DNA of 53,593 bases. Source: Bacteroidota bacterium. Its GTDB lineage: Bacteria; Bacteroidota; Bacteroidia; Bacteroidales; F082. The DNA is taken from contig JACNJS010000010.1 of NCBI GenBank assembly GCA_014382445.1, positions 213,548 to 267,140 on the forward strand. The letters run 5' to 3'. The notes beneath the pieces are model-generated. The model was not told the origin of the DNA and did not search any database. It saw only the letters and a list, made by a program, of their open reading frames with translations. Below are positions 1-53,593 of the stretch, piece by piece (position 1 is the stretch's first letter; each line of letters opens with the position of its first letter). Both the position numbers and the translations under genes were made by a program.

Positions 1-1265
1 CCATCATTAATATTATTTGCATATGGGCTACCATAAAGAGCATATCCGCCTCTTAAGCTAAAGTTTGAGAATCTCCATTCAGTACCTGCTCTAAAATTAC
101 TTGTTGCCTTATAAACTGCTTCAATATCTGAATTTACGTCTGCGTAACTAAAACTCTGACTTGAGAATTTTGCAGATGAGTAATTTACATATTCATACTC
201 TGCAGATATAAATCCGTGCGTGCCAATTAAAAAAGCTGTACTACCAATGACCCTTAGAGGAGTTGATAAATGATAATCAAAATTACCAATTATGGATGTA
301 TATGAATCAGCATCAGTCCACTCAAGATCAGCAGTTGTATTTGTCCACCACGAATCACTCATACTCCAGTAATAAGTTGGTGTATGAAAAGCGCCGCCAA
401 TCCTTAACCATTCGGCTGGCTTAACAATTGCTCCAAGTTTTAAATTAATACCCCATCCGGTTGTTGTAAGATTTTCTGTTACACTCCAATTATTAAAAAA
501 TGGAATAGTATCGGCATTATCAAATTCAGCATATGATGATTCACGTGAATACCTTGCATAAGGTAAACCAATGGTTGCGCCAAGATACAGGAAATCATTA
601 TAATTTCCTGAAAAAGAGAACAACCACTCATTTGTTGATCCCTGTGTAATTACCTGTTGACGCTGCAGTACACCTCCGAAAGGAACCGGCGTAAAATACC
701 AATCATCTGTTCCTGGAATAGTATCTATCAGATATAGATACCAAGCAGGATAAAGCTCATAGGGATCATTACTTTCCAAATTATCATAATATTGTCCATC
801 AGCAAGATCTTTGTAAACATCTAATTTTGAGTTAACACTATTTTCACCCTGCATATATAGTGATGAATTAAAATTATTAATTCTGTTCATGCCGAAGCCA
901 AACTGAATGAATTTCCACCCGTTTCCTTTGCTAAGCGGCTTTACAACAACATACCCCAGATTACTAAGATCAAATACTGCTTTCGAACTTTCATTCAGGC
1001 TGCCATTATATACCGATGATACATTTCTGTTAAACACTTCAGGTGTAATACTAAGTTCACTGGTTCTAAAAACGCCCATGCCGGCAGGATTTATACTTGC
1101 TGCGGAAAAATCAGCACCCAGCGCACCGAATGCCCCACCTACTGCCATAGTTCTTGCGGTTCCCTGATAATAATTCTGTGAAAATCTCAGTGCATCCTCA
1201 GCAAACTGCGGATAAGCAGTTATTGATAATAATGCTAAAACTAATATGATACTATATTTTTTCAT
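1..1265 (-). CDS. OmpP1/FadL-like outer-membrane protein, C-terminus beyond window
   Basis: The frame is open from an ATG at 1263-1265 down to the left edge, so about 420 N-terminal residues are visible and the C-terminus lies outside the window. It begins with a Sec signal peptide (MKKYSIILVLALLSITAYPQ). The mature start carries a Gly/Ala-rich stretch with the signature INPAGMG, typical of the OmpP1/FadL/TodX transport barrel family. The rest is rich in Trp, Tyr and Asn with alternating hydrophobic residues, as in beta-barrel strands. The family forms outer-membrane barrels for hydrophobic compounds, but many Bacteroidota paralogs have no known substrate. It is transcribed in the same direction as, and downstream of, the 1396-2856 lipoprotein, with a 49-bp tandem repeat between them. 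Family assignment is good; the substrate is unknown. Confidence 0.8.
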   Translation of the reverse strand, partial: MKKYSIILVLALLSITAYPQFAEDALRFSQNYYQGTARTMAVGGAFGALGADFSAASINPAGMGVFRTSELSITPEVFNRNVSSVYNGSLNESSKAVFDLSNLGYVVVKPLSKGNGWKFIQFGFGMNRINNFNSSLYMQGENSVNSKLDVYKDLADGQYYDNLESNDPYELYPAWYLYLIDTIPGTDDWYFTPVPFGGVLQRQQVITQGSTNEWLFSFSGNYNDFLYLGATIGLPYARYSRESSYAEFDNADTIPFFNNWSVTENLTTTGWGINLKLGAIVKPAEWLRIGGAFHTPTYYWSMSDSWWTNTTADLEWTDADSYTSIIGNFDYHLSTPLRVIGSTAFLIGTHGFISAEYEYVNYSSAKFSSQSFSYADVNSDIEAVYKATSNFRAGTEWRFSNFSLRGGYALYGSPYANNIND

Positions 1266-1281
1266 TTTCAAACTTATAACT

Positions 1282-1379
1282 TTTAACTAATAACTTTTAA
1301 CATATAACATTTAACTAATAACACCTAACGTTCAACTAATAACTTTTAACATATAACGTTTAACTAATAACACCTAACG
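1282..1379. repeat. 49-bp tandem duplication rich in TTTAAC/TAATAAC
   Basis: Two adjacent 49-bp copies (1282-1330 and 1331-1379) differ at about two positions. Each is built from shorter TAAC-containing words. The array fills the gap between the FadL-like start codon and the stop codon of the upstream lipoprotein gene. A related tract in the opposite orientation lies at 25797-25848. I see no open frame or strong hairpin in it. Confidence 0.75.
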
Positions 1380-1395
1380 TAAAACTAAGATATGC

Positions 1396-2856
1396 TTATC
1401 TTCTTCCTCCGCTGCTTTTTGAACTTGATGACGAAGACCTGCTACTTGAGCTGCTACTACTGCTGCTACTAGTAGTTCCGGAACTGCTACTCCTTGAAGG
1501 TGCGCTATAACTTCTTGAAGGTGTACTTTTAGTTCCTGATGAGCTCGAACTTCTTGAAGGCGCACTGTAACTTTTAGGAGTTGATGTGGTACGTGTTTTT
1601 ACAGTTTTAGTACTTGGTGCTGAACTATTTGTTTTTGGAGTAGTATAATTTCTTTGTGAATTAGTTTGTTTTGTTGACCTGTTAAAGGTGTTGGTATTGC
1701 TCTTAGTAGCACTGCTTTTAGATGTTGGAGCAGTAGGCTTCACATATTCCTTACTCGATCTGGGTTGCCTCGAAGGTAAACTTTCATATGCTTTTGGTTT
1801 TTGATATTTTGGTGTTTGCCTTTGTTGAGTAACATTTGTAGTTGAAGGCTTTTGATAACGCTCAATTGCTTTTGCAGGATTACTTTGTTTAGCTTGTTCC
1901 GGCTTCTGTAATCTTGCAGCTTCAGGTTGTTTCTTAGCCTCTTCAGCAACGCGGATTGAACTCTCTGGCCTGCTTTTAGGGTTGACACTTCCCGGGCTAC
2001 TTCCCGATCGTGGTGCTGTGTAGGATTTTGATGTAGTACCACCGGTAACAACATGGCCACCACTTCTGCTTACGATATTTTCATCATCAACTATTCTGTT
2101 AGGAGTGGGGTTAGAGCCAATTCCCGATCGTTCGTTACCCGACCTTGGTATCGTACTTCCGCCAGCTCCCCGGCCACGAGGACCATAAGCAGTTGTATTA
2201 CCATATGCGTAATCAGAATAATACCCACCTCCATAATATCCACCTCCATTATAATAGCCATCCCAGTAACCATTCCAATAACCATTGTTATAACCTGACC
2301 AATAACTTCCGTAATACGGATATCCCCATCTGTAATAAGGATAACCCCAACTATAATATGGCCAACCATAGTCATAATAAGGCCAACCATAGTTATAACC
2401 CATCGACCAGCCATATCCCATACCCATACCCGAGCCAAAGCTGAATGACATGTTGGGGCTGCTACATCCACCGCAATTAGTATAACTTTCATCATAATAA
2501 TCATTGCTGGTTCCTTCTCCATTAAACCTGCTAATACGTGATGCATAATCAGAATCGTAATACTCATCAATAAACTCATATTCTGTTGATCCGTCTTCGG
2601 TGACAATTCCAGAACCGGCATCATCTGAATACTCAGTTACATAACTAACAGCTTCATCTCTTTTAACATTAGTGCCCGATTGATTTTGAGCATTTTTTTG
2701 AAAATCATCCCAGTTATACTGACTTGGGGTTTGAGCTTTTGAAGAAGAATAATAAAGATCATCATTAGGAAGGTTGCTGGTAGATGAACATGCGCCTAAT
2801 CCAGCAATAACCATTATTGACAATAAATAGCGAAATGTTTTTTTTAGAGTTTCCAT
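1396..2856 (-). CDS. Tyr/Gly- and Ser-rich low-complexity lipoprotein
   Basis: This 486-residue protein starts with a lipoprotein signal peptide whose lipobox (LGAC) puts the acylated Cys at about residue 23, followed by a Ser/Thr/Asn linker. Residues of about 120-225 are dominated by Tyr, Gly and Trp in short GYPYY/WGY-type repeats, and the last 200 are Ser/Thr/Pro/Lys/Arg rich, ending in a nearly pure poly-Ser tract and a basic tail. There is no catalytic domain that I recognise. Such proteins are expected to be membrane-anchored and to extend into the periplasm or onto the surface. It is divergent from proS, with 84 bp between the two starts. Overlapping long open frames on both strands come from the repetitive composition, and only this one has a signal peptide. 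Function unknown. Confidence 0.7.
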   Translation of the reverse strand: METLKKTFRYLLSIMVIAGLGACSSTSNLPNDDLYYSSSKAQTPSQYNWDDFQKNAQNQSGTNVKRDEAVSYVTEYSDDAGSGIVTEDGSTEYEFIDEYYDSDYASRISRFNGEGTSNDYYDESYTNCGGCSSPNMSFSFGSGMGMGYGWSMGYNYGWPYYDYGWPYYSWGYPYYRWGYPYYGSYWSGYNNGYWNGYWDGYYNGGGYYGGGYYSDYAYGNTTAYGPRGRGAGGSTIPRSGNERSGIGSNPTPNRIVDDENIVSRSGGHVVTGGTTSKSYTAPRSGSSPGSVNPKSRPESSIRVAEEAKKQPEAARLQKPEQAKQSNPAKAIERYQKPSTTNVTQQRQTPKYQKPKAYESLPSRQPRSSKEYVKPTAPTSKSSATKSNTNTFNRSTKQTNSQRNYTTPKTNSSAPSTKTVKTRTTSTPKSYSAPSRSSSSSGTKSTPSRSYSAPSRSSSSGTTSSSSSSSSSSRSSSSSSKSSGGRR

Positions 2857-2867
2857 TTTTTCTATAG

Positions 2868-2897
2868 TTGTGCAAGTGTAAACATTGTTTAATTTTG
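2868..2897 (+). promoter_or_regulatory. Bacteroidota-type promoter for proS
   Basis: A TTG at 2868-2870 and TAATTTTG at 2890-2897 are separated by 19 bp and match the Bacteroides -33/-7 pattern (TTG, TAnnTTTG). The start site would fall near 2903, giving a leader of about 40 nt before the ATG at 2941. Confidence 0.6.
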
Positions 2898-2940
2898 CGG
2901 TTTACTTAAAAAAATACAATTACTGTACCAAACTTAAAAA

Positions 2941-4410
2941 ATGGCGAAACAATTAACATCAAGAAAAGAAAATTATTCTCAATGGTATAACGATTTAGTA
3001 ATTAAAGCCGACCTTGCCGAAAATTCTGCAGTACGCGGTTCAATGGTGATAAAACCTCATGGTTACGCTATTTGGGAGAAAATGCAATCAGCACTTGATA
3101 CCATGTTTAAAGAAACCGGTCATCAAAATGCATATTTTCCCCTGTTCATACCCAAATCATTTTTCGCCAAAGAAGCATCTCATGTTGAGGGCTTTGCGAA
3201 GGAATGTGCTGTTGTTACGCATTACCGACTAAAAATTGATGAAGATGGAAAAATAATAGTTGATGAAGATGCGAAATTAGAAGAAGAATTAATTGTCAGG
3301 CCAACTTCCGAAACTATTATTTGGGATACTTATCGAAAATGGGTACAATCGTACCGAGATTTACCTATACTTATAAACCAATGGGCAAATGTGGTTAGGT
3401 GGGAGATGCGCCCCCGCCTGTTTCTGCGTACAGCCGAGTTTTTATGGCAGGAAGGTCATACTGCTCATGAAACCAAAAATGAAGCAATTGAGGAAGCAGA
3501 AAGAATGGTTGGTGTTTATGCTGACTTTGCCGAGAATTGGCTGGGTATACCTGTTTTAAAAGGAGTAAAATCGCCCAATGAAAGGTTTGCCGGTGCAGTT
3601 GAAACTTATTGTATAGAAGCATTGATGCAAGATGGAAAGGCTCTTCAGGCAGGCACTTCTCATTTTTTAGGGCAAAATTTTGCCAAAGCCTTTGATGTTA
3701 AATTTGTGTCGCGTGAGAATATACAGGAATTTGTTTGGGCTACTTCTTGGGGAGTGTCAACGAGATTAATTGGAGCACTTATTATGGCTCATTCTGATGA
3801 CAACGGCCTTGTACTACCTCCTAAAATTGCACCTATACAAGTGGTAATTGTGCCTATATTTAAGGACAAGGAACAACTTGCTGCAATTAGTGAAAAAGTA
3901 AAGGAGATAGTTAAAGTACTTAAAGCAAAAAATATTTCAGTTAAATATGATGACCGCGATACACACAAACCCGGTTTTAAATTTGCCGAATGGGAACTAA
4001 AAGGGATCCCTGTACGCCTTGCAATAGGTCCACGTGACCTGGAAAATGGAACAGTGGAAGTAGCGAGAAGAGACACTCTTGAAAAAGATACTTTACAGGT
4101 AACAAATATTGGCGAAAAGATTGAAAACCTATTAATTCAGATTCAGGACAATATCTTTCAAAAGGCATTATCTTACAGAGACGAACACACCTATAACGTT
4201 GATACGTGGGATGAATTTACAAACCGGCTTGAACAAGGAGGATTTGTTTACGCTCACTGGGATGGGACACCTGAAACTGAACTGATAATAAAAGGTAAAA
4301 CAAAAGCAACAATCAGAGTAATTCCTTTCGATGAAATGCATAAAGAAGGTAAATGTATTTTAACCGGTAAACTTTCAAAACAAAGAGTTGTCTTTGCTAA
4401 AGCGTATTAG
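2941..4410 (+). CDS. proS: Prolyl-tRNA synthetase, short (eukaryote/archaea-like) form
   Basis: This enzyme charges tRNA-Pro with proline using ATP in the cytoplasm. The 489 residues match the short ProS type used by Bacteroidota, which lacks the editing insertion of the E. coli enzyme. Class II motifs are visible: motif 2 around [19 protein letters not shown], an RPTSET stretch before it, and the GAGTSH-like [11 protein letters not shown] and [10 protein letters not shown] segments of the catalytic core. The anticodon-binding domain (about 285-400) and the C-terminal domain ending in a Tyr follow. The ATG lies about 38 nt after the predicted start site. The gene converges on the 4437-5177 lipoprotein with a 26-bp gap. 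Confidence 0.97.
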
Positions 4411-4436
4411 GTTTTTGGATTCAAATATAAAGATGA

Positions 4437-5177
4437 CTAATCCATCTTAATAAGCTCTCCAGATCCTATTTTATTTAATGTAACTATCGGAGGGTTGCCG
4501 GCATAATATATATTTCCAACATTTTCGATTGTAGCACCTAAGTTCGTAACTACACGCAAATAAATGTCATTACTGCTTCGGTTATTCACATAAATAAAGT
4601 TAGATTCCAAATTAATCATGTCGATTAAGCCAAAACTGGCAGAATAAACATATGATAAGCCACACGTACCGCTAAGAACAATACTTGCTGTTCCATAATG
4701 CAAACTGGCATATAACTTTAGTACATCTAATTTTAGGTCAATTTTTCCAGCGCCTTCATGTACATTTATCCATAGAGAATCGGTTTTTAAAGTATCCGTA
4801 TTAGTAATATCACCAATAGATCTATACTCGACTGTATCAAAATCCACATAATTCAGATGTATATTTATAGGGCTTTCAAAGCTTCTAATCCAATTACACT
4901 GGTTATCATTCCTGATTTCCAGAACTCCATTTTGGTTTACTTCTGTTTTTATACCACCAACCAGGTTTGAGCCTGCCTCAACCACAATGCCATTATTTTC
5001 CGATTTGTTGAGTATCAGATTAACATTGTCTTTTAACAGGATAGTATTAAAATCATCAATATTGCGTTCCTGCATAGTTAGTTTACCGGATGAGTAAAAA
5101 CAATCACTTACTCCACCTTTTTTACAAGAGGGTAAAAATGTAAGAAGTAAAATTATCAATAATAGATTTTTTTTCAA
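4437..5177 (-). CDS. GIN-domain (DUF2807) lipoprotein
   Basis: The 246-residue protein begins with a lipoprotein signal peptide (lipobox FLPSC, Cys near residue 17). The body is a run of short beta strands with the pattern of the DUF2807/GIN domain, a putative head domain of bacterial surface proteins (starting near ERNIDDFNTILLKDNVNLIL). No enzymatic motif is visible. The start is a TTG at 5175-5177, because only that codon includes the whole signal peptide. The TTG overlaps the TGA stop of the upstream PagL-like gene as TTGA, so the two are probably translationally coupled and co-transcribed. The pairing suggests an envelope role, but nothing more specific can be said. Confidence 0.8.
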   Translation of the reverse strand: MKKNLLLIILLLTFLPSCKKGGVSDCFYSSGKLTMQERNIDDFNTILLKDNVNLILNKSENNGIVVEAGSNLVGGIKTEVNQNGVLEIRNDNQCNWIRSFESPINIHLNYVDFDTVEYRSIGDITNTDTLKTDSLWINVHEGAGKIDLKLDVLKLYASLHYGTASIVLSGTCGLSYVYSASFGLIDMINLESNFIYVNNRSSNDIYLRVVTNLGATIENVGNIYYAGNPPIVTLNKIGSGELIKMD

Positions 5178-6331
5178 TTGTGTTTTATTTTACGTTTATA
5201 AATAAAATTAACCCTGTATCCTAGTCCAAAACCAACATATTCAGCTCTGCCAAGGTGTGCACTTAAGGCCATATTTGCAAATAGGTTTTTAGTAATAAAA
5301 TACTTAAGTGTAAGCCGCTGATAAATATCGCTCTCACTCCTTTCCAAACCACTTACATAAAAACCAACATTAAACAAAAACGATAAACGATCCATTACAA
5401 GTTCGTAAGCTATGTTAACACCAATTTTTGTGAGTTGCAGATTATTTGTTACAGTAACATACCGCCTTTCAAGTAAAATTTTATCCGACCCATCGTGTGT
5501 TAAATCAAGCCCAAAACCGAATTTACTTTTGTATGAAACTTGCGCCATAATATTTGCAAAAGCACCTAATACATAGAAACTCTTTCCATATTCACCACTC
5601 ATATCTTTAAAGGCCAGGGCAGTTGCAAATTCAAGACTCAGATATTTTCTTCCATCAAACTCAAACGAATATAATTCGGGTAATATTTTTCTATCCAATG
5701 AGCTATTTGGATTATTTAAGTACGACGTAACACCTATTGATGCAGTTAATATATTAAGTCCATAATTCGGAGTTTTCATCGATCCATTTGAGAAATGTGT
5801 TAAACCCATTCCGGCAGTCATAGTTAGCATTTTTGAGACTCTTCTCCTGAATTCAAAAAATAAACTAGCAGCAATGTTCAGGTGTGAGCCTATAGCAAAG
5901 TTCTTATAGTTGTCAATCCTATGAAAACGATTTGTAAGATACCCCAAACCAATTCCTAATTTAAAATTCAACGATAGTTTGTTATCGCTGATAAGAGGAA
6001 AGTTAATTGTAGGATAAACAGCAAATGCAGAGCCTATTTCAGATCTACCTCCTAAGCCAGAGTACCATAAATTAATGCCAATTATAGGATAAGCATATTC
6101 CGCCTCCCACCTGTATTTACCAAAAGTAGTTTTTTGCAGACTTATTTCAAAGGCAGGAAAATGCGACCTAAAAACATCTAACTCAAGATGATGGCTCATT
6201 AACAATCCATACTGAATATTAAATTCTGTTGTTAAATTGTGATTTGTAGCTGGTTTTGCAGGTTGAGCAATTATATCATTATCAATTAGTGCAAATAATA
6301 AAATCAATGATATTAGCTTTCCTGTGTGCAA
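5174..6331 (-). CDS. PagL-like acyloxyacyl hydrolase (lipid A deacylase family)
   Basis: The 385-residue protein has a signal peptide and outer-membrane barrel-like strands. Its middle (about residues 175-205) contains GMGLTHFSNGSMKTPNYG, the conserved stretch of the lipid A 3-O-deacylase PagL family, with the His-Ser-Asn motif that contributes the catalytic His and Ser. PagL removes the 3-linked acyl chain of lipid A in the outer membrane and so changes LPS properties. The protein is much longer than canonical PagL (about 150-190 aa): a second barrel-like half of about 170 residues follows the catalytic half, as in many Bacteroidota homologs. The start appears to be TTG (6329-6331), since no ATG precedes the signal peptide in frame. 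It overlaps the downstream GIN-domain gene by 4 bp. Activity is inferred from the motif. Confidence 0.75.
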   Translation of the reverse strand: MHTGKLISLILLFALIDNDIIAQPAKPATNHNLTTEFNIQYGLLMSHHLELDVFRSHFPAFEISLQKTTFGKYRWEAEYAYPIIGINLWYSGLGGRSEIGSAFAVYPTINFPLISDNKLSLNFKLGIGLGYLTNRFHRIDNYKNFAIGSHLNIAASLFFEFRRRVSKMLTMTAGMGLTHFSNGSMKTPNYGLNILTASIGVTSYLNNPNSSLDRKILPELYSFEFDGRKYLSLEFATALAFKDMSGEYGKSFYVLGAFANIMAQVSYKSKFGFGLDLTHDGSDKILLERRYVTVTNNLQLTKIGVNIAYELVMDRLSFLFNVGFYVSGLERSESDIYQRLTLKYFITKNLFANMALSAHLGRAEYVGFGLGYRVNFIYKRKIKHN

Positions 6332-6353
6332 TTTTTCTTTTTTAATTATAACG

Positions 6354-6361
6354 CAAAGTTA
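6354..6361 (-). promoter_or_regulatory. Possible -7 box upstream of the PagL-like gene
   Basis: The minus strand reads TAACTTTG, matching TAnnTTTG, 23 bp before the TTG start. I see no TTG at the usual 19-21 bp distance, so this is weak. Confidence 0.3.
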
Positions 6362-6547
6362 TTAATATTGAGAGTTGTTGTTAAGCTTAAGCAACATTTA
6401 CAAATTGGAATATAGCACATAATGCAGCTTCATTTATTACGTTTTATTTTTTTACATAAAATTTTAAAAAATAATATAGTAACTTGCACCCTGAAAAAAT
6501 GTAAGGCATGTATTTAACAACATGATTCTATGTAATTATTTTCCTTT

Positions 6548-6928
6548 ATGAAGGCAAAGCAAAAATCAAAACACATATTATTGGTAGAGGATAACCTTCT
6601 AAATCAGAAATTTGCTATGGCTGTTCTGAAAATGAAAGGATATACCTGGGATTTGGCTGAAAATGGTAAAATAGCTGTTGAGTTTTATAAAAAAACTGAG
6701 TATGAGGCAATTCTAATGGATATTCAAATGCCAATAATGAACGGAATAGAAGCCACAATAGATATCCGAAACATGGAAAAGAAGAATGATTGGCAGAGAA
6801 TTAAAATTATTGCCGTTACAGCTTTTGCTATGCCCGGAGATGAGGAAAAATTTAAAGAAATAGGAATCGACTTATACATTTCAAAACCTTATACCAGCAA
6901 ACAGCTTATATCGTTTATTGAGCTTTAA
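6548..6928 (+). CDS. Stand-alone response-regulator receiver domain (CheY-like)
   Basis: The 126 residues form a single receiver domain: acidic pair in LLVEDN, phospho-acceptor Asp in AILMDIQMP, the conserved Thr/Ala region AVTAFA, and the Lys of ISKPY. There is no output domain. The sequence resembles receivers at the C-terminus of hybrid sensor kinases (LMDIQMPIMNGIEAT), so it may act by protein-protein contact or in a phosphorelay. It precedes mazG by 9 bp, so the two are probably co-transcribed. No kinase is adjacent, so the partner is unknown. Confidence 0.9.
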   Translation: MKAKQKSKHILLVEDNLLNQKFAMAVLKMKGYTWDLAENGKIAVEFYKKTEYEAILMDIQMPIMNGIEATIDIRNMEKKNDWQRIKIIAVTAFAMPGDEEKFKEIGIDLYISKPYTSKQLISFIEL

Positions 6929-6937
6929 AGCAAAAAA

Positions 6938-7723
6938 ATGCAGGAAAAACTACTAGCATTTGAAAAGCTGCTTAAAATTATGGACAACCTTAGGAGTAGT
7001 TGCCCATGGGATAAAGAACAAACTTTTGAAAGTCTGCGACATCTAACAATTGAAGAAGTTTACGAGCTTTCGGATGCCATTCTAAATAAAGATATGGCTG
7101 CTATAAAGGGGGAACTTGGCGATTTAATGTTACACCTTGTTTTTTATGCTAAATTAGGTTCAGAAATTGAGAGGTTCGATATTAAAGACGTGCTGGATAA
7201 AATTTCGGAGAAATTAATTCACAGGCATCCTCATATTTTTGGAGATACAACTGTTACCAGTGCCAAAGATGTACTTCATAACTGGGAAAAACTAAAACTT
7301 AAAGAAGGCCGCTCATCAATTCTTGAAGGTGTACCCAAATCTTTACCACCCCTGGTTAAAGCATACCGCATACAGGAAAAAGCAAAAGGTGTTGGTTTTG
7401 AATGGGAAAAGCGCGAACATGTTTGGGATAAAGTAATTGAAGAACTCAACGAGCTACAACATGAAGTAGAAAATAACGCCGATAAAGATAAAATGGAAGA
7501 CGAACTCGGCGACTTACTTTTCGCTTTAACCAATTATGCCAGGTATATCGGCGTTAACCCCGAAAATGCTCTGGAAAAAACAAATAGGAAGTTTATTAAA
7601 AGGTTTCAATTTATTGAAAAACAGTCAGCTTTGGATGGCCACAAACTGGAAGATATGAGTCTGGATGCAATGGAAGCTTATTGGGTACAGGCTAAAGGAC
7701 TTGAAAATGGTTTTGATTATTGA
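6938..7723 (+). CDS. mazG: MazG nucleoside triphosphate pyrophosphohydrolase
   Basis: MazG hydrolyses nucleoside triphosphates to the monophosphate and pyrophosphate, with a house-cleaning and stress role. The 261 residues contain the expected two tandem all-alpha NTP-PPase modules: the first with CPWDKEQTFESLR and EEVYEL..GELGDLMLHLVFYA (EExxE and ExxD metal ligands), and the second with KVIEELNEL..MEDELGDLLFALTNYAR. The length is that of the two-domain E. coli-type enzyme. It lies 9 bp after the receiver gene, and its TGA overlaps the TTG start of the PAP2 gene, indicating a three-gene operon. Confidence 0.95.
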   Translation: MQEKLLAFEKLLKIMDNLRSSCPWDKEQTFESLRHLTIEEVYELSDAILNKDMAAIKGELGDLMLHLVFYAKLGSEIERFDIKDVLDKISEKLIHRHPHIFGDTTVTSAKDVLHNWEKLKLKEGRSSILEGVPKSLPPLVKAYRIQEKAKGVGFEWEKREHVWDKVIEELNELQHEVENNADKDKMEDELGDLLFALTNYARYIGVNPENALEKTNRKFIKRFQFIEKQSALDGHKLEDMSLDAMEAYWVQAKGLENGFDY

Positions 7724-8586
7724 AAATTGATGATAAATTGATTAATCCAATTAAAAAATATAATAGTATTAGAAGGGTTATTGTAACGCATCTAATTATA
7801 AACCTACTCACAGTCAGTCTATTTGGTCAGGTTACCGATTTCAAAAACTACCCATACAAACCTGATAAAGATTATATTAGTTCATATTGGACTACTACAA
7901 AAAAAATTGCTGTCGGCCCTCTACATTGGAAGCAAAAAGAATGGATTATTGCAGGAACAGTAGCTGCTGCGGGAATAACACTTTATATTTTCGACGATGA
8001 GATAAGGCAGGTATTTCAAAACAATAAAAGCAACACACTGGATTTTGCATCAAAGTATATTACTGAACCCTGGGGAAGTGGTTTATATCCTGCAGCATTA
8101 TTTGGCGGATACTATATATACGGCCTTGCTTCACAAAACGAGCGAGCCCGCCAGATAGCACTAGGTGGAACTCAGGCATTTGTAATGGCAGGAATTTCGT
8201 CGCAGGTACTTAAACAAATCTTTCACCGACACAGGCCGTCACAAGATATTCCATCAAGCCCCTATTTGTGGGAAGGACCTTTCAAAGGATGGGACAATAC
8301 TGCATTTCCTTCAGGACACACAACTGCAGCCTTTGCAATTGCATCAATGATGTCGAAGGTTTATAAGGATAAAATCTGGGTTGGGATATTATCTTATAGC
8401 CTGGCAACTGGTGTTGGTCTTTCGCGTGTTTATGATAATGTACACTGGCCTACCGATGTTCTAATCGGAGCTGCATTGGGATATGCTATCGGCCAATCAG
8501 TTTATTCTATCATGTCGAACGATTCAAAATTCACAATGGGTATTTCCGAAACTGGCGGTGTTTCAGTTGCTTATCGAATTGAGTGA
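7720..8586 (+). CDS. PAP2-family membrane phosphatase
   Basis: This is a lipid phosphatase-like protein of 288 residues with several membrane segments (about 75-92, 122-137, 200-230, 245-260). All three PAP2 signature motifs are present: KQIFHRHRP (165-173), FPSGH (196-200) and SRVYDNVHWPTD (235-246), including the catalytic His residues and Asp. Family members dephosphorylate phosphatidate, undecaprenyl pyrophosphate or phosphatidylglycerophosphate; the substrate cannot be told from sequence. The start is probably TTG at 7720, overlapping the mazG stop as TTGA; a TTG at 7738 is the alternative. The only nearby ATG (7729) is out of frame. The gene ends before a hairpin-containing convergent spacer. 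Confidence 0.85.
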   Translation: MKIDDKLINPIKKYNSIRRVIVTHLIINLLTVSLFGQVTDFKNYPYKPDKDYISSYWTTTKKIAVGPLHWKQKEWIIAGTVAAAGITLYIFDDEIRQVFQNNKSNTLDFASKYITEPWGSGLYPAALFGGYYIYGLASQNERARQIALGGTQAFVMAGISSQVLKQIFHRHRPSQDIPSSPYLWEGPFKGWDNTAFPSGHTTAAFAIASMMSKVYKDKIWVGILSYSLATGVGLSRVYDNVHWPTDVLIGAALGYAIGQSVYSIMSNDSKFTMGISETGGVSVAYRIE

Positions 8587-8616
8587 TAAGAATTAGTATT
8601 ACACTGTCCAATCCAA

Positions 8617-8673
8617 TTGTCATATCGAGACCCAACTCCCCCGGAAAAAGGAGTCCAGTTAGTGTGATGACAA
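8617..8673. terminator. Imperfect hairpin between convergent genes (REP-like or terminator)
   Basis: TTGTCAT at 8617-8623 is matched by ATGACAA at 8667-8673, and an inner AACTCC/GGAGT pair surrounds a CCCGG-containing loop. It sits in the 103-bp gap between the convergent PAP2 and 263-aa genes, where a bidirectional terminator is expected. There is no clear T-run, so a dispersed palindromic repeat is an alternative. Confidence 0.4.
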
Positions 8674-8689
8674 AAATTCCAAATATCAA

Positions 8690-9481
8690 TTATAACAACA
8701 ACTTTTTTGTGAAAGAACTGTCTTGCAGAACAACCTGCAAATAGTAAGTGCCGTGTTGTTTGTTACTGAGGTCAATCTTAATAACATATTTGCCATTCAC
8801 CAAATTGGGTTTGCCTGTAAACACTTTATCACCAAAATAATTAAATACAATAACCTTTGGAGTACCAGTTGTTTTTAATGAAAACACAAAGTCAACAATA
8901 CCATCAATAATATTTAAGTTGTAGTCGTTAACTTCAAGTAAATCCGGCTTATTTTTAATCCCGGCATCACGCAGCTCTTTTTCACTTACGGCATCATTCT
9001 TATGTCTTTTGTGCATAAACTTATGATGTGTTGGAAAATCGTCAATTTCAGGAATATCAAAGTCGATATCATCAATCATAATTATTTTTTCCAGTTGATC
9101 TAATTCCTTTAATGCATCCAAACCATCAAGTTTTTTAAGTGCTTCAAGTTCTTTTAACTCTTTGAGCATAATAATTTTTTCTTCATCAAATTCAATGTGC
9201 ATATTTTTCAACTCATCCTTTTGATCTTCAAGCATGATCTTAAGCTCACCAAGATCACCTTTTTGAATGTCAAAGCCAGCACCGTCATTAAAACGAAAAA
9301 CATTCTGTTCAACATTTTCATCCTCTTTAACAGTAAAAACCGTATCGTTTACTACTTTTTCACCGTCAACAATTTTAACGGTTTTAACACGTACTTTTTT
9401 CTCCTGGCCAAAGCCTGATGAAGGAAGAAAGATAATAATCGATATCGCTGCAATAATTGCATTAACAATAAGTCTCTTCAT
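8690..9481 (-). CDS. Secreted leucine-repeat protein with T9SS-like C-terminal domain
   Basis: The 263-residue protein has a signal peptide ending near residue 25. A strongly charged middle follows in which ELKEL, LEALKKLDGL and ALKELDQLEK words give a probable amphipathic helix or coiled coil (about 75-135). The last ~75 residues form a beta-rich domain ending in GTYYLQVVLQDSSFTKKLLL, the profile of a T9SS type A sorting domain, although the usual YPNP motif at its start is absent. It is therefore probably exported and possibly surface-linked. It is divergent from the two-component pair at 9636-12204. The intervening region holds a -7 box and a four-copy GTTAA array placed as an activator site for this gene, so it is a likely target of that system. 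Molecular role unknown. Confidence 0.7.
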   Translation of the reverse strand: MKRLIVNAIIAAISIIIFLPSSGFGQEKKVRVKTVKIVDGEKVVNDTVFTVKEDENVEQNVFRFNDGAGFDIQKGDLGELKIMLEDQKDELKNMHIEFDEEKIIMLKELKELEALKKLDGLDALKELDQLEKIIMIDDIDFDIPEIDDFPTHHKFMHKRHKNDAVSEKELRDAGIKNKPDLLEVNDYNLNIIDGIVDFVFSLKTTGTPKVIVFNYFGDKVFTGKPNLVNGKYVIKIDLSNKQHGTYYLQVVLQDSSFTKKLLL

Positions 9482-9510
9482 AGTTATATTTTTTAAAATG
9501 TTTACCGATA

Positions 9511-9518
9511 CAAATGTA
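9511..9518 (-). promoter_or_regulatory. Probable -7 box of the 263-aa gene
   Basis: The minus strand reads TACATTTG (TAnnTTTG), 30 bp before the ATG. No -33 TTG lies at the normal distance. The GTTAA array starts about 22 bp further upstream, where an activator would compensate for a missing -33 element. Confidence 0.5.
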
Positions 9519-9540
9519 TCATACCAACAATTACATAAAA

Positions 9541-9576
9541 GTTAACATGGGTTAAAAAAGGTTAAAGAAAGGTTAA
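9541..9576. promoter_or_regulatory. Four GTTAA direct repeats at helical spacing, candidate OmpR-family operator
   Basis: GTTAA occurs at 9541, 9551, 9561 and 9572, i.e. at 10, 10 and 11 bp intervals, three of the copies extended to GGTTAAA. Direct repeats of 5-7 bp with about one helical turn between them are how OmpR/PhoB-family regulators bind (for example the CpxR box GTAAA-N5-GTAAA). The array lies between the 263-aa gene and the kinase/regulator pair and is centred about 50 bp upstream of the former's predicted start site. The regulator downstream (11500-12204) has exactly this kind of DNA-binding domain. Binding is inferred. Confidence 0.55.
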
Positions 9577-9635
9577 AGTTTAAAATCATAGTATTACTAT
9601 TTCTTAATTTAGCCAAAAATAGAATTTTAAAACTT

Positions 9636-11333
9636 GTGAAAAAGCGTTTTCAGATAATATTATTTTTAATTGTAATCAGTTTGTTCGGCTTAATCCTTGT
9701 TCAGGGTTTATGGATTAAATATGCCCTTGAAACTGAAAAAGCACATTTCGACCAGTTGGTTTATGATGCAATGAAATCGGCCTTAACAAAAGTAAAAAGG
9801 GAAAACATATTTGATTTCATAGATGAAAAGATTGAACTTCCAGAGCCTCCTTCTTACATTTCAGTTAGGATAGAGGAAATAAGTGAAATCGCAGAATCAG
9901 TCGCACAAATTTCAAAGTTGTTGCCGACTAAAATTATTCACTCAATTGATATTGACGATAGTATTTTTTTAGAAAGTGATTCTATCAATCATCATAAGAA
10001 AGTGATAATTAGATCTCCAAATATTACCGGCTTCAACAATAAAATACACTTAATCGACAGCCATAATCGAATAATTGCCCGTAAATTAAAAAATGCTGAG
10101 TATGACAGTTTATTTAATCAGGTTAATGACGAGTATTTAATATATATGAGTGCTGAAGATTCGTTGAAAGAAATTATTGAATTAAAAAAAGAAGAACTCC
10201 TACTTGAAAAAGAAGAAATTGTTAAACACAAGGTGAAAATATTTAATGAAAATATGAAGCAATGGGTAATGGAATTTAGTTTTGATGATAACCTCGACTA
10301 CCTAAAAACCAAAATGGTTAATTACAATAAAATAATCTCACGTTCACTTGCCAACAACGGAATTAGCCTTCCATACGATTATCAATTAATCAACGAAAAA
10401 GATGACACAACGCTAATCATCTCGTCATCGGCTGATAACAAAAAACTCTTACCAACTTACTTTAAAACAGAAGTATATCCTGAAGATATTTTTACGAAAG
10501 ATTTGTTTTTAGTAATCGATTTTCCAGGAAAAAACTCTCATATTTACAAGGAAGTTTCATTGTTGGTATCCGGTTCTGTAATTTTTACTATTATAATTCT
10601 ATTAACTTTTGGTTCAACGCTTTATTATATTCACAAACAAAAGAAACTAAGTGAGGTAAAGTCGGATTTCATCAACAACATGACTCACGAATTTAAAACA
10701 CCAATTGCTACAATCAGGCTTGCTGCCGACGCACTTGAATCGCCTAAGGTTATGGGTGTAGAAAAATCAACACTAAGGTATCTAAATATAATACGACAGG
10801 AAAATAAACGGATGAATAACCAGGTTGAACTAGTGCTGCAGTTGGCGTTAATTGAACAGGGGAAGCTACAGGTAGACTTACAAGAAATCGACGTCCATGA
10901 CATTATTCAAAACTGCATACAGGTTGTTGAACTTTCAGCCCTAAAAAAGGCAGGAAAAATTTCAGCATCGCTAAGGGCTTCGCACCATATATTAAATATT
11001 GACGAAATTCATTTTGCCAATGTAATAAATAACCTGCTTGACAATGCTCTAAAATATACTAAAAAAGCACCTGCCATAGTGGTTGAAACTTACAACGAAC
11101 AAAATACGCTTTGTATTATTATCTCAGATAATGGTATTGGAATGAGCAAAGAAGTGCAAAAACATATTTTTGATAAATTTTACAGAAAACCTATGGGTAA
11201 TATTCATAATGTAAAAGGTTTTGGTTTAGGACTTAGTTATGTTAAAGCAGTTGTTGAAGCACATGGAGGAAGCATAAGCTTAGTAAGTGAACCGGAAAAC
11301 GGAAGCACTTTTATTATGAGATTTAATTGTTAA
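9636..11333 (+). CDS. Membrane sensor histidine kinase (RprX-like)
   Basis: This 565-residue kinase has a transmembrane helix at about 7-26, a periplasmic region of about 280 residues with no recognised domain, a second helix near 305-327, then the dimerisation box NNMTHEFKTPIATI with the phosphorylated His at residue 351. The ATP-binding domain shows the N box (NNLLDNALKY), G1 (DNGIGM), F (FDKFYR) and G2 (GFGLGLSYV) motifs. The start is GTG at 9636, which gives a correct signal-anchor N-terminus. The regulator gene follows after a 166-bp repeat-rich spacer, so the two are the cognate pair. H-box sequence and gene order resemble Bacteroides RprX/RprY; the signal is unknown. Confidence 0.93.
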   Translation: MKKRFQIILFLIVISLFGLILVQGLWIKYALETEKAHFDQLVYDAMKSALTKVKRENIFDFIDEKIELPEPPSYISVRIEEISEIAESVAQISKLLPTKIIHSIDIDDSIFLESDSINHHKKVIIRSPNITGFNNKIHLIDSHNRIIARKLKNAEYDSLFNQVNDEYLIYMSAEDSLKEIIELKKEELLLEKEEIVKHKVKIFNENMKQWVMEFSFDDNLDYLKTKMVNYNKIISRSLANNGISLPYDYQLINEKDDTTLIISSSADNKKLLPTYFKTEVYPEDIFTKDLFLVIDFPGKNSHIYKEVSLLVSGSVIFTIIILLTFGSTLYYIHKQKKLSEVKSDFINNMTHEFKTPIATIRLAADALESPKVMGVEKSTLRYLNIIRQENKRMNNQVELVLQLALIEQGKLQVDLQEIDVHDIIQNCIQVVELSALKKAGKISASLRASHHILNIDEIHFANVINNLLDNALKYTKKAPAIVVETYNEQNTLCIIISDNGIGMSKEVQKHIFDKFYRKPMGNIHNVKGFGLGLSYVKAVVEAHGGSISLVSEPENGSTFIMRFNC

Positions 11334-11361
11334 AGAAATGGTTAATAGTGAATGGTTGTCG

Positions 11362-11499
11362 GGTTATCAGGTTATCAGGTTATCAGGTTATCAGGTTGGA
11401 GGGGGATAGCTTTTCACAACACAATAACAATAACAACTATAACAACCAGACAACAACGATAACCAGCCTTGCGGGCAGGCAATGACAACAATGACAACA
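11362..11499. repeat. GGTTATCA tandem array plus AC-rich complementary tract
   Basis: Four perfect 8-bp GGTTATCA units (11362-11393) and a partial fifth are followed, after a short gap, by an AC-rich tract of AACAATAACAAC and GACAACAACGATAACC words. GGTTATC and GATAACC are complementary, so the transcript can fold on itself directly upstream of the response-regulator start. A second copy of the same architecture lies in front of hutI (51085-51175). Confidence 0.7.
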
Positions 11500-12204
11500 A
11501 TGATAACAGTAAACCCCAAAATTCTATTAGTTGAGGACGACGTCAATTTCGGTTCTGTATTAAAATCGTATCTCGAATTAAACGACTTTATTGTCGATTG
11601 GGTTGATGATGGAGAAGATGCTATGCCAAAATTTGAGTCTGCTAAATACGACCTCGTTTTGATAGATGTTATGCTCCCCAATATTGACGGATTTTCGATT
11701 GCAAAAAAAATAAAAAACTCAGGCGATAATGTACCTTTCATCTTTATTACCGCCAAAACAATGCGAAACGATATTGTTGAAGGTTATAAAACAGGTGCCG
11801 ATGATTATATCACAAAGCCATTTGATTCAGAAATTTTACTTTATAAAATAAAGGCTGTTCTTGGCAGAAGGTCAAAAGAGGATAATTATAACAATGCCGA
11901 AGTTTATTTAATAGGAGATTTTAGTTTTGATTACCGATCGAGAAGCTTGGCATACCGTGACGAAATTACAAAGCAAAACCTTTCACCCAAAGAAAGTGAA
12001 CTATTAAAGATGCTTATAGAGGAGAAAGGAGAGATACTATCAAAAACTGTTGCATTAAACATTATATGGGGTGATGCGAATTATTTCACCAGCAGAAGTA
12101 TGGATGTATATGTTGCCAAACTGCGAAAGCTCCTTTTAGATGATAAACGAGTTAAAATTATTACACATCACGGAGCTGGTTACCGATTAATAACCGAAAA
12201 ATAA
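11500..12204 (+). CDS. OmpR-family response regulator (RprY-like)
   Basis: A receiver domain (KILLVEDD, phospho-acceptor Asp in LVLIDVMLP, Lys in ITKPF) is followed by a winged-helix domain (about 135-234) with the OmpR/PhoB recognition region (SRSMDVYVAKLRKLL, GAGYRLI). It is the partner of the kinase at 9636-11333. The frame is open from ATG codons at 11482 and 11491 too, but these belong to the ATGACAACA repeat tract. I chose 11500 because it leaves the usual 6-7 residues before the first strand; the start is uncertain by 18 bp. It probably binds the GTTAA array at 9541-9576, regulating the divergent 263-aa gene and perhaps its own operon. Confidence 0.92.
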   Translation: MITVNPKILLVEDDVNFGSVLKSYLELNDFIVDWVDDGEDAMPKFESAKYDLVLIDVMLPNIDGFSIAKKIKNSGDNVPFIFITAKTMRNDIVEGYKTGADDYITKPFDSEILLYKIKAVLGRRSKEDNYNNAEVYLIGDFSFDYRSRSLAYRDEITKQNLSPKESELLKMLIEEKGEILSKTVALNIIWGDANYFTSRSMDVYVAKLRKLLLDDKRVKIITHHGAGYRLITEK

Positions 12205-12216
12205 TTATTCACCCGA

Positions 12217-14445
12217 TCACTTTATCCTCAGTGCTTTATCAACACCTTTTACTTTATTAATCTTGTGAATAAGCTGTTCAAGGTGTTCATTGTTTTTAAT
12301 GCTAACTGTTACTTTCCCTATAAACTTTTTACCAGTCGTCTGGAAGTTTATCGAGCGAATATTAACCCTCAAATCTTCTGTAATAACCTTTGTTATTAAA
12401 CCAACAACACCAAGCTCATCTGTTCCCGTAATTCGCAAATTAGCAACAGAGTATTTTTCTTCACCTGAAGTTACCCACTGGATTTTGAGCACCCGATATT
12501 CATACTTTGCCCTTAATCGCTTGGCGTTGGGACAATTTGCACGGTGAATTGTAATGCCACCATGTGTTGTTATAAAACCAAAAACATTATCGCCCGGAAT
12601 AGGGTTACAGCATTTTGCCATCCGGTAATCAATATTTTTAAGGTTGTCACCGATATACAATACATCTTTTGTCCCGTTTTCTTCTTGTTTTCCTGCCTGA
12701 GTGCCGTATAACTTTGGCTGGCCGGTTGTAACATCAGATGAGTATTTTTGCTCTCGACCATTTTCAGTTGTTTCGCGTGTACTGGTGCTTGCAGATGATT
12801 CAACAAATTTCAATAAGAGGCCTTTTATTTCATGAAGGTCAATTTTTTCGGTAGCTACCAAATAATACAAATCGATACTTGCATCTAGCTTATAATGTTT
12901 AACGAGAAAATTTATCAGATCGTCATTACTTTTAATTTTCCAGTTTTTAAATTTTCGGAAAAGAATCGACTTACCATTATCGGCTTCTTGATACTTATCT
13001 TCTTTTAAATGTCTCTTTATCCTGGTGCGGGCTTTGTCGGTTGTAACAAACGAAAGCCAGTCTAATTTTGGTTTTTGGTTTTTTGCGGTCAGAATATCAA
13101 CCTTATCACCATTTTGAAGTACATACCTTATCGGAACAACCTTGTTATTAACTTTAGCCCCACTGCATCTAGCTCCAATGTCGGTATGAATTCCAAATGC
13201 AAAATCGAGCACTGTTGAACTCTTTGGCAACTGCTTTAAATCACCCAGAGGAGTAAATACAAAAACATTCTCCTGTTGTTTTTCACTTCTATACGAACTA
13301 TCGTGATTTATCTGATCAGGATTTTCAAGGATATCGCGTACCTGCGACAGCCAATCCTCTGTATTCTTTTTATTCATTACACCCTTGTACTGCCAATGAG
13401 CTACCCTACCCTTTTCAGCATCGTCATCCATCCTCACATTCCTTATCTGAACCTCGATCCATTTTTGGTTCGGGCCCATAACCGTTGTATGCAGCGACTC
13501 ATATCCGCTTGCTTTTGGAGTGGATATCCAATCGCGCAATCGTTTCGGATTAGGTTGATAAATATTAGTTATGTATGAATAAACCCGCCAGCAATCCTCC
13601 TTTTCACTTTTTAATTTTCCGTTTATAACAATACGCACAGCAAACAAATCATAAACTTCTTCAAAATCAACATTCTGCCTTGTCATTTTTTGCCAAATAG
13701 AGGGCACTGACTTAGTACGCCACTTTATTTCAAAATTAATCTTATGAGCATGAAGTTCTCTTTCTATTGGTCTAATAAAATCTTGTATATAAACCTCGCG
13801 TTTTGCTTTTGTTTGTTGTATCTTATTACTAATATCCTCGTAAATTTGCGGATGTTCATATTTCATTATGCGTTCCTCAAACTCCGACTTAACTTTGTAT
13901 AAACCAAGTCTGTGCGCGATTGGAATATACAAATGTTTTACCTCATCAATAAACTGACCCTTTGTGTCTCCAAGCAAATCGATGTGGCGGAGATCGTTTA
14001 AGCGATGTGCTAATAGAATTAGAATTACCCTCATGTCGTCAACCATCGACAAGAATAAGGTCCGAAAAGCTTCTGATTGAAATGATATGCGCTCAGTACG
14101 AAGTTTTGATATACTATTAAAACCTTTAATTATTTCGGCAACATTTTTACCAAAATCAATTTCAATTTTAGCAAGTGAGTAATCGGTTTTTATGTTAATG
14201 CCATGAAGCAAAGCACATATTGCAGATGTTGGTCCAAGACCTATTTCTTTCATAGAAATTATGGCAATATCCAGGTTGTAAAGTATAAACGGTTTTCCGT
14301 CTTTTGTTACCTCATTTCGATAATAATCTGACGCAATTTCAAAGGCAAGCTTTATCGATACCTTATCAGTATCATCTAATTTGTACAAACAACATTCTAT
14401 TAATTCATTAAACTTTGTCTGTATAATTTCCTTGTAAGATTTCAT
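12217..14445 (-). CDS. relA: Long RelA/SpoT-type (p)ppGpp synthetase with degenerate hydrolase domain
   Basis: The 742 residues have the full long-RSH layout: pseudo-HD domain (1-200), synthetase (about 230-355), TGS (about 390-455), a zinc-binding/helical region (YRMAKCCNPIPGD) and a C-terminal ACT domain. Synthetase residues are present: R243 and K245 in WRTKSVPSIW, D266, Y315 in GYESLHTTV, E331 in EVQIR. The hydrolase residues are not: the usual LHDVVEDT reads LHGINIKT (81-88), LADRLHN reads LAHRLND (145-151), and the His of the IIHP segment is Tyr56. It should therefore make but not degrade (p)ppGpp, like E. coli RelA. A hydrolase must exist elsewhere in the genome. It converges on the response regulator with a 12-bp gap. 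Confidence 0.93.
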   Translation of the reverse strand: MKSYKEIIQTKFNELIECCLYKLDDTDKVSIKLAFEIASDYYRNEVTKDGKPFILYNLDIAIISMKEIGLGPTSAICALLHGINIKTDYSLAKIEIDFGKNVAEIIKGFNSISKLRTERISFQSEAFRTLFLSMVDDMRVILILLAHRLNDLRHIDLLGDTKGQFIDEVKHLYIPIAHRLGLYKVKSEFEERIMKYEHPQIYEDISNKIQQTKAKREVYIQDFIRPIERELHAHKINFEIKWRTKSVPSIWQKMTRQNVDFEEVYDLFAVRIVINGKLKSEKEDCWRVYSYITNIYQPNPKRLRDWISTPKASGYESLHTTVMGPNQKWIEVQIRNVRMDDDAEKGRVAHWQYKGVMNKKNTEDWLSQVRDILENPDQINHDSSYRSEKQQENVFVFTPLGDLKQLPKSSTVLDFAFGIHTDIGARCSGAKVNNKVVPIRYVLQNGDKVDILTAKNQKPKLDWLSFVTTDKARTRIKRHLKEDKYQEADNGKSILFRKFKNWKIKSNDDLINFLVKHYKLDASIDLYYLVATEKIDLHEIKGLLLKFVESSASTSTRETTENGREQKYSSDVTTGQPKLYGTQAGKQEENGTKDVLYIGDNLKNIDYRMAKCCNPIPGDNVFGFITTHGGITIHRANCPNAKRLRAKYEYRVLKIQWVTSGEEKYSVANLRITGTDELGVVGLITKVITEDLRVNIRSINFQTTGKKFIGKVTVSIKNNEHLEQLIHKINKVKGVDKALRIK

Positions 14446-14687
14446 TTATTATTGTCTGCTTTCTGGATTATAAGAACATAGTAACGTGTTTGGTGCACAG
14501 TAAAAAAAGAAGTTTTTGAAAATTAATTGCACATAATTACCTTATTCATTGTAAATCAAGACATCAGCTTTAAGTTTTTCAATCAATTGTCACCTATAGG
14601 CAAATATAGCATAATTTATCGTAATTATTAAACATTAAACATCTTTTTACTATAGTACAAAACTAACGATTTCAACAATTATTGTAT

Positions 14688-14695
14688 TATTTTTG
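14688..14695 (+). promoter_or_regulatory. Probable -7 box for the 14722 gene
   Basis: TATTTTTG fits TAnnTTTG, with a start site expected near 14701 and the ATG at 14722. No clear -33 TTG. The rest of the 276-bp gap from relA holds a minus-strand TATATTTG (14601-14608), which could serve relA with a long leader; I see nothing else in it. Confidence 0.4.
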
Positions 14696-14721
14696 CGCTG
14701 ACTTTAAATAAGTTGATGTAA

Positions 14722-15411
14722 ATGAGAAGATTAGTTGTAATAATATTTATTTTATTGATTTTCAGCGGAGTATCAAAACCGTTAATAGGGCAAATAATTA
14801 AAGGAGAAACTCTGGTAGGTATTAATTTAACCCAGGTTGAAGGCGATGAAGTACACGGTTTCAGAAAGCCAGGATTGAACATAGGGGCAGGTGCACTGAT
14901 TCCTTTTAGTAAAAACTGGGATGTAAGTTTGGAAGTTACTTTTAATCAAAAAGGTGCTAATCAAGGAACTCAGTACAATGAAACTGATTCAATTGGACAA
15001 ACTACTTCAGGTGCATATAAGTTAAGACTAAATTATGTTGAGGTTCCTGTGTTAATTCATTATACCGATAAGGAATTTATTTCAGTTGGTGCAGGCTTTT
15101 CGTGGGGAAGGCTTGTCAGCGTTCAAGAATGGGAGCATGGTATTCGTGTTGAAGAAACTACCTTAAATAGTGGAACTTACGATAAAAATGATTTCTCTTA
15201 TATTCTTGATGCCCGAATAAAAATTAAAGGCCCGCTTAAATTTGGAGTAAGGTACCAAAATAGCCTGGTAAAGATAAGAACACGTGAATTTACTGATTTT
15301 GCCGGAAATAGTTGGACCAGAGATCAATTTAACAAGGTGCTAACTTTTAGACTTATTTATATTTTCAATGAAGAGCAAAGCAGACGTAATTTCAACAAAC
15401 ATGCTGAATAA
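14722..15411 (+). CDS. Outer-membrane beta-barrel protein (porin/OMP_b-brl family)
   Basis: The 229-residue protein has a signal peptide ending near IGQ and alternating hydrophobic/polar strands typical of the small Bacteroidota outer-membrane barrels (PorT/OMP_b-brl_2-like): GINLTQVEGD, NIGAGALIPF, YVEVPVLIHY, FKFGVRYQNS-type strands. The segment LNYVEVPVLI is a hallmark of this group. No function is predictable. Its TAA overlaps the ATG of the DUF985 cupin by one base (TAATG), so the two are translationally coupled, although a barrel and a cytoplasmic cupin have no obvious shared role. Confidence 0.8.
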   Translation: MRRLVVIIFILLIFSGVSKPLIGQIIKGETLVGINLTQVEGDEVHGFRKPGLNIGAGALIPFSKNWDVSLEVTFNQKGANQGTQYNETDSIGQTTSGAYKLRLNYVEVPVLIHYTDKEFISVGAGFSWGRLVSVQEWEHGIRVEETTLNSGTYDKNDFSYILDARIKIKGPLKFGVRYQNSLVKIRTREFTDFAGNSWTRDQFNKVLTFRLIYIFNEEQSRRNFNKHAE

Positions 15412-15905
15412 TGCGGAACGCCCAATACTGGATCAATCATCTTGGGCTACTTCCCCATCCTGAGGGAGGGCATTTTAGAGAAGTTTACAGGTCGGATGAA
15501 ATAATACGGTTGGATTCATTGCCTGATCGATTTACCGGGGACAGGACTTTTTCAACATCTATTTATTTTTTGCTGACGAAAAATGAATTCTCTACGTTCC
15601 ATAAAATTAATTCTGACGAGCTATGGCACTTTTATGATGGCGATCCGCTTACAATTTATGTTATTGACAACATGGGTGTATTAACCGTTCATAAACTTGG
15701 GCTTTTCCCTGACAAGGGAATACTACCTCAGGTTACAATACGAGCAAATCACTGGTTTGCATCTGAAACTACCGGTAATTTTTCTTTAGTTGGTTGTACA
15801 GTATCACCCGGTTTTGATTTTAGTGATTTTGAGATCGCCGAAAGGCAAATGCTTATCAGCCAATTTGATGAGCACCGAGACATTATTGAACGGTATACAA
15901 GATGA
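15411..15905 (+). CDS. DUF985 (Cupin_5) family protein
   Basis: The 164 residues match the DUF985/Cupin_5 family over their full length: the N-terminal LGLLPHPEGGHFREVYRS segment, the SIYFLLTKNEFSTFHKI and ELWHFYDGDPL strands, and a C-terminal VSPGFDFSDFEIAER segment. Family members are small single-domain cupins; some relatives are sugar-binding or epimerase-like, but a reaction is not established for most. There is no signal peptide, so it should be cytoplasmic. Its start overlaps the stop of the barrel gene. Two hairpins sharing a CCGCTAAG core follow it. Confidence 0.88.
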   Translation: MRNAQYWINHLGLLPHPEGGHFREVYRSDEIIRLDSLPDRFTGDRTFSTSIYFLLTKNEFSTFHKINSDELWHFYDGDPLTIYVIDNMGVLTVHKLGLFPDKGILPQVTIRANHWFASETTGNFSLVGCTVSPGFDFSDFEIAERQMLISQFDEHRDIIERYTR

Positions 15906-15936
15906 TGAGATTAGAATTCTCAAAATATTGGAAAAT

Positions 15937-15968
15937 GATCCGCTAAGTCGACTCGGACTTAGCGGATC
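15937..15968. repeat. Perfect 13-bp inverted repeat, 6-nt loop
   Basis: GATCCGCTAAGTC (15937-15949) and its exact complement (15956-15968) flank the loop GACTCG. No T-run follows. It lies 32 bp after the cupin stop and shares the CCGCTAAG core with the terminator at 15999-16053, so the two can also pair with each other. Confidence 0.75.
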
Positions 15969-15998
15969 GAAATAAGAATCATTACCTCCTTTTTCTCA

Positions 15999-16053
15999 AC
16001 CCGCTAAGAGTTTTCTTTTCGTGCCTCAAAGAAAATCCACTTAGCGGGTTTTT
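15999..16053 (+). terminator. Rho-independent-type terminator before the PfkB gene
   Basis: ACCCGCTAAG (15999-16008) pairs with CTTAGCGGGT (16040-16049) and an inner TTTTCTTT/AAAGAAAA stem (16011-16018, 16028-16035) extends it; a run of T follows to 16053. It is placed to end the barrel-cupin transcript 25 bp before the PfkB start. Confidence 0.75.
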
Positions 16054-16077
16054 CGCACTAAAAACTATCTTTACACC

Positions 16078-16980
16078 ATGGTTTATACATTAGGCGAATC
16101 ATTACTAGATATAATAATTAGCTCAATAGATGATGTGGTTGTACGGCCAGGTGGAGCTATGCTTAATGCCGCTGTATCATTAGGAAGATATGATGTTGAA
16201 GTTTCAATAATCACTGAATTGGGTGATGACGATACTTCGGAGTTGATTATTTCGTTTCTTAAAAAAAATAATGTCGTTACCGACTTTGTTCAAGTTTACA
16301 ATAAAAATAACACATCGCTTGCCCTCGCTTTTTTTGATAACAACAAGAAACCAAAGTACACTTTCATTAAAAATTACCCTGATAACAGGAACTTTAAAGC
16401 AATACCAAAATTTGAAGAAGGTGATATTCTATTATTCGGTTCACTTTATTCCATTGATAAACAAATCCGAAAAAGTATTTTATCGATATTAAACCGTGCC
16501 CGTAAATGTAAAGCAATAATTATTTACGATCCAAATATAAGAAATGCTCACCACCTTAGCAATCATGAACTAATGAGTGCAGTACACCAAAACATTAAAC
16601 TATCCCATATAATTAAAGGCTCTGATGAAGATTTTGCCAATATTTTCGGCACCACTGATAATTCGGTACAAATTTCAGAAATACGAAAAATAAATAAAGA
16701 AGCATTCATTATTATAACGCTTGGCGCAGACGGAGTAATTGCAGATTTTCAGCAGCATACGATTACTTTACCGGCTTATAGCACCAAAGTTATTAGCACA
16801 ATTGGTGCAGGGGATGCATTTAATGCGGGAATTATATATGCTCTTGTCCAAATGAAATTACAAAATAGTAATTTCAGGAGTACTTTAGCTGATTCGGTAG
16901 AAAACATTCTAAGCAGTGGATTAAATTTTGCAGCAAAAGTTTGTAATTCTATTGATAATTACATACCCTTAAAAGTCTAA
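16078..16980 (+). CDS. PfkB-family carbohydrate kinase
   Basis: The 300 residues follow the ribokinase/PfkB fold: N-terminal GESLLDII, the substrate-side PGGAMLNAAVSLGR segment, and near residue 242 the signature TIGAGDAFNAG, which holds the catalytic Asp and the anion hole. The family phosphorylates sugars or nucleosides with ATP; the general sequence is closest to fructokinase-like members, but the substrate cannot be fixed. The ATG is 25 bp after a terminator, so the gene probably has its own promoter inside or just before that spacer. Confidence 0.88.
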   Translation: MVYTLGESLLDIIISSIDDVVVRPGGAMLNAAVSLGRYDVEVSIITELGDDDTSELIISFLKKNNVVTDFVQVYNKNNTSLALAFFDNNKKPKYTFIKNYPDNRNFKAIPKFEEGDILLFGSLYSIDKQIRKSILSILNRARKCKAIIIYDPNIRNAHHLSNHELMSAVHQNIKLSHIIKGSDEDFANIFGTTDNSVQISEIRKINKEAFIIITLGADGVIADFQQHTITLPAYSTKVISTIGAGDAFNAGIIYALVQMKLQNSNFRSTLADSVENILSSGLNFAAKVCNSIDNYIPLKV

Positions 16981-17024
16981 TATCCACTTAATCAAACCAG
17001 TTTATTACGCTTTTAAGAATATTA

Positions 17025-17654
17025 TTATGTCTTTTTTCTAAACTTTCGTTTTGCTTGTGCAGCAAGGTCGTCAAGTTTATCTCTTAGATCACCCATCTCC
17101 TCACGAATTGACTTTTCAATATTTGAAATATTAACTGCGTCGCCCTGCATTTCAAGCTTTTCGGCAATAGTTCGTGCAGGTGGAATAATAAGCCATAGTA
17201 TCAAGTAAACAAGTATACTTAAACCTGAAAGTGTTGCAATAACAAAACCTAGTCGGAACCAAACGGTATCAATTCTAAAATAAGCTCCAAGTCCTGAACA
17301 AACGCCACCAACTATTCTATTATCAATATCACGGAACATTCGCTTTTTACTATACTGTTTTACATCAGGGTCGTAATACTCGTCATTGGATTCGCCTTCA
17401 AAGTCAGATGGTTTACCCATTATAGCCATCACATCATCAACGTCCTTAAGTGTAATAACTTCCTTTTTACTACTAAGTTTCTGCTGAAATAACTCTACAA
17501 TACGTGCTTCAATGTCCGCTATTATTTCATCTCCACCTGTGGTTTTTTTGAAATGGGTGTTAATTTCTTCGAGATAGCTTTTTAGCTTTTCATATGCAAT
17601 ATCATCCAGGTGAAAAACAATACCACCGATATTTATATTCATAATTTTATTCAT
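17025..17654 (-). CDS. PspC-domain membrane protein
   Basis: The 209-residue protein has an N-terminal soluble region (about 1-100, with a predicted helical pattern GDEIIADIEARIVELFQQKL), then a PspC domain (about 108-165): KRMFRDIDNRIVGGVCSGLG followed by a hydrophobic helix (LGFVIATLSGLSILVYLILWLIIPP). The C-terminal 40 residues are charged and probably coiled coil. PspC proteins act in envelope stress responses. It is co-transcribed with the PadR regulator just upstream (8-bp overlap if translation starts at the first ATG; none if at the ATG four codons later). PadR-PspC pairs are common in Bacteroidota. Confidence 0.9.
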   Translation of the reverse strand: MNKIMNINIGGIVFHLDDIAYEKLKSYLEEINTHFKKTTGGDEIIADIEARIVELFQQKLSSKKEVITLKDVDDVMAIMGKPSDFEGESNDEYYDPDVKQYSKKRMFRDIDNRIVGGVCSGLGAYFRIDTVWFRLGFVIATLSGLSILVYLILWLIIPPARTIAEKLEMQGDAVNISNIEKSIREEMGDLRDKLDDLAAQAKRKFRKKT

Positions 17655-17991
17655 CGCTTATAGATTTTAGGTTTATAATACTAATTACAGATTCGGATAA
17701 CTGTTTCCAGTTATTTTTAAGTGACTCAAGCACTTCTTTGCCGTGTTCTGTAAGGCTGTAGTATTTTCTGGGTGGTCCGGATGTGGACTCTTCCCAGCGG
17801 TAACTAAGCAAACCATCGTTTTTAAGCCGAGTGAGTAAAGGATAAACAGTTCCTTCAACAACCAATAATTGCGAATTTTTTAAAGCCGATAATATATTGG
17901 ATGCATAAACTTCCTGTATTGAAATTACCGATAATATGCATAATTCCAGCACTCCTTTCCTCATTTGGGCATTTGTTTTTTCTATTTTCAT
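17647..17991 (-). CDS. PadR-family transcriptional regulator
   Basis: Starting at the ATG 17989-17991 this is a 114-residue PadR protein: winged-helix segment MRKGVLELCILSVIS, the characteristic EGTVYPLLTRLKNDGLL recognition helix, and SGPPRKYYSLTEHGKEVL in the wing. The frame is open a further 41 codons upstream, but that stretch covers the promoter and operator and has no family similarity, so I reject it. Such regulators usually repress their own operon and respond to membrane stress or ligands. A 15-bp-arm palindrome at 18008-18042 overlaps the promoter. Confidence 0.93.
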   Translation of the reverse strand: MKIEKTNAQMRKGVLELCILSVISIQEVYASNILSALKNSQLLVVEGTVYPLLTRLKNDGLLSYRWEESTSGPPRKYYSLTEHGKEVLESLKNNWKQLSESVISIINLKSISDE

Positions 17992-17995
17992 GATG

Positions 17996-18025
17996 CAAAT
18001 ATAATACAAATATAGTACTATGCAA
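17996..18025 (-). promoter_or_regulatory. padR-pspC promoter
   Basis: On the minus strand TTG (18023-18025), a 19-bp spacer and TATATTTG (17996-18003) form a full Bacteroides-type promoter. The start site would fall at or next to the ATG (17991), implying a leaderless or nearly leaderless mRNA. A second TATATTTG at 18007-18014 would give a longer leader but lacks a -33 partner. Confidence 0.6.
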
Positions 18026-18042
18026 TACATAGTTCTATATTT
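18008..18042. promoter_or_regulatory. Palindromic PadR operator
   Basis: Arms AAATATAGTACTATG (18008-18022) and CATAGTTCTATATTT (18028-18042) are complementary except at one base, around a 5-bp centre. The palindrome covers the -33 element and spacer of the padR promoter, the classic placement for autorepression by a dimeric PadR protein. Confidence 0.65.
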
Positions 18043-18242
18043 TTTTAATAAAAATTTTAAATGATTGATTAGATGTATATTATGATGTATATTATTTTGA
18101 TAAAATCTTACCATCTTTTGAATTTAGAATATTGAAGTATTGTCTCTATGTGCAAATAAAGATTCGTTATTCATCAGACCTACTCTTCCTTGTAGGCCAA
18201 AAAGGTGGGCTCTGGAAGGTCGGTCTTAATAAGAATTATCTA

Positions 18243-18250
18243 TATCTTTG
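18243..18250 (+). promoter_or_regulatory. Probable -7 box for aroQ
   Basis: TATCTTTG matches TAnnTTTG, 18 bp before the aroQ ATG. No TTG at the usual distance upstream, so moderate support only. Confidence 0.45.
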
Positions 18251-18268
18251 TAAAATAATAAGGCCAGC

Positions 18269-18685
18269 ATGAAAATATTAATATTAAACGGACCTAACCT
18301 AAATCTCACCGGAAAAAGAGAAACAGAGCTTTACGGAACACTTTTATTCGATGACTATCTTGTTGAACTGCGCGATAGGTTTCCTGGATTAGACATAAGC
18401 TATTACCAATCGAATGTTGAAGGTGAGATAATTAACAAAATGCAGGTGGCTAATTTAGAGTTTGATGCATTAATCTTAAACGCAGGAGCATATACACATA
18501 CTTCAGTAGCCATTGGAGATACTGTTAGAAGCATGGAGATTCCCGTAATTGAAGTCCACATATCTAATATCTTTTCAAGGGAAACTTTCAGACACACAAG
18601 TTATATTGCACCATATTGCCAAGGTAGTATTTCAGGTTTTGGATTGGATTCGTACAGATTAGCACTGGGATATTTCAGAAAATGA
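18269..18685 (+). CDS. aroQ: Type II 3-dehydroquinate dehydratase
   Basis: It converts 3-dehydroquinate to 3-dehydroshikimate, step three of the shikimate pathway, as a cytoplasmic dodecamer in the known family. The 138 residues hold all the signatures: ILNGPNLNLTGKRE with the catalytic loop Arg and Tyr (ELYG), SNVEGEI, LNAGAYTHTSVAI, the catalytic His in EVHISN, and the R-rich FSRETFRHTS. Length is typical. It stands alone with its own promoter, and its stop abuts the stop of the convergent glycosyltransferase gene. Confidence 0.97.
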   Translation: MKILILNGPNLNLTGKRETELYGTLLFDDYLVELRDRFPGLDISYYQSNVEGEIINKMQVANLEFDALILNAGAYTHTSVAIGDTVRSMEIPVIEVHISNIFSRETFRHTSYIAPYCQGSISGFGLDSYRLALGYFRK

Positions 18686-19702
18686 TCAGCTAAACGGCTT
18701 TTTCAAATCTGAATATTTACTCTTCCGTAGCAAATAATGTTCAACAACTATATTGCCTTCATATATTTTGTTTACTGCATTGCGTACTGTTTCCTTACGT
18801 TTTCTTTTAATGCTCTTCCAGTTTCTATAAAAATAATTATGAGCTCTGATAACAGCAATAAAATCGGAGAATCCTCCCTGAAATAAAAATTTAAGTGCTG
18901 CCAAACCATCCAGAAACATCCTCACAATTAACACTGACATTAGCTTATCGGAAGGCAGGTTTTTATATAAAAGCACAAAGTTATTTCGAAAGTTAAGGTA
19001 AGTTTTACGTGCCGAGCCAACAGGTAATGTGCCGCCGCCAACGTGATATACTATTGATGAAGGGCAAACCACAACTTTATAGCCCATACTCTTCATTCTC
19101 CAACATAAATCAATCTCCTCCATATGCGCAAAAAAGTCATCATCAAAGCCTTGAAGATGGTGGAAAATATCAGCTCGTATAAACATGCATGCACCTGTTG
19201 CCCAAAATACCTCTGCATTTTCATCATATTGACCTTCATCATTTTCAAGTGATTGAAAAATCCTTCCTCTGCAAAAAGGATACCCATATTTATCAATATA
19301 GCCACCACTGGCACCGGCATATTCAAATTTCTCTTTTTGTGAATATGACCTGATTTTTGGCTGGCAAGCACCAATATTTGCATCCGATTCCATCAATTCA
19401 ATTACAGGTTTAATCCAATTTTCACACACCTCAATATCAGAATTCAACAATATATAATAGTCGGTTTTAATTTGGCGGAGCGCCATATTGTAACCAGTGG
19501 CAAAACCTCCATTAGTTTCATTTTGAATAAGATTGACATCTTTAAACTGCTCTCCTAACAACTCAACGGAGCCATCTGTTGAGCAATTATCAGCTACCCA
19601 GATTTCAGCATCCATTGAACTATGCTCAATAACAACCGGAAGGAATTTTTTTAAAAACTTCGCTCCGTTATAATTCAATATTACTAATGCTGTTTTTTTC
19701 AA
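18686..19702 (-). CDS. Family 2 glycosyltransferase
   Basis: The 338 residues begin with a GT2 nucleotide-binding fold: ALVILNYNG, VADNCSTDGS (the diphosphate-contacting Asp), NGGFATGYN and LLNSDIEV, where the DxD-equivalent metal site sits. The second half carries EVFWATGACMFIRADIF and DDFFAHMEEIDLCWRMK, the acceptor/catalytic region with the conserved ED-type acidic pair, typical of rhamnosyl- or galactosyl-type GT2 enzymes. The C-terminal segment is basic with hydrophobic helices and is likely membrane-associated. It may act on cell-surface polysaccharide, but no polysaccharide cluster is nearby. It lies downstream of, and may be co-transcribed with, the GWxTD gene (55-bp gap). Confidence 0.9.
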   Translation of the reverse strand: MKKTALVILNYNGAKFLKKFLPVVIEHSSMDAEIWVADNCSTDGSVELLGEQFKDVNLIQNETNGGFATGYNMALRQIKTDYYILLNSDIEVCENWIKPVIELMESDANIGACQPKIRSYSQKEKFEYAGASGGYIDKYGYPFCRGRIFQSLENDEGQYDENAEVFWATGACMFIRADIFHHLQGFDDDFFAHMEEIDLCWRMKSMGYKVVVCPSSIVYHVGGGTLPVGSARKTYLNFRNNFVLLYKNLPSDKLMSVLIVRMFLDGLAALKFLFQGGFSDFIAVIRAHNYFYRNWKSIKRKRKETVRNAVNKIYEGNIVVEHYLLRKSKYSDLKKPFS

Positions 19703-19757
19703 TTCTTATAATTAAATTATATTTACTCAGCTCAAAAAAATCACCATTGAATTACTG

Positions 19758-21218
19758 TTACCAGGGTTGCCTATAAGTTTCAGTAGCCTTACCTCCCCAG
19801 GTTGATGGGATAATAGCATCGTCAATGCTGTTAGGATCCCAAGTACGGCGATAAATAATTGTTTCCCAACGGTAATTATTAAGTTCGCCAACAGCGTTTG
19901 AGTGAATAAGCTGAAAGTCGTTGGTGGCCAAATCGTGGGTATAAAAAACAAATTTTTTATCACGTTGTCCATTTAACTGATAATAATGCCAAATTTCGTA
20001 GGGATATGCTGCGGGTTCAAAATACTGTTCGGAGATTACATTAGGTTGGCCATACTGCAAATACACCCTGCCCCTGTCGGTTTGATAACCATCTTGTGAA
20101 ACTGATTTAAAATTTTTATTTGCCTGTTTAACTCTTAACAGATAATCATTCCATGCCATTTCGGGGTTCAACCTATCACGCTCCAGCCAGAAATTCAGGA
20201 AATATTTACGTAATTCTTCAATATCTGCAGTTTCAAACTGATTTTCAGCATAAATGCGCTCAATATCGGTTGAAATTGGTGTTAAATAATCAATATATAT
20301 AGCAAGAGTATCTCTACCTCCAAGTTTGTCAACAAATGTGTTTTGAGTAACTAAGACCAGCAAGTTGGTTAAATTAAACTGAGCGCTGGGATTATAGCGC
20401 TGGAAAAAAGTTTCTTTACTTACCAATAGCTCATTAAGGCGATCGCGTGCCTCAATAACGAGCAGATAATTTCCGCTAGGCAACTCTGATATATCGAATG
20501 AACTTAACAAAACAATAACTTGCTCAGGATTTACTCTTTTTCTATGAAAATATTGGTCGAGTTTTTTATCTACTTCAAATGGCCTCAAATAATATGTTAT
20601 AAGAAAAGCATCATCACCAAGCACAACTTTACTATTATATAATTCAGCATAAAACGATAGTTCGCTTGCAGATTGCGGGTAATAGTTAAATATGTATGGA
20701 GTTAGCTCATAGCCATTTTTCTCAAGAAAATTTATTTCATCAGCTTTTTTGTAAGAACTCAATAATTCAATATCAGAAAAGTCCATATTATCTTCAACGA
20801 AATCAATTGTGAACTTGTCATATGAGATTATTTCTTTTTGATCACTATTTTTATCCCTTAACGATATTTCGATATTGTACTCCCCTATAGGAAGTGCATA
20901 CCTTTGAATATCAAGCATATTAACATTGTTTTTTATAGTATCGTCAATATTGGGGCCTGATAGTTCGTATTTTGAATAGTTAACAATTGAATCACCTTGC
21001 TTAAAAAGAATTTGCACCTCAAGAGTTCCCTGATAGCTTCCATCATCTAGCTGTTCGTAGATAATACTTTTCCCATTTACTGTAAGATAAGTTTCAATAT
21101 ATGGTTCATTGTCGGGCGTATTAAATACTGAATATGATAAATACGCACGCAAATTTTGACTGTTGACGATAATCGAAAACAGAACAAAAACTATTATTAG
21201 TAACGTAATTTTCTTCAT
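19758..21218 (-). CDS. GWxTD-domain secreted protein
   Basis: The 486-residue protein has a signal peptide and beta-rich N-terminal two thirds. Near residue 395 it carries the family signature as GYQTDRGRVYLQYGQP, followed by AAYPYEIWHYYQL, which define the GWxTD domain of Bacteroidota and relatives. The Trp of the name-giving motif is Tyr here. The family is exported and of unknown function. There is no sorting domain at the C-terminus. A TAACTTTG box precedes the start. Confidence 0.88.
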   Translation of the reverse strand: MKKITLLIIVFVLFSIIVNSQNLRAYLSYSVFNTPDNEPYIETYLTVNGKSIIYEQLDDGSYQGTLEVQILFKQGDSIVNYSKYELSGPNIDDTIKNNVNMLDIQRYALPIGEYNIEISLRDKNSDQKEIISYDKFTIDFVEDNMDFSDIELLSSYKKADEINFLEKNGYELTPYIFNYYPQSASELSFYAELYNSKVVLGDDAFLITYYLRPFEVDKKLDQYFHRKRVNPEQVIVLLSSFDISELPSGNYLLVIEARDRLNELLVSKETFFQRYNPSAQFNLTNLLVLVTQNTFVDKLGGRDTLAIYIDYLTPISTDIERIYAENQFETADIEELRKYFLNFWLERDRLNPEMAWNDYLLRVKQANKNFKSVSQDGYQTDRGRVYLQYGQPNVISEQYFEPAAYPYEIWHYYQLNGQRDKKFVFYTHDLATNDFQLIHSNAVGELNNYRWETIIYRRTWDPNSIDDAIIPSTWGGKATETYRQPW

Positions 21219-21239
21219 GACATTAGAAATTATTTAATG

Positions 21240-21247
21240 CAAAGTTA
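21240..21247 (-). promoter_or_regulatory. Probable -7 box for the GWxTD gene
   Basis: The minus strand reads TAACTTTG (TAnnTTTG) 21 bp before the ATG; a start site near 21234 would give a leader of about 16 nt. No TTG at standard spacing. Confidence 0.4.
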
Positions 21248-21284
21248 ATGCAAATGAGTAAAACAGTTTTGATAAGCGCACATT

Positions 21285-21647
21285 TTAATTACTAGACAAA
21301 GGATCATCTGGAGCATCAGAAATCAATATTGAGATACTTTCGCTTTTTTCATTGCCATTTGAAACCAATAATACCATTTTTGACAAAGCTGTATAAGGAC
21401 CTCCAAGATCAACAACAATTGATTTTTCAATAATTTCTTCGTGAGGGCGCATTATGTTACCGTCATTAATTATATCATACTTGATTTCTGCGTTTCCGTC
21501 TCTCGAAAACCAATGATCACATCTACACATGTTGTCGGCAACCAAGGTGCAGTTTGCAGAAACTTTAATTGAAAATTGCATCCTAACAATGTATGGCTTG
21601 CTATATGCGTTTTTAAAAAATTGCCAACTATTTACAAATTTTGACAT
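21285..21647 (-). CDS. Hypothetical 120-residue protein
   Basis: I do not recognise this protein. It has no signal peptide or membrane segment. A basic N-terminus is followed by a Cys-rich stretch (NCTLVADNMCRCDHWF) that could bind a metal, then beta-strand-like hydrophobic segments and an acidic tail (SDAPDDPLSS). Composition and codon use look genic, and no better frame overlaps it. It lies 66 bp upstream of the GWxTD start on the same strand, without a clear promoter in between, so the two may be co-transcribed. Confidence 0.6.
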   Translation of the reverse strand: MSKFVNSWQFFKNAYSKPYIVRMQFSIKVSANCTLVADNMCRCDHWFSRDGNAEIKYDIINDGNIMRPHEEIIEKSIVVDLGGPYTALSKMVLLVSNGNEKSESISILISDAPDDPLSSN

Positions 21648-21789
21648 TTTAGGCAGGTTAAATTAAGATAACGAAATTAAGAAAAAGAATTGTTTTATTG
21701 ACATCGAATTAAAAAATTTATTATTTATTACACTTTATAAACCTGAAACTTTTTTTTTATTTTAGCCATACTAACAAAACAAATAAGTA

Positions 21790-22632
21790 TTGTTTACAAG
21801 CCGTGATATTGCTGATTATTACAACCAAACTCTAGTTCACTACCAAAACTGGTGGCATCTAGATTGTAACCTTGCCGTTCATTACGGGATATGGGATGAA
21901 AATACCAGGAATTTTCAGGAATCGCTGACTAATACCAACAAGGTGTTGATGGAAATGGCTTCTATAAAAGATGGTGAACAAATATTAGATGCAGGTTGCG
22001 GTGTTGGTGGATCGGCTTTCTTTTTAGCTAAACACAGGAAAGCAAAAGTTAGTGGCATAACCTTGAGTGAGAAACAATATGATTATGCAACTAAAAAATG
22101 CCGCGAATTAGGTTACGACAATCTGGTAAATTTCAAAATCGAAGATTATAATCAAACCGGATTTAACCACAATAACTTCGATGTTATCTGGGCAATTGAA
22201 AGTATTACTTCATCCCAAAATAAAAACCAATTTGCAAGGGAAGCATATAGGATATTAAAACCTGGTGGCAGATTAATAATTGCGGATTATTTTAAATCAA
22301 AAGAAGAACAAAAAGACACTGATAACCTATTAGAAAAATGGCGGAAACTTTGGAGTATGGCACCTTTTCTTTGCCTTCCAGAGTACAAAAATATCTTTCA
22401 GCAAAGCGGGTTTAAACTTTCCAACGAAAAGGAAGTAACAATAGAAATTACTCCAACGGTTAAACGAATGTACTACTCATATTTATTGGGAGGTCCCTGG
22501 GCTGTTATTTACAATTTGTTTTATAAGCCTTCGCTTTATGCAAAAAACCATTATAAGTCGGGATTGTATCAATATAAAGCACTGAGACAAGGACTTTGGA
22601 ATTATAGAATTTTATTATTTGAGAAAGTTTAG
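21790..22632 (+). CDS. SAM-dependent methyltransferase, sterol/tocopherol C-methyltransferase-like
   Basis: The 280 residues form a class I methyltransferase: SAM-binding motif I ILDAGCGVGGSAFFLA (65-80), the SGITLS segment, AIESI near motif IV, and RILKPGGRLIIADYF as post-II. The N-terminal YYNQTLVHYQNWWHLDCNLAVHYG is shared with methyltransferases acting on prenyl-type substrates (gamma-tocopherol, sterol and prenyl-diphosphate methyltransferases). The start is TTG (21790), which gives that N-terminus complete. It converges on the class I isoprenoid synthase-like gene with a 63-bp gap, and the pair suggests methylation of an isoprenoid. The substrate is inferred, not shown. Confidence 0.85.
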   Translation: MFTSRDIADYYNQTLVHYQNWWHLDCNLAVHYGIWDENTRNFQESLTNTNKVLMEMASIKDGEQILDAGCGVGGSAFFLAKHRKAKVSGITLSEKQYDYATKKCRELGYDNLVNFKIEDYNQTGFNHNNFDVIWAIESITSSQNKNQFAREAYRILKPGGRLIIADYFKSKEEQKDTDNLLEKWRKLWSMAPFLCLPEYKNIFQQSGFKLSNEKEVTIEITPTVKRMYYSYLLGGPWAVIYNLFYKPSLYAKNHYKSGLYQYKALRQGLWNYRILLFEKV

Positions 22633-22695
22633 GTTTGAGCAACCCTCATTGGTTTTATTACATTAAACAATTTGGAACCTCCAACATAATGGCAA

Positions 22696-23697
22696 TCAAT
22701 AATGATTCGTTAATTGATAGAAGATTGTTCTAAAGAAATTTTTAGGTTTTTCCATATCGCAAATAAGTTGTTTGCGGGTAAACGAGGCAAGGTTGAACAC
22801 TCCACAATTATTATCTTCAAGATGTTGGTATTGATCCAAACAAACAAAGCCTCTGTTTATAACAGGCATCAAGCGATCAAGAAATTGCACCACTTGCTTT
22901 TTAGGATAATCCATTCTGTGGCACAGTTCAATCATTAAATTCATTTGCTCCGCATATAATGATCTCGTATCAGCCACTCGCAAAAAAGTTGTTGGCAGTG
23001 TGGCTATTCCGTATTTGTAATCTTTGTAAATATCAAATATGTCATTTTCCAACTGCATAAGCGACCCTAATTGAAACAAAGCTTCTTTTTCGTCTTTTGC
23101 ATATAAATGATCATAAATTGTACGGTAAAACAACACAGAATCGCCCCCTTTTTTTTGAGTGATTTCCCAAATACGTTTTTTATTAATCGTTTGGTTTTCT
23201 TGCTCAATGCTAGCTACCTGAGCTTGATGAACCAACTTCACTTGCTTTATAACTTGTTCAGGATGTGATGACTTTTGCAACGCCATTAAATAAAAGTCTA
23301 AAAATAGTTTCTCCTTTGATGTATTTGGAATTATTAATTCAGGATTTTCAACCATATTTACAATATGCTCTTCAGGCAGCCTGATGTCATCAAAAAAATC
23401 ATCAAACAAACCAGTTACTACGCCCTGACTAGTGCTAGCCCAACGCTCAAAATAACTCATGGGTTTTCCTCTTAGTGAGCAAAAAGCCTCCCCCAGAATA
23501 GCAGGTACTGCCATCCCATAGTACTTATTTATTTTAATAAAATCTTTTGAACACAAAGTGCCATCGTTCGCAGTTTCAAACAGGGTAAGCAAAGGTACTA
23601 TATGACGTGTCATAAACCGCTTTTGCCTTTGCAGATCACGAAATAATTTCATGAAAATCTTAGGCAGGCAAATTGTATTGTGGATTGTTTTTCCCAT
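22696..23697 (-). CDS. Class I isoprenoid synthase-like protein
   Basis: The 333-residue, almost entirely helical protein carries two acidic metal-binding motifs in the places expected for the isoprenoid synthase fold: GLFDDFFDD (D99, D100, D103, a DDxxD) and QLENDIFDIYKDYKYG (N218, D219, D222, D226), the second between the NDxxSxxxE of terpene cyclases and the DDxxD of prenyltransferases. Lys/Gly residues after motif 2 (YKYGIATLP) also fit. There is no signal peptide. It is too divergent to call a prenyltransferase, terpene cyclase or squalene/phytoene-type enzyme. The convergent partner is a C-methyltransferase-like gene. I would call it an uncharacterised class I isoprenoid enzyme. Confidence 0.7.
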   Translation of the reverse strand: MGKTIHNTICLPKIFMKLFRDLQRQKRFMTRHIVPLLTLFETANDGTLCSKDFIKINKYYGMAVPAILGEAFCSLRGKPMSYFERWASTSQGVVTGLFDDFFDDIRLPEEHIVNMVENPELIIPNTSKEKLFLDFYLMALQKSSHPEQVIKQVKLVHQAQVASIEQENQTINKKRIWEITQKKGGDSVLFYRTIYDHLYAKDEKEALFQLGSLMQLENDIFDIYKDYKYGIATLPTTFLRVADTRSLYAEQMNLMIELCHRMDYPKKQVVQFLDRLMPVINRGFVCLDQYQHLEDNNCGVFNLASFTRKQLICDMEKPKNFFRTIFYQLTNHY

Positions 23698-23785
23698 GAA
23701 GTACTATTGTTTTGTAACTTAGAGATTATTCACTCCCTACCCACAAGGCTTACCCAAATCCGTTCAGAAATACAAGAATCACATT

Positions 23786-24976
23786 TTATTTAAGCACTGT
23801 ATTCACAAGCTGTGCAGCTTCTTCAAGTAGAATGGCTGAATGAACTTTAAGTCCTGATTCATCAATTAAAATCTTACCTTCCTCGGCATTAGTACCCTGA
23901 AGCCTAACAATAATAGGGACATTAATATTACCAATATTATGATAAGCATCAACAATACCTTGTGCAACTCTGTCGCAACGTACAATGCCACCAAAAATAT
24001 TTACCAAAATTGCCTCAACAGCAGGATCTTTTAATATTATCCTAAAAGCTTCTTCAACTCGTTTTGCATCAGCGGTGCCACCAACATCGAGAAAATTTGC
24101 AGGGTTACCTCCCGACATTTTTATCATATCCATTGTTGCCATGGCGAGTCCTGCTCCATTTACCATACATGCAACATTTCCATCAAGTTTAACATAGTTA
24201 AGATCAAATTTACCTGCTTCCACTTCAATGGGATCTTCTTCATTCAAATCGCGCATTTCAGCAATATTCTTATGACGATAAAGAGCATTATTATCAATAG
24301 CCACTTTTGCATCGGCAGCATATATGCGACCATCAGCAGCTTTAATAACAGGATTTATTTCAAAAAGGCTGCTATCAGATCCAACATAAGCTTTGTAAAG
24401 TGCCGCCACAAATTTCACCATTTCCTTAAAAGCTACACCGCTAAGGTTCAGGTTAAAAGCAATCCGGCGTGCCTGAAATCCGGTCAACCCAACTTTAGTA
24501 TCTATCAATTCGGTAAAAATTTCATCAGGTGTTTCTTCGGCTACATGTTCAATATTCATTCCTCCGCGAGGTGAATACATTACCATATTTTGTCCTTTAT
24601 CACGATTCAGAAGTATGCTCATGTAATATTCTTCAACCTCTTCAGTACCGGGATAATAAATATTTTGTTCAATAAGTACTTTGCGGACAAGTTTACCCTC
24701 TTTTTTTGTTTGAGGTGTTACGAGCATCATACCTAATATCTGATCCGCAAATTCTCTTACCTCATCAAGTGATTTTGCAATTTTTACACCACCACCTTTT
24801 CCACGGCCTCCGGCATGTATTTGTGCTTTTACTGCCCATTTATCGGAGCCGGTTTTTTTCTGTATTTCTTTTGCGGCTTCAACAGCAGTTTCAGGCGATG
24901 ATGCTACAAGTCCGTATGGAACTGCTACACCAAATCCCTGAAGGATTGATTTGCCTTGATATTCATGTAAGTTCAT
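23786..24976 (-). CDS. sucC: Succinyl-CoA synthetase beta subunit
   Basis: SucC forms the nucleotide-binding half of succinate-CoA ligase, which interconverts succinyl-CoA and succinate with ADP or GDP in the TCA cycle. The 396 residues begin MNLHEYQGK, followed by an ATP-grasp domain (WAVKAQIHAGGRGKGGGVK; LFEINPV) and the C-terminal domain with NGAGLAMATMD, GGTADAKRVEEAF and VNIFGGIVRCD, which contact the alpha subunit. sucD is not adjacent in this window. A -7 box lies 34 bp before the ATG. Confidence 0.97.
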   Translation of the reverse strand: MNLHEYQGKSILQGFGVAVPYGLVASSPETAVEAAKEIQKKTGSDKWAVKAQIHAGGRGKGGGVKIAKSLDEVREFADQILGMMLVTPQTKKEGKLVRKVLIEQNIYYPGTEEVEEYYMSILLNRDKGQNMVMYSPRGGMNIEHVAEETPDEIFTELIDTKVGLTGFQARRIAFNLNLSGVAFKEMVKFVAALYKAYVGSDSSLFEINPVIKAADGRIYAADAKVAIDNNALYRHKNIAEMRDLNEEDPIEVEAGKFDLNYVKLDGNVACMVNGAGLAMATMDMIKMSGGNPANFLDVGGTADAKRVEEAFRIILKDPAVEAILVNIFGGIVRCDRVAQGIVDAYHNIGNINVPIIVRLQGTNAEEGKILIDESGLKVHSAILLEEAAQLVNTVLK

Positions 24977-25010
24977 ATTAGGAAGAAGTTAAATTTGCAT
25001 TTTAGAAGGC

Positions 25011-25018
25011 CAAAAGTA
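25011..25018 (-). promoter_or_regulatory. Probable -7 box for sucC
   Basis: The minus strand reads TACTTTTG (TAnnTTTG); the start site would be near 25004, leaving a leader of about 28 nt. No TTG at standard spacing. Confidence 0.45.
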
Positions 25019-25126
25019 GCACATTATATGATTATTGGTATAAATATATACAACAAAGTCGAATATGAACAAAAATTTAGAATGACTTTTAAATTAGTTT
25101 TACCTTTACCGCCATAAATTACACTT

Positions 25127-25792
25127 ATGATCATTGCCCAGAACATAATAAAATCATACGGGAGTATTGATGTCCTAAAGGGAATTAATTTAAAAATTAA
25201 ACGCGGTGAAATTGTTTCAATAGTTGGTAAATCGGGAGCAGGGAAGTCGACATTACTTCAAATTCTGGGCACTATTGAAAAGGCCGATTCCGGAAATATC
25301 ACTATTGATGAAATTGATGTTCAACTACTTGGTAACAAACCTTTGGCTGATTTCAGGAATAGTAAAATCGGTTTTGTTTTCCAGTTCCATCATCTACTAC
25401 CTGAATTTACTGCTCTGGAAAACATTATGATGCCGGCATTTATTGCTGGTGAGAAAAAGAAATCGGCACAAAAAAAAGCCAACGAACTTCTAAAATTCCT
25501 GAATCTTTCAAACAGAGCTGAGCATAAACCTAATGCCTTGTCCGGAGGTGAGCAGCAAAGAGTTGCCGTTGCAAGAGCTCTTATTAATAATCCAGTTGTG
25601 ATATTAGCTGATGAACCGTCAGGAAATCTCGACTCATCTGCATCTTACGAACTGCATAGTTTAATTTTGAATCTAAGAAATGAATTCGGGCAAACTTTTT
25701 TAATTGCTACTCATAATAAAGAATTAGCTGATATGGCTGATCGTAAATTAACAATAACTGACGGCATAATCTCCACAGAAAATAATTTATAG
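25127..25792 (+). CDS. lolD: LolD-like ABC transporter ATP-binding protein
   Basis: This is a 221-residue ATPase subunit of the LolD/MacB/FtsE type: Walker [11 protein letters not shown]-loop [17 protein letters not shown], signature LSGGEQQR, Walker [10 protein letters not shown]-loop and switch His in IATHNKE. The [15 protein letters not shown] stretch is diagnostic of LolD, which powers extraction of lipoproteins from the inner membrane for delivery to the outer membrane. The permease subunit is not adjacent, as is common in Bacteroidota. A near-consensus TACCTTTA lies at 25101-25108. The TPR gene follows on the same strand. Confidence 0.9.
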
Positions 25793-25796
25793 AAAT

Positions 25797-25848
25797 GGAC
25801 GTTAAGTTTTATATGTTTTATGTTATATGTTATAAGTTGTTAACCATA
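25797..25848. repeat. GTTATATGTTA-type low-complexity spacer repeat
   Basis: Overlapping TTATATGTT, TTATGTTATATG and TTATAAGTTGTTAA words fill the gap between lolD and the TPR gene. Read on the other strand it resembles the TAAC-rich tandem repeat at 1282-1379. It creates a spurious 26-codon upstream extension of the TPR reading frame. Confidence 0.55.
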
Positions 25849-25872
25849 AAAAAACAGACTAAAAAAATAAAA

Positions 25873-28212
25873 ATGCAAGCAGTTCCCATCACAATAAAAT
25901 TCAACTTTCTATTTAAATTTATTGCGCCGCTAATAATTCTGTTTTTAGGATTAACAACTATTGCTCAAGAGGTTACTACGTACGACGAAGCAATTATTTA
26001 CGGAGACAAGCACTATGCCAACTCTGAACTGCTTAACGCAAAAGCCTACTACCAATTAGCTCTAAAACTTAAACCCGGCGATAATTATGCAAATGGAAAA
26101 ATATCAATCATTGTTGAAAAAATGAAATCCACTCTGGCTTCAGAAGATGAGTTCTACGATATTATTGATCTTGCTGATGAACTATACGATAAAAATGAAC
26201 TAAGTGCTGCAATAACCCTATTTCTTAAAGCACTAAAAATTATCCCTAATGACGAATACGCATTAACAAAAGTGCGAGAGATTGTGGAATTTCAAACCAA
26301 TGAAAAAGAAAAAATTGCCTCATTTGATAAAGCAATGGCAGCCGGGAGAGTTTATATTACCAACAAGCAATATGATAATGCAATCGCCAGCTTTCGTAAA
26401 GCTGCAGGTATTTTTCCGGAAAAAGATGCGCCAATAACTGAACTAAATAATGCCAATATTCTTAAAACAGAATATGAACGAAGGGAAGTAATTTTCAACC
26501 AGAAATTAGAAGATGCAGAAAAATACCTCCTTATAAAAAATTACGATAAAGCCTTAAATATTTATAAAGAAGCCGATAGCGTATTCCCTGAAAATAACGT
26601 GGCGAAGCAGAAAATTGCTGAGTTAATACCACTTAACAGCAAACAAAAAAAGTACAACAGTCAGATTGAAAAGGCAGATGAATTCTACGTTTCTAAAGAT
26701 TTTATTTCGGCTCGCAGGCAATATTTAGATGCATCGAAATTATGGCCCGAAAAAAATTATCCTGCCGACATGATAGAAAAAATTGATGAAAAACTGGAGG
26801 AAGGGAAAAAAGATCTTGAAAAAAACTACAAATTATATGTAACAATTGGTGACAGCCTGCTGGACATTGAAGCATATTCTGATGCACTTGCCAATTATAA
26901 CATGGCATTAAACCTCAAACCAGATGAAGCTTACCCACAGGCAAAAATTAATGCCATAACGCTATTGATGGCTGAGGATGCAAAACAAAAGCAAATAGAC
27001 GAAAAATACAATGAACTAATGCTTACAGCTGAGGGGTTGTTTAATCAAGATAAGCTAGTGGAGGCAAAAAGTTCATATGTCGATGCTGCCGAACTCAAAC
27101 CCTATGAGAATATACCTCATAGCCAAATAAACAGGATTGACAGTTTAATTTTTGTTAAAACAAAAATTGCTGAAATTAAGCAACAGTTTGATAGTACTAT
27201 TGAAGAGGGTGACTCCTTTAAAAATCAGAAGGAGTATGCTACCGCAATCGCAAGGTATGATCAGGCAATAGCTTTAATTCCTGGCGATAAATCAGCACAA
27301 CAAAAAAAGCTGGAGGTTGAAACCATTCAGATTAACATACAAAAGGAAGCAGAACTTAAAAAAACCTATGAGGATGCTGTTGCCAAAGGTGATAAACTGT
27401 TTGAAGATGGGAGTTTTGAGCTGTCGAGGGTTGAGTTTGAAAAAGCTCAGACTCTTAGAAATGATCAGCAATATCCGGTAAAACGTATCTTAGATATTGA
27501 TAATACACTTATAAAAATGGCAGCAGAACAAGAGAAACGCTATACTGAATCAGTAGTTGCCGCTGACAATTTCTTTGAACAGGGGCATTATGAAGATGCT
27601 GTTATAAAATACCAATTAGCCGGCAGCATTAAACCGGGTGAAAATTATCCTCAACAAAAAATAGCCGAATGTAATGGCTTTATTGCTGAAAAGTTAAAAC
27701 GGCTGTCAGCAGAATATAATGTTGCAATTGCAGATGCCGACAAATTATATGCATCAAAAATATACGACAAGGCTATAGTTGCTTACCGAAAAGCAGGTAA
27801 AATTAAATTAGATGAAACATACCCTGCCGAAATGATCGAGAAAATCAGCAGATACATCGAAGAAAATTCAATCGTTGATGTTATAAAGAGCTCCGATACA
27901 ATATCTTCGGGAATAACCGAAAAATTTGATTTTGAGCCGGTTAAAATAAATGTTAGAAAAAGTAACTATATCTTCCTCAAAGCCAAAAATTTAACCGGTA
28001 ATCCATTTAAAATAATATTTAGCTATGGAAGTGATACAGGTAAGAATGGGGGGTTTGTGGTTCAGGTTGTTGAAGGTGAAACAACTAATGATTATATTGT
28101 AAGAGTTGGAAACCAGTACAAATGGTTTGCTGAAGATAACAATTGGTTTACTATTATTCCTGAAAATGGGGATATTGAAATTACTATGCTTAGGATTTCA
28201 AAAAGTGATTAG
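25873..28212 (+). CDS. Large exported TPR-repeat protein
   Basis: From the ATG at 25873 the protein has about 779 residues. The frame is open to 25795, but the extra 26 residues are encoded by a spacer repeat, and the hydrophobic signal sequence (APLIILFLGLTTIAQ) starts properly only after 25873. The body is a chain of tetratricopeptide-type helical repeats (YxxALxxYxxAxxLxP words) separated by about 60-80 residues and linked by charged helices. The last ~90 residues form a beta-rich domain (FDFEPVKINVRKSNYIFLK onward). It probably acts as an envelope scaffold. It lies about 80 bp after lolD and is followed without a gap by a small TPR-like gene. Confidence 0.85.
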   Translation: MQAVPITIKFNFLFKFIAPLIILFLGLTTIAQEVTTYDEAIIYGDKHYANSELLNAKAYYQLALKLKPGDNYANGKISIIVEKMKSTLASEDEFYDIIDLADELYDKNELSAAITLFLKALKIIPNDEYALTKVREIVEFQTNEKEKIASFDKAMAAGRVYITNKQYDNAIASFRKAAGIFPEKDAPITELNNANILKTEYERREVIFNQKLEDAEKYLLIKNYDKALNIYKEADSVFPENNVAKQKIAELIPLNSKQKKYNSQIEKADEFYVSKDFISARRQYLDASKLWPEKNYPADMIEKIDEKLEEGKKDLEKNYKLYVTIGDSLLDIEAYSDALANYNMALNLKPDEAYPQAKINAITLLMAEDAKQKQIDEKYNELMLTAEGLFNQDKLVEAKSSYVDAAELKPYENIPHSQINRIDSLIFVKTKIAEIKQQFDSTIEEGDSFKNQKEYATAIARYDQAIALIPGDKSAQQKKLEVETIQINIQKEAELKKTYEDAVAKGDKLFEDGSFELSRVEFEKAQTLRNDQQYPVKRILDIDNTLIKMAAEQEKRYTESVVAADNFFEQGHYEDAVIKYQLAGSIKPGENYPQQKIAECNGFIAEKLKRLSAEYNVAIADADKLYASKIYDKAIVAYRKAGKIKLDETYPAEMIEKISRYIEENSIVDVIKSSDTISSGITEKFDFEPVKINVRKSNYIFLKAKNLTGNPFKIIFSYGSDTGKNGGFVVQVVEGETTNDYIVRVGNQYKWFAEDNNWFTIIPENGDIEITMLRISKSD

Positions 28213-28500
28213 ATGAACAAAGAATGGGAAAATCAGGAAATACTTGAACGAATTGAGAAGTTAAGTAAGGAAATTCAAAGTTCTGATAACAATCTGAATC
28301 TGTTACATTCAAGAGCACAACTATACACTAAGATTCAGGAACACAGTAAAGCAATAAACGACTATATTACCATACTTCAATCGAACCCTTCAGATAAAGA
28401 ATCACAAGTGAAACTTGAAATGCTACAAACAATCGTTAAGTTTACAAATACCAACATCTACGCAAGTACAAACACTAATATGGATCCGTGGCTGGAGTAG
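28213..28500 (+). CDS. Small TPR-like helical protein
   Basis: The 95-residue protein starts at the ATG that directly follows the TAG of the large TPR gene (28210-28212), so translation is almost certainly coupled. It has no signal peptide. Its helices include one TPR-like pair (LLHSRAQLYTKIQEHSKAINDYITILQSNPSD-type arrangement, about residues 30-60) and an Asn/Thr-rich tail ending in DPWLE. It may partner the upstream protein, although one would be cytoplasmic and the other exported. An AT-rich hairpin (28504-28522) follows. Confidence 0.7.
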   Translation: MNKEWENQEILERIEKLSKEIQSSDNNLNLLHSRAQLYTKIQEHSKAINDYITILQSNPSDKESQVKLEMLQTIVKFTNTNIYASTNTNMDPWLE

Positions 28501-28654
28501 AACAATAAATGTATTATTTATTAATGTTTCGATAGTTATTCCAGCCTGGTTTGTCACAGAAAGACATACACAGTTTGTCTCGTAAATATTAAAACCAATG
28601 CCCTAAGTATTGGATGAATGTTCAATTTCAGTGACCATCTTGTTACCACACGTT

Positions 28655-29791
28655 TTATTCATTTTTCGACACATAAATGGTCCACCATTTTTCTGATGGG
28701 AAAGTTGTTTTTCCAAGTATAACCGGCTCTCCAATTTTTGGTGTAGTTACAGGCATATTTAATTCATGTGCTTTTTTGGTTATTCTTTCAATTGGGTCAT
28801 TCCAATCATGAAAAGCCAATGTAAAAGCTCCCCAATGTATTGGTAGTATTAGCTTGCTTTTTAGGTCAATTGACGCTAGTACTGCCTCTTCCGGCATCAT
28901 ATGAAGAAGTTTCCAATCCTCATTGTATTGACCACATTCCATTAGTGAAATATCAAAAGGTCCATATTTTTCGCCTATATCCATAAAATGCGTGTCATAG
29001 CCACTATCTCCACTAAAGAAAATATTATCTTTTTTTCCTGCAATTACCCATGAACACCACAAAGTTGTTGATCTGTCAAATATTCCTCTTCCTGAAAAAT
29101 GTCGGGCGGGAGTACATACTAATTTTATACTATCAAATTCAATGCTTTCCCACCAATATAATTCGCTAATTTTTTCTTCTGCTATTCCCCATTCTACTAA
29201 ATGATTACCAACACCTAATGGGGTAAAGTAATGACCAACCTTTCCTTTTAATTTTTGAATTGATTCATAATCTAGGTGGTCATAATGGTCGTGAGATAAA
29301 ATTACGGCCTCAATTGCAGGTAGTTTTTCAATTTCAATAGGTACCTCTTTTGAGTAGCGTTTAGGACCAATTAATGAATGAGGCGAAGGTGACTTTCCTA
29401 ACATAGGGTCAATAAGAATTTTCTTACCACCCATTTCTAATAAGAACGTTGAATGACCAAACCACGTAAGTTTTGTAACGCCAGTGTTATGATTTTCAAT
29501 AGCTTTCAAGTTTATTTTTTCAACAATAATATTCTCATTTGGTTTTCTGTTGGGAGAGTCTTTTATCATTTTCTTAATCAATTCCCAATACTGCAAGTCC
29601 ATAGTAGTTGGATTTTGATTAATAAACTTTCCATTTTCGTAATTTCCTGATTTAGCGTATTCTATTTTTTTTTCTTTGGTTGCGCTTTTTCCAAACTGAG
29701 GGCTAAAAATCAAAAAAAGTGTTGCAACAATTATTATTAAACCATATATTGCAATAATAGAAATTCCAATCATTTTAAATAATTTTCTCAT
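28655..29791 (-). CDS. Membrane-anchored metallo-beta-lactamase-fold hydrolase (NAPE-PLD/UlaG-like)
   Basis: The 378-residue protein has an N-terminal membrane anchor (about 8-30) and then a metallo-beta-lactamase fold: LTWFGHSTFLLEM, the zinc motif SHDHYDHLD (HxHxDH), a second ligand region with RHFSGRGIFDR, FFSGDSGYD with the bridging Asp, and LPIHWGAF with the last His. The RHxSGRG...TLWCSW stretch resembles bacterial relatives of N-acyl-phosphatidylethanolamine phospholipase D. The natural substrate is unknown. The 3' end of a degraded group II intron lies about 50 bp upstream of the start. Confidence 0.88.
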   Translation of the reverse strand: MRKLFKMIGISIIAIYGLIIIVATLFLIFSPQFGKSATKEKKIEYAKSGNYENGKFINQNPTTMDLQYWELIKKMIKDSPNRKPNENIIVEKINLKAIENHNTGVTKLTWFGHSTFLLEMGGKKILIDPMLGKSPSPHSLIGPKRYSKEVPIEIEKLPAIEAVILSHDHYDHLDYESIQKLKGKVGHYFTPLGVGNHLVEWGIAEEKISELYWWESIEFDSIKLVCTPARHFSGRGIFDRSTTLWCSWVIAGKKDNIFFSGDSGYDTHFMDIGEKYGPFDISLMECGQYNEDWKLLHMMPEEAVLASIDLKSKLILPIHWGAFTLAFHDWNDPIERITKKAHELNMPVTTPKIGEPVILGKTTFPSEKWWTIYVSKNE

Positions 29792-29880
29792 TAAATACTA
29801 ATTACGTACTGTCTGTTTTAAATTAATGTAAACGATAAGTGTTGAGTAGGCAAGAGTAATTTCACACCAAGCCTCTCACT

Positions 29881-29914
29881 GAACCATACATGACGCATTC
29901 GCGTCATACGGCTC
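29881..29914 (-). ncRNA. Group II intron domain V
   Basis: On the minus strand the 34-nt element has the canonical domain V form: GAGCCGTA pairs with TATGGTTC (8 bp, G-U pairs included) and carries the AGC catalytic triad. A 2-nt bulge follows on the 3' side, then a 6-bp upper stem capped by a GAAT loop. Size, triad and bulge position all match. It is structurally intact, though the surrounding intron is not. Confidence 0.82.
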
Positions 29915-29936
29915 TCGTTATACAAATCTAAACGTT

Positions 29937-30074
29937 CTAGTTCGAAAAACCTAATTGCCAATGATAAAGAAGACAGGGAAACTGTTTCCGCACTCTATCT
30001 AACCACCGAAAAGCTATGTTTAAGCTTGTTCTATAACGTTTGTACCGTTTTCTTGCCCACCGAACTAAACGATT
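29937..30074 (-). pseudogene. C-terminal fragment of group II intron reverse transcriptase/maturase
   Basis: A 45-codon frame reads RLVRWARKRYKRYRTS, AFRWLDRVRKQFP, then LYHWQLGF before a TAG. This is the typical end of bacterial intron-encoded proteins (WARxKYKR, WLxRV, FxHWxxG), i.e. the maturase/DNA-binding tail. Upstream the same frame meets TGA codons at 30075-30077 and again about 35 bp on, with a poor match in between, so the gene is truncated and degenerate. Confidence 0.75.
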
Positions 30075-30255
30075 TCACAGTAGATAGAAAAATTCGTCAA
30101 TTCATAGCCCCTGAATTTTCCATAGTGTATTGAAAATTTTGATGACATTCAAGCCGTAGAATTTAAAACCTGAAAGACTATTAAATTTGAGAATTCAATA
30201 ACTTAAATAAGGGCATTATTTATTTAAGTTTTTAGGGGATATTTTAAATAATGAT

Positions 30256-30263
30256 TACCTTTG
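30256..30263 (+). promoter_or_regulatory. -7 box of the fic gene
   Basis: TACCTTTG matches TAnnTTTG; a start site near 30270 gives a leader of about 9 nt to the ATG at 30279. It overlaps the earlier in-frame start at 30261, which decides the start choice. Confidence 0.55.
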
Positions 30264-30278
30264 TTTAAAATTATTATC

Positions 30279-31403
30279 ATGAAACATTTTAAATCTGGAG
30301 AATATATAAGCCAGGGATACTACAAAAGTTTCCAACCTGAATTGATCAATAAACAATTGCAAATCAAAAATATGGAAGTAATGCAACTATTGAGTCAGGC
30401 TGATAGAGAAATTGGAAGACTTGATATGTATTCAAAATATGTCCCGAATATCGACTTATTTATTAGCATGCATGTATTGAAGGAAGCAACAAAAAGTAGC
30501 AAGATTGAGGGAACTCAGACAAACATGGATGAAGCCCTACTTGATATGGAAGACATTCCCTTAAACAAAAGAGATGATTGGGAAGAAGTTCAAAACTACA
30601 TTAAAGCAATGGAATGGGCAATAAGTGAACTAGAAAAGCTACCGTTCTCTTCAAGATTAATAAAAAATACTCACAAGATACTTTTGCAAGGAGTTAGAGG
30701 AGAAAAAAAACAACCCGGAGAATTTAGGAATAGCCAAAATTGGATTGGAGGCGCAACAATTAATGATGCCACTTTTATTCCACCTGTGCATACTTCAATT
30801 CCAGAATTAATGAGCGACTTAGAAAAATTTCTACATAATGAAGAAATATTTTTACCGGAATTATTAAAAATTGCTTTGGTTCATTATCAATTTGAAACAA
30901 CTCACCCATTTCTTGATGGAAATGGTAGAGTAGGACGATTATTAATTCCATTGTATTTGGTTAGCAAAAATATTTTGAAAAAGCCAGTATTGTATTTATC
31001 TGACTTCTTCGAAAAAAATCGAAAATTATACTACGATAACTTAATGATTGTTAGAGAGAAAAATGATTTAGATCAGTGGTTCAAGTTTTTTCTTGTTGGG
31101 ATAATTGAAACTGCTAGAAACGGGATTTTAACTTTTGATAATATTCTGCAATTACAAAAAAATACCGAAGAGAATGTTCAATTGTTAGGCAGCAGAGCTG
31201 TAAATGCAAAAAAAGTAGTAGATTATTTATATAAAAGACCATTAGTTAATGCTGAAAGGGTTAGTAAAATAACAGAAATATCGATGCCATCGTCCTACAA
31301 ACTAATTGCTGACTTAGAGAAAATGAACATTTTAAAAGAAGTTACAGGTGGTCAAAGAAGTAGGCAATATATATTTGATAATTATATAAAACTCTTTAGG
31401 TAA
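30279..31403 (+). CDS. Fic-domain protein (probable AMP transferase) with N-terminal inhibitory motif
   Basis: From the ATG at 30279 (374 aa) the protein has the Bacteroidota Fic layout: a helical N-terminal region with the autoinhibitory motif SSKIEG (Glu near residue 77), a Fic core with HPFLDGNGRVGR (catalytic His near 209; HPFx[D/E]GNGRxxR complete), and a C-terminal winged-helix segment (VVDYLYKRPL...PSSYKLIADLEKMNIL). Fic proteins transfer AMP (or other groups) to hydroxyls on target proteins; the inhibitory Glu keeps the enzyme off. An upstream codon at 30261 is also in frame but lies inside the predicted -7 box. No antitoxin-type neighbour; a single-gene unit next to the intron relic, plausibly acquired. 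Confidence 0.9.
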   Translation: MKHFKSGEYISQGYYKSFQPELINKQLQIKNMEVMQLLSQADREIGRLDMYSKYVPNIDLFISMHVLKEATKSSKIEGTQTNMDEALLDMEDIPLNKRDDWEEVQNYIKAMEWAISELEKLPFSSRLIKNTHKILLQGVRGEKKQPGEFRNSQNWIGGATINDATFIPPVHTSIPELMSDLEKFLHNEEIFLPELLKIALVHYQFETTHPFLDGNGRVGRLLIPLYLVSKNILKKPVLYLSDFFEKNRKLYYDNLMIVREKNDLDQWFKFFLVGIIETARNGILTFDNILQLQKNTEENVQLLGSRAVNAKKVVDYLYKRPLVNAERVSKITEISMPSSYKLIADLEKMNILKEVTGGQRSRQYIFDNYIKLFR

Positions 31404-31628
31404 AAACGTCCAGTTGCCAACCAATGCTCATCCCGCACTTAGTTGTAAGCAGGAACATTAGTGCTATTAATTAAACACGATTGTAACCAGAAAAATAATT
31501 GTTCTGCATGGGGTTTGAAGCTTGAACAACTTCTGACTTCTAACTTCTGGCTTCCGTTTATGATTAGGTAATTTCAAAACGAATTTCATTCGTGCAATAA
31601 ACCTATTGAACTTTTAGTCCATAGTGGT

Positions 31629-32402
31629 TTAGTTTTTTCTCTTTATAATCAAAGTTGAGCAAACTACCTTGTTTTCAAGAACATCGTTTTCAATTTCCTG
31701 ATTCTTTATGTAGCTTTCAAAAAGTTCTTTCTTATCGGGATATTTATTAATCAGCTCAAAGCAGCGCTTTTTCAGATTGTCAAATATATAGTCATTCGAA
31801 TCTTTAATATCATCTTTTTGGATCACATCATCTTCTATTAGCTGCATTCCGGCAGAATCAATTTGCTGAATGATTGTGTTCTTCTTTTGAATCAAGGGGT
31901 GAATGTAATCACTATTATTTTCAATGTACCCATCATCAATTACGAAAATCCCTGATTTATTAAGACATTTTGATAAAGTTGTCAGGGTTGAGTAATAATC
32001 TCCAAAAACAGGGCCGATAGCTCCAAGTATTATAATATCATAACCTGATAATTCACTTACTTTTTCTCTAATATCACCAATCTCAAATGTACACAAATGC
32101 TCTACTTTATAGTCTATCGCTTTTTCTTTAGCTAAATCAATAAATTCAGGGATAGCATCTATCCCATAGCAATGGCATCCATATTTTTGGGACACTTTTA
32201 TTGAAACGGCTCCTTTTCCACAACCTAAATCAAGGACTTTTAAGTTGGCACAATTAGTAAAATGTTTGCCTATTAGTTTGATTATTGCGTATGGGTCAGC
32301 CCCAATTTCCCACAGATCTTGAAGTATATAAGGTAAATATGGGAAAAGTTCCTTATCAGAACCGTCCATCGCTGTAACAACACTTTCTTCTATTGTTTTC
32401 AT
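31629..32402 (-). CDS. Class I SAM-dependent methyltransferase
   Basis: The 257-residue protein carries motif I KVLDLGCGKGAVSIKVS (about 54-70), an acidic residue at the end of strand 2 (YGIDAIPEF), the FEIGDIRE segment of motif II, and a conserved IIILGAIGPVFGD loop. N- and C-terminal caps are charged helices. The reaction and acceptor cannot be inferred; an adjacent pathway is not visible. The ATG is separated by only 4 bp from the 29-bp nnr fragment at 32407, so its upstream region has been rearranged. Confidence 0.82.
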   Translation of the reverse strand: MKTIEESVVTAMDGSDKELFPYLPYILQDLWEIGADPYAIIKLIGKHFTNCANLKVLDLGCGKGAVSIKVSQKYGCHCYGIDAIPEFIDLAKEKAIDYKVEHLCTFEIGDIREKVSELSGYDIIILGAIGPVFGDYYSTLTTLSKCLNKSGIFVIDDGYIENNSDYIHPLIQKKNTIIQQIDSAGMQLIEDDVIQKDDIKDSNDYIFDNLKKRCFELINKYPDKKELFESYIKNQEIENDVLENKVVCSTLIIKRKN

Positions 32403-32406
32403 ATTA

Positions 32407-32435
32407 TTACAGGATTAGGAAACAATGGTGGTGAT
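32407..32435 (+). pseudogene. 29-bp exact fragment of nnr
   Basis: These 29 bases are identical to 35381-35409 inside intact nnr (codons for the TGLGNNGGD region). Nothing on either side matches. An exact 29-bp match within 3 kb is far beyond chance. It is the outermost of three nnr-derived pieces in this region and carries no function itself. Confidence 0.7.
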
Positions 32436-32464
32436 TATAAATCTATTTCTCCATTATTTATCGC

Positions 32465-32586
32465 TCAGAAGTTTTGCAACACATCTTCAAAGTCTTTGAA
32501 TTCTGCATTTAATGCTTTTTCTATAAACAGTCTGTCCAATTGTAGAACATGAATTATTGTTGTACTTTCGTCTTTTTCTTTTCCGA
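32465..32586 (-). pseudogene. C-terminal remnant of a PIN-domain (VapC-like) toxin
   Basis: A 41-codon frame open from just after the thioesterase stop to a TGA (32465-32467) contains LFIEKALNAEFKDFEDVLQ. This closely resembles the ALNSDFKDFEDAIQY segment near the active site of PIN-domain proteins of Bacteroidota. The N-terminal catalytic half and the last strand (TRNxKDY) are absent, and there is no start codon. Assignment is from one motif and is tentative. Confidence 0.4.
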
Positions 32587-33024
32587 TTATTTATATCCAA
32601 TATCTTCAGATAAAGGTATTTTACTTTTTGCAAAATTACCAGTCCCAAATGCAATTTCCCTTCCTTCTGCATTATACAAAGTAGCTTCAGCAACATACAA
32701 TTCTTTTGATTTAAACTTAACTCTTCCAATAGCTTTTATCAAACCATGATTTGCAGGTCGAATTAAATTTATATTGAAAGATGTTGTTAATACAAAAACA
32801 TCTTCCACAATGGAATTGACAGAAAAAAAGCAAGCATCATCAAGTAATTTAAAATATACAGAACCATGAATAGCTCCTAGCGCGTGAAAATACTTTTCAG
32901 AAACAACTAGGCTAATTTCAGACCTTTCTTTTGTAATTTTGCAAGTAGTTGTATCAAATATCATTTTATTCACATTAGCTTGCAAATACATTCGTTCTAA
33001 CTTTTCAAAATGTGATTTATTCAT
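32587..33024 (-). CDS. PaaI-family hotdog thioesterase
   Basis: The 145 residues form a single hotdog domain of the PaaI/YbgC group: FHALGAIHGSVYFKLLDDACFFSVNS corresponds to the hot-dog helix with the HGG-type active-site segment (HGS here, with Asp on the helix), followed by strands VLTTSFNINLIRPA, GLIKAIGRVKFKSKELYVAEATLYN and IAFGTGNFAKS. Such enzymes hydrolyse acyl-CoA thioesters; the acyl group is unknown. It lies between two nnr fragments, along with a PIN-domain relic, so it may be part of an inserted segment. Confidence 0.85.
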   Translation of the reverse strand: MNKSHFEKLERMYLQANVNKMIFDTTTCKITKERSEISLVVSEKYFHALGAIHGSVYFKLLDDACFFSVNSIVEDVFVLTTSFNINLIRPANHGLIKAIGRVKFKSKELYVAEATLYNAEGREIAFGTGNFAKSKIPLSEDIGYK

Positions 33025-33192
33025 AAGCGTATGGCTTCAGCATGATATTTTTTTAAGAAGGCAAAAGTTTAAATTTGATGCGTTTTGTATTGCAATGCAC
33101 CAAAGTTTCAATAAGTTATTAAGTTTAATAAAGCTATTATGTTCATTTATAGCATTACCGGCCAAATGCACTATATTTTTTGTTTCGTATCG

Positions 33193-33630
33193 CTAATTTA
33201 ACCAATTCTTTTTTATTGCAACATTTGAAAACCATACTAAAAATACACCAAAAACCACGACCATAATCGGCATTGTAGCGGCTTGTACCGGGCCGTAAAC
33301 TTCCATAGATTTAGTGAAAAATACATTATGAACCATTTGTGGAATGATAGCACATAATGAAATGATAAAAGCTATTTTAGACCATTTCTTTTTAAATATC
33401 AGTCCTAAAGAGCCTAATAATCCACCAAATGCTGCAATAGCAAAAACAATGGTTGTCCATATTGGATAGTCTCCATAAAGTTCTCTTTCTTGTTCCGGCA
33501 ATTTCGCCAAGGCTTCCTCTGAAATAAAAGTATGTTCATAAAAGGAAAAAACGCCCATTATATTCCATAGAAGAAAAAAGATAGTTACTACCCAAAACCA
33601 TATTGGGATTTTTATTTTTCCATTTTCCAT
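33193..33630 (-). CDS. Four-helix integral membrane protein
   Basis: The 145 residues have four predicted membrane helices (about 11-30, 58-78, 84-102, 118-137), with a conserved-looking loop after helix 1 (FSFYEHTFISEEALAKLPEQ) and between helices 3 and 4 (FTKSMEVYGP). I know this as a common small Bacteroidota membrane protein of unknown function, sometimes labelled as a sugar-transporter-like protein, which I would not trust. It lies in the segment between nnr fragments. Confidence 0.75.
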   Translation of the reverse strand: MENGKIKIPIWFWVVTIFFLLWNIMGVFSFYEHTFISEEALAKLPEQERELYGDYPIWTTIVFAIAAFGGLLGSLGLIFKKKWSKIAFIISLCAIIPQMVHNVFFTKSMEVYGPVQAATMPIMVVVFGVFLVWFSNVAIKKNWLN

Positions 33631-33744
33631 AATTATTTGTATTTAGGGTTGAATAAATATTTGATTATAGCGTCGTAATTAATTCGTTTTTAGTTTATTT
33701 CGTAATTTCCTTCAATGATACACAACTACCATCAAAACACAACG

Positions 33745-34141
33745 ACTTGTGTCTATCTATATTTCAGTAAAATTACATTTTTTATAGTAAAATTGCGGTA
33801 TTAGATTTTTCAATGTAAATTTATATCGAATTAAAACTCAAATCATGAAAATTTTTTCTGCAGATATTATACATGAAGCTGATGCCTATACAATTATAAA
33901 TGAGCCAATTGCATCTATTGATTTATTGGAAAGAGCTGCTACTCAGATTTTCAATTGGTTTCAAAAAAATGTTAGTACTGATAAAAAAATTCAAATTTTT
34001 ACAGGATTAGGAAACAGCGGTGGTGATGGCCTTGCACTTGTGGAAGAAATATTGGGAGAAAGGTCAAACGTACACCATCGAGGCATAAGCAGGATACGTT
34101 CACTATGTCAGATGTCCCAATTAAAAGTTAAGCGGTTATGA
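33745..34141 (+). pseudogene. Truncated duplicate of the nnr promoter region and 5' end
   Basis: From 33745 to about 34045 this matches 35125-35425 at about 90 percent identity by eye, covering roughly 100 bp upstream of the start codon and the first 65 codons (ATG at 33845). The encoded peptide reaches IFTGLGNSGGDGLAL and then leaves the nnr sequence; the frame runs on to 34141 in unrelated sequence. The key Asn before GGDG is Ser here. The epimerase active site is incomplete and the dehydratase domain absent. It may still be transcribed, since its promoter region is intact. Confidence 0.85.
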
Positions 34142-34255
34142 GTTTAGGATTTAATACTATAATGATCGTGCACTGGCAGGATGGGGATTGTATTGCCCAA
34201 AAACTGATAAAATGATCTGAATTTTACTATTCTAAATTACATATTTTATTAAATC

Positions 34256-35080
34256 TCAACTCCAACCATTTTTATGCATTTGAAGTCCAGCTATACTTTC
34301 AATTACAATTGCCTCAGGGATGTTAAAACGATCATTGATGACTGAAGCTAATTGCTCAACAGATCCTAATGAATTCTTTTTCATAACCTTTCCGTATGTC
34401 TCAATAATGGTCCTGTTGTGGATAACGACAAAATTATTATTATCAAAACGAGTAAGTAATAATGCATTCATAAATGTTGCACTTGCTTTGAAGGAATTCT
34501 CGATAACTTGTTGAAATTCACCTATATTTCTCGCCCCAGGATTAATTTTATACCCATGCTTTAATTCGCCGTTACGATATAATTCAATCTGAGAATTATG
34601 GTTCGTCTTAGGTTTTACAATATATCTGTCCAGCCCCATATGAATAGTATAATCATATAATAAATCGATTGGAAGAGGTTCTGAAAATGGTGCAGCATAA
34701 CCTGTATCAACAAGAAATTCACGATTTTCAATATTAACAATATTTACTAAATGCACATCTGGGTTTTTCATATCAGCCCCACAGAGTTTAATTTCATAGC
34801 CTAACCAACTTAGGAGTTGGTTTAAATAGAAGTTGTTAGAATAACATGTGCCTCCAAATCCATATTTTTCAATTCCATCAAGATAAAGTTCAAAGTCAAT
34901 CAACTGTTTTAAGTTAAAGTGCTTCTTATAATATAGTTTAGAAATGTTTTCAAATGGTATCTTTGAAATTTGTGCTCTAACAATTTTTTTCAGGTATTCA
35001 AAACTTGGTCTTTGTTTTTGAATCTCCAGTAATCTTAAATACCTAAGAAAAAGTCGATGTTCAAATTTGGATTTTAACAT
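34256..35080 (-). CDS. nat: Arylamine N-acetyltransferase
   Basis: The enzyme transfers acetyl from acetyl-CoA to aromatic amines or hydrazines through a Cys intermediate. The 274 residues contain the full triad: Cys79 in GFGGTCYSNN, His110 in DVHLVNIV and Asp125 in LVDTGY, plus the N-terminal PFENISKLY signature. Length is typical. It is on the opposite strand between the truncated and the intact nnr copies, so it is likely cargo of whatever duplicated the nnr 5' end. Its natural substrate is unknown. Confidence 0.92.
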   Translation of the reverse strand: MLKSKFEHRLFLRYLRLLEIQKQRPSFEYLKKIVRAQISKIPFENISKLYYKKHFNLKQLIDFELYLDGIEKYGFGGTCYSNNFYLNQLLSWLGYEIKLCGADMKNPDVHLVNIVNIENREFLVDTGYAAPFSEPLPIDLLYDYTIHMGLDRYIVKPKTNHNSQIELYRNGELKHGYKINPGARNIGEFQQVIENSFKASATFMNALLLTRFDNNNFVVIHNRTIIETYGKVMKKNSLGSVEQLASVINDRFNIPEAIVIESIAGLQMHKNGWS

Positions 35081-35226
35081 TCAGCAGCACTTTTAATTGC
35101 CTTGCATAAAACGCCCAAATACAATAACTTGTATTTATCTATATTTTAGTAAAATTACATTTTTTAAAGTAAAATTGCTGAAATAAATTTTTCATTGTAT
35201 ATTTATATCGAATTAAAACTTAAATC

Positions 35227-36738
35227 ATGAAAATTCTTTCTGTAGATAATATACGTAATGCTGATGCCTATACAATTATAAATGAGCCAATTGCATCCAT
35301 TGATTTAATGGAAAGAGCGGCAACTCAGATTTTCAATTGGGTACAAAAAAATGTTAGTGCCGATAAAAAAATTCAAATTTTTACAGGATTAGGAAACAAT
35401 GGTGGTGATGGCCTTGCCCTCGGAAGAATGCTTGCTAATAGTGGCTATCTTGTTATAATAAGTATTATCCGGTATTCCGATAATACAACCGATGATTTTC
35501 AAATTAATTATGAAAGATTAATAGGTATTTCAAACATCACAATAAATGAAATTAATGAACAAAGTGAAATTGATGATATTGGCAGTAATGATGTTATTGT
35601 TGATGCGATTTTTGGATCGGGTTTATCAAAACCCATAGTTGGATTTATAGGGGAAGTGATCAGATATATCAATAATGCAAAAGCAATAACAATTTCAATT
35701 GATATGCCATCCGGCCTTTTTGCCGATAATACATCGTTTGAAGGAAAAGGTGAAATTATCAAAGCCGATTATACTCTTTCGTTTCAATTTCCAAAACTGG
35801 CTTTTTTATTACCCGAAAATGAAATGTATGTTGGTAACTGGGAAGTGGTGGATATTGGTTTGAGTCATGAATATATTAATACTGCAGAAACTAAAAACCA
35901 TTTTATTATTAGAGACGATATTAAACCGGTACTAAAAGGTCGTGCTAAATTCTCTCACAAAGGCACTTATGGGCATGCCTTGCTTATTGCAGGAAGTTAT
36001 GGCAAGATGGGAGCGGCAATACTCGCCTCAAGGGCATGCCTGAGATCGGGCGTTGGGTTATTGCACACTCATGTACCAAAGGCCGGTATTCAAATCCTCC
36101 AAACTGCATCACCCGAAACTATGATCAGTATCGACAGATATGATAACTATTTTTCAGAAGTGCCCGACCTTGGACTTTATAATGCCATTGGAATTGGTCC
36201 CGGTATGGGGATGGAACACGAGTCGCAAATGGCAATGAAATTGTTAATTCAAAACAGCATGTGCCCGATAGTTTTTGATGCAGATGCAATCAACATACTA
36301 GGTGAAAACCCAACATGGCTTGCATTTTTGCCAAAAGGAAGTATCCTTACACCACATCCCAAAGAATTTCAACGGATTGCCGGAAGCTGGAAAAACGATT
36401 TTGAGCGACTTGAAAAACAAAAAAATCTTGCCCAAAAGCACGGAATATACATCGTATTAAAAGGTGCCTACACCAGCATCTGTTTCCCCGATGGTCAATG
36501 CTATTTTAACTCCACAGGAAATCCGGGCATGGCTACAGCAGGCAGCGGCGATGTGTTAACAGGAATAATTACAGGTTTACTGGCTTCGGGGTGCACATCG
36601 GGAATTGCATCAATATTAGGTGTTTATTTACACGGACTGGCTGGCGATATAGCCGCCGACGAAAAAGGATTAGATGCATTGATTGCGAGCGATATAATTG
36701 ATAACTTGGGTAGTGCATTCAGGAAGTTACATAATTAG
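35227..36738 (+). CDS. nnr: Bifunctional NAD(P)H-hydrate epimerase / ADP-dependent dehydratase
   Basis: Nnr repairs damaged NADH and NADPH: the N-terminal YjeF_N domain (1-210; FTGLGNNGGDGLALGRML, VIVDAIFGSGL, SIDMPSGL) epimerises the hydrate, and the C-terminal carbohydrate-kinase-like domain (about 225-500; KGTYGHALLIAGSYGKMGAAILA, GIGPGMG, LTPHPKEF, GNPGMATAGSGDVLTGII) removes water using ADP. All motifs are complete over 503 residues. Upstream lie an arylamine acetyltransferase and two partial copies of this gene's own 5' end. The promoter region is not consensus (TATATTTA near 35199). A terminator hairpin follows at 36814. Confidence 0.96.
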   Translation: MKILSVDNIRNADAYTIINEPIASIDLMERAATQIFNWVQKNVSADKKIQIFTGLGNNGGDGLALGRMLANSGYLVIISIIRYSDNTTDDFQINYERLIGISNITINEINEQSEIDDIGSNDVIVDAIFGSGLSKPIVGFIGEVIRYINNAKAITISIDMPSGLFADNTSFEGKGEIIKADYTLSFQFPKLAFLLPENEMYVGNWEVVDIGLSHEYINTAETKNHFIIRDDIKPVLKGRAKFSHKGTYGHALLIAGSYGKMGAAILASRACLRSGVGLLHTHVPKAGIQILQTASPETMISIDRYDNYFSEVPDLGLYNAIGIGPGMGMEHESQMAMKLLIQNSMCPIVFDADAINILGENPTWLAFLPKGSILTPHPKEFQRIAGSWKNDFERLEKQKNLAQKHGIYIVLKGAYTSICFPDGQCYFNSTGNPGMATAGSGDVLTGIITGLLASGCTSGIASILGVYLHGLAGDIAADEKGLDALIASDIIDNLGSAFRKLHN

Positions 36739-36813
36739 GCATTGTAATCAGATGTTTTTTTCCGTTATCAATATGAAGTTATTGTTTTTCTTATTATTGC
36801 AATTCACAAAAAA

Positions 36814-36839
36814 AGCTGCCCTGTTTAACCAAAGCAGCT
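36814..36839. terminator. Bidirectional terminator between nnr and groES-like gene
   Basis: AGCTGC (36814-36819) and GCAGCT (36834-36839) form a 6-bp stem, preceded by a run of A and followed by CATTTTTAT. It serves convergent genes on both sides. The stem is short. Confidence 0.55.
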
Positions 36840-36862
36840 CATTTTTATATGAAACCACAAAA

Positions 36863-37150
36863 TTAAATTTCCTCAGTTTCAACAATTTTTGCCAACAGAT
36901 CGGCATAAGGCACCATCAAATAACTACCTCCTTCGAATTCAAACTCGGTTCCGGTATATTTTTTGAAAAAAACGGTGTCGCCAACAACAATACCTGAATT
37001 TTCAATATTGCCAATTGCAATTACTTTTGCGTATTGTGGTTTTTCTTTTGCCGAATCAGGGATAATTATTCCTGAAGCAGTTTTTTGCTCTGCTTTATTA
37101 TCACTTATGTCTAACAATACATTTTCGTTTAATGGTTGTAATTCTTTCAT
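36863..37150 (-). CDS. Orphan GroES-like co-chaperonin
   Basis: The 95 residues have the GroES fold signature: an N-terminal PLNENVLLDI strand, a mobile loop with SGIIIPDSAKEKP (the hydrophobic III tripeptide that docks on GroEL), GDTVFFKKYTGTEFEFEG, and a final YLMVPYADLLAKIV where the classical form has an ESDILA-type segment. groEL is not adjacent. The sequence diverges from the usual groESL-linked GroES, so this is probably a second paralog. Whether it binds GroEL is an inference from the loop. Confidence 0.85.
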   Translation of the reverse strand: MKELQPLNENVLLDISDNKAEQKTASGIIIPDSAKEKPQYAKVIAIGNIENSGIVVGDTVFFKKYTGTEFEFEGGSYLMVPYADLLAKIVETEEI

Positions 37151-37375
37151 TTTCTTATGTTTATTATGTAATTATTTTAAATTCCAATATTAAATGTCAT
37201 TTTAATTAATTTTTTGTTTTGCTTATCAAACAATATGCCAATGCAGTTGCATAATGCAATGCTACCATCACTGTCAAATTATTATGAATTTTAAGGGGAT
37301 GTGTGTCAGTTAAATTAAAAATTATGTCATGTTCGAAACAACACAATGCCAACTATTGAATCCTAAGCAACTTAT

Positions 37376-37612
37376 TTAATTGCTCCTTGGGGGTTTACTA
37401 TGACCAAGTATGGTTTTTCGCTTATTATTTAAAATGAATTTCTTACGAATTGGTTTGTGTTTAGTAACAACCGGGTCGTATGAAGTGGCACCACTTTTTG
37501 GGTCGGACTTGTAATTAAATCCATGGCTCTTTCTTGAACAAGAGGAATAAGTTAAAGAAAACGAGATCGTTAGAATAAGAATTAGTACCTTAATAAGAGC
37601 TTTCATGTTCAA
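37376..37612 (-). CDS. Small lipoprotein
   Basis: The 78-residue protein begins with a hydrophobic signal and a lipobox-like TYSSC (Cys at about residue 25), then a basic, Pro- and Ser-rich tail with no recognised domain. The signal peptide is the main support that it is real. A -7 box is not evident. The 225 bp between it and groES contain a short perfect palindrome-like word (TTGCATAATGCAA at 37247-37259) and nothing else I can identify. Confidence 0.55.
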   Translation of the reverse strand: MNMKALIKVLILILTISFSLTYSSCSRKSHGFNYKSDPKSGATSYDPVVTKHKPIRKKFILNNKRKTILGHSKPPRSN

Positions 37613-37620
37613 TTCAAATT

Positions 37621-37812
37621 TTAGTTTAACTGGTGGCTAAAGATACATATTTCTACAAAAGTATTACATTCCCAGAAATACTCTGAGCCAAAGTGTGCAA
37701 AACAGATCTTTAGATCGCTAAAATCGGCAAGTACCCTCACCAGTCCCAAGGGAAGAAACCGGCGGGGCACATCAACATCTCTAAAAGTATGAACATGAGC
37801 GTTGACAAACAT
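37621..37812 (-). pseudogene. Truncated amidohydrolase, N-terminal fragment
   Basis: From the ATG 37810-37812 the peptide MFVNAHVHTFRDVDVP, RRFLPLGLVRVLA matches the start of amidohydrolase-family proteins (HxH metal ligands present). After about 30 residues it jumps to KICFAHFGSEYFWE, which looks like an internal piece of the same family, then ends in unrelated residues at 37621. A full enzyme would need about 300 residues. It follows the 412-aa gene by 19 bp. Likely a decayed gene with an internal deletion. Confidence 0.5.
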
Positions 37813-37831
37813 TATCGTAAATTTTGATGAA

Positions 37832-39070
37832 TTATTTCTTTTTAGGCTTGGTATTATCATCCGGGTCAGGAGTATTTCGAGTTGCCGGTTTAGCAGTATT
37901 ATGTTGATTTACAGATTTCTGTTGAGGTTTTTCAGTATTCACCTGGTTTGACGCTGGCCTGGCCTGAGTAGGGCTATCCATGCTCTTTTGAACAGGTTTT
38001 ACGACATTTTGATTACTCTGATTTGTAGGTGGCCTGGCCTCTGAAGGGTTGTTAACAGTTTTCGGTACAGGTTTCTCATTACTCATATTTCTTTGATTTG
38101 GAGGTTGCCTGTTTTCAACAGGATTAGCGACAGGTTTTTGTTCAGGTCTATCATGGGTATTTACCTGATTCGCCGGTTTCCGGTTTTCGGTAGGATTATT
38201 GACTGATTTTTGTGGAGAAGTAACAACTCTGGTTTTTTCCATGTTTGTATTTCTGTCTAAACCCTCTTCGGGTTTCCAATCCTTTTGTACCTTCCTGCCG
38301 GTTGCATTCTGATTTGGCCTGTTTGTAGCATCATTATTACCGGTATGGATATTTGATCTGGCATTACCCTGCGAATTAGTCCGTTCATTATATGATCTGT
38401 CGGGATATTTCTTTCCAAAATCATTTCTCCGGTTTCTATTCTCCAATTCAACTGAAGCCCTGCTGTATCTTTCTGTAGGATATCTGTATGAGTTATTATA
38501 ATTTACATAAACATTTGTTGTGTAATAATACGTAGGATATGGAGCCCATGGGTCGTAATACGGTGGATAATAACCATAATAGTAAGGTGAATACCAGGGA
38601 CTGTACATTGGTCCCCAGAAATAGGTATAGATTACAGGCTGATGGACATACACCGGCTGAACGATGTAATCGGGGCCATACATATAAACATCACCTACAA
38701 CCTGGACGGTTGTATTATCTGAATTATCTTTTACAACATCGATAGTGGCAACATCCTGGAACTGATCTTCACCAATTACTGCCTGAATTGTAACAACATG
38801 AGTATTATCCTTTGAAACTTCGATAACGCGCAGGTAATCAACTACTCCATCATTATTTAAATCGAGATTCGATATATGCTTATCAGGATCATTTAACCGT
38901 TTTTCAAAATCCTGCAAATCATTCGACTCACCGAAAACAGTTGCTACAGCTTGTAAATCTAAATTGGCACTTATGTCGTAATTTTTGGCTTCTACTGTTG
39001 TTACATCCTGAGAATTACCAACAAAGGCAAGTAGGACCAGGACAATCAGATAACTTAGTGTTGTTTTCAT
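37832..39070 (-). CDS. Secreted protein with EF-hand-like loop, Tyr/Pro segment and Pro/Asn/Lys repeats
   Basis: The 412-residue protein has a signal peptide (to about residue 20), a globular N-terminal part with an EF-hand/dockerin-type loop DLNNDGVVDYL (D70, N72, D74, D78), and beta strands (VVTIQAVIGEDQF, VVGDVYMYGPDY). A Tyr/Pro/Trp-rich stretch (about 145-185) follows. The C-terminal 150 residues are about five degenerate repeats of 22-25 residues with the pattern KPV.K.V.NP.E.R.P.NQ, ending KPKKK. I know no function. The repeat tail is likely disordered and may bind cell-wall or surface polymers. No sorting domain or lipobox is present. Confidence 0.75.
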   Translation of the reverse strand: MKTTLSYLIVLVLLAFVGNSQDVTTVEAKNYDISANLDLQAVATVFGESNDLQDFEKRLNDPDKHISNLDLNNDGVVDYLRVIEVSKDNTHVVTIQAVIGEDQFQDVATIDVVKDNSDNTTVQVVGDVYMYGPDYIVQPVYVHQPVIYTYFWGPMYSPWYSPYYYGYYPPYYDPWAPYPTYYYTTNVYVNYNNSYRYPTERYSRASVELENRNRRNDFGKKYPDRSYNERTNSQGNARSNIHTGNNDATNRPNQNATGRKVQKDWKPEEGLDRNTNMEKTRVVTSPQKSVNNPTENRKPANQVNTHDRPEQKPVANPVENRQPPNQRNMSNEKPVPKTVNNPSEARPPTNQSNQNVVKPVQKSMDSPTQARPASNQVNTEKPQQKSVNQHNTAKPATRNTPDPDDNTKPKKK

Positions 39071-39198
39071 TTTAGTAACTAATTTTTAAGTGAACCGGAA
39101 TCTTTATTTTTGTCAAAATTAGTTCATTTTTGGACGATGTCATCAGTTTTTAGGGATTATTCCAGCGAATTATATATTTTTAACAATTCCATTTTTTC

Positions 39199-41277
39199 CT
39201 ACTTTTTAACTTCAAGGCTTATTGCCAATCCCCCGCCTGCGGCTAATAAAAATGACCTTTCTATCTTGCTTGTTAAAATTGTTTTTTCAATTTCATAACT
39301 TATAGGATTATCTTTCCAGTGCGCATCGGCTCCATCTTTATAAATAATGGCTTTATATTCTTTACCGGGATCAAGAAAATCAAAATTTATATGAATTTCT
39401 CTTTCATTTTCATCAGTAATACTGCCCACAAACCAATTCTCGGTTTCTTTTTCCTGCCTGGCAATTGTAACAAAATCTCCTACTTCACCATTCAACACTG
39501 TAGTTTGTTCCCAATCTACTCCAACATCCCTAATAAATTGAAATGCAGGGTTTCCTTCATAATTTTTGGGTAAATCACAAGCCATTTGGATTGGGCTATA
39601 AATCACAACATAAAGTGCCAGCTGATGGGCAAGTGTGGTATTGACCTGATTGTTTTCTTTCGTTTTTAGTTTAATATCAAATACACCCGGTGTAAAATCT
39701 ATCGGTCCGGCTAACATTCGGGTAAAGGCAACTATTGACAAATGCTCAGGAGGGTTTCCGCCGTCACTTGCCCAGGCGTTGAATTCTTGTCCACGTAATC
39801 CTTCCCTTGAAATGGCATTTGGATATGTACGCCGAATACCTGTGGCTTTTATTGGTTCATGAGCGTTAATAGCAACCTTGTATTTTGCACCGGTCTCAAC
39901 TACCTTCCTGTAATGAACTACCATCCATTGCCCATGGTGATATTCCCCTTTAGGAATAATTGGCCCGACATAGCCTGTTTTTACAGAGTGTATCCCAAGA
40001 CTCTTCATTAAGGCGTATGCAGTATCCAACTGCTGCTCATAAGTAATTGGTGCTCCCGAGGTTTCATGATGCATAATGATTTCAACTCCCTTTTCGCTGG
40101 CATAATCTACTACTGCTGCAATATCATAATCAGGATATGGAGTAACGAAATCAAATATCCCTTCCCTATCCTCAAAACCAATCCAATGCTCCCATCCCGT
40201 ATTCCATCCTTCCACCAGCACACCTGAAATGTTATTATTTGCAGCAAAATCAATATATTTTTTAGCATTTTCGGTGGTTGCACCATGCCTGCCACTTTTT
40301 AAGTCCCAACTTGATATACCAATGTGCATTTCCCACCAAATGCCAACATATTTTTTTGGTTTAAACCAACTAACATCACCTAATTTATTAGGTTCATTTA
40401 GGTTCACAATCAAATTTGATTCAATCAGGTCAGATGCTTCTTCACTAATTTGGATAGTACGCCATGGGGTACTGAACGGTAATGCCCGTTTTACTTTGTA
40501 ACCCAAACGGTCGGAACCTACCAATTCACTGATCATTGATAAATTTTCCTTATCCACTTTAAGTGTCATTCCTGCATAATCGGTAAGATTAGCTTCGTGA
40601 AAACTTAGATGTAGCCCATATTCAATACGCATGGTAACAGGTGTATTAACAGCATTTTCAGGTATATGACTTTGGGCCAACCATTGTTGGTTGCGTGCCG
40701 CAAGGGCATCAATTTCAGAAAATTTAGTTGTGTGGTACAGATGTTCGTAAATGTCCCAATCGCCAGGTATCCACCAGCAAGTATGGTTGCCGGTTAGTTT
40801 GAATTGAGTGTTTTCATCCACAATAATAACGCTATCTACACCTTCTTGCTCAGGAAATTCATATCTAAATCCAATACCATCGTTATAGGCTCTGAAATAA
40901 ATATTTAGTTTGCGGTTAGGAGCCATACTCTCTTCTAATTTAATAATCATCTCATTGTAATGATTATTAACAATTCGTTGTTCACCCCATTGCATTTCCC
41001 AGTCTTCATCAACTGAGTTAGTTTTAATGTCAATAATTTTCAATCCTTTTTTAAGTGGTGCTTGATTTAGAAAGTCAAATCCCATATCAGAAGTGTCAAT
41101 TATTAGCGCTCCTCTATATTTCACAAAATAATTAGCTGAACCTTCATCGTTAACAAAAAATCCGACATCAATATTTTTGGATGGAGAAGTTACAGCAAGT
41201 TTATTACGCGAATTCTTACATCCTACGATCCATATTAATAAAAATGTAACTAAAACTATGTTTATGAATTTACTCAT
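39199..41277 (-). CDS. GH97 glycoside hydrolase, inverting alpha-glucosidase (SusB-like)
   Basis: From the ATG 41275-41277 (692 aa) the protein has a lipoprotein signal (lipobox WIVGC) and all three GH97 regions: an N-terminal beta-super-sandwich, a TIM barrel (about 290-560) and a C-terminal strand domain. The inverting-type glutamates are present in MHHETSGAP, AINAHEPIKATG and REGLRGQEF; calcium-ligand contexts VEGWNTGWEHW and NHTCWWIPGDW also fit. Family members cleave alpha-glucosidic bonds in starch oligosaccharides. The frame is open 19 codons further upstream, but that start would put the signal sequence inside the protein. No SusC/D genes are nearby. The stop of the SnoaL-like pseudogene is 11 bp upstream. 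Confidence 0.93.
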   Translation of the reverse strand: MSKFINIVLVTFLLIWIVGCKNSRNKLAVTSPSKNIDVGFFVNDEGSANYFVKYRGALIIDTSDMGFDFLNQAPLKKGLKIIDIKTNSVDEDWEMQWGEQRIVNNHYNEMIIKLEESMAPNRKLNIYFRAYNDGIGFRYEFPEQEGVDSVIIVDENTQFKLTGNHTCWWIPGDWDIYEHLYHTTKFSEIDALAARNQQWLAQSHIPENAVNTPVTMRIEYGLHLSFHEANLTDYAGMTLKVDKENLSMISELVGSDRLGYKVKRALPFSTPWRTIQISEEASDLIESNLIVNLNEPNKLGDVSWFKPKKYVGIWWEMHIGISSWDLKSGRHGATTENAKKYIDFAANNNISGVLVEGWNTGWEHWIGFEDREGIFDFVTPYPDYDIAAVVDYASEKGVEIIMHHETSGAPITYEQQLDTAYALMKSLGIHSVKTGYVGPIIPKGEYHHGQWMVVHYRKVVETGAKYKVAINAHEPIKATGIRRTYPNAISREGLRGQEFNAWASDGGNPPEHLSIVAFTRMLAGPIDFTPGVFDIKLKTKENNQVNTTLAHQLALYVVIYSPIQMACDLPKNYEGNPAFQFIRDVGVDWEQTTVLNGEVGDFVTIARQEKETENWFVGSITDENEREIHINFDFLDPGKEYKAIIYKDGADAHWKDNPISYEIEKTILTSKIERSFLLAAGGGLAISLEVKK

Positions 41278-41288
41278 AGTATGTGAAT

Positions 41289-41733
41289 TTAATCCCAGAC
41301 AAATCGCCAGCTCCCATCGGGTTGTCTTTTCCAAACAGTATGAAACACACCAGTACTTTCAGTTTTGTTACCACTTGAATCAATTACCGAAAAGGTATAT
41401 TGGCCGCACTATATCCCAGATCACCCGATTCGGCAACATCATAAAATCAGGTTTCCAGGTCAGGCTAACATTGCTCTCACCTGCTGACTTATTTTTGTAA
41501 TATTCCCTGATTGCATTTTTGCCTATAACCAATTGATTATTGCGTAATAATACAGCGTCTTCGGCAGTATAGGTTAAAAAAGCTTTGGGCACTCCTTCTT
41601 TGTGTGCCTGCCTGGCGAAGTTTTGTTCTGTTTCAAGAATTTCCTGTTTCCATTTTTCAATGGGTTCTTTTTCAGTGTTTGAATTACACGAGTAGAGCAA
41701 TAGAAAAACGGATACAATGACTTTCCCCCACAT
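41289..41733 (-). pseudogene. SnoaL/DUF4440-like lipoprotein, broken by frameshifts
   Basis: The start (ATG 41731-41733) gives a lipoprotein signal (LLLYSC) and a normal NTF2-like N-terminal half (QNFARQAHKEGVPKAFLTYTAEDAVLL). Near 41440 the reading frame shifts: the expected DVAESGDLGYS continues in another frame, and near 41400 it shifts again into QYTFSVIDSSGNK then ESTGVFHTVWKRQPDGSW, ending at 41289 with a TAA. The three pieces together are one complete SnoaL-like domain. It sits 11 bp upstream of the GH97 gene and was probably its operon partner. Sequencing error could explain one shift but less easily both. Confidence 0.8.
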
Positions 41734-41883
41734 AATTGTTGGTAACTGTGAATATGAAAAGTTGGGCATTTTGAATCACCAAACTTTCAATTTACTACGC
41801 CGTTTATTTAATGTTATAATTTTCATATTTACCACTTTCTACCCCAATTTTTTATATTGCGTGATGTGGTTTTGGTGCTTCTT

Positions 41884-42168
41884 TTATCCTTCAATTCGTC
41901 CATTATATAGATCCCAAATTGGAAAAATCAAATCATAGTCATTCCAATTAAGGTTACCTTTAACAATTTGAAAATTTGAAAACAGATCTTCTTTTAAATA
42001 TTTATTTATTGATGGATGTTGAGATTTACTCAAAAAGGATTTAAAGTCAATAAGTTTTTCAGTCCCATCTTTAAATTTTATTCGAATTGCATAATCTCCT
42101 ATGTATTTTGCAAATCCAATTTCAATCTTATCGAATTGTTTTTCCGAATATTGTTCTATAATTTTCAT
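41884..42168 (-). CDS. DUF2442 protein
   Basis: The 94-residue protein matches DUF2442 (residues about 15-90: FAKYIGDYAIRIKFKDGTEKLIDFKSFL; LNWNDYDLIFPIWDLYNG). Its ATG overlaps the stop of the DUF4160 gene by 4 bp (ATGA), so the pair is co-translated. DUF4160 and DUF2442 genes are commonly adjacent in bacteria and have been proposed to be a toxin-antitoxin-like module, but the roles of the members are not established. Confidence 0.85.
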   Translation of the reverse strand: MKIIEQYSEKQFDKIEIGFAKYIGDYAIRIKFKDGTEKLIDFKSFLSKSQHPSINKYLKEDLFSNFQIVKGNLNWNDYDLIFPIWDLYNGRIEG

Positions 42169-42470
42169 TTTACCTTATTTGTTATTCGTTCAAAATCAAC
42201 GTTTTTATGGTAAACAAAATAATCAATCCATTTTTTAACGACTTCGTTGGCATAAACTGATAAAAAGTCTTTGAAATTATTCAGGTCTGCACCTTTTAAT
42301 GGTTTAAATCCTTTATTCTCTTTTATTCTAATTTCTATGATTTTTCCATTTGAGATAATAAATTCGGCCTTACTTTGAAATTCTCCTTTCTCCGCATGAA
42401 CATGTATCGGTTCATGTTCATTGGAATAGAAGAAAATTATGATTCCTAAATATTCAAAAATCTTTGGCAT
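42165..42470 (-). CDS. DUF4160 protein
   Basis: The 101-residue protein matches DUF4160: MPKIFEYLGIIIFFYSNEHEPIHVHAEKGEF-type start, with a conserved HEPxHVHA segment that may bind metal, and a C-terminal FKDFLSVYANEVVKKWIDYF helix. It leads a two-gene unit with DUF2442. A TAAATTTG box is 15 bp before the ATG. Confidence 0.88.
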   Translation of the reverse strand: MPKIFEYLGIIIFFYSNEHEPIHVHAEKGEFQSKAEFIISNGKIIEIRIKENKGFKPLKGADLNNFKDFLSVYANEVVKKWIDYFVYHKNVDFERITNKVK

Positions 42471-42484
42471 TTATTTTTTTCTTA

Positions 42485-42492
42485 CAAATTTA
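42485..42492 (-). promoter_or_regulatory. -7 box of the DUF4160-DUF2442 unit
   Basis: The minus strand reads TAAATTTG (TAnnTTTG); the start site would be near 42478, giving a very short leader. No clear -33 TTG. The rest of the 269-bp gap to the creD pseudogene (42471-42739) shows no gene; on the plus strand an ATG-free AT-rich tract is all I see. Confidence 0.45.
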
Positions 42493-42739
42493 ATAAATTT
42501 TATATGATTTGCTTCTGTTTGTTAATTTTTTGCAAAAAAAACACAACCCCAAATATCCACACTATATTGTGTTTATCTAAAATATACCCACAGCTAATTA
42601 ATACCGTAAGCGGTTGTAAACTAAATAAGATTAAAAAGTTAACGCATCACTAATGAATTCTTATGAAAAATTAACAAACCAAATTGATAAATAAGACCTT
42701 CAATAATATGGATATTAACAATCAGACCACTATAAACTA

Positions 42740-43955
42740 CTATTTAGTTTCGGTGTTTCCAATGCTTATACTGTACCAATCAATTTTTCGTGAGAAATAC
42801 ATCACAATTCCAAGTATGACAAATATTCCAATACTTCCTATTAATAACGCATAATCTTCTAATTGGATTATGGTAAATATAAAAGTATACAAAATTATCA
42901 GAATACCCAGGATTAAACCACCAATTTTTTTTGACTTTAAGATTGCCGTCGTGTACCCGGTTACCAATAGTAAAGTAAGTATTGATGCTAAGAGGTATGA
43001 TAAATTAAACCTGATGTGCTCGCTAAGTGCAAGTAGTAAAGAATAAAAAACTACCAATGCTATCCCAACCAACAGGTAGTAGCATATCCGTTCCAAATGA
43101 ACTGTTTTGTACACTGTAATGACTACCTTTCCAACTCTGCGGATAGTTTCTGTTCAAGTGAAGAATATTCCAAAATGCAGTAAAACCGGCATTCGATATA
43201 TTTCTATCGTCCGGAAGGTAATTACCCGTAAAACTGGGTGTCGGCCAATCTGACTTTAAATTAACATCGGTGGTTTTACCAACCGGGACAAAATATAAAT
43301 ACTGACTACCTTTTAAGTCTATTTCCATTGAAAAAGTATAGTTCAAAGAATCATGATTAACAACCGGGATTGTAGCATTTATACCGCTCGATACAATATC
43401 ATTTGTACTTGTGCCGGAGTTAAAGAAGATACTTCTATCGTTCCAGTTTAAACTAATCTGTTTTTCAATCCCTTTCAGGTCAGTTATTCCAAGATTAAGA
43501 GTAGCTTTATCAAAATGAATATCTCTGCTATCAATGTCAAATTGTTTAAAATCAAGCTCATTAAAAATCCCGCTAATTTTTAAAGCTGACTCATACACAA
43601 CAACTTCATAAATTCCTCTGTATCTTTTTTCAGGAGAAATTGTGCCATCAATAATGAGTTGTTCAGGTAAAAAATATAACCAATCCTGAATCTTAATTAT
43701 TTTATCAATCGAATCTTTTTTAGAAAACTGTTTAATATATTTGTTATATGGTATCGCTATATACGGCCCCGTGATGGTTTGCCCATCTCCCCACTTTGAA
43801 CTTACTTCATTAATGGCGCTCAGTTGAATAACTTCTCGCTCATGAATAAGTTCTTGAACCATCGTTGTTGGGATAAGTAATATTAAAATCATGATAACGA
43901 TTATACCAACCTTAAAAAATACATTGCTTTTTAGATTTTTCATTTCTTTTTTCAT
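42740..43955 (-). pseudogene. creD: creD (inner membrane protein) with internal deletion and frameshift
   Basis: The N-terminal part (from 43955) is typical CreD: one membrane helix (VGIIVIMILILLIPTTMVQE), then the periplasmic domain with INEVSSKWGDGQTITGPYIAIPY, up to NSSFGTDMLLPV. The family should continue with NHYQK and two more helices, but here the sequence jumps directly to YLLVGIALVVFYSLLLALSEH in another frame, followed by the normal four-helix C-terminus to 42740. About 40-50 residues are missing and the frames do not join, so a functional protein is not made. The junction lies at about 43065-43085. An 8-bp direct repeat would explain it (see finding). Confidence 0.85.
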
Positions 43956-44139
43956 TTAATTTATATTGATTAATACAAAGATCAACAGAACCTTCACAAA
44001 TATATTTATAAAAACGCAATATTAGTGTTAAGAATTGTACATACTAAACTAATTAACTCAATATCTGAATATTATAAATTCGAATAATACAACCTTTAAA
44101 CTATTTATATTATTATTCTTTACAATTTAATAAATTATT

Positions 44140-44147
44140 TACTTTTG
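44140..44147 (+). promoter_or_regulatory. Promoter -7 box of the B12-uptake operon
   Basis: TACTTTTG matches TAnnTTTG; the start site would be near 44153, just before the riboswitch aptamer. The -33 region has only a TTTA (44118-44121). Confidence 0.5.
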
Positions 44148-44154
44148 CTACTAA

Positions 44155-44335
44155 CAATGGTGTCAATTCCATCTGACCTGATGGATGACTTAATAGGGAA
44201 ACAGGTGTGAAACCTGTACAGTTCCCGCTGCTGTAATACTCAAATACAGCTTTTGAAACCCGGTCACTTTCTGCCTAAGGCAGATGGGAAGGCCTCAAAA
44301 GCGAGTAAGTCAGAAGACCTGCCTTTGTAATGTTT
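44155..44335 (+). promoter_or_regulatory. Cobalamin riboswitch
   Basis: The ~180-nt leader has the conserved core of the cobalamin riboswitch: AATAGGGAA, GGTGTGAAACC hairpin, CAGTTCCCGCTGCTGTAA, a variable stem with TCTGCCTAAGGCAGA, and the B12 box CAGAAGACCTGCC near 44311-44324. It binds adenosylcobalamin or related cobamides and lowers expression of downstream genes when cobalamin is abundant. Four genes on the same strand follow, the first start codon at 44451. Between aptamer and ATG two copies of the self-complementary AAAGCTTT (44340 and 44439) may form the expression platform. The stretch 43956-44139 upstream holds no gene. Confidence 0.95.
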
Positions 44336-44450
44336 GATCAAAGCTTTCGGGATAAAAGCAAGATGATATTACTGTCATTAAATTTCGTTTATTCCTGTAA
44401 AGTTTTGAGGTTTAATTAACTAATTATTTTTTAACCTTAAAGCTTTTTTT

Positions 44451-45731
44451 ATGAAAAAAACTTACTTCTCATTAATGTTTACAGCTACTATGCTGTTATT
44501 CGTGCAAATTAACTTTGCGCAAAACACGTTTACCAAACAGGTAATTGTTTGTTCGGGTGGTAACATTTCCAACCCCAATGATTTTGTTACAATAGCTTCC
44601 TATTCGCCAGTTACAGGTGTTACTACCGTTTTCGACACCATTCAAACACAATCGGTGCAGGATGTTATTATCGAAAAAGAATTTGCTTTTGTTGCCGCAC
44701 AGGATTCAATTGTTAAATTCAATATTGATACTTATGAAAAAATAGCTGCTGTTGAAGCAGTTGGTGTTAACAGGTTGCTTGTTAATAATGATGAACTTAT
44801 TGCTTCTTTTCAATATCCTGTTACAGAGAATTTTGTGAGGGTTTATTCTGCCGAAGACCTTTCACTGATAAGTAACATCGAAGAAGTTTCGGATGAATCG
44901 GCAGGATTGCTGGTTGTTGATGAACTTGCATATGTAGCCGTGCCCGGAGGCTGGGCCAGTACAGTTGGTAAAATTGCAATAATTGACCTTGCAGATTATT
45001 CATTGGTAGAGGAGATTAATTTTGACACTATTGGAAGAGGAATTGTTGATCTGTTCTATTCTGATAATAAGATCATGTCGGTAAACAGAACTCCCTGGGG
45101 GGGATCATCAGGGTATATTTCTGTTATGAACCGGCTGGGTTCACATTCTCAATCTCATCTCATAAATGAATATATTGGGCCTATGTCAGGACTCATTAAT
45201 AACATATTATATATTGAAGTTAATGGTGGCATTGGGTCTATCGATTTAACCGATTTTTCAGTTCTCGACACAGTATTAGTGCAACCACCGGCATTAACAA
45301 TCGCAGATGTAGCAATGGACACTCTGAACAAACTGTTTTACGTAACAACTACCGATTTTTTTTCCACAGGTTTGGGTACTATTTATAACCTTGATGGTGA
45401 AGATATAGGCAGTTTTGAAGCTGGAATCTCCCCTGATGCTATAGCTATCGATTACAGGGATAATACAGGAACAGGTGAGTTATTTTCAGAAAACCTTATC
45501 AAAATTTATCCAAATCCTTCTTCAGGAGTAATTATCGTTGAAGTTATTGAGGGAACTTATCCTGAAAATTTCAGGGTTGTAGATATTAGTGGTCGTTCAC
45601 TTATAAGTGGATTTATAAACTTAAAAACGAAATCCTCAGCCATTGATATAAACATGCTTGAAAACGGGCTGTACTTTTTGATATTGTCTGACGGTAATAA
45701 GATGATGACAAGTCCCATTATTAAAAACTAA
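44451..45731 (+). CDS. T9SS-exported beta-propeller protein of a B12-uptake operon
   Basis: The 426-residue protein starts with a signal peptide (to about FAQ, residue 24). Residues 25-330 are repeated four-strand blades of the YncE/DUF5074 type (TYEKIAAVEAVGVNRLLVNNDELIASF-like words), followed by a T9SS type A sorting domain (about 345-426: KIYPNPSSGVIIVEV onward, ending in PIIKN). It is the first gene after the cobalamin riboswitch and precedes a second sorted protein (5- or 8-bp gap) and a BtuB-like receptor. The fold matches BtuG, a B12-binding surface propeller of Bacteroides, but here with T9SS delivery. Corrinoid binding is inferred from context and fold. Confidence 0.8.
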   Translation: MKKTYFSLMFTATMLLFVQINFAQNTFTKQVIVCSGGNISNPNDFVTIASYSPVTGVTTVFDTIQTQSVQDVIIEKEFAFVAAQDSIVKFNIDTYEKIAAVEAVGVNRLLVNNDELIASFQYPVTENFVRVYSAEDLSLISNIEEVSDESAGLLVVDELAYVAVPGGWASTVGKIAIIDLADYSLVEEINFDTIGRGIVDLFYSDNKIMSVNRTPWGGSSGYISVMNRLGSHSQSHLINEYIGPMSGLINNILYIEVNGGIGSIDLTDFSVLDTVLVQPPALTIADVAMDTLNKLFYVTTTDFFSTGLGTIYNLDGEDIGSFEAGISPDAIAIDYRDNTGTGELFSENLIKIYPNPSSGVIIVEVIEGTYPENFRVVDISGRSLISGFINLKTKSSAIDINMLENGLYFLILSDGNKMMTSPIIKN

Positions 45732-45739
45732 ACATTTTG

Positions 45740-46744
45740 ATGACACCAAAAGAAAAAGGTTTTAAATCAAATATTTTTCTGATAATCCTCATTTCATTAA
45801 TCATTGGATCTATCAATTCATTGTCGGCGCAATATGCTCCATCATATAGGCAATCAACCACAACAGCAATTCATGCCGACAGCAATGTTTTTGTTGATTG
45901 GGCTAACAAATGTATTGTTTCCAGAGGATGGATTGATATTTCGATGCCGGAATATGGTTGGGTAACTTACGGAATTGAAGACTATGGCCTTGCCAAAGCC
46001 GATAATGCCGTTGTTAGCCTTGGCGATGGTGGTGGAGTCGTTTTAAACTTTAATACTCCTATTGCGGATGGACAGGGTTGGGATTTTGCCGTATTCGAAA
46101 ACTCTTTTTCACACGATTTTCTTGAACTTGCCTTTGTGGAAGTTAGCTCAAATGGTGTTGACTATTACAGATTTAACTCTATATCGCTCACACAGCAAGA
46201 TACGCAGGTTGGTACATTTGGTTTGATTGATACAGCAATGATTTATAATTTGGCCGGTAAATACAGAGCATTGTACGGTGTGCCTTTCGATTTATCGGAA
46301 CTGAAATATATTTCCGGACTCGACTTAACAAATATTATTTCTGTTAGAATTATCGATGTAGTTGGCAGTATCGATAGCAATTTTGCTTCATACGATTCGG
46401 AAGGTAGAATTATTAACGATCCCTGGCCTACACCTTTCGAATCGGGAGGTTTCGACCTTGATGCTGTTGGAGTTATCCACAATCGTGATAACACCTCGGT
46501 AAACGAAATTGTTAAAAACGCCAGCGGAATAATTTACCCAAATCCAGTGGGTAACTATTTTATGATTTCTGAAAAGGAGAAGATTAACAAAGTTAGTATA
46601 ACAGATATGAGTGGTAAACTAATTTTAGAATATGCTTTTCCAGACAATAATTACTTTGATGCGCAATTTCTGCCGGCAGGTTTATACATTGTTAATATAT
46701 ATTGTGAAGAAAAACTTTTAAACGATATGTTGATAAAACATTAG
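45740..46744 (+). CDS. T9SS-exported surface protein of a B12-uptake operon
   Basis: From the ATG at 45740 (the TTG at 45737 is in frame but less likely) the protein has 334 residues: a signal anchor (about 12-30), a core (45-250) with SLGDGGGVVLNFNTPIADG, GWDFAVFENSF and ELAFVEVSSNGVDYYRF, and a T9SS type A domain (from IIYPNPVGNYF). The core belongs to a widespread group of secreted proteins simply named cell surface protein that co-occur with cobalamin riboswitches and TonB receptors in several phyla. The Gly/Asp-rich loop suggests a ligand-binding or calcium site. Likely an auxiliary corrinoid-capture protein; it stands 6 bp upstream of the receptor gene. Confidence 0.78.
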   Translation: MTPKEKGFKSNIFLIILISLIIGSINSLSAQYAPSYRQSTTTAIHADSNVFVDWANKCIVSRGWIDISMPEYGWVTYGIEDYGLAKADNAVVSLGDGGGVVLNFNTPIADGQGWDFAVFENSFSHDFLELAFVEVSSNGVDYYRFNSISLTQQDTQVGTFGLIDTAMIYNLAGKYRALYGVPFDLSELKYISGLDLTNIISVRIIDVVGSIDSNFASYDSEGRIINDPWPTPFESGGFDLDAVGVIHNRDNTSVNEIVKNASGIIYPNPVGNYFMISEKEKINKVSITDMSGKLILEYAFPDNNYFDAQFLPAGLYIVNIYCEEKLLNDMLIKH

Positions 46745-46750
46745 GATAAT

Positions 46751-48718
46751 ATGTCCAAAATATGTCTAAAATATCAGCTTATTATTTTATTCATTCTTGG
46801 TTTAGCGTCGAATGTGCAGAGCCAATATATTTATGATACATTGCAACTCAGCGAGTTGGAAGTGATCAGCTATCATAATGACCTAAACTCCACTTCAAAA
46901 GTTACAACCCTCAACTCAATAGCACGCAAAGAGCTAAGCCTTAATGACATTGGCGAACTCCTATCTGCTTATACTCCGGTTTTTGTAAAATCATATGGCA
47001 GAGGATCGCTATCCACAGTTTCATTTAGAGGAACCGGAGCGTCCCATACTAAGGTGGTTTGGGAAGGATTTAATATCAACTCACCAATGCTGGGCCAAAC
47101 TGATTTTTCGCAGTTGCCGGGATCGTTTTTTGATGAAGTTGAACTGCTTTATGGAGGTGGATCGTTAATTGCCGTAAGTGGTGCCCTGGGAGGAAGTATT
47201 AACTTGAAAAGCTGTAAATCCCTTAACGATAATTTGTTAAGCATTAGGCAATCTGTCGGAAGTTTTAATACCTACAATACCTCTGCTGAATTAAATTTTA
47301 CAATATCCGGTGTTAGTTCAGGCACACGGATTATAAGGCAATCATCGTTGAACAATTTTCCTTATTTCAACAATGCAATTTTACCTTCAGGCAGGGAAAT
47401 GATTCAATCCAACGCTAATTTTATTACAAAGGGGTTTACGCAGCAGTTCTCATATCGAATATCTGACAAACAGGAAATTACATTCATTTCCTGGAATCAA
47501 TGGAATGATCGTAATATTCCGACTATTATGACAAATATCGAAAAGGGAGGAAGTCAGGAGGAAAGCCAAAAAGATTTTTTTTCAAGAAATATACTGAAGT
47601 GGGTTCTGCAAAAACCTAAAACCAAATGGGAAGTAAAAGGAGCTTATTTTGTTGAAGAACTGAATTATTTTCTTCAAACCTCCGATACACTCAAAAACAT
47701 AATTTCGTTAATCGATTCCCGTAACAGAGTAGAAAATTATTCGTTTGCATGGAATGTGTCGAATGAATTAAAAAAGAACCTGATTTTAAAAGCAGGTATG
47801 GAATTACGACAACAACAGGTAGTTAGCAACAATTATACGGACTCAAAACATCGAAGAATTATTAATAGCTATGTCAGTCTTAAAACGAGCTTTAAAAATA
47901 TGCTTACGGCTGAAGCTTTGATTCGTTCCGAAATATCGGATGCCGAATTTGTACCTCTGATGCCTATGTTAGGAATAAATTATAAACCGTTTACTGATCG
48001 TGATTTTCATTTTAGGGTGAATGTTTCACGTAACTTTAATCTGCCCTCATTAAACGATGTTTACTGGTATCCCGGAGGAAATGAAGATCTGCTACCAGAG
48101 CAGAGTTTTGAAGCTGAAACAGGACTGGATTACAAAATAAAACTTACTGGTAAACATATTATAACGCTTAGCGGTAGTGCTTACACATCATCAGTTAAAA
48201 ACTGGATAATCTGGTTACCCGGTGATTACAGATATTGGAGTCCTGAAAATATTGCGAGTGTTCACGCACGAGGAATCGAATTGTCCTTACATATTAATGG
48301 CAACTTTCGCAAAATAAGATATAATGTTTTTGGTGAATACGCTTACACTCGTACCACCAACAACAGCAAAAGTGCTAAAATAAGCGGGTTATCAGATATT
48401 CAGTTGTTATATGTCCCTGAACATTCTGCAAACGGATATCTAAATATTAGCAAAATGGACTACTATGCTAACTGGAGTTTGATGTTTACGGGTTCGCGAA
48501 ATACTTCGCTAAACAATGATAAGGAGTACTCATTTACACTGCCACATTACATCATCAACAATTTCTCGATGGGTAAAAAATTTAAATTAAAAAAAACACT
48601 GTTCGACCTTAGGTTTAAAATATATAATTTATTTAATGTTGATTATCAGGCAGTTTTGTGGAGAGCAATGCCTGGGCGGAATTATGAAATATCATTGAGT
48701 TGTAGTATATTAAGATAA
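46751..48718 (+). CDS. btuB: BtuB-like TonB-dependent receptor
   Basis: The 655-residue protein has a signal peptide, a plug domain (about 35-155: LSELEVISYHNDLNS, VFVKSYGRGSLSTVSFRGTGASHTKVVWEGFNINSPMLGQ, LYGGGSLIAVSGALGGSINL) and a 22-strand-type barrel ending with a C-terminal aromatic-containing strand (NYEISLSCSILR). It imports a ligand across the outer membrane using TonB energy. The cobalamin riboswitch and the propeller neighbours mark it as a B12/corrinoid receptor. There is no N-terminal carboxypeptidase-like domain as in SusC, so it is closer to BtuB than to SusC. It is third in the operon. Confidence 0.9.
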   Translation: MSKICLKYQLIILFILGLASNVQSQYIYDTLQLSELEVISYHNDLNSTSKVTTLNSIARKELSLNDIGELLSAYTPVFVKSYGRGSLSTVSFRGTGASHTKVVWEGFNINSPMLGQTDFSQLPGSFFDEVELLYGGGSLIAVSGALGGSINLKSCKSLNDNLLSIRQSVGSFNTYNTSAELNFTISGVSSGTRIIRQSSLNNFPYFNNAILPSGREMIQSNANFITKGFTQQFSYRISDKQEITFISWNQWNDRNIPTIMTNIEKGGSQEESQKDFFSRNILKWVLQKPKTKWEVKGAYFVEELNYFLQTSDTLKNIISLIDSRNRVENYSFAWNVSNELKKNLILKAGMELRQQQVVSNNYTDSKHRRIINSYVSLKTSFKNMLTAEALIRSEISDAEFVPLMPMLGINYKPFTDRDFHFRVNVSRNFNLPSLNDVYWYPGGNEDLLPEQSFEAETGLDYKIKLTGKHIITLSGSAYTSSVKNWIIWLPGDYRYWSPENIASVHARGIELSLHINGNFRKIRYNVFGEYAYTRTTNNSKSAKISGLSDIQLLYVPEHSANGYLNISKMDYYANWSLMFTGSRNTSLNNDKEYSFTLPHYIINNFSMGKKFKLKKTLFDLRFKIYNLFNVDYQAVLWRAMPGRNYEISLSCSILR

Positions 48719-48761
48719 GATTATTGCCACAGATTACACTAAATTCCAATATCGAACCAAT

Positions 48762-49808
48762 ATGATAAAAAAGTTAATTTTCCTGTTAATTATCGTCCAA
48801 CTCATTTCTTGCACCGGGAAAGAAGATATTGACCCGGATACAATTCAAATTGAAGAAGGTGGCGTTTTTATATTAAATGAAGGTAATTTTTCTGCTGCTA
48901 ATTCTTCGTTATCCTATTATTTTCCTGCTACTTCCGAAATCAATAACAATTTGTTCTACCAGGTGAATGATGTACCTCTTGGCGATGTTGCTCAAAGTAT
49001 GACAATAAACAAAAACATAGTTTATCTGATAATTAATAATTCGGGCAATGTTTACGGAATAAACCGCGAAACCCTTGAATTTGAAGGTAAAATTAGCGGA
49101 TTGATTTCTCCACGCGAGATGGTATTTATTAATGATCAAAAAGCCTATATTTCTGACCTTTACAGTACGGCAATAACAATTGTTAATCCTGAAAATTTTG
49201 AAATTACCGGAAATATTGAAATAGGAAAAAGTAGTGAATGCATGGTAAAATCAGGTAACAGAATTCTGGTTGCAAACTGGTCGGCATATAATCAGACAGG
49301 GATTAATAATACTATTATGGTGATTGATACAGAAACTGATGCCCTGATTGATTCAATTGTTGTTGGCATTGAGCCGAACTCAGTGGTTATTGATAGAGAT
49401 GAGTTATTATGGGTAATGTGCAGCGGTGGATTTATGAACGACGAATTGCCAACATTGTGGAAGATTAATCCTGGTACATTAGAAGTTGAGAAAGCATTAA
49501 CTTTCACTAACATTCTTCAAAGTCCTGATAATTTATGCATTAATGGCACCCTAGATACACTTTATTTCCTTAACAAAGGAGTATTTTGCATGTCAGTTTA
49601 TGATCAGGAGCTACCTGACGATACAATAATTTCGGAGGACGACAATAATTATTATGCTGTAGGGATTGATCCGGTAACAAATGAAATATATGTTTCGGAT
49701 GTTTTAGATTATAACCAAAATGGTATGGTTTTTAGGTATAGTCCGACGGGAAATCTTATTTCATCGTTTGAGGCAGGAATTATTCCTGGGTGTTTTGAAT
49801 TTAATTAA
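48762..49808 (+). CDS. BtuG-like beta-propeller lipoprotein
   Basis: The 348-residue protein has a lipoprotein signal with Cys at residue 17 (LISC), then a six- or seven-bladed propeller of the YncE/DUF5074 type: GGVFILNEGNFSAANSSLSYY, VYGINRETLEFEGKISG, AYISDLYSTAITIVNPENF, ILVANWSAYN and so on. Bacteroides BtuG proteins of this fold sit on top of BtuB and bind B12 with very high affinity. This one is the last gene of the riboswitch operon, 43 bp after the receptor, and lacks a T9SS domain. It ends 8 bp before the hutI stop on the other strand. Confidence 0.85.
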   Translation: MIKKLIFLLIIVQLISCTGKEDIDPDTIQIEEGGVFILNEGNFSAANSSLSYYFPATSEINNNLFYQVNDVPLGDVAQSMTINKNIVYLIINNSGNVYGINRETLEFEGKISGLISPREMVFINDQKAYISDLYSTAITIVNPENFEITGNIEIGKSSECMVKSGNRILVANWSAYNQTGINNTIMVIDTETDALIDSIVVGIEPNSVVIDRDELLWVMCSGGFMNDELPTLWKINPGTLEVEKALTFTNILQSPDNLCINGTLDTLYFLNKGVFCMSVYDQELPDDTIISEDDNNYYAVGIDPVTNEIYVSDVLDYNQNGMVFRYSPTGNLISSFEAGIIPGCFEFN

Positions 49809-49816
49809 TTTTTTTC

Positions 49817-51079
49817 TCAATCAGTCTCTACAACTTCTCCATTCAATATCACAGTTTCCACTTTATTAGTACCATAATAATAAGGTAAGTATTCATAAGT
49901 AGGAATTTCAGTAGTGATAAACACATTTGCTTTCTTTCCTAAAGCAATACTGCCAAGCTTATCGCTAATACCCATTGCATATGCTGTATTTATGGTTGTT
50001 GCATTTATGGCCTCTTCGGGAAGCATTTTGTATAATATGCTTGCCATTGATACAATTAGCTGCATATTACCCGAAGGCGACGAACCCGGATTAAAATCGC
50101 TTGCTAAAGCTATTGGTAATCCTGCATCTATCATCTTTCGAACGGGCGCATATTTCATCCCCAAAAAGAAAGCTGCTCCCGGCAATACTGTTGGCATGGT
50201 TTCGGATTGCAATAATGCTTCTATTTCACTGTCGCCGGTATATTCCAAATGATCTACCGATAGTGCATTGTATTTAACTCCTGCCTGTATTCCCGCAGAA
50301 TAATCTAATTCGTTGGCGTGAATTTTTCCACGTAAGCCGTATTCCATTCCGGCTTTAAGAATTCTCTCAGTATCCTCAACTGTAAAAAAACCTGTATCAC
50401 AAAATACATCTATATAATCGGCGAGTTCTTCTTCAACTACCAGTGGAAGCATATCATTTATAACAATATCAACATATTTGGTTTGATTACCGCGATATTC
50501 AAGTGGAACCGAATGAGCACCAAGGAATGTGGACTTAATGGTTAATGGCGATAGTTTTTTCAACTTTTTTATCACCCTAAGCATCTTCAACTCAGATTCA
50601 AGTGTTAATCCATAACCACTTTTTATTTCAACAGCACCAGTGCCATAGCTGATAATTTCATCTAATCGTTTCATTGCGTCTTCCACCAATTTTTCTTCGG
50701 ATGCATCCTTCATTAAAATGGCAGAATTGAGTATCCCTCCTCCCCTACGGGCTATTTCTTCATACGACAGGCCTTTAATTTTATCGATATATTCAATCTC
50801 GCGCGAAGCAGGATAAACAAGGTGAGTATGAGAATCAATAAAAGAAGGAAATACCATCTTGCCAATACAATTAATAACTCTTACATCATCTTTTTTAGTT
50901 ATTATTTCCTGCTTACTTAGTTTTGCCATTTCCCCAAACGCTGCAATAATACCATCTTCAATATACAGAAAGGCATTCTTAATAGTCTGAATCTTAGCCA
51001 TTTCTTTGCCCCGTACAAGCAATTTTGGATTTTCCTCAACCTGAATTAGCTCTTTTATATTCTCAATTAATACTGACAT
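49817..51079 (-). CDS. hutI: Imidazolonepropionase
   Basis: HutI hydrolyses imidazolone-5-propionate to N-formimino-glutamate, the third step of histidine degradation. The amidohydrolase-type residues are present: SHTHLVYPASRE (HxH metal ligands), YGLTLESELKMLR, GAHSVPLEYRG, HANELDYSAG, VDHLEYTGD and ALASDFNPGSSP (Asp ligand). From the ATG 51077-51079 it is 420 residues, the usual size. A 25-codon extension to 51154 is in frame but is encoded by the TG/AC repeat cassette and is not expected in the family. No other hut genes are present here. Confidence 0.95.
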   Translation of the reverse strand: MSVLIENIKELIQVEENPKLLVRGKEMAKIQTIKNAFLYIEDGIIAAFGEMAKLSKQEIITKKDDVRVINCIGKMVFPSFIDSHTHLVYPASREIEYIDKIKGLSYEEIARRGGGILNSAILMKDASEEKLVEDAMKRLDEIISYGTGAVEIKSGYGLTLESELKMLRVIKKLKKLSPLTIKSTFLGAHSVPLEYRGNQTKYVDIVINDMLPLVVEEELADYIDVFCDTGFFTVEDTERILKAGMEYGLRGKIHANELDYSAGIQAGVKYNALSVDHLEYTGDSEIEALLQSETMPTVLPGAAFFLGMKYAPVRKMIDAGLPIALASDFNPGSSPSGNMQLIVSMASILYKMLPEEAINATTINTAYAMGISDKLGSIALGKKANVFITTEIPTYEYLPYYYGTNKVETVILNGEVVETD

Positions 51080-51084
51080 TATTA

Positions 51085-51175
51085 TTGTTTTAAGGTTATT
51101 GTTGTCGTTGTTGTCAGTGTTATTTTTTTTCCAGACAACCTGATAACACGACAACCCGACAATATATTATCTTCA
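51085..51175. repeat. TG/AC inverted-repeat cassette upstream of hutI
   Basis: On the hutI strand this reads TTGTCGGGTTGTCGTGTTATCAG (written as words TTGTCGGG, GTTGTCG, GTTATCAGG), then a poly-A bulge, then GACAACAACGACAAC and AATAACC. GTTGTC and GACAAC are complementary, so the two halves can pair. It shares layout and words with 11362-11499 upstream of the response regulator; both lie directly 5' of a start codon on the coding strand. Confidence 0.6.
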
Positions 51176-51282
51176 CTCCAAACTCCTTTCCTGCAAAGAT
51201 AATTATCCTCATCATACAACCTTCAAATAAAATGTCTTGTCAATGGATAATAAAAGTTTCTTTTAATAAATTTTATTTTAGG

Positions 51283-51290
51283 TATATTTG
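51283..51290 (+). promoter_or_regulatory. Promoter -7 box of the C10 protease gene
   Basis: TATATTTG matches TAnnTTTG; a start near 51297 leaves a leader of about 28 nt. A TTTT about 19 bp upstream (51261-51264) may stand in for the -33 element. Confidence 0.55.
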
Positions 51291-51324
51291 CCGTCAAATT
51301 AAACGTAAACACAAATCTTAACTT

Positions 51325-53412
51325 ATGAAATCAAAAGTTTTACTTAGCATTTTGGTGATATTTACAGTTACTGCAAGTATCTTCGCAAAAGACATTAGCT
51401 TATCAAAAGCTGAACAAGTTGCCGTTAATTTCTTTTTTCAAAAATCGAATCAATATGGCGACGCAATAAACTACTATGATTTAAATATTTCTGAAACTTA
51501 TTTAGTTGATCAGTCATATTATGTAATTAATTTTGAAAACGGTTGGGTAGTCGTGTCAGCAAACGATGTTATGACCCCTGTTCTTGGTTATAATTTTTCA
51601 AAAAGTTTTCCTGAAATTGATGATCAAATAGACAATTTTAAAAGCTGGATGCAAACTTATGTTGATCAGGTAAATTTTATTCGTGAAAATGATATTGAAG
51701 CTGCTGTTGATGTAATTGAAGCATGGAATACTTATACAACTAATGATCCATCAGTCTTTAATTTAAGAGGCGACCGCGACATCGATCCCTTATTAACAAA
51801 CATGTGGAATCAGGACAATCCTTACAATGCAATGTGTCCTGTTGATGCTGCAGGCCCCGGCGGACATGTTTATGTGGGTTGTGTTGCTACTGCTATGTCG
51901 ATGATAATGCATTACTGGAGATATCCTCTCCAGGGAACAGGTTCTCACAGTTATTACATATACCCTTATGGTACACAAAGTGCCAACTTTGGCGAAGCTG
52001 ATTATGATTGGAATGGTATGACTGATGTTATTAATAATAAATTCATTTGGGAGATTGCCGAAATAAGTTTCCATTCTGCTGTTTCTGTTGACATGGCGTT
52101 CTCACCTGATGGATCAGGAGCTTATAGTAATGATGTTCCCTATGCTCTTATTAATTATTTTAATTACCAGTCGGCTGTACAGTACCTGTCTAAAAACAGC
52201 TATCCCACTTCAACCTGGGAAAACATGATGCAAACAGAGTTAAACAACTTCCGACCAATTTATTACTCAGGACGTAATACTGATAATGGTGGCCATGCAT
52301 TTGTTTGCGATGGATATCAGGGAACTAATTACTACCATTTTAATTTTGGATGGAGTGGCTCTGGCAATGGATTTTATTCGCTGCAGGATATAAACGGATT
52401 TTACCTGCAACAGGGAATGGTAAGAAACATTTATCCTGGCGATGCATCCTATCCATATATTGTAACCGGACAGACGGATCTTGGTAATCTTGTTGGATCA
52501 TTTACTGATGGTAGCGGACCAGCCGAAGATTATCCGATTGGTATGGATGCTTCATGGTTGATTTCCCCACAAAACGAAATAGATTCAGTAACAAGTATTA
52601 CGCTTTCTTTTATCGAATTTAATACTGCCAGCAGCGACATGTTTCGCATTTATGATGGCGGTGATGAAAGTGCCGAGTTATTGGGTGAATTCTCGGGTAA
52701 CAATCTGCCTTCCAATATAAGTTCAAGTGGCAACCAATTATATATAACATTTAGCTCCACCGGCACCGGTGAGGGATTTAAATTAGAATATGTTGCCCAA
52801 ATTCCTACATGGTGTTCTTCAGAAGTTTTTTCTGAACCAGCTGGAACAATTACCGATGGCAGTTTTGACTTTTATTACAATAATGCCACCAACTGTGTTT
52901 TTACCCTTACCCACCCTGAAGCTGTAAGATACACACTTGATTTTACTGCCATGGCTACCGAAGAAGATTTAGATAATATTAGAGTATATAATGGTGCTAC
53001 AGGTTCTTTGGTAGGTGAATTCTCCGGCCACACCCTGCCCGACCCAATTGTGATTGATGCAAACGCTGTTCTACTAATGTGGAGTACAAACTCAACAATT
53101 AGAGATGAAGGATGGTCGGTTGATTATAATGTTGATGGTGTTGGTTTTGAAGAAACAATCGTTGAAAACCTATCAATATTTCCAAATCCTACTACCGGTT
53201 TGTTGAATATTAATTTCAATGCAGAAAAACAAAGGAATATTAATATTAAACTTATCAGTATTACCGGACAGGTAATTTTGGATGAAGAAATGAACTCAGT
53301 GTCTGGTCAGTACAATAATAATTTCGATATTAGTAATAATGCTAAAGGAATTTATTTGCTTAGCATTACCACTGATAATAAAAAAATAGACAGTAAGATT
53401 GTATTAAAATAA
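51325..53412 (+). CDS. T9SS-exported C10-family cysteine protease with CUB-like domains
   Basis: The 695-residue protein has a signal peptide, an inhibitory propeptide (about 22-130, streptopain/SpeB type), and a C10 papain-like catalytic domain: Cys186 in VGCVATAMSMIMHYW and His324 in NGGHAFVCDGY, with FNFGWSGSGNGFY. Two beta-rich CUB-type segments follow (about 380-495 and 498-605; YDGGDESAELLGEFSG, YNGATGSLVGEFSG), then a T9SS type A sorting domain (from LSIFPNPTTGLLNINF to KIVLK). It is a secreted protein-degrading enzyme. A single-gene unit with its own promoter and a strong terminator. Confidence 0.93.
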   Translation: MKSKVLLSILVIFTVTASIFAKDISLSKAEQVAVNFFFQKSNQYGDAINYYDLNISETYLVDQSYYVINFENGWVVVSANDVMTPVLGYNFSKSFPEIDDQIDNFKSWMQTYVDQVNFIRENDIEAAVDVIEAWNTYTTNDPSVFNLRGDRDIDPLLTNMWNQDNPYNAMCPVDAAGPGGHVYVGCVATAMSMIMHYWRYPLQGTGSHSYYIYPYGTQSANFGEADYDWNGMTDVINNKFIWEIAEISFHSAVSVDMAFSPDGSGAYSNDVPYALINYFNYQSAVQYLSKNSYPTSTWENMMQTELNNFRPIYYSGRNTDNGGHAFVCDGYQGTNYYHFNFGWSGSGNGFYSLQDINGFYLQQGMVRNIYPGDASYPYIVTGQTDLGNLVGSFTDGSGPAEDYPIGMDASWLISPQNEIDSVTSITLSFIEFNTASSDMFRIYDGGDESAELLGEFSGNNLPSNISSSGNQLYITFSSTGTGEGFKLEYVAQIPTWCSSEVFSEPAGTITDGSFDFYYNNATNCVFTLTHPEAVRYTLDFTAMATEEDLDNIRVYNGATGSLVGEFSGHTLPDPIVIDANAVLLMWSTNSTIRDEGWSVDYNVDGVGFEETIVENLSIFPNPTTGLLNINFNAEKQRNINIKLISITGQVILDEEMNSVSGQYNNNFDISNNAKGIYLLSITTDNKKIDSKIVLK

Positions 53413-53482
53413 ACAGAAAATCGAATTGAAAAGAGAGGTGCTGAAAAAATGAGGCCACTGAAAAAGTATTTTAAATAATAGA

Positions 53483-53527
53483 AGCAGTAAAAACTATGAT
53501 TTTCTCTTCGTTTTTACTGCTTTTTTT
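53483..53527 (+). terminator. Strong Rho-independent terminator
   Basis: AGCAGTAAAAAC (53483-53494) pairs perfectly with GTTTTTACTGCT (53510-53521) and runs into seven T (53521-53527). It ends the protease transcript 70 bp downstream, or shields an insertion sequence starting nearby from read-through; the spacing allows either. Confidence 0.8.
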
Positions 53528-53556
53528 GTATCTTGGTATGTAAAGATATCAGATAT

Positions 53557-53593
53557 ATGCTAGTACAACAACAGAGTCTGCCTTTGAGTTCTT
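53557..53593 (+). CDS. Start of an open frame cut by the window edge, possibly an IS1182-type transposase
   Basis: Twelve codons are visible (MLVQQQSLPLSS) before the window ends. The word resembles the first residues of some IS1182-family transposases of Bacteroidota, but twelve residues cannot settle it. It starts 30 bp after the T-run of the terminator. Confidence 0.25.
   Translation, partial: MLVQQQSLPLSS

Follow-up and report, generated by a model that had tools for sequence, protein, structure and literature searches.

Knowledge of B12 capture in Bacteroidota rests largely on gut Bacteroides, in which the extra binders that accompany the importer are lipoproteins. The locus described here lies in a 53,593-nucleotide stretch of a Bacteroidota genome (the window) and raises the question of whether proteins of another export machine, the type IX secretion system (T9SS), can serve the same purpose. 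It contains four genes, A to D. Our preferred reading is that C and D make up a standard BtuB-BtuG importer, accompanied by A and B as equivalents of BtuG and BtuH that are sorted by the T9SS. This reading suggests that many other Bacteroidota use proteins of another export machine for B12 capture, which may then be attached to polysaccharide at the surface or be released.

A riboswitch-led operon with a BtuB-BtuG importer

The operon is preceded by a cobalamin riboswitch aptamer (44141-44340, + strand) that covers the full RF00174 covariance model (1-189) and scores 89.2 bits (gathering score 31.5, E 8.5e-21). A genome scan found no other RF00174 match. Four genes follow on the + strand: A (44451-45731, 426 aa), B (45740-46744, 334 aa counted from its ATG at 45740, versus a TTG at 45737 in the ORF listing), C (46751-48718, 655 aa) and D (48762-49808, 348 aa). 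They are separated by gaps of 8, 6 and 43 bases, and the flanking genes, with ends at 43955 and 49817, both lie on the - strand. A riboswitch followed by four tightly spaced genes is thus what the locus contains, as the first-pass annotation had stated, and this layout predicts repression by corrinoid. Plain folding of 44310-44460, where we looked for the expression platform, gave a fold that was not unusual (z -1.05). In profile searches of the genome, MetH was found and the corrin-ring gene CbiC was not.

Genes C and D encode the importer. The product of gene C carries a PF07715 plug (42.2 bits), and its nearest PDB match is a Bacteroides BtuB (8bmx_C, E 1.8e-71); its score under the NCBIfam equivalog TIGR01779 is 75.9 bits, below the cut-off of 599.7. 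We assign it as BtuB, the TonB-dependent corrinoid receptor. The product of gene D matches PF16819 (BtuG/DUF5074) with 98.8 bits (cut-off 27.2) and BtuG in the PDB with E 2.2e-76, and 135 of its 333 residues aligned to BtuG2 are identical. Its C17 aligns with the lipid-anchor Cys32 of BtuG2, and W173, Y298 and Y317 correspond to Trp194, Tyr316 and Tyr335; Trp272 and Tyr239 of BtuG2 are replaced by S254 and F224. With DUF5074 over the cut-off, a lipid-anchor cysteine and btuB next door, D is a plain member of the BtuG propeller lipoproteins. The earlier labels of BtuB-like receptor and BtuG-like lipoprotein for these two genes therefore hold.

T9SS sorting tails of A and B

The remaining two proteins end in T9SS type A sorting tails. 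The tail of A spans residues 352-421 (45504-45713, + strand) and that of B residues 265-324 (46532-46711, + strand); they score 38.1 and 36.9 bits against PF18962 (cut-off 27) and 40.3 and 45.2 bits against TIGR04183 (cut-off 23). Two of the three candidate capture proteins are thus T9SS-tagged, in agreement with the initial reading. The genome search covered the sortase component of the system and found two ORFs over its cut-off. Since the genome contains 130 matches above the tail cut-off (150 candidates scored), two tailed neighbours alone are modest evidence. The objection of chance is weakened by the recurrence of both tails in relatives, where the Pfam tail was found in 61/61 B proteins and 13/14 A proteins. 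A tail profile built here, and trained on the B proteins themselves, detected tails in 139/140 B and 35/35 A homologs (duplicates included, in a sample that includes the best 80 of at least 522 hits); the single tail-less B homolog runs into a contig end. We predict that A and B are T9SS type A substrates that would be exported, relieved of their tails and perhaps anchored. T9SS substrates can be surface-anchored or released.

A BtuG-fold propeller in gene A

The first-pass annotation had described the product of gene A as a beta-propeller with a T9SS tail, and structural comparison with BtuG bears this out. In the AlphaFold2 model (pLDDT 87.5), the strands place the propeller domain at residues 25-338 (44523-45464, + strand). 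A Foldseek search of 350,542 chains returned BtuG for all of the best 12 PDB chains (8 entries), with TM-scores by target of 0.73-0.78. Matches extend to other propellers as well, with E values of 0.001 or lower for 1130 chains. At the sequence level, a profile of the domain from 21 homologs found BtuG1 (8blw_B) as its top PDB match (E 0.0025, next 0.56). Identity between A and BtuG is 13-14%, no DUF5074 match reaches the Pfam cut-off in A, and a T9SS tail takes the place of the lipobox. A crude lipobox pattern, applied to mechanically called ORFs, matched 0/35 A homologs in the sample that includes the best 80 of at least 522 hits. We therefore liken A to BtuG in predicted function and do not file it as BtuG.

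A probable distant BtuH-type domain in gene B

B had been noted only as a second T9SS-tagged surface protein; the domain ahead of the tail can now be specified. This domain (residues 29-253, 45824-46498, + strand; pLDDT 90.0 for the B model) belongs to no Pfam family, and Pfam searches of B found nothing besides the tail, PKD included. The domain profile retrieved nothing relevant from PDB sequences up to E 10, and the link to BtuH emerged only once BtuH homologs had been collected. In hhalign, the B and BtuH profiles then aligned with a probability of 94-95% (one-to-one E 3.8e-8 to 1e-7, score 56.6-59.2). By comparison, 100 column shuffles scored no higher than 24.5, the reversed profile 15.1, and three other B12-locus profiles 11.8-17.0. 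The tail profile, used as a further control, did not discriminate (203.6), which we put down to shared residues, as the tails were taken as the last 80 residues and may overlap the B domain. HMM searches in both directions gave 27.5 and 22.2 bits, with a reversed-sequence null of up to 3.0 for the former. The confident core comprises only 50-61 columns, and when a global alignment was forced the probability fell to 82.5%.

Within this alignment, the residue of BtuH2 that contacts the phosphate, Asn399 (PMC8941943, from the part of that paper used here), is invariant in 31/31 BtuH rows and aligns with N121 of B, itself invariant in 61/61 (A1) and 42/42 (A4) B rows. The nucleotide-loop contact Gln333 corresponds to Q38, which is kept in 25/61 or 24/42 rows and lies where confidence in the alignment is low. 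For the corrin-ring contacts of BtuH2, the profile alignment allowed no position in B to be assigned. Foldseek placed 8blw_B at rank 17 (E ~2e-3, rmsd 11.3, query TM 0.31) and 7biz_A at rank 19 (E ~2e-3, rmsd 8.4, query TM 0.35); 8blw_B holds BtuG plus BtuH, and the output is silent on which part B matches. Taken alone, this match of the model to BtuH is weak. The profiles indicate that B is a distant BtuH-type beta-sandwich, homologous to the C-terminal B12-binding domain across a statistically supported core. Like BtuH2 (7biz) and BtuGH (8blw), B lies in an operon of this type and shares the core with its phosphate-contact asparagine. BtuH2 is a lipoprotein with N-terminal PKD domains, whereas B has a shorter chain without PKD and a T9SS tail. 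The kinship with BtuH offers a function hypothesis for a widespread domain that lacks a Pfam entry. We also considered B as a DUF4465/BtuJ protein and rejected this: B has no PF14717 match (hhalign probability 0.3%), and PF14717 is absent from the whole genome by profile search.

Recurrence of the layout and the variable slot before B

A survey for T9SS versions of such loci, proposed with the first annotation, showed that the arrangement recurs. B is present in 70/247 genomes of the order, and 50/60 collected B genes have a cobalamin riboswitch no more than 4.5 kb upstream on the same strand. Two of the other ten have one about 9.3 kb away and eight have no qualifying riboswitch, one of which (L079) is a false miss because an over-long ORF start overlaps the riboswitch; stricter filters, also applied, lose weak matches. 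The neighbourhoods come from two samples that overlap: of the 69 other genomes in which B was matched at domain level, 60 were used, and from a scan with at least 522 hits the best 80 were taken. Both favour B proteins resembling that of this locus, and removal of duplicates reduced 140 loci to 132. Many scan hits come from metagenome bins, whose organism labels may be wrong. A BtuB or BtuG homolog lies within 7 kb on the same strand in 105/132 of these distinct loci, which include those from the best 80 of at least 522 hits.

The slot before B varies. It is occupied by a propeller, by DUF4465 (BtuJ type) or by a domain partly matching DUF4430 (transcobalamin type), and DUF4465 is fused to B in some loci. 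T9SS-type tails were recognised in 92/102 identified proteins of this slot, again including the best 80 of at least 522 hits; the tail, DUF4465-like and DUF4430-like labels rest on profiles built for this analysis. Pfam confirmed DUF4465 in 8/8 proteins tried, seven with a T9SS tail (L035, L040, L064, L113, L120, L133, L089) and one without (L062), and DUF5074 in 2/2 T9SS-tailed propellers tried (L145, from the cultured relative Winogradskyella undariae, and L160). DUF4430-like neighbours exceed the Pfam cut-off in just 4/10 cases, hence this label is loose. The pairing of two propellers with different anchors had been called unusual, a view that the survey does not support: both types occur in 26/132 distinct loci, selected by their resemblance to B and including the best 80 of at least 522 hits. 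Finally, B and BtuH seldom co-occur (3 genomes versus 15 expected). This avoidance fits functional equivalents, with common ancestry or habitat as another possible cause.

Proposed mechanism and alternatives

Our main reading, to which we assign a probability of roughly 70%, is a corrinoid-repressed uptake operon in which A and B are predicted extracellular catchers that hand corrinoid to BtuG and BtuB. Low intracellular B12 would lead the riboswitch to permit expression, and C would make up the importer of the outer membrane together with its lid lipoprotein D. A and B would cross the inner membrane via ordinary signal peptides and the outer membrane via the T9SS. Outside the cell, both are predicted to bind corrinoid with high affinity, A acting like BtuG through its propeller face and B like BtuH on the nucleotide-loop side. 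They would then pass the corrinoid on to BtuG and BtuB, presumably in that order.

Alternatively, A and B could act at the surface as helpers without binding corrinoid themselves. Docking on BtuBG, opening of its lid or the shaping of vesicles, as proposed for BtuL, would be examples. Bacteroides thetaiotaomicron provides a precedent, since BtuK2 and BtuL are encoded in its B12 operons yet were reported not to bind B12, and BtuL influences early vesicle release (PMC12751083, in the sections drawn on here). We consider this improbable given the BtuG fold of A, the retention in B of the phosphate-contact asparagine and the frequent presence in the slot before B of DUF4465, a family with demonstrated B12 binding. 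It also seems unlikely that A and B leave the cell for the medium, where they would serve as protein "B12-ophores" or public traps and be recovered through BtuBG. Release is one of the fates of T9SS substrates, and vesicle-borne BtuJ has been compared to siderophores (PMC12751083, same sections), but such a free trap looks costly for cells that do not live in dense biofilms. Very unlikely, in our view, is that B is a CBM32/F5-8-type carbohydrate or surface module that attaches the capture protein or the whole cell to polysaccharide or to a B12-producing neighbour, with catching left to A or its substitutes: several such structures appear near the BtuH chains within B's first 50 Foldseek matches, but sequence profiles (a comparison without CBM32) tie B to BtuH, the phosphate-contact asparagine of BtuH2 has a counterpart among its invariant positions, and its avoidance of BtuH points the same way, subject to the other causes given above.

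Extending the capture reading to other T9SS-bearing Bacteroidota, we tentatively suggest, while thinking it rather doubtful, a modular extracellular relay from a variable T9SS-sorted catcher to a near-constant, likewise T9SS-sorted BtuH-type B and on to BtuG/BtuB. The catcher might be a BtuG-fold propeller, a DUF4465 jelly roll or a DUF4430 transcobalamin-type domain, with B gripping the opposite side of the corrinoid. Such alternation of faces, as reported for BtuJ/BtuG versus BtuH, would account for a constant B beside an interchangeable neighbour. This offers a testable rule, that a constant BtuH-type partner adjoins an interchangeable catcher.

Relation to known B12 systems

The B12 loci of B. 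thetaiotaomicron (BtuB, BtuG, BtuH, BtuJ, BtuK, BtuL) are riboswitch-controlled, as here, and likewise combine BtuB, a BtuG lipoprotein and extra binders within one operon. BtuGH of that species fuses BtuG and BtuH domains, an arrangement that the A-B pair recalls. Its extra binders are predicted lipoproteins according to the portion of PMC12751083 used here, in contrast to the T9SS-tailed A and B. A precedent for such tails is DUF4465/BtuJ, a B12-binder family to which neither A nor B belongs and whose members precede B in many loci. Its T9SS-type tail signature is already published (IPR026444 in 229/824 proteins; PMC12751083, same portion), and DUF4465 genes are co-located with BtuB plug and DUF5074 genes (PMC13398666). 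We met no report of BtuG- or BtuH-type proteins with a T9SS tail in the literature surveyed. By the tail profile built for this analysis, T9SS tails are also present in 19/30 clear BtuH homologs.

A riboswitch-preceded operon with two T9SS-tailed proteins

The cobalamin riboswitch at 44141-44340 (+ strand), which matches the full length of the Rfam model at 89.2 bits, is the sole one in the window and the only one found in the genome (3.47 Mb, 96% complete). It is followed by four genes on the + strand, A (44451-45731), B (45740-46744), C (46751-48718) and D (48762-49808), separated by intergenic gaps of 8, 6, and 43 bases and flanked on both sides by genes on the opposite strand. By both Pfam and NCBIfam, A and B carry type IX secretion (T9SS) C-terminal sorting tails (IPR026444 is the signature of this sorting domain). 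Pfam places a TonB plug in C and DUF5074 in D. Rfam, gene calls, Pfam, and NCBIfam therefore confirm the first-pass annotation, which had described a riboswitch, four tightly packed genes, and two T9SS-tailed products.

The best PDB match of C is Bacteroides BtuB (8bmx_C, E 1.8e-71), with E. coli BtuB far weaker (about 1e-9); its 75.9 bits lie below the NCBIfam BtuB equivalog cut-off of 599.7. D matches BtuG structures with E as low as 2.2e-76 in a PDB sequence search and is identical to BtuG2 at 135 of 333 aligned residues, the lipid-anchor Cys32 of BtuG2 aligning with C17. Of the five B12-site residues named for BtuG2 (PMC10404256), D keeps Trp194, Tyr316, and Tyr335 and differs at two (Tyr239 to Phe, Trp272 to Ser).

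The A protein is modeled as a BtuG-type propeller

Pfam recognizes the tail alone in A. The AlphaFold2 model, built with 20 relatives, is a confident beta-propeller (pLDDT 87.5). When it was compared with 350,542 PDB chains using Foldseek, BtuG filled the first 12 places (eight entries: 3dsm, 8bmz, 8bai, 8bmx, 8bmy, 8bn0, 8okv, and 8p97; TM-score by target 0.73–0.78, identity 13–14%), bearing out the earlier proposal that both propellers of the operon share one fold. Further down the list come other propellers, with E 0.001 or better for 1130 chains in all. Among PDB sequences, a profile of the A domain on its own matches BtuG1 (8blw_B) best (E 0.0025; next 0.56). Given this match and the Foldseek ranking, the modeled fold of A is that of BtuG, and its ancestry is probably that of BtuG as well. 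A lies outside the DUF5074 family as curated.

B plausibly binds the BtuH side of the corrinoid

The B domain matches no Pfam family and has no relevant PDB sequence match. Its model is confident (pLDDT 90.0), and its structural matches are weak and mixed, with CBM32 and F5/8 sandwiches among them; the BtuH-domain structures 8blw_B and 7biz_A rank 17th and 19th (E about 2e-3; rmsd 11.3 and 8.4). L174, a stretch with a riboswitch, encodes a BtuH-domain protein that matches these two chains at 1.7e-42 and 7.4e-37.

Profile-profile comparison links the B domains (n = 42) to the BtuH domain with 94–95% probability and one-to-one E-values of 4e-8 to 1e-7, a match confined to a core of 50–61 columns (82.5% when a global alignment is forced). 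The real score of 56.6 compares with at most 24.5 for 100 column shuffles, 15.1 for a reversed profile, and 11.8–17.0 for DUF4465-like, DUF4430-like, and A-propeller profiles; the tail profile scores 203.6 against B, which we ascribe to residues common to both sets. In plain HMM searches, B proteins score up to 27.5 bits with the BtuH profile, against 3.0 for a reversed-sequence null, and BtuH proteins up to 22.2 bits with the B profile.

Asn399 and Gln333 of BtuH2, described as contacting the nucleotide-loop phosphate and ribose (PMC8941943), are both invariant across 31 BtuH rows. N121 of B aligns with Asn399 and is invariant in two alignments (61/61 and 42/42 B rows); F123 aligns with Phe401 and is F in 49/61 and 40/42 rows. 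Q38 pairs with Gln333 only within a low-confidence part of the alignment and is kept in 25/61 and 24/42 rows. The corrin-ring contacts of BtuH2 (His476, Tyr510, Trp511, and Trp577) have no placeable counterpart in B in the profile alignment. On the strength of this residue-level alignment, it is plausible that B would grip the corrinoid from the BtuH side.

Among 247 genomes of the same order, B occurs in 70 and a BtuH-domain protein in 53, with both in just 3 versus 15 expected (Fisher p 1e-5); by family, both occur in 4 versus 12 expected (p 6e-4, taking 120 families). Since shared ancestry and habitat could also yield this avoidance, we treat it as supporting evidence only. BtuH itself has a T9SS-type tail in 19 of the 30 homologs taken, which are clear BtuH-domain proteins (tailed proteins: L174, 9031-10488, - strand; stretches L192-L221), so the changed export route seems to touch several families of B12 binders.

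The T9SS version recurs across genomes

The 70 genomes, our own included, have a domain-level match to B (E 2.2e-30 or better), and 60 of the 69 besides our own supplied loci. Of these 60 loci, 50 have a cobalamin riboswitch no more than 4.5 kb upstream of B on its strand, and two more have one about 9.3 kb off; the remaining eight have no qualifying riboswitch, one of them through an ORF-start artefact. Pfam detects the tail in 61/61 B proteins of the first alignment, seven of which also hold DUF4465, and in 13/14 A proteins. The layout reported by the first-pass annotation recurs at other riboswitch loci. B matches listed among named genomes include records titled Flavobacteriales, Saprospiraceae, Chitinophagales, Chlorobiota, and Ignavibacteria.

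Wider counts, resting on profiles built in this analysis, cover 132 distinct loci chosen for likeness to B, including the best 80 of at least 522 scan matches. These hold 131 tailed B proteins, and 105 of the loci have BtuB or BtuG no farther than 7 kb away on the strand of B. A is found at 32, tailed in every case, and together with D at 26. BtuG homologs show the reverse pattern, with a lipobox pattern in 73/93 and a T9SS-type tail in 3/93; the two of these three that were scanned (L145 and L160) have DUF5074 and a Pfam tail. At five loci (L060, L072, L080, L082, and L090) the B domain, DUF4465, and the tail are fused in one protein, giving two candidate corrinoid binders per chain.

The gene before B is interchangeable

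Directly before B, the sampled loci encode a tailed DUF4465-like protein (40/132), a tailed A-type propeller (26, plus 5 with an added DUF4430-like domain), a tailed DUF4430-like protein (18), a tailed DUF5074 propeller (3), other recognized, untailed genes (10), or nothing recognized (30). The neighbor is thus interchangeable, and 92 of the 102 recognized ones are tailed. Pfam confirmed DUF4465 in 8/8 DUF4465-like neighbors tried. The BtuJ domain is DUF4465, for which B12 binding by eight distantly related members and frequent co-location with plug-domain and DUF5074 genes are reported (PMC13398666). DUF4430 exceeded the Pfam cut-off in 4/10 DUF4430-like neighbors tried, all four T9SS-tailed (L067, 8506-9663; L101, 8803-9984; L116, 8361-9983; L163, 8814-9992). 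Vertebrate transcobalamins are reported to end in DUF4430 (PMC4350170), and the four tailed neighbors are a possible bacterial counterpart in B12 operons.

A proposed transfer path

BtuJ and BtuG are described as holding cobalamin with the lower ligand outward and BtuH as holding the opposite side, with a proposed transfer from BtuJ to BtuH to BtuBG (PMC12751083). The same order, as proposed for B. theta, could apply in this operon with T9SS-sorted parts: A, offering a BtuG face, would pass corrinoid to B, which would hold it on the BtuH side, and D (BtuG) and then C (BtuB) would receive it, with A and B presumably seated at the surface or released. Such alternating-side transfer would explain a constant B preceded by a varying catcher.

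DUF4465 sequences with IPR026444 are already in print (229/824; PMC12751083), in a paper from which the word T9SS is absent, as it is from the main text of PMC8941943, PMC6143338, PMC10404256, and PMC13398666. Among the open-access papers listed, there was no report of T9SS-sorted BtuG- or BtuH-type proteins.

Genome setting

Across the genome, 130 sorting-tail matches pass the cut-off, and outside the window lies an adjacent pair of T9SS sortase ORFs (contig C29, 28367-35495; 1306.6 and 1210.7 bits), both above the family cut-off. The genome also encodes the B12-dependent methionine synthase MetH. A search for CbiC, a corrin-ring gene, found no match; this thin, one-gene test fits a corrinoid scavenger.

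Elsewhere in the window, 29841-29916 (- strand) matches an Rfam group II intron domain (56.1 bits), and, judged by eye, the three ORFs of at least 150 aa that overlap 27000-31500 do not look like reverse transcriptases. Just past the amidohydrolase gene neighboring the operon, 51325-53412 encodes a T9SS-tailed protein with Peptidase C10 and Spi inhibitor domains as well as two CUB stretches.
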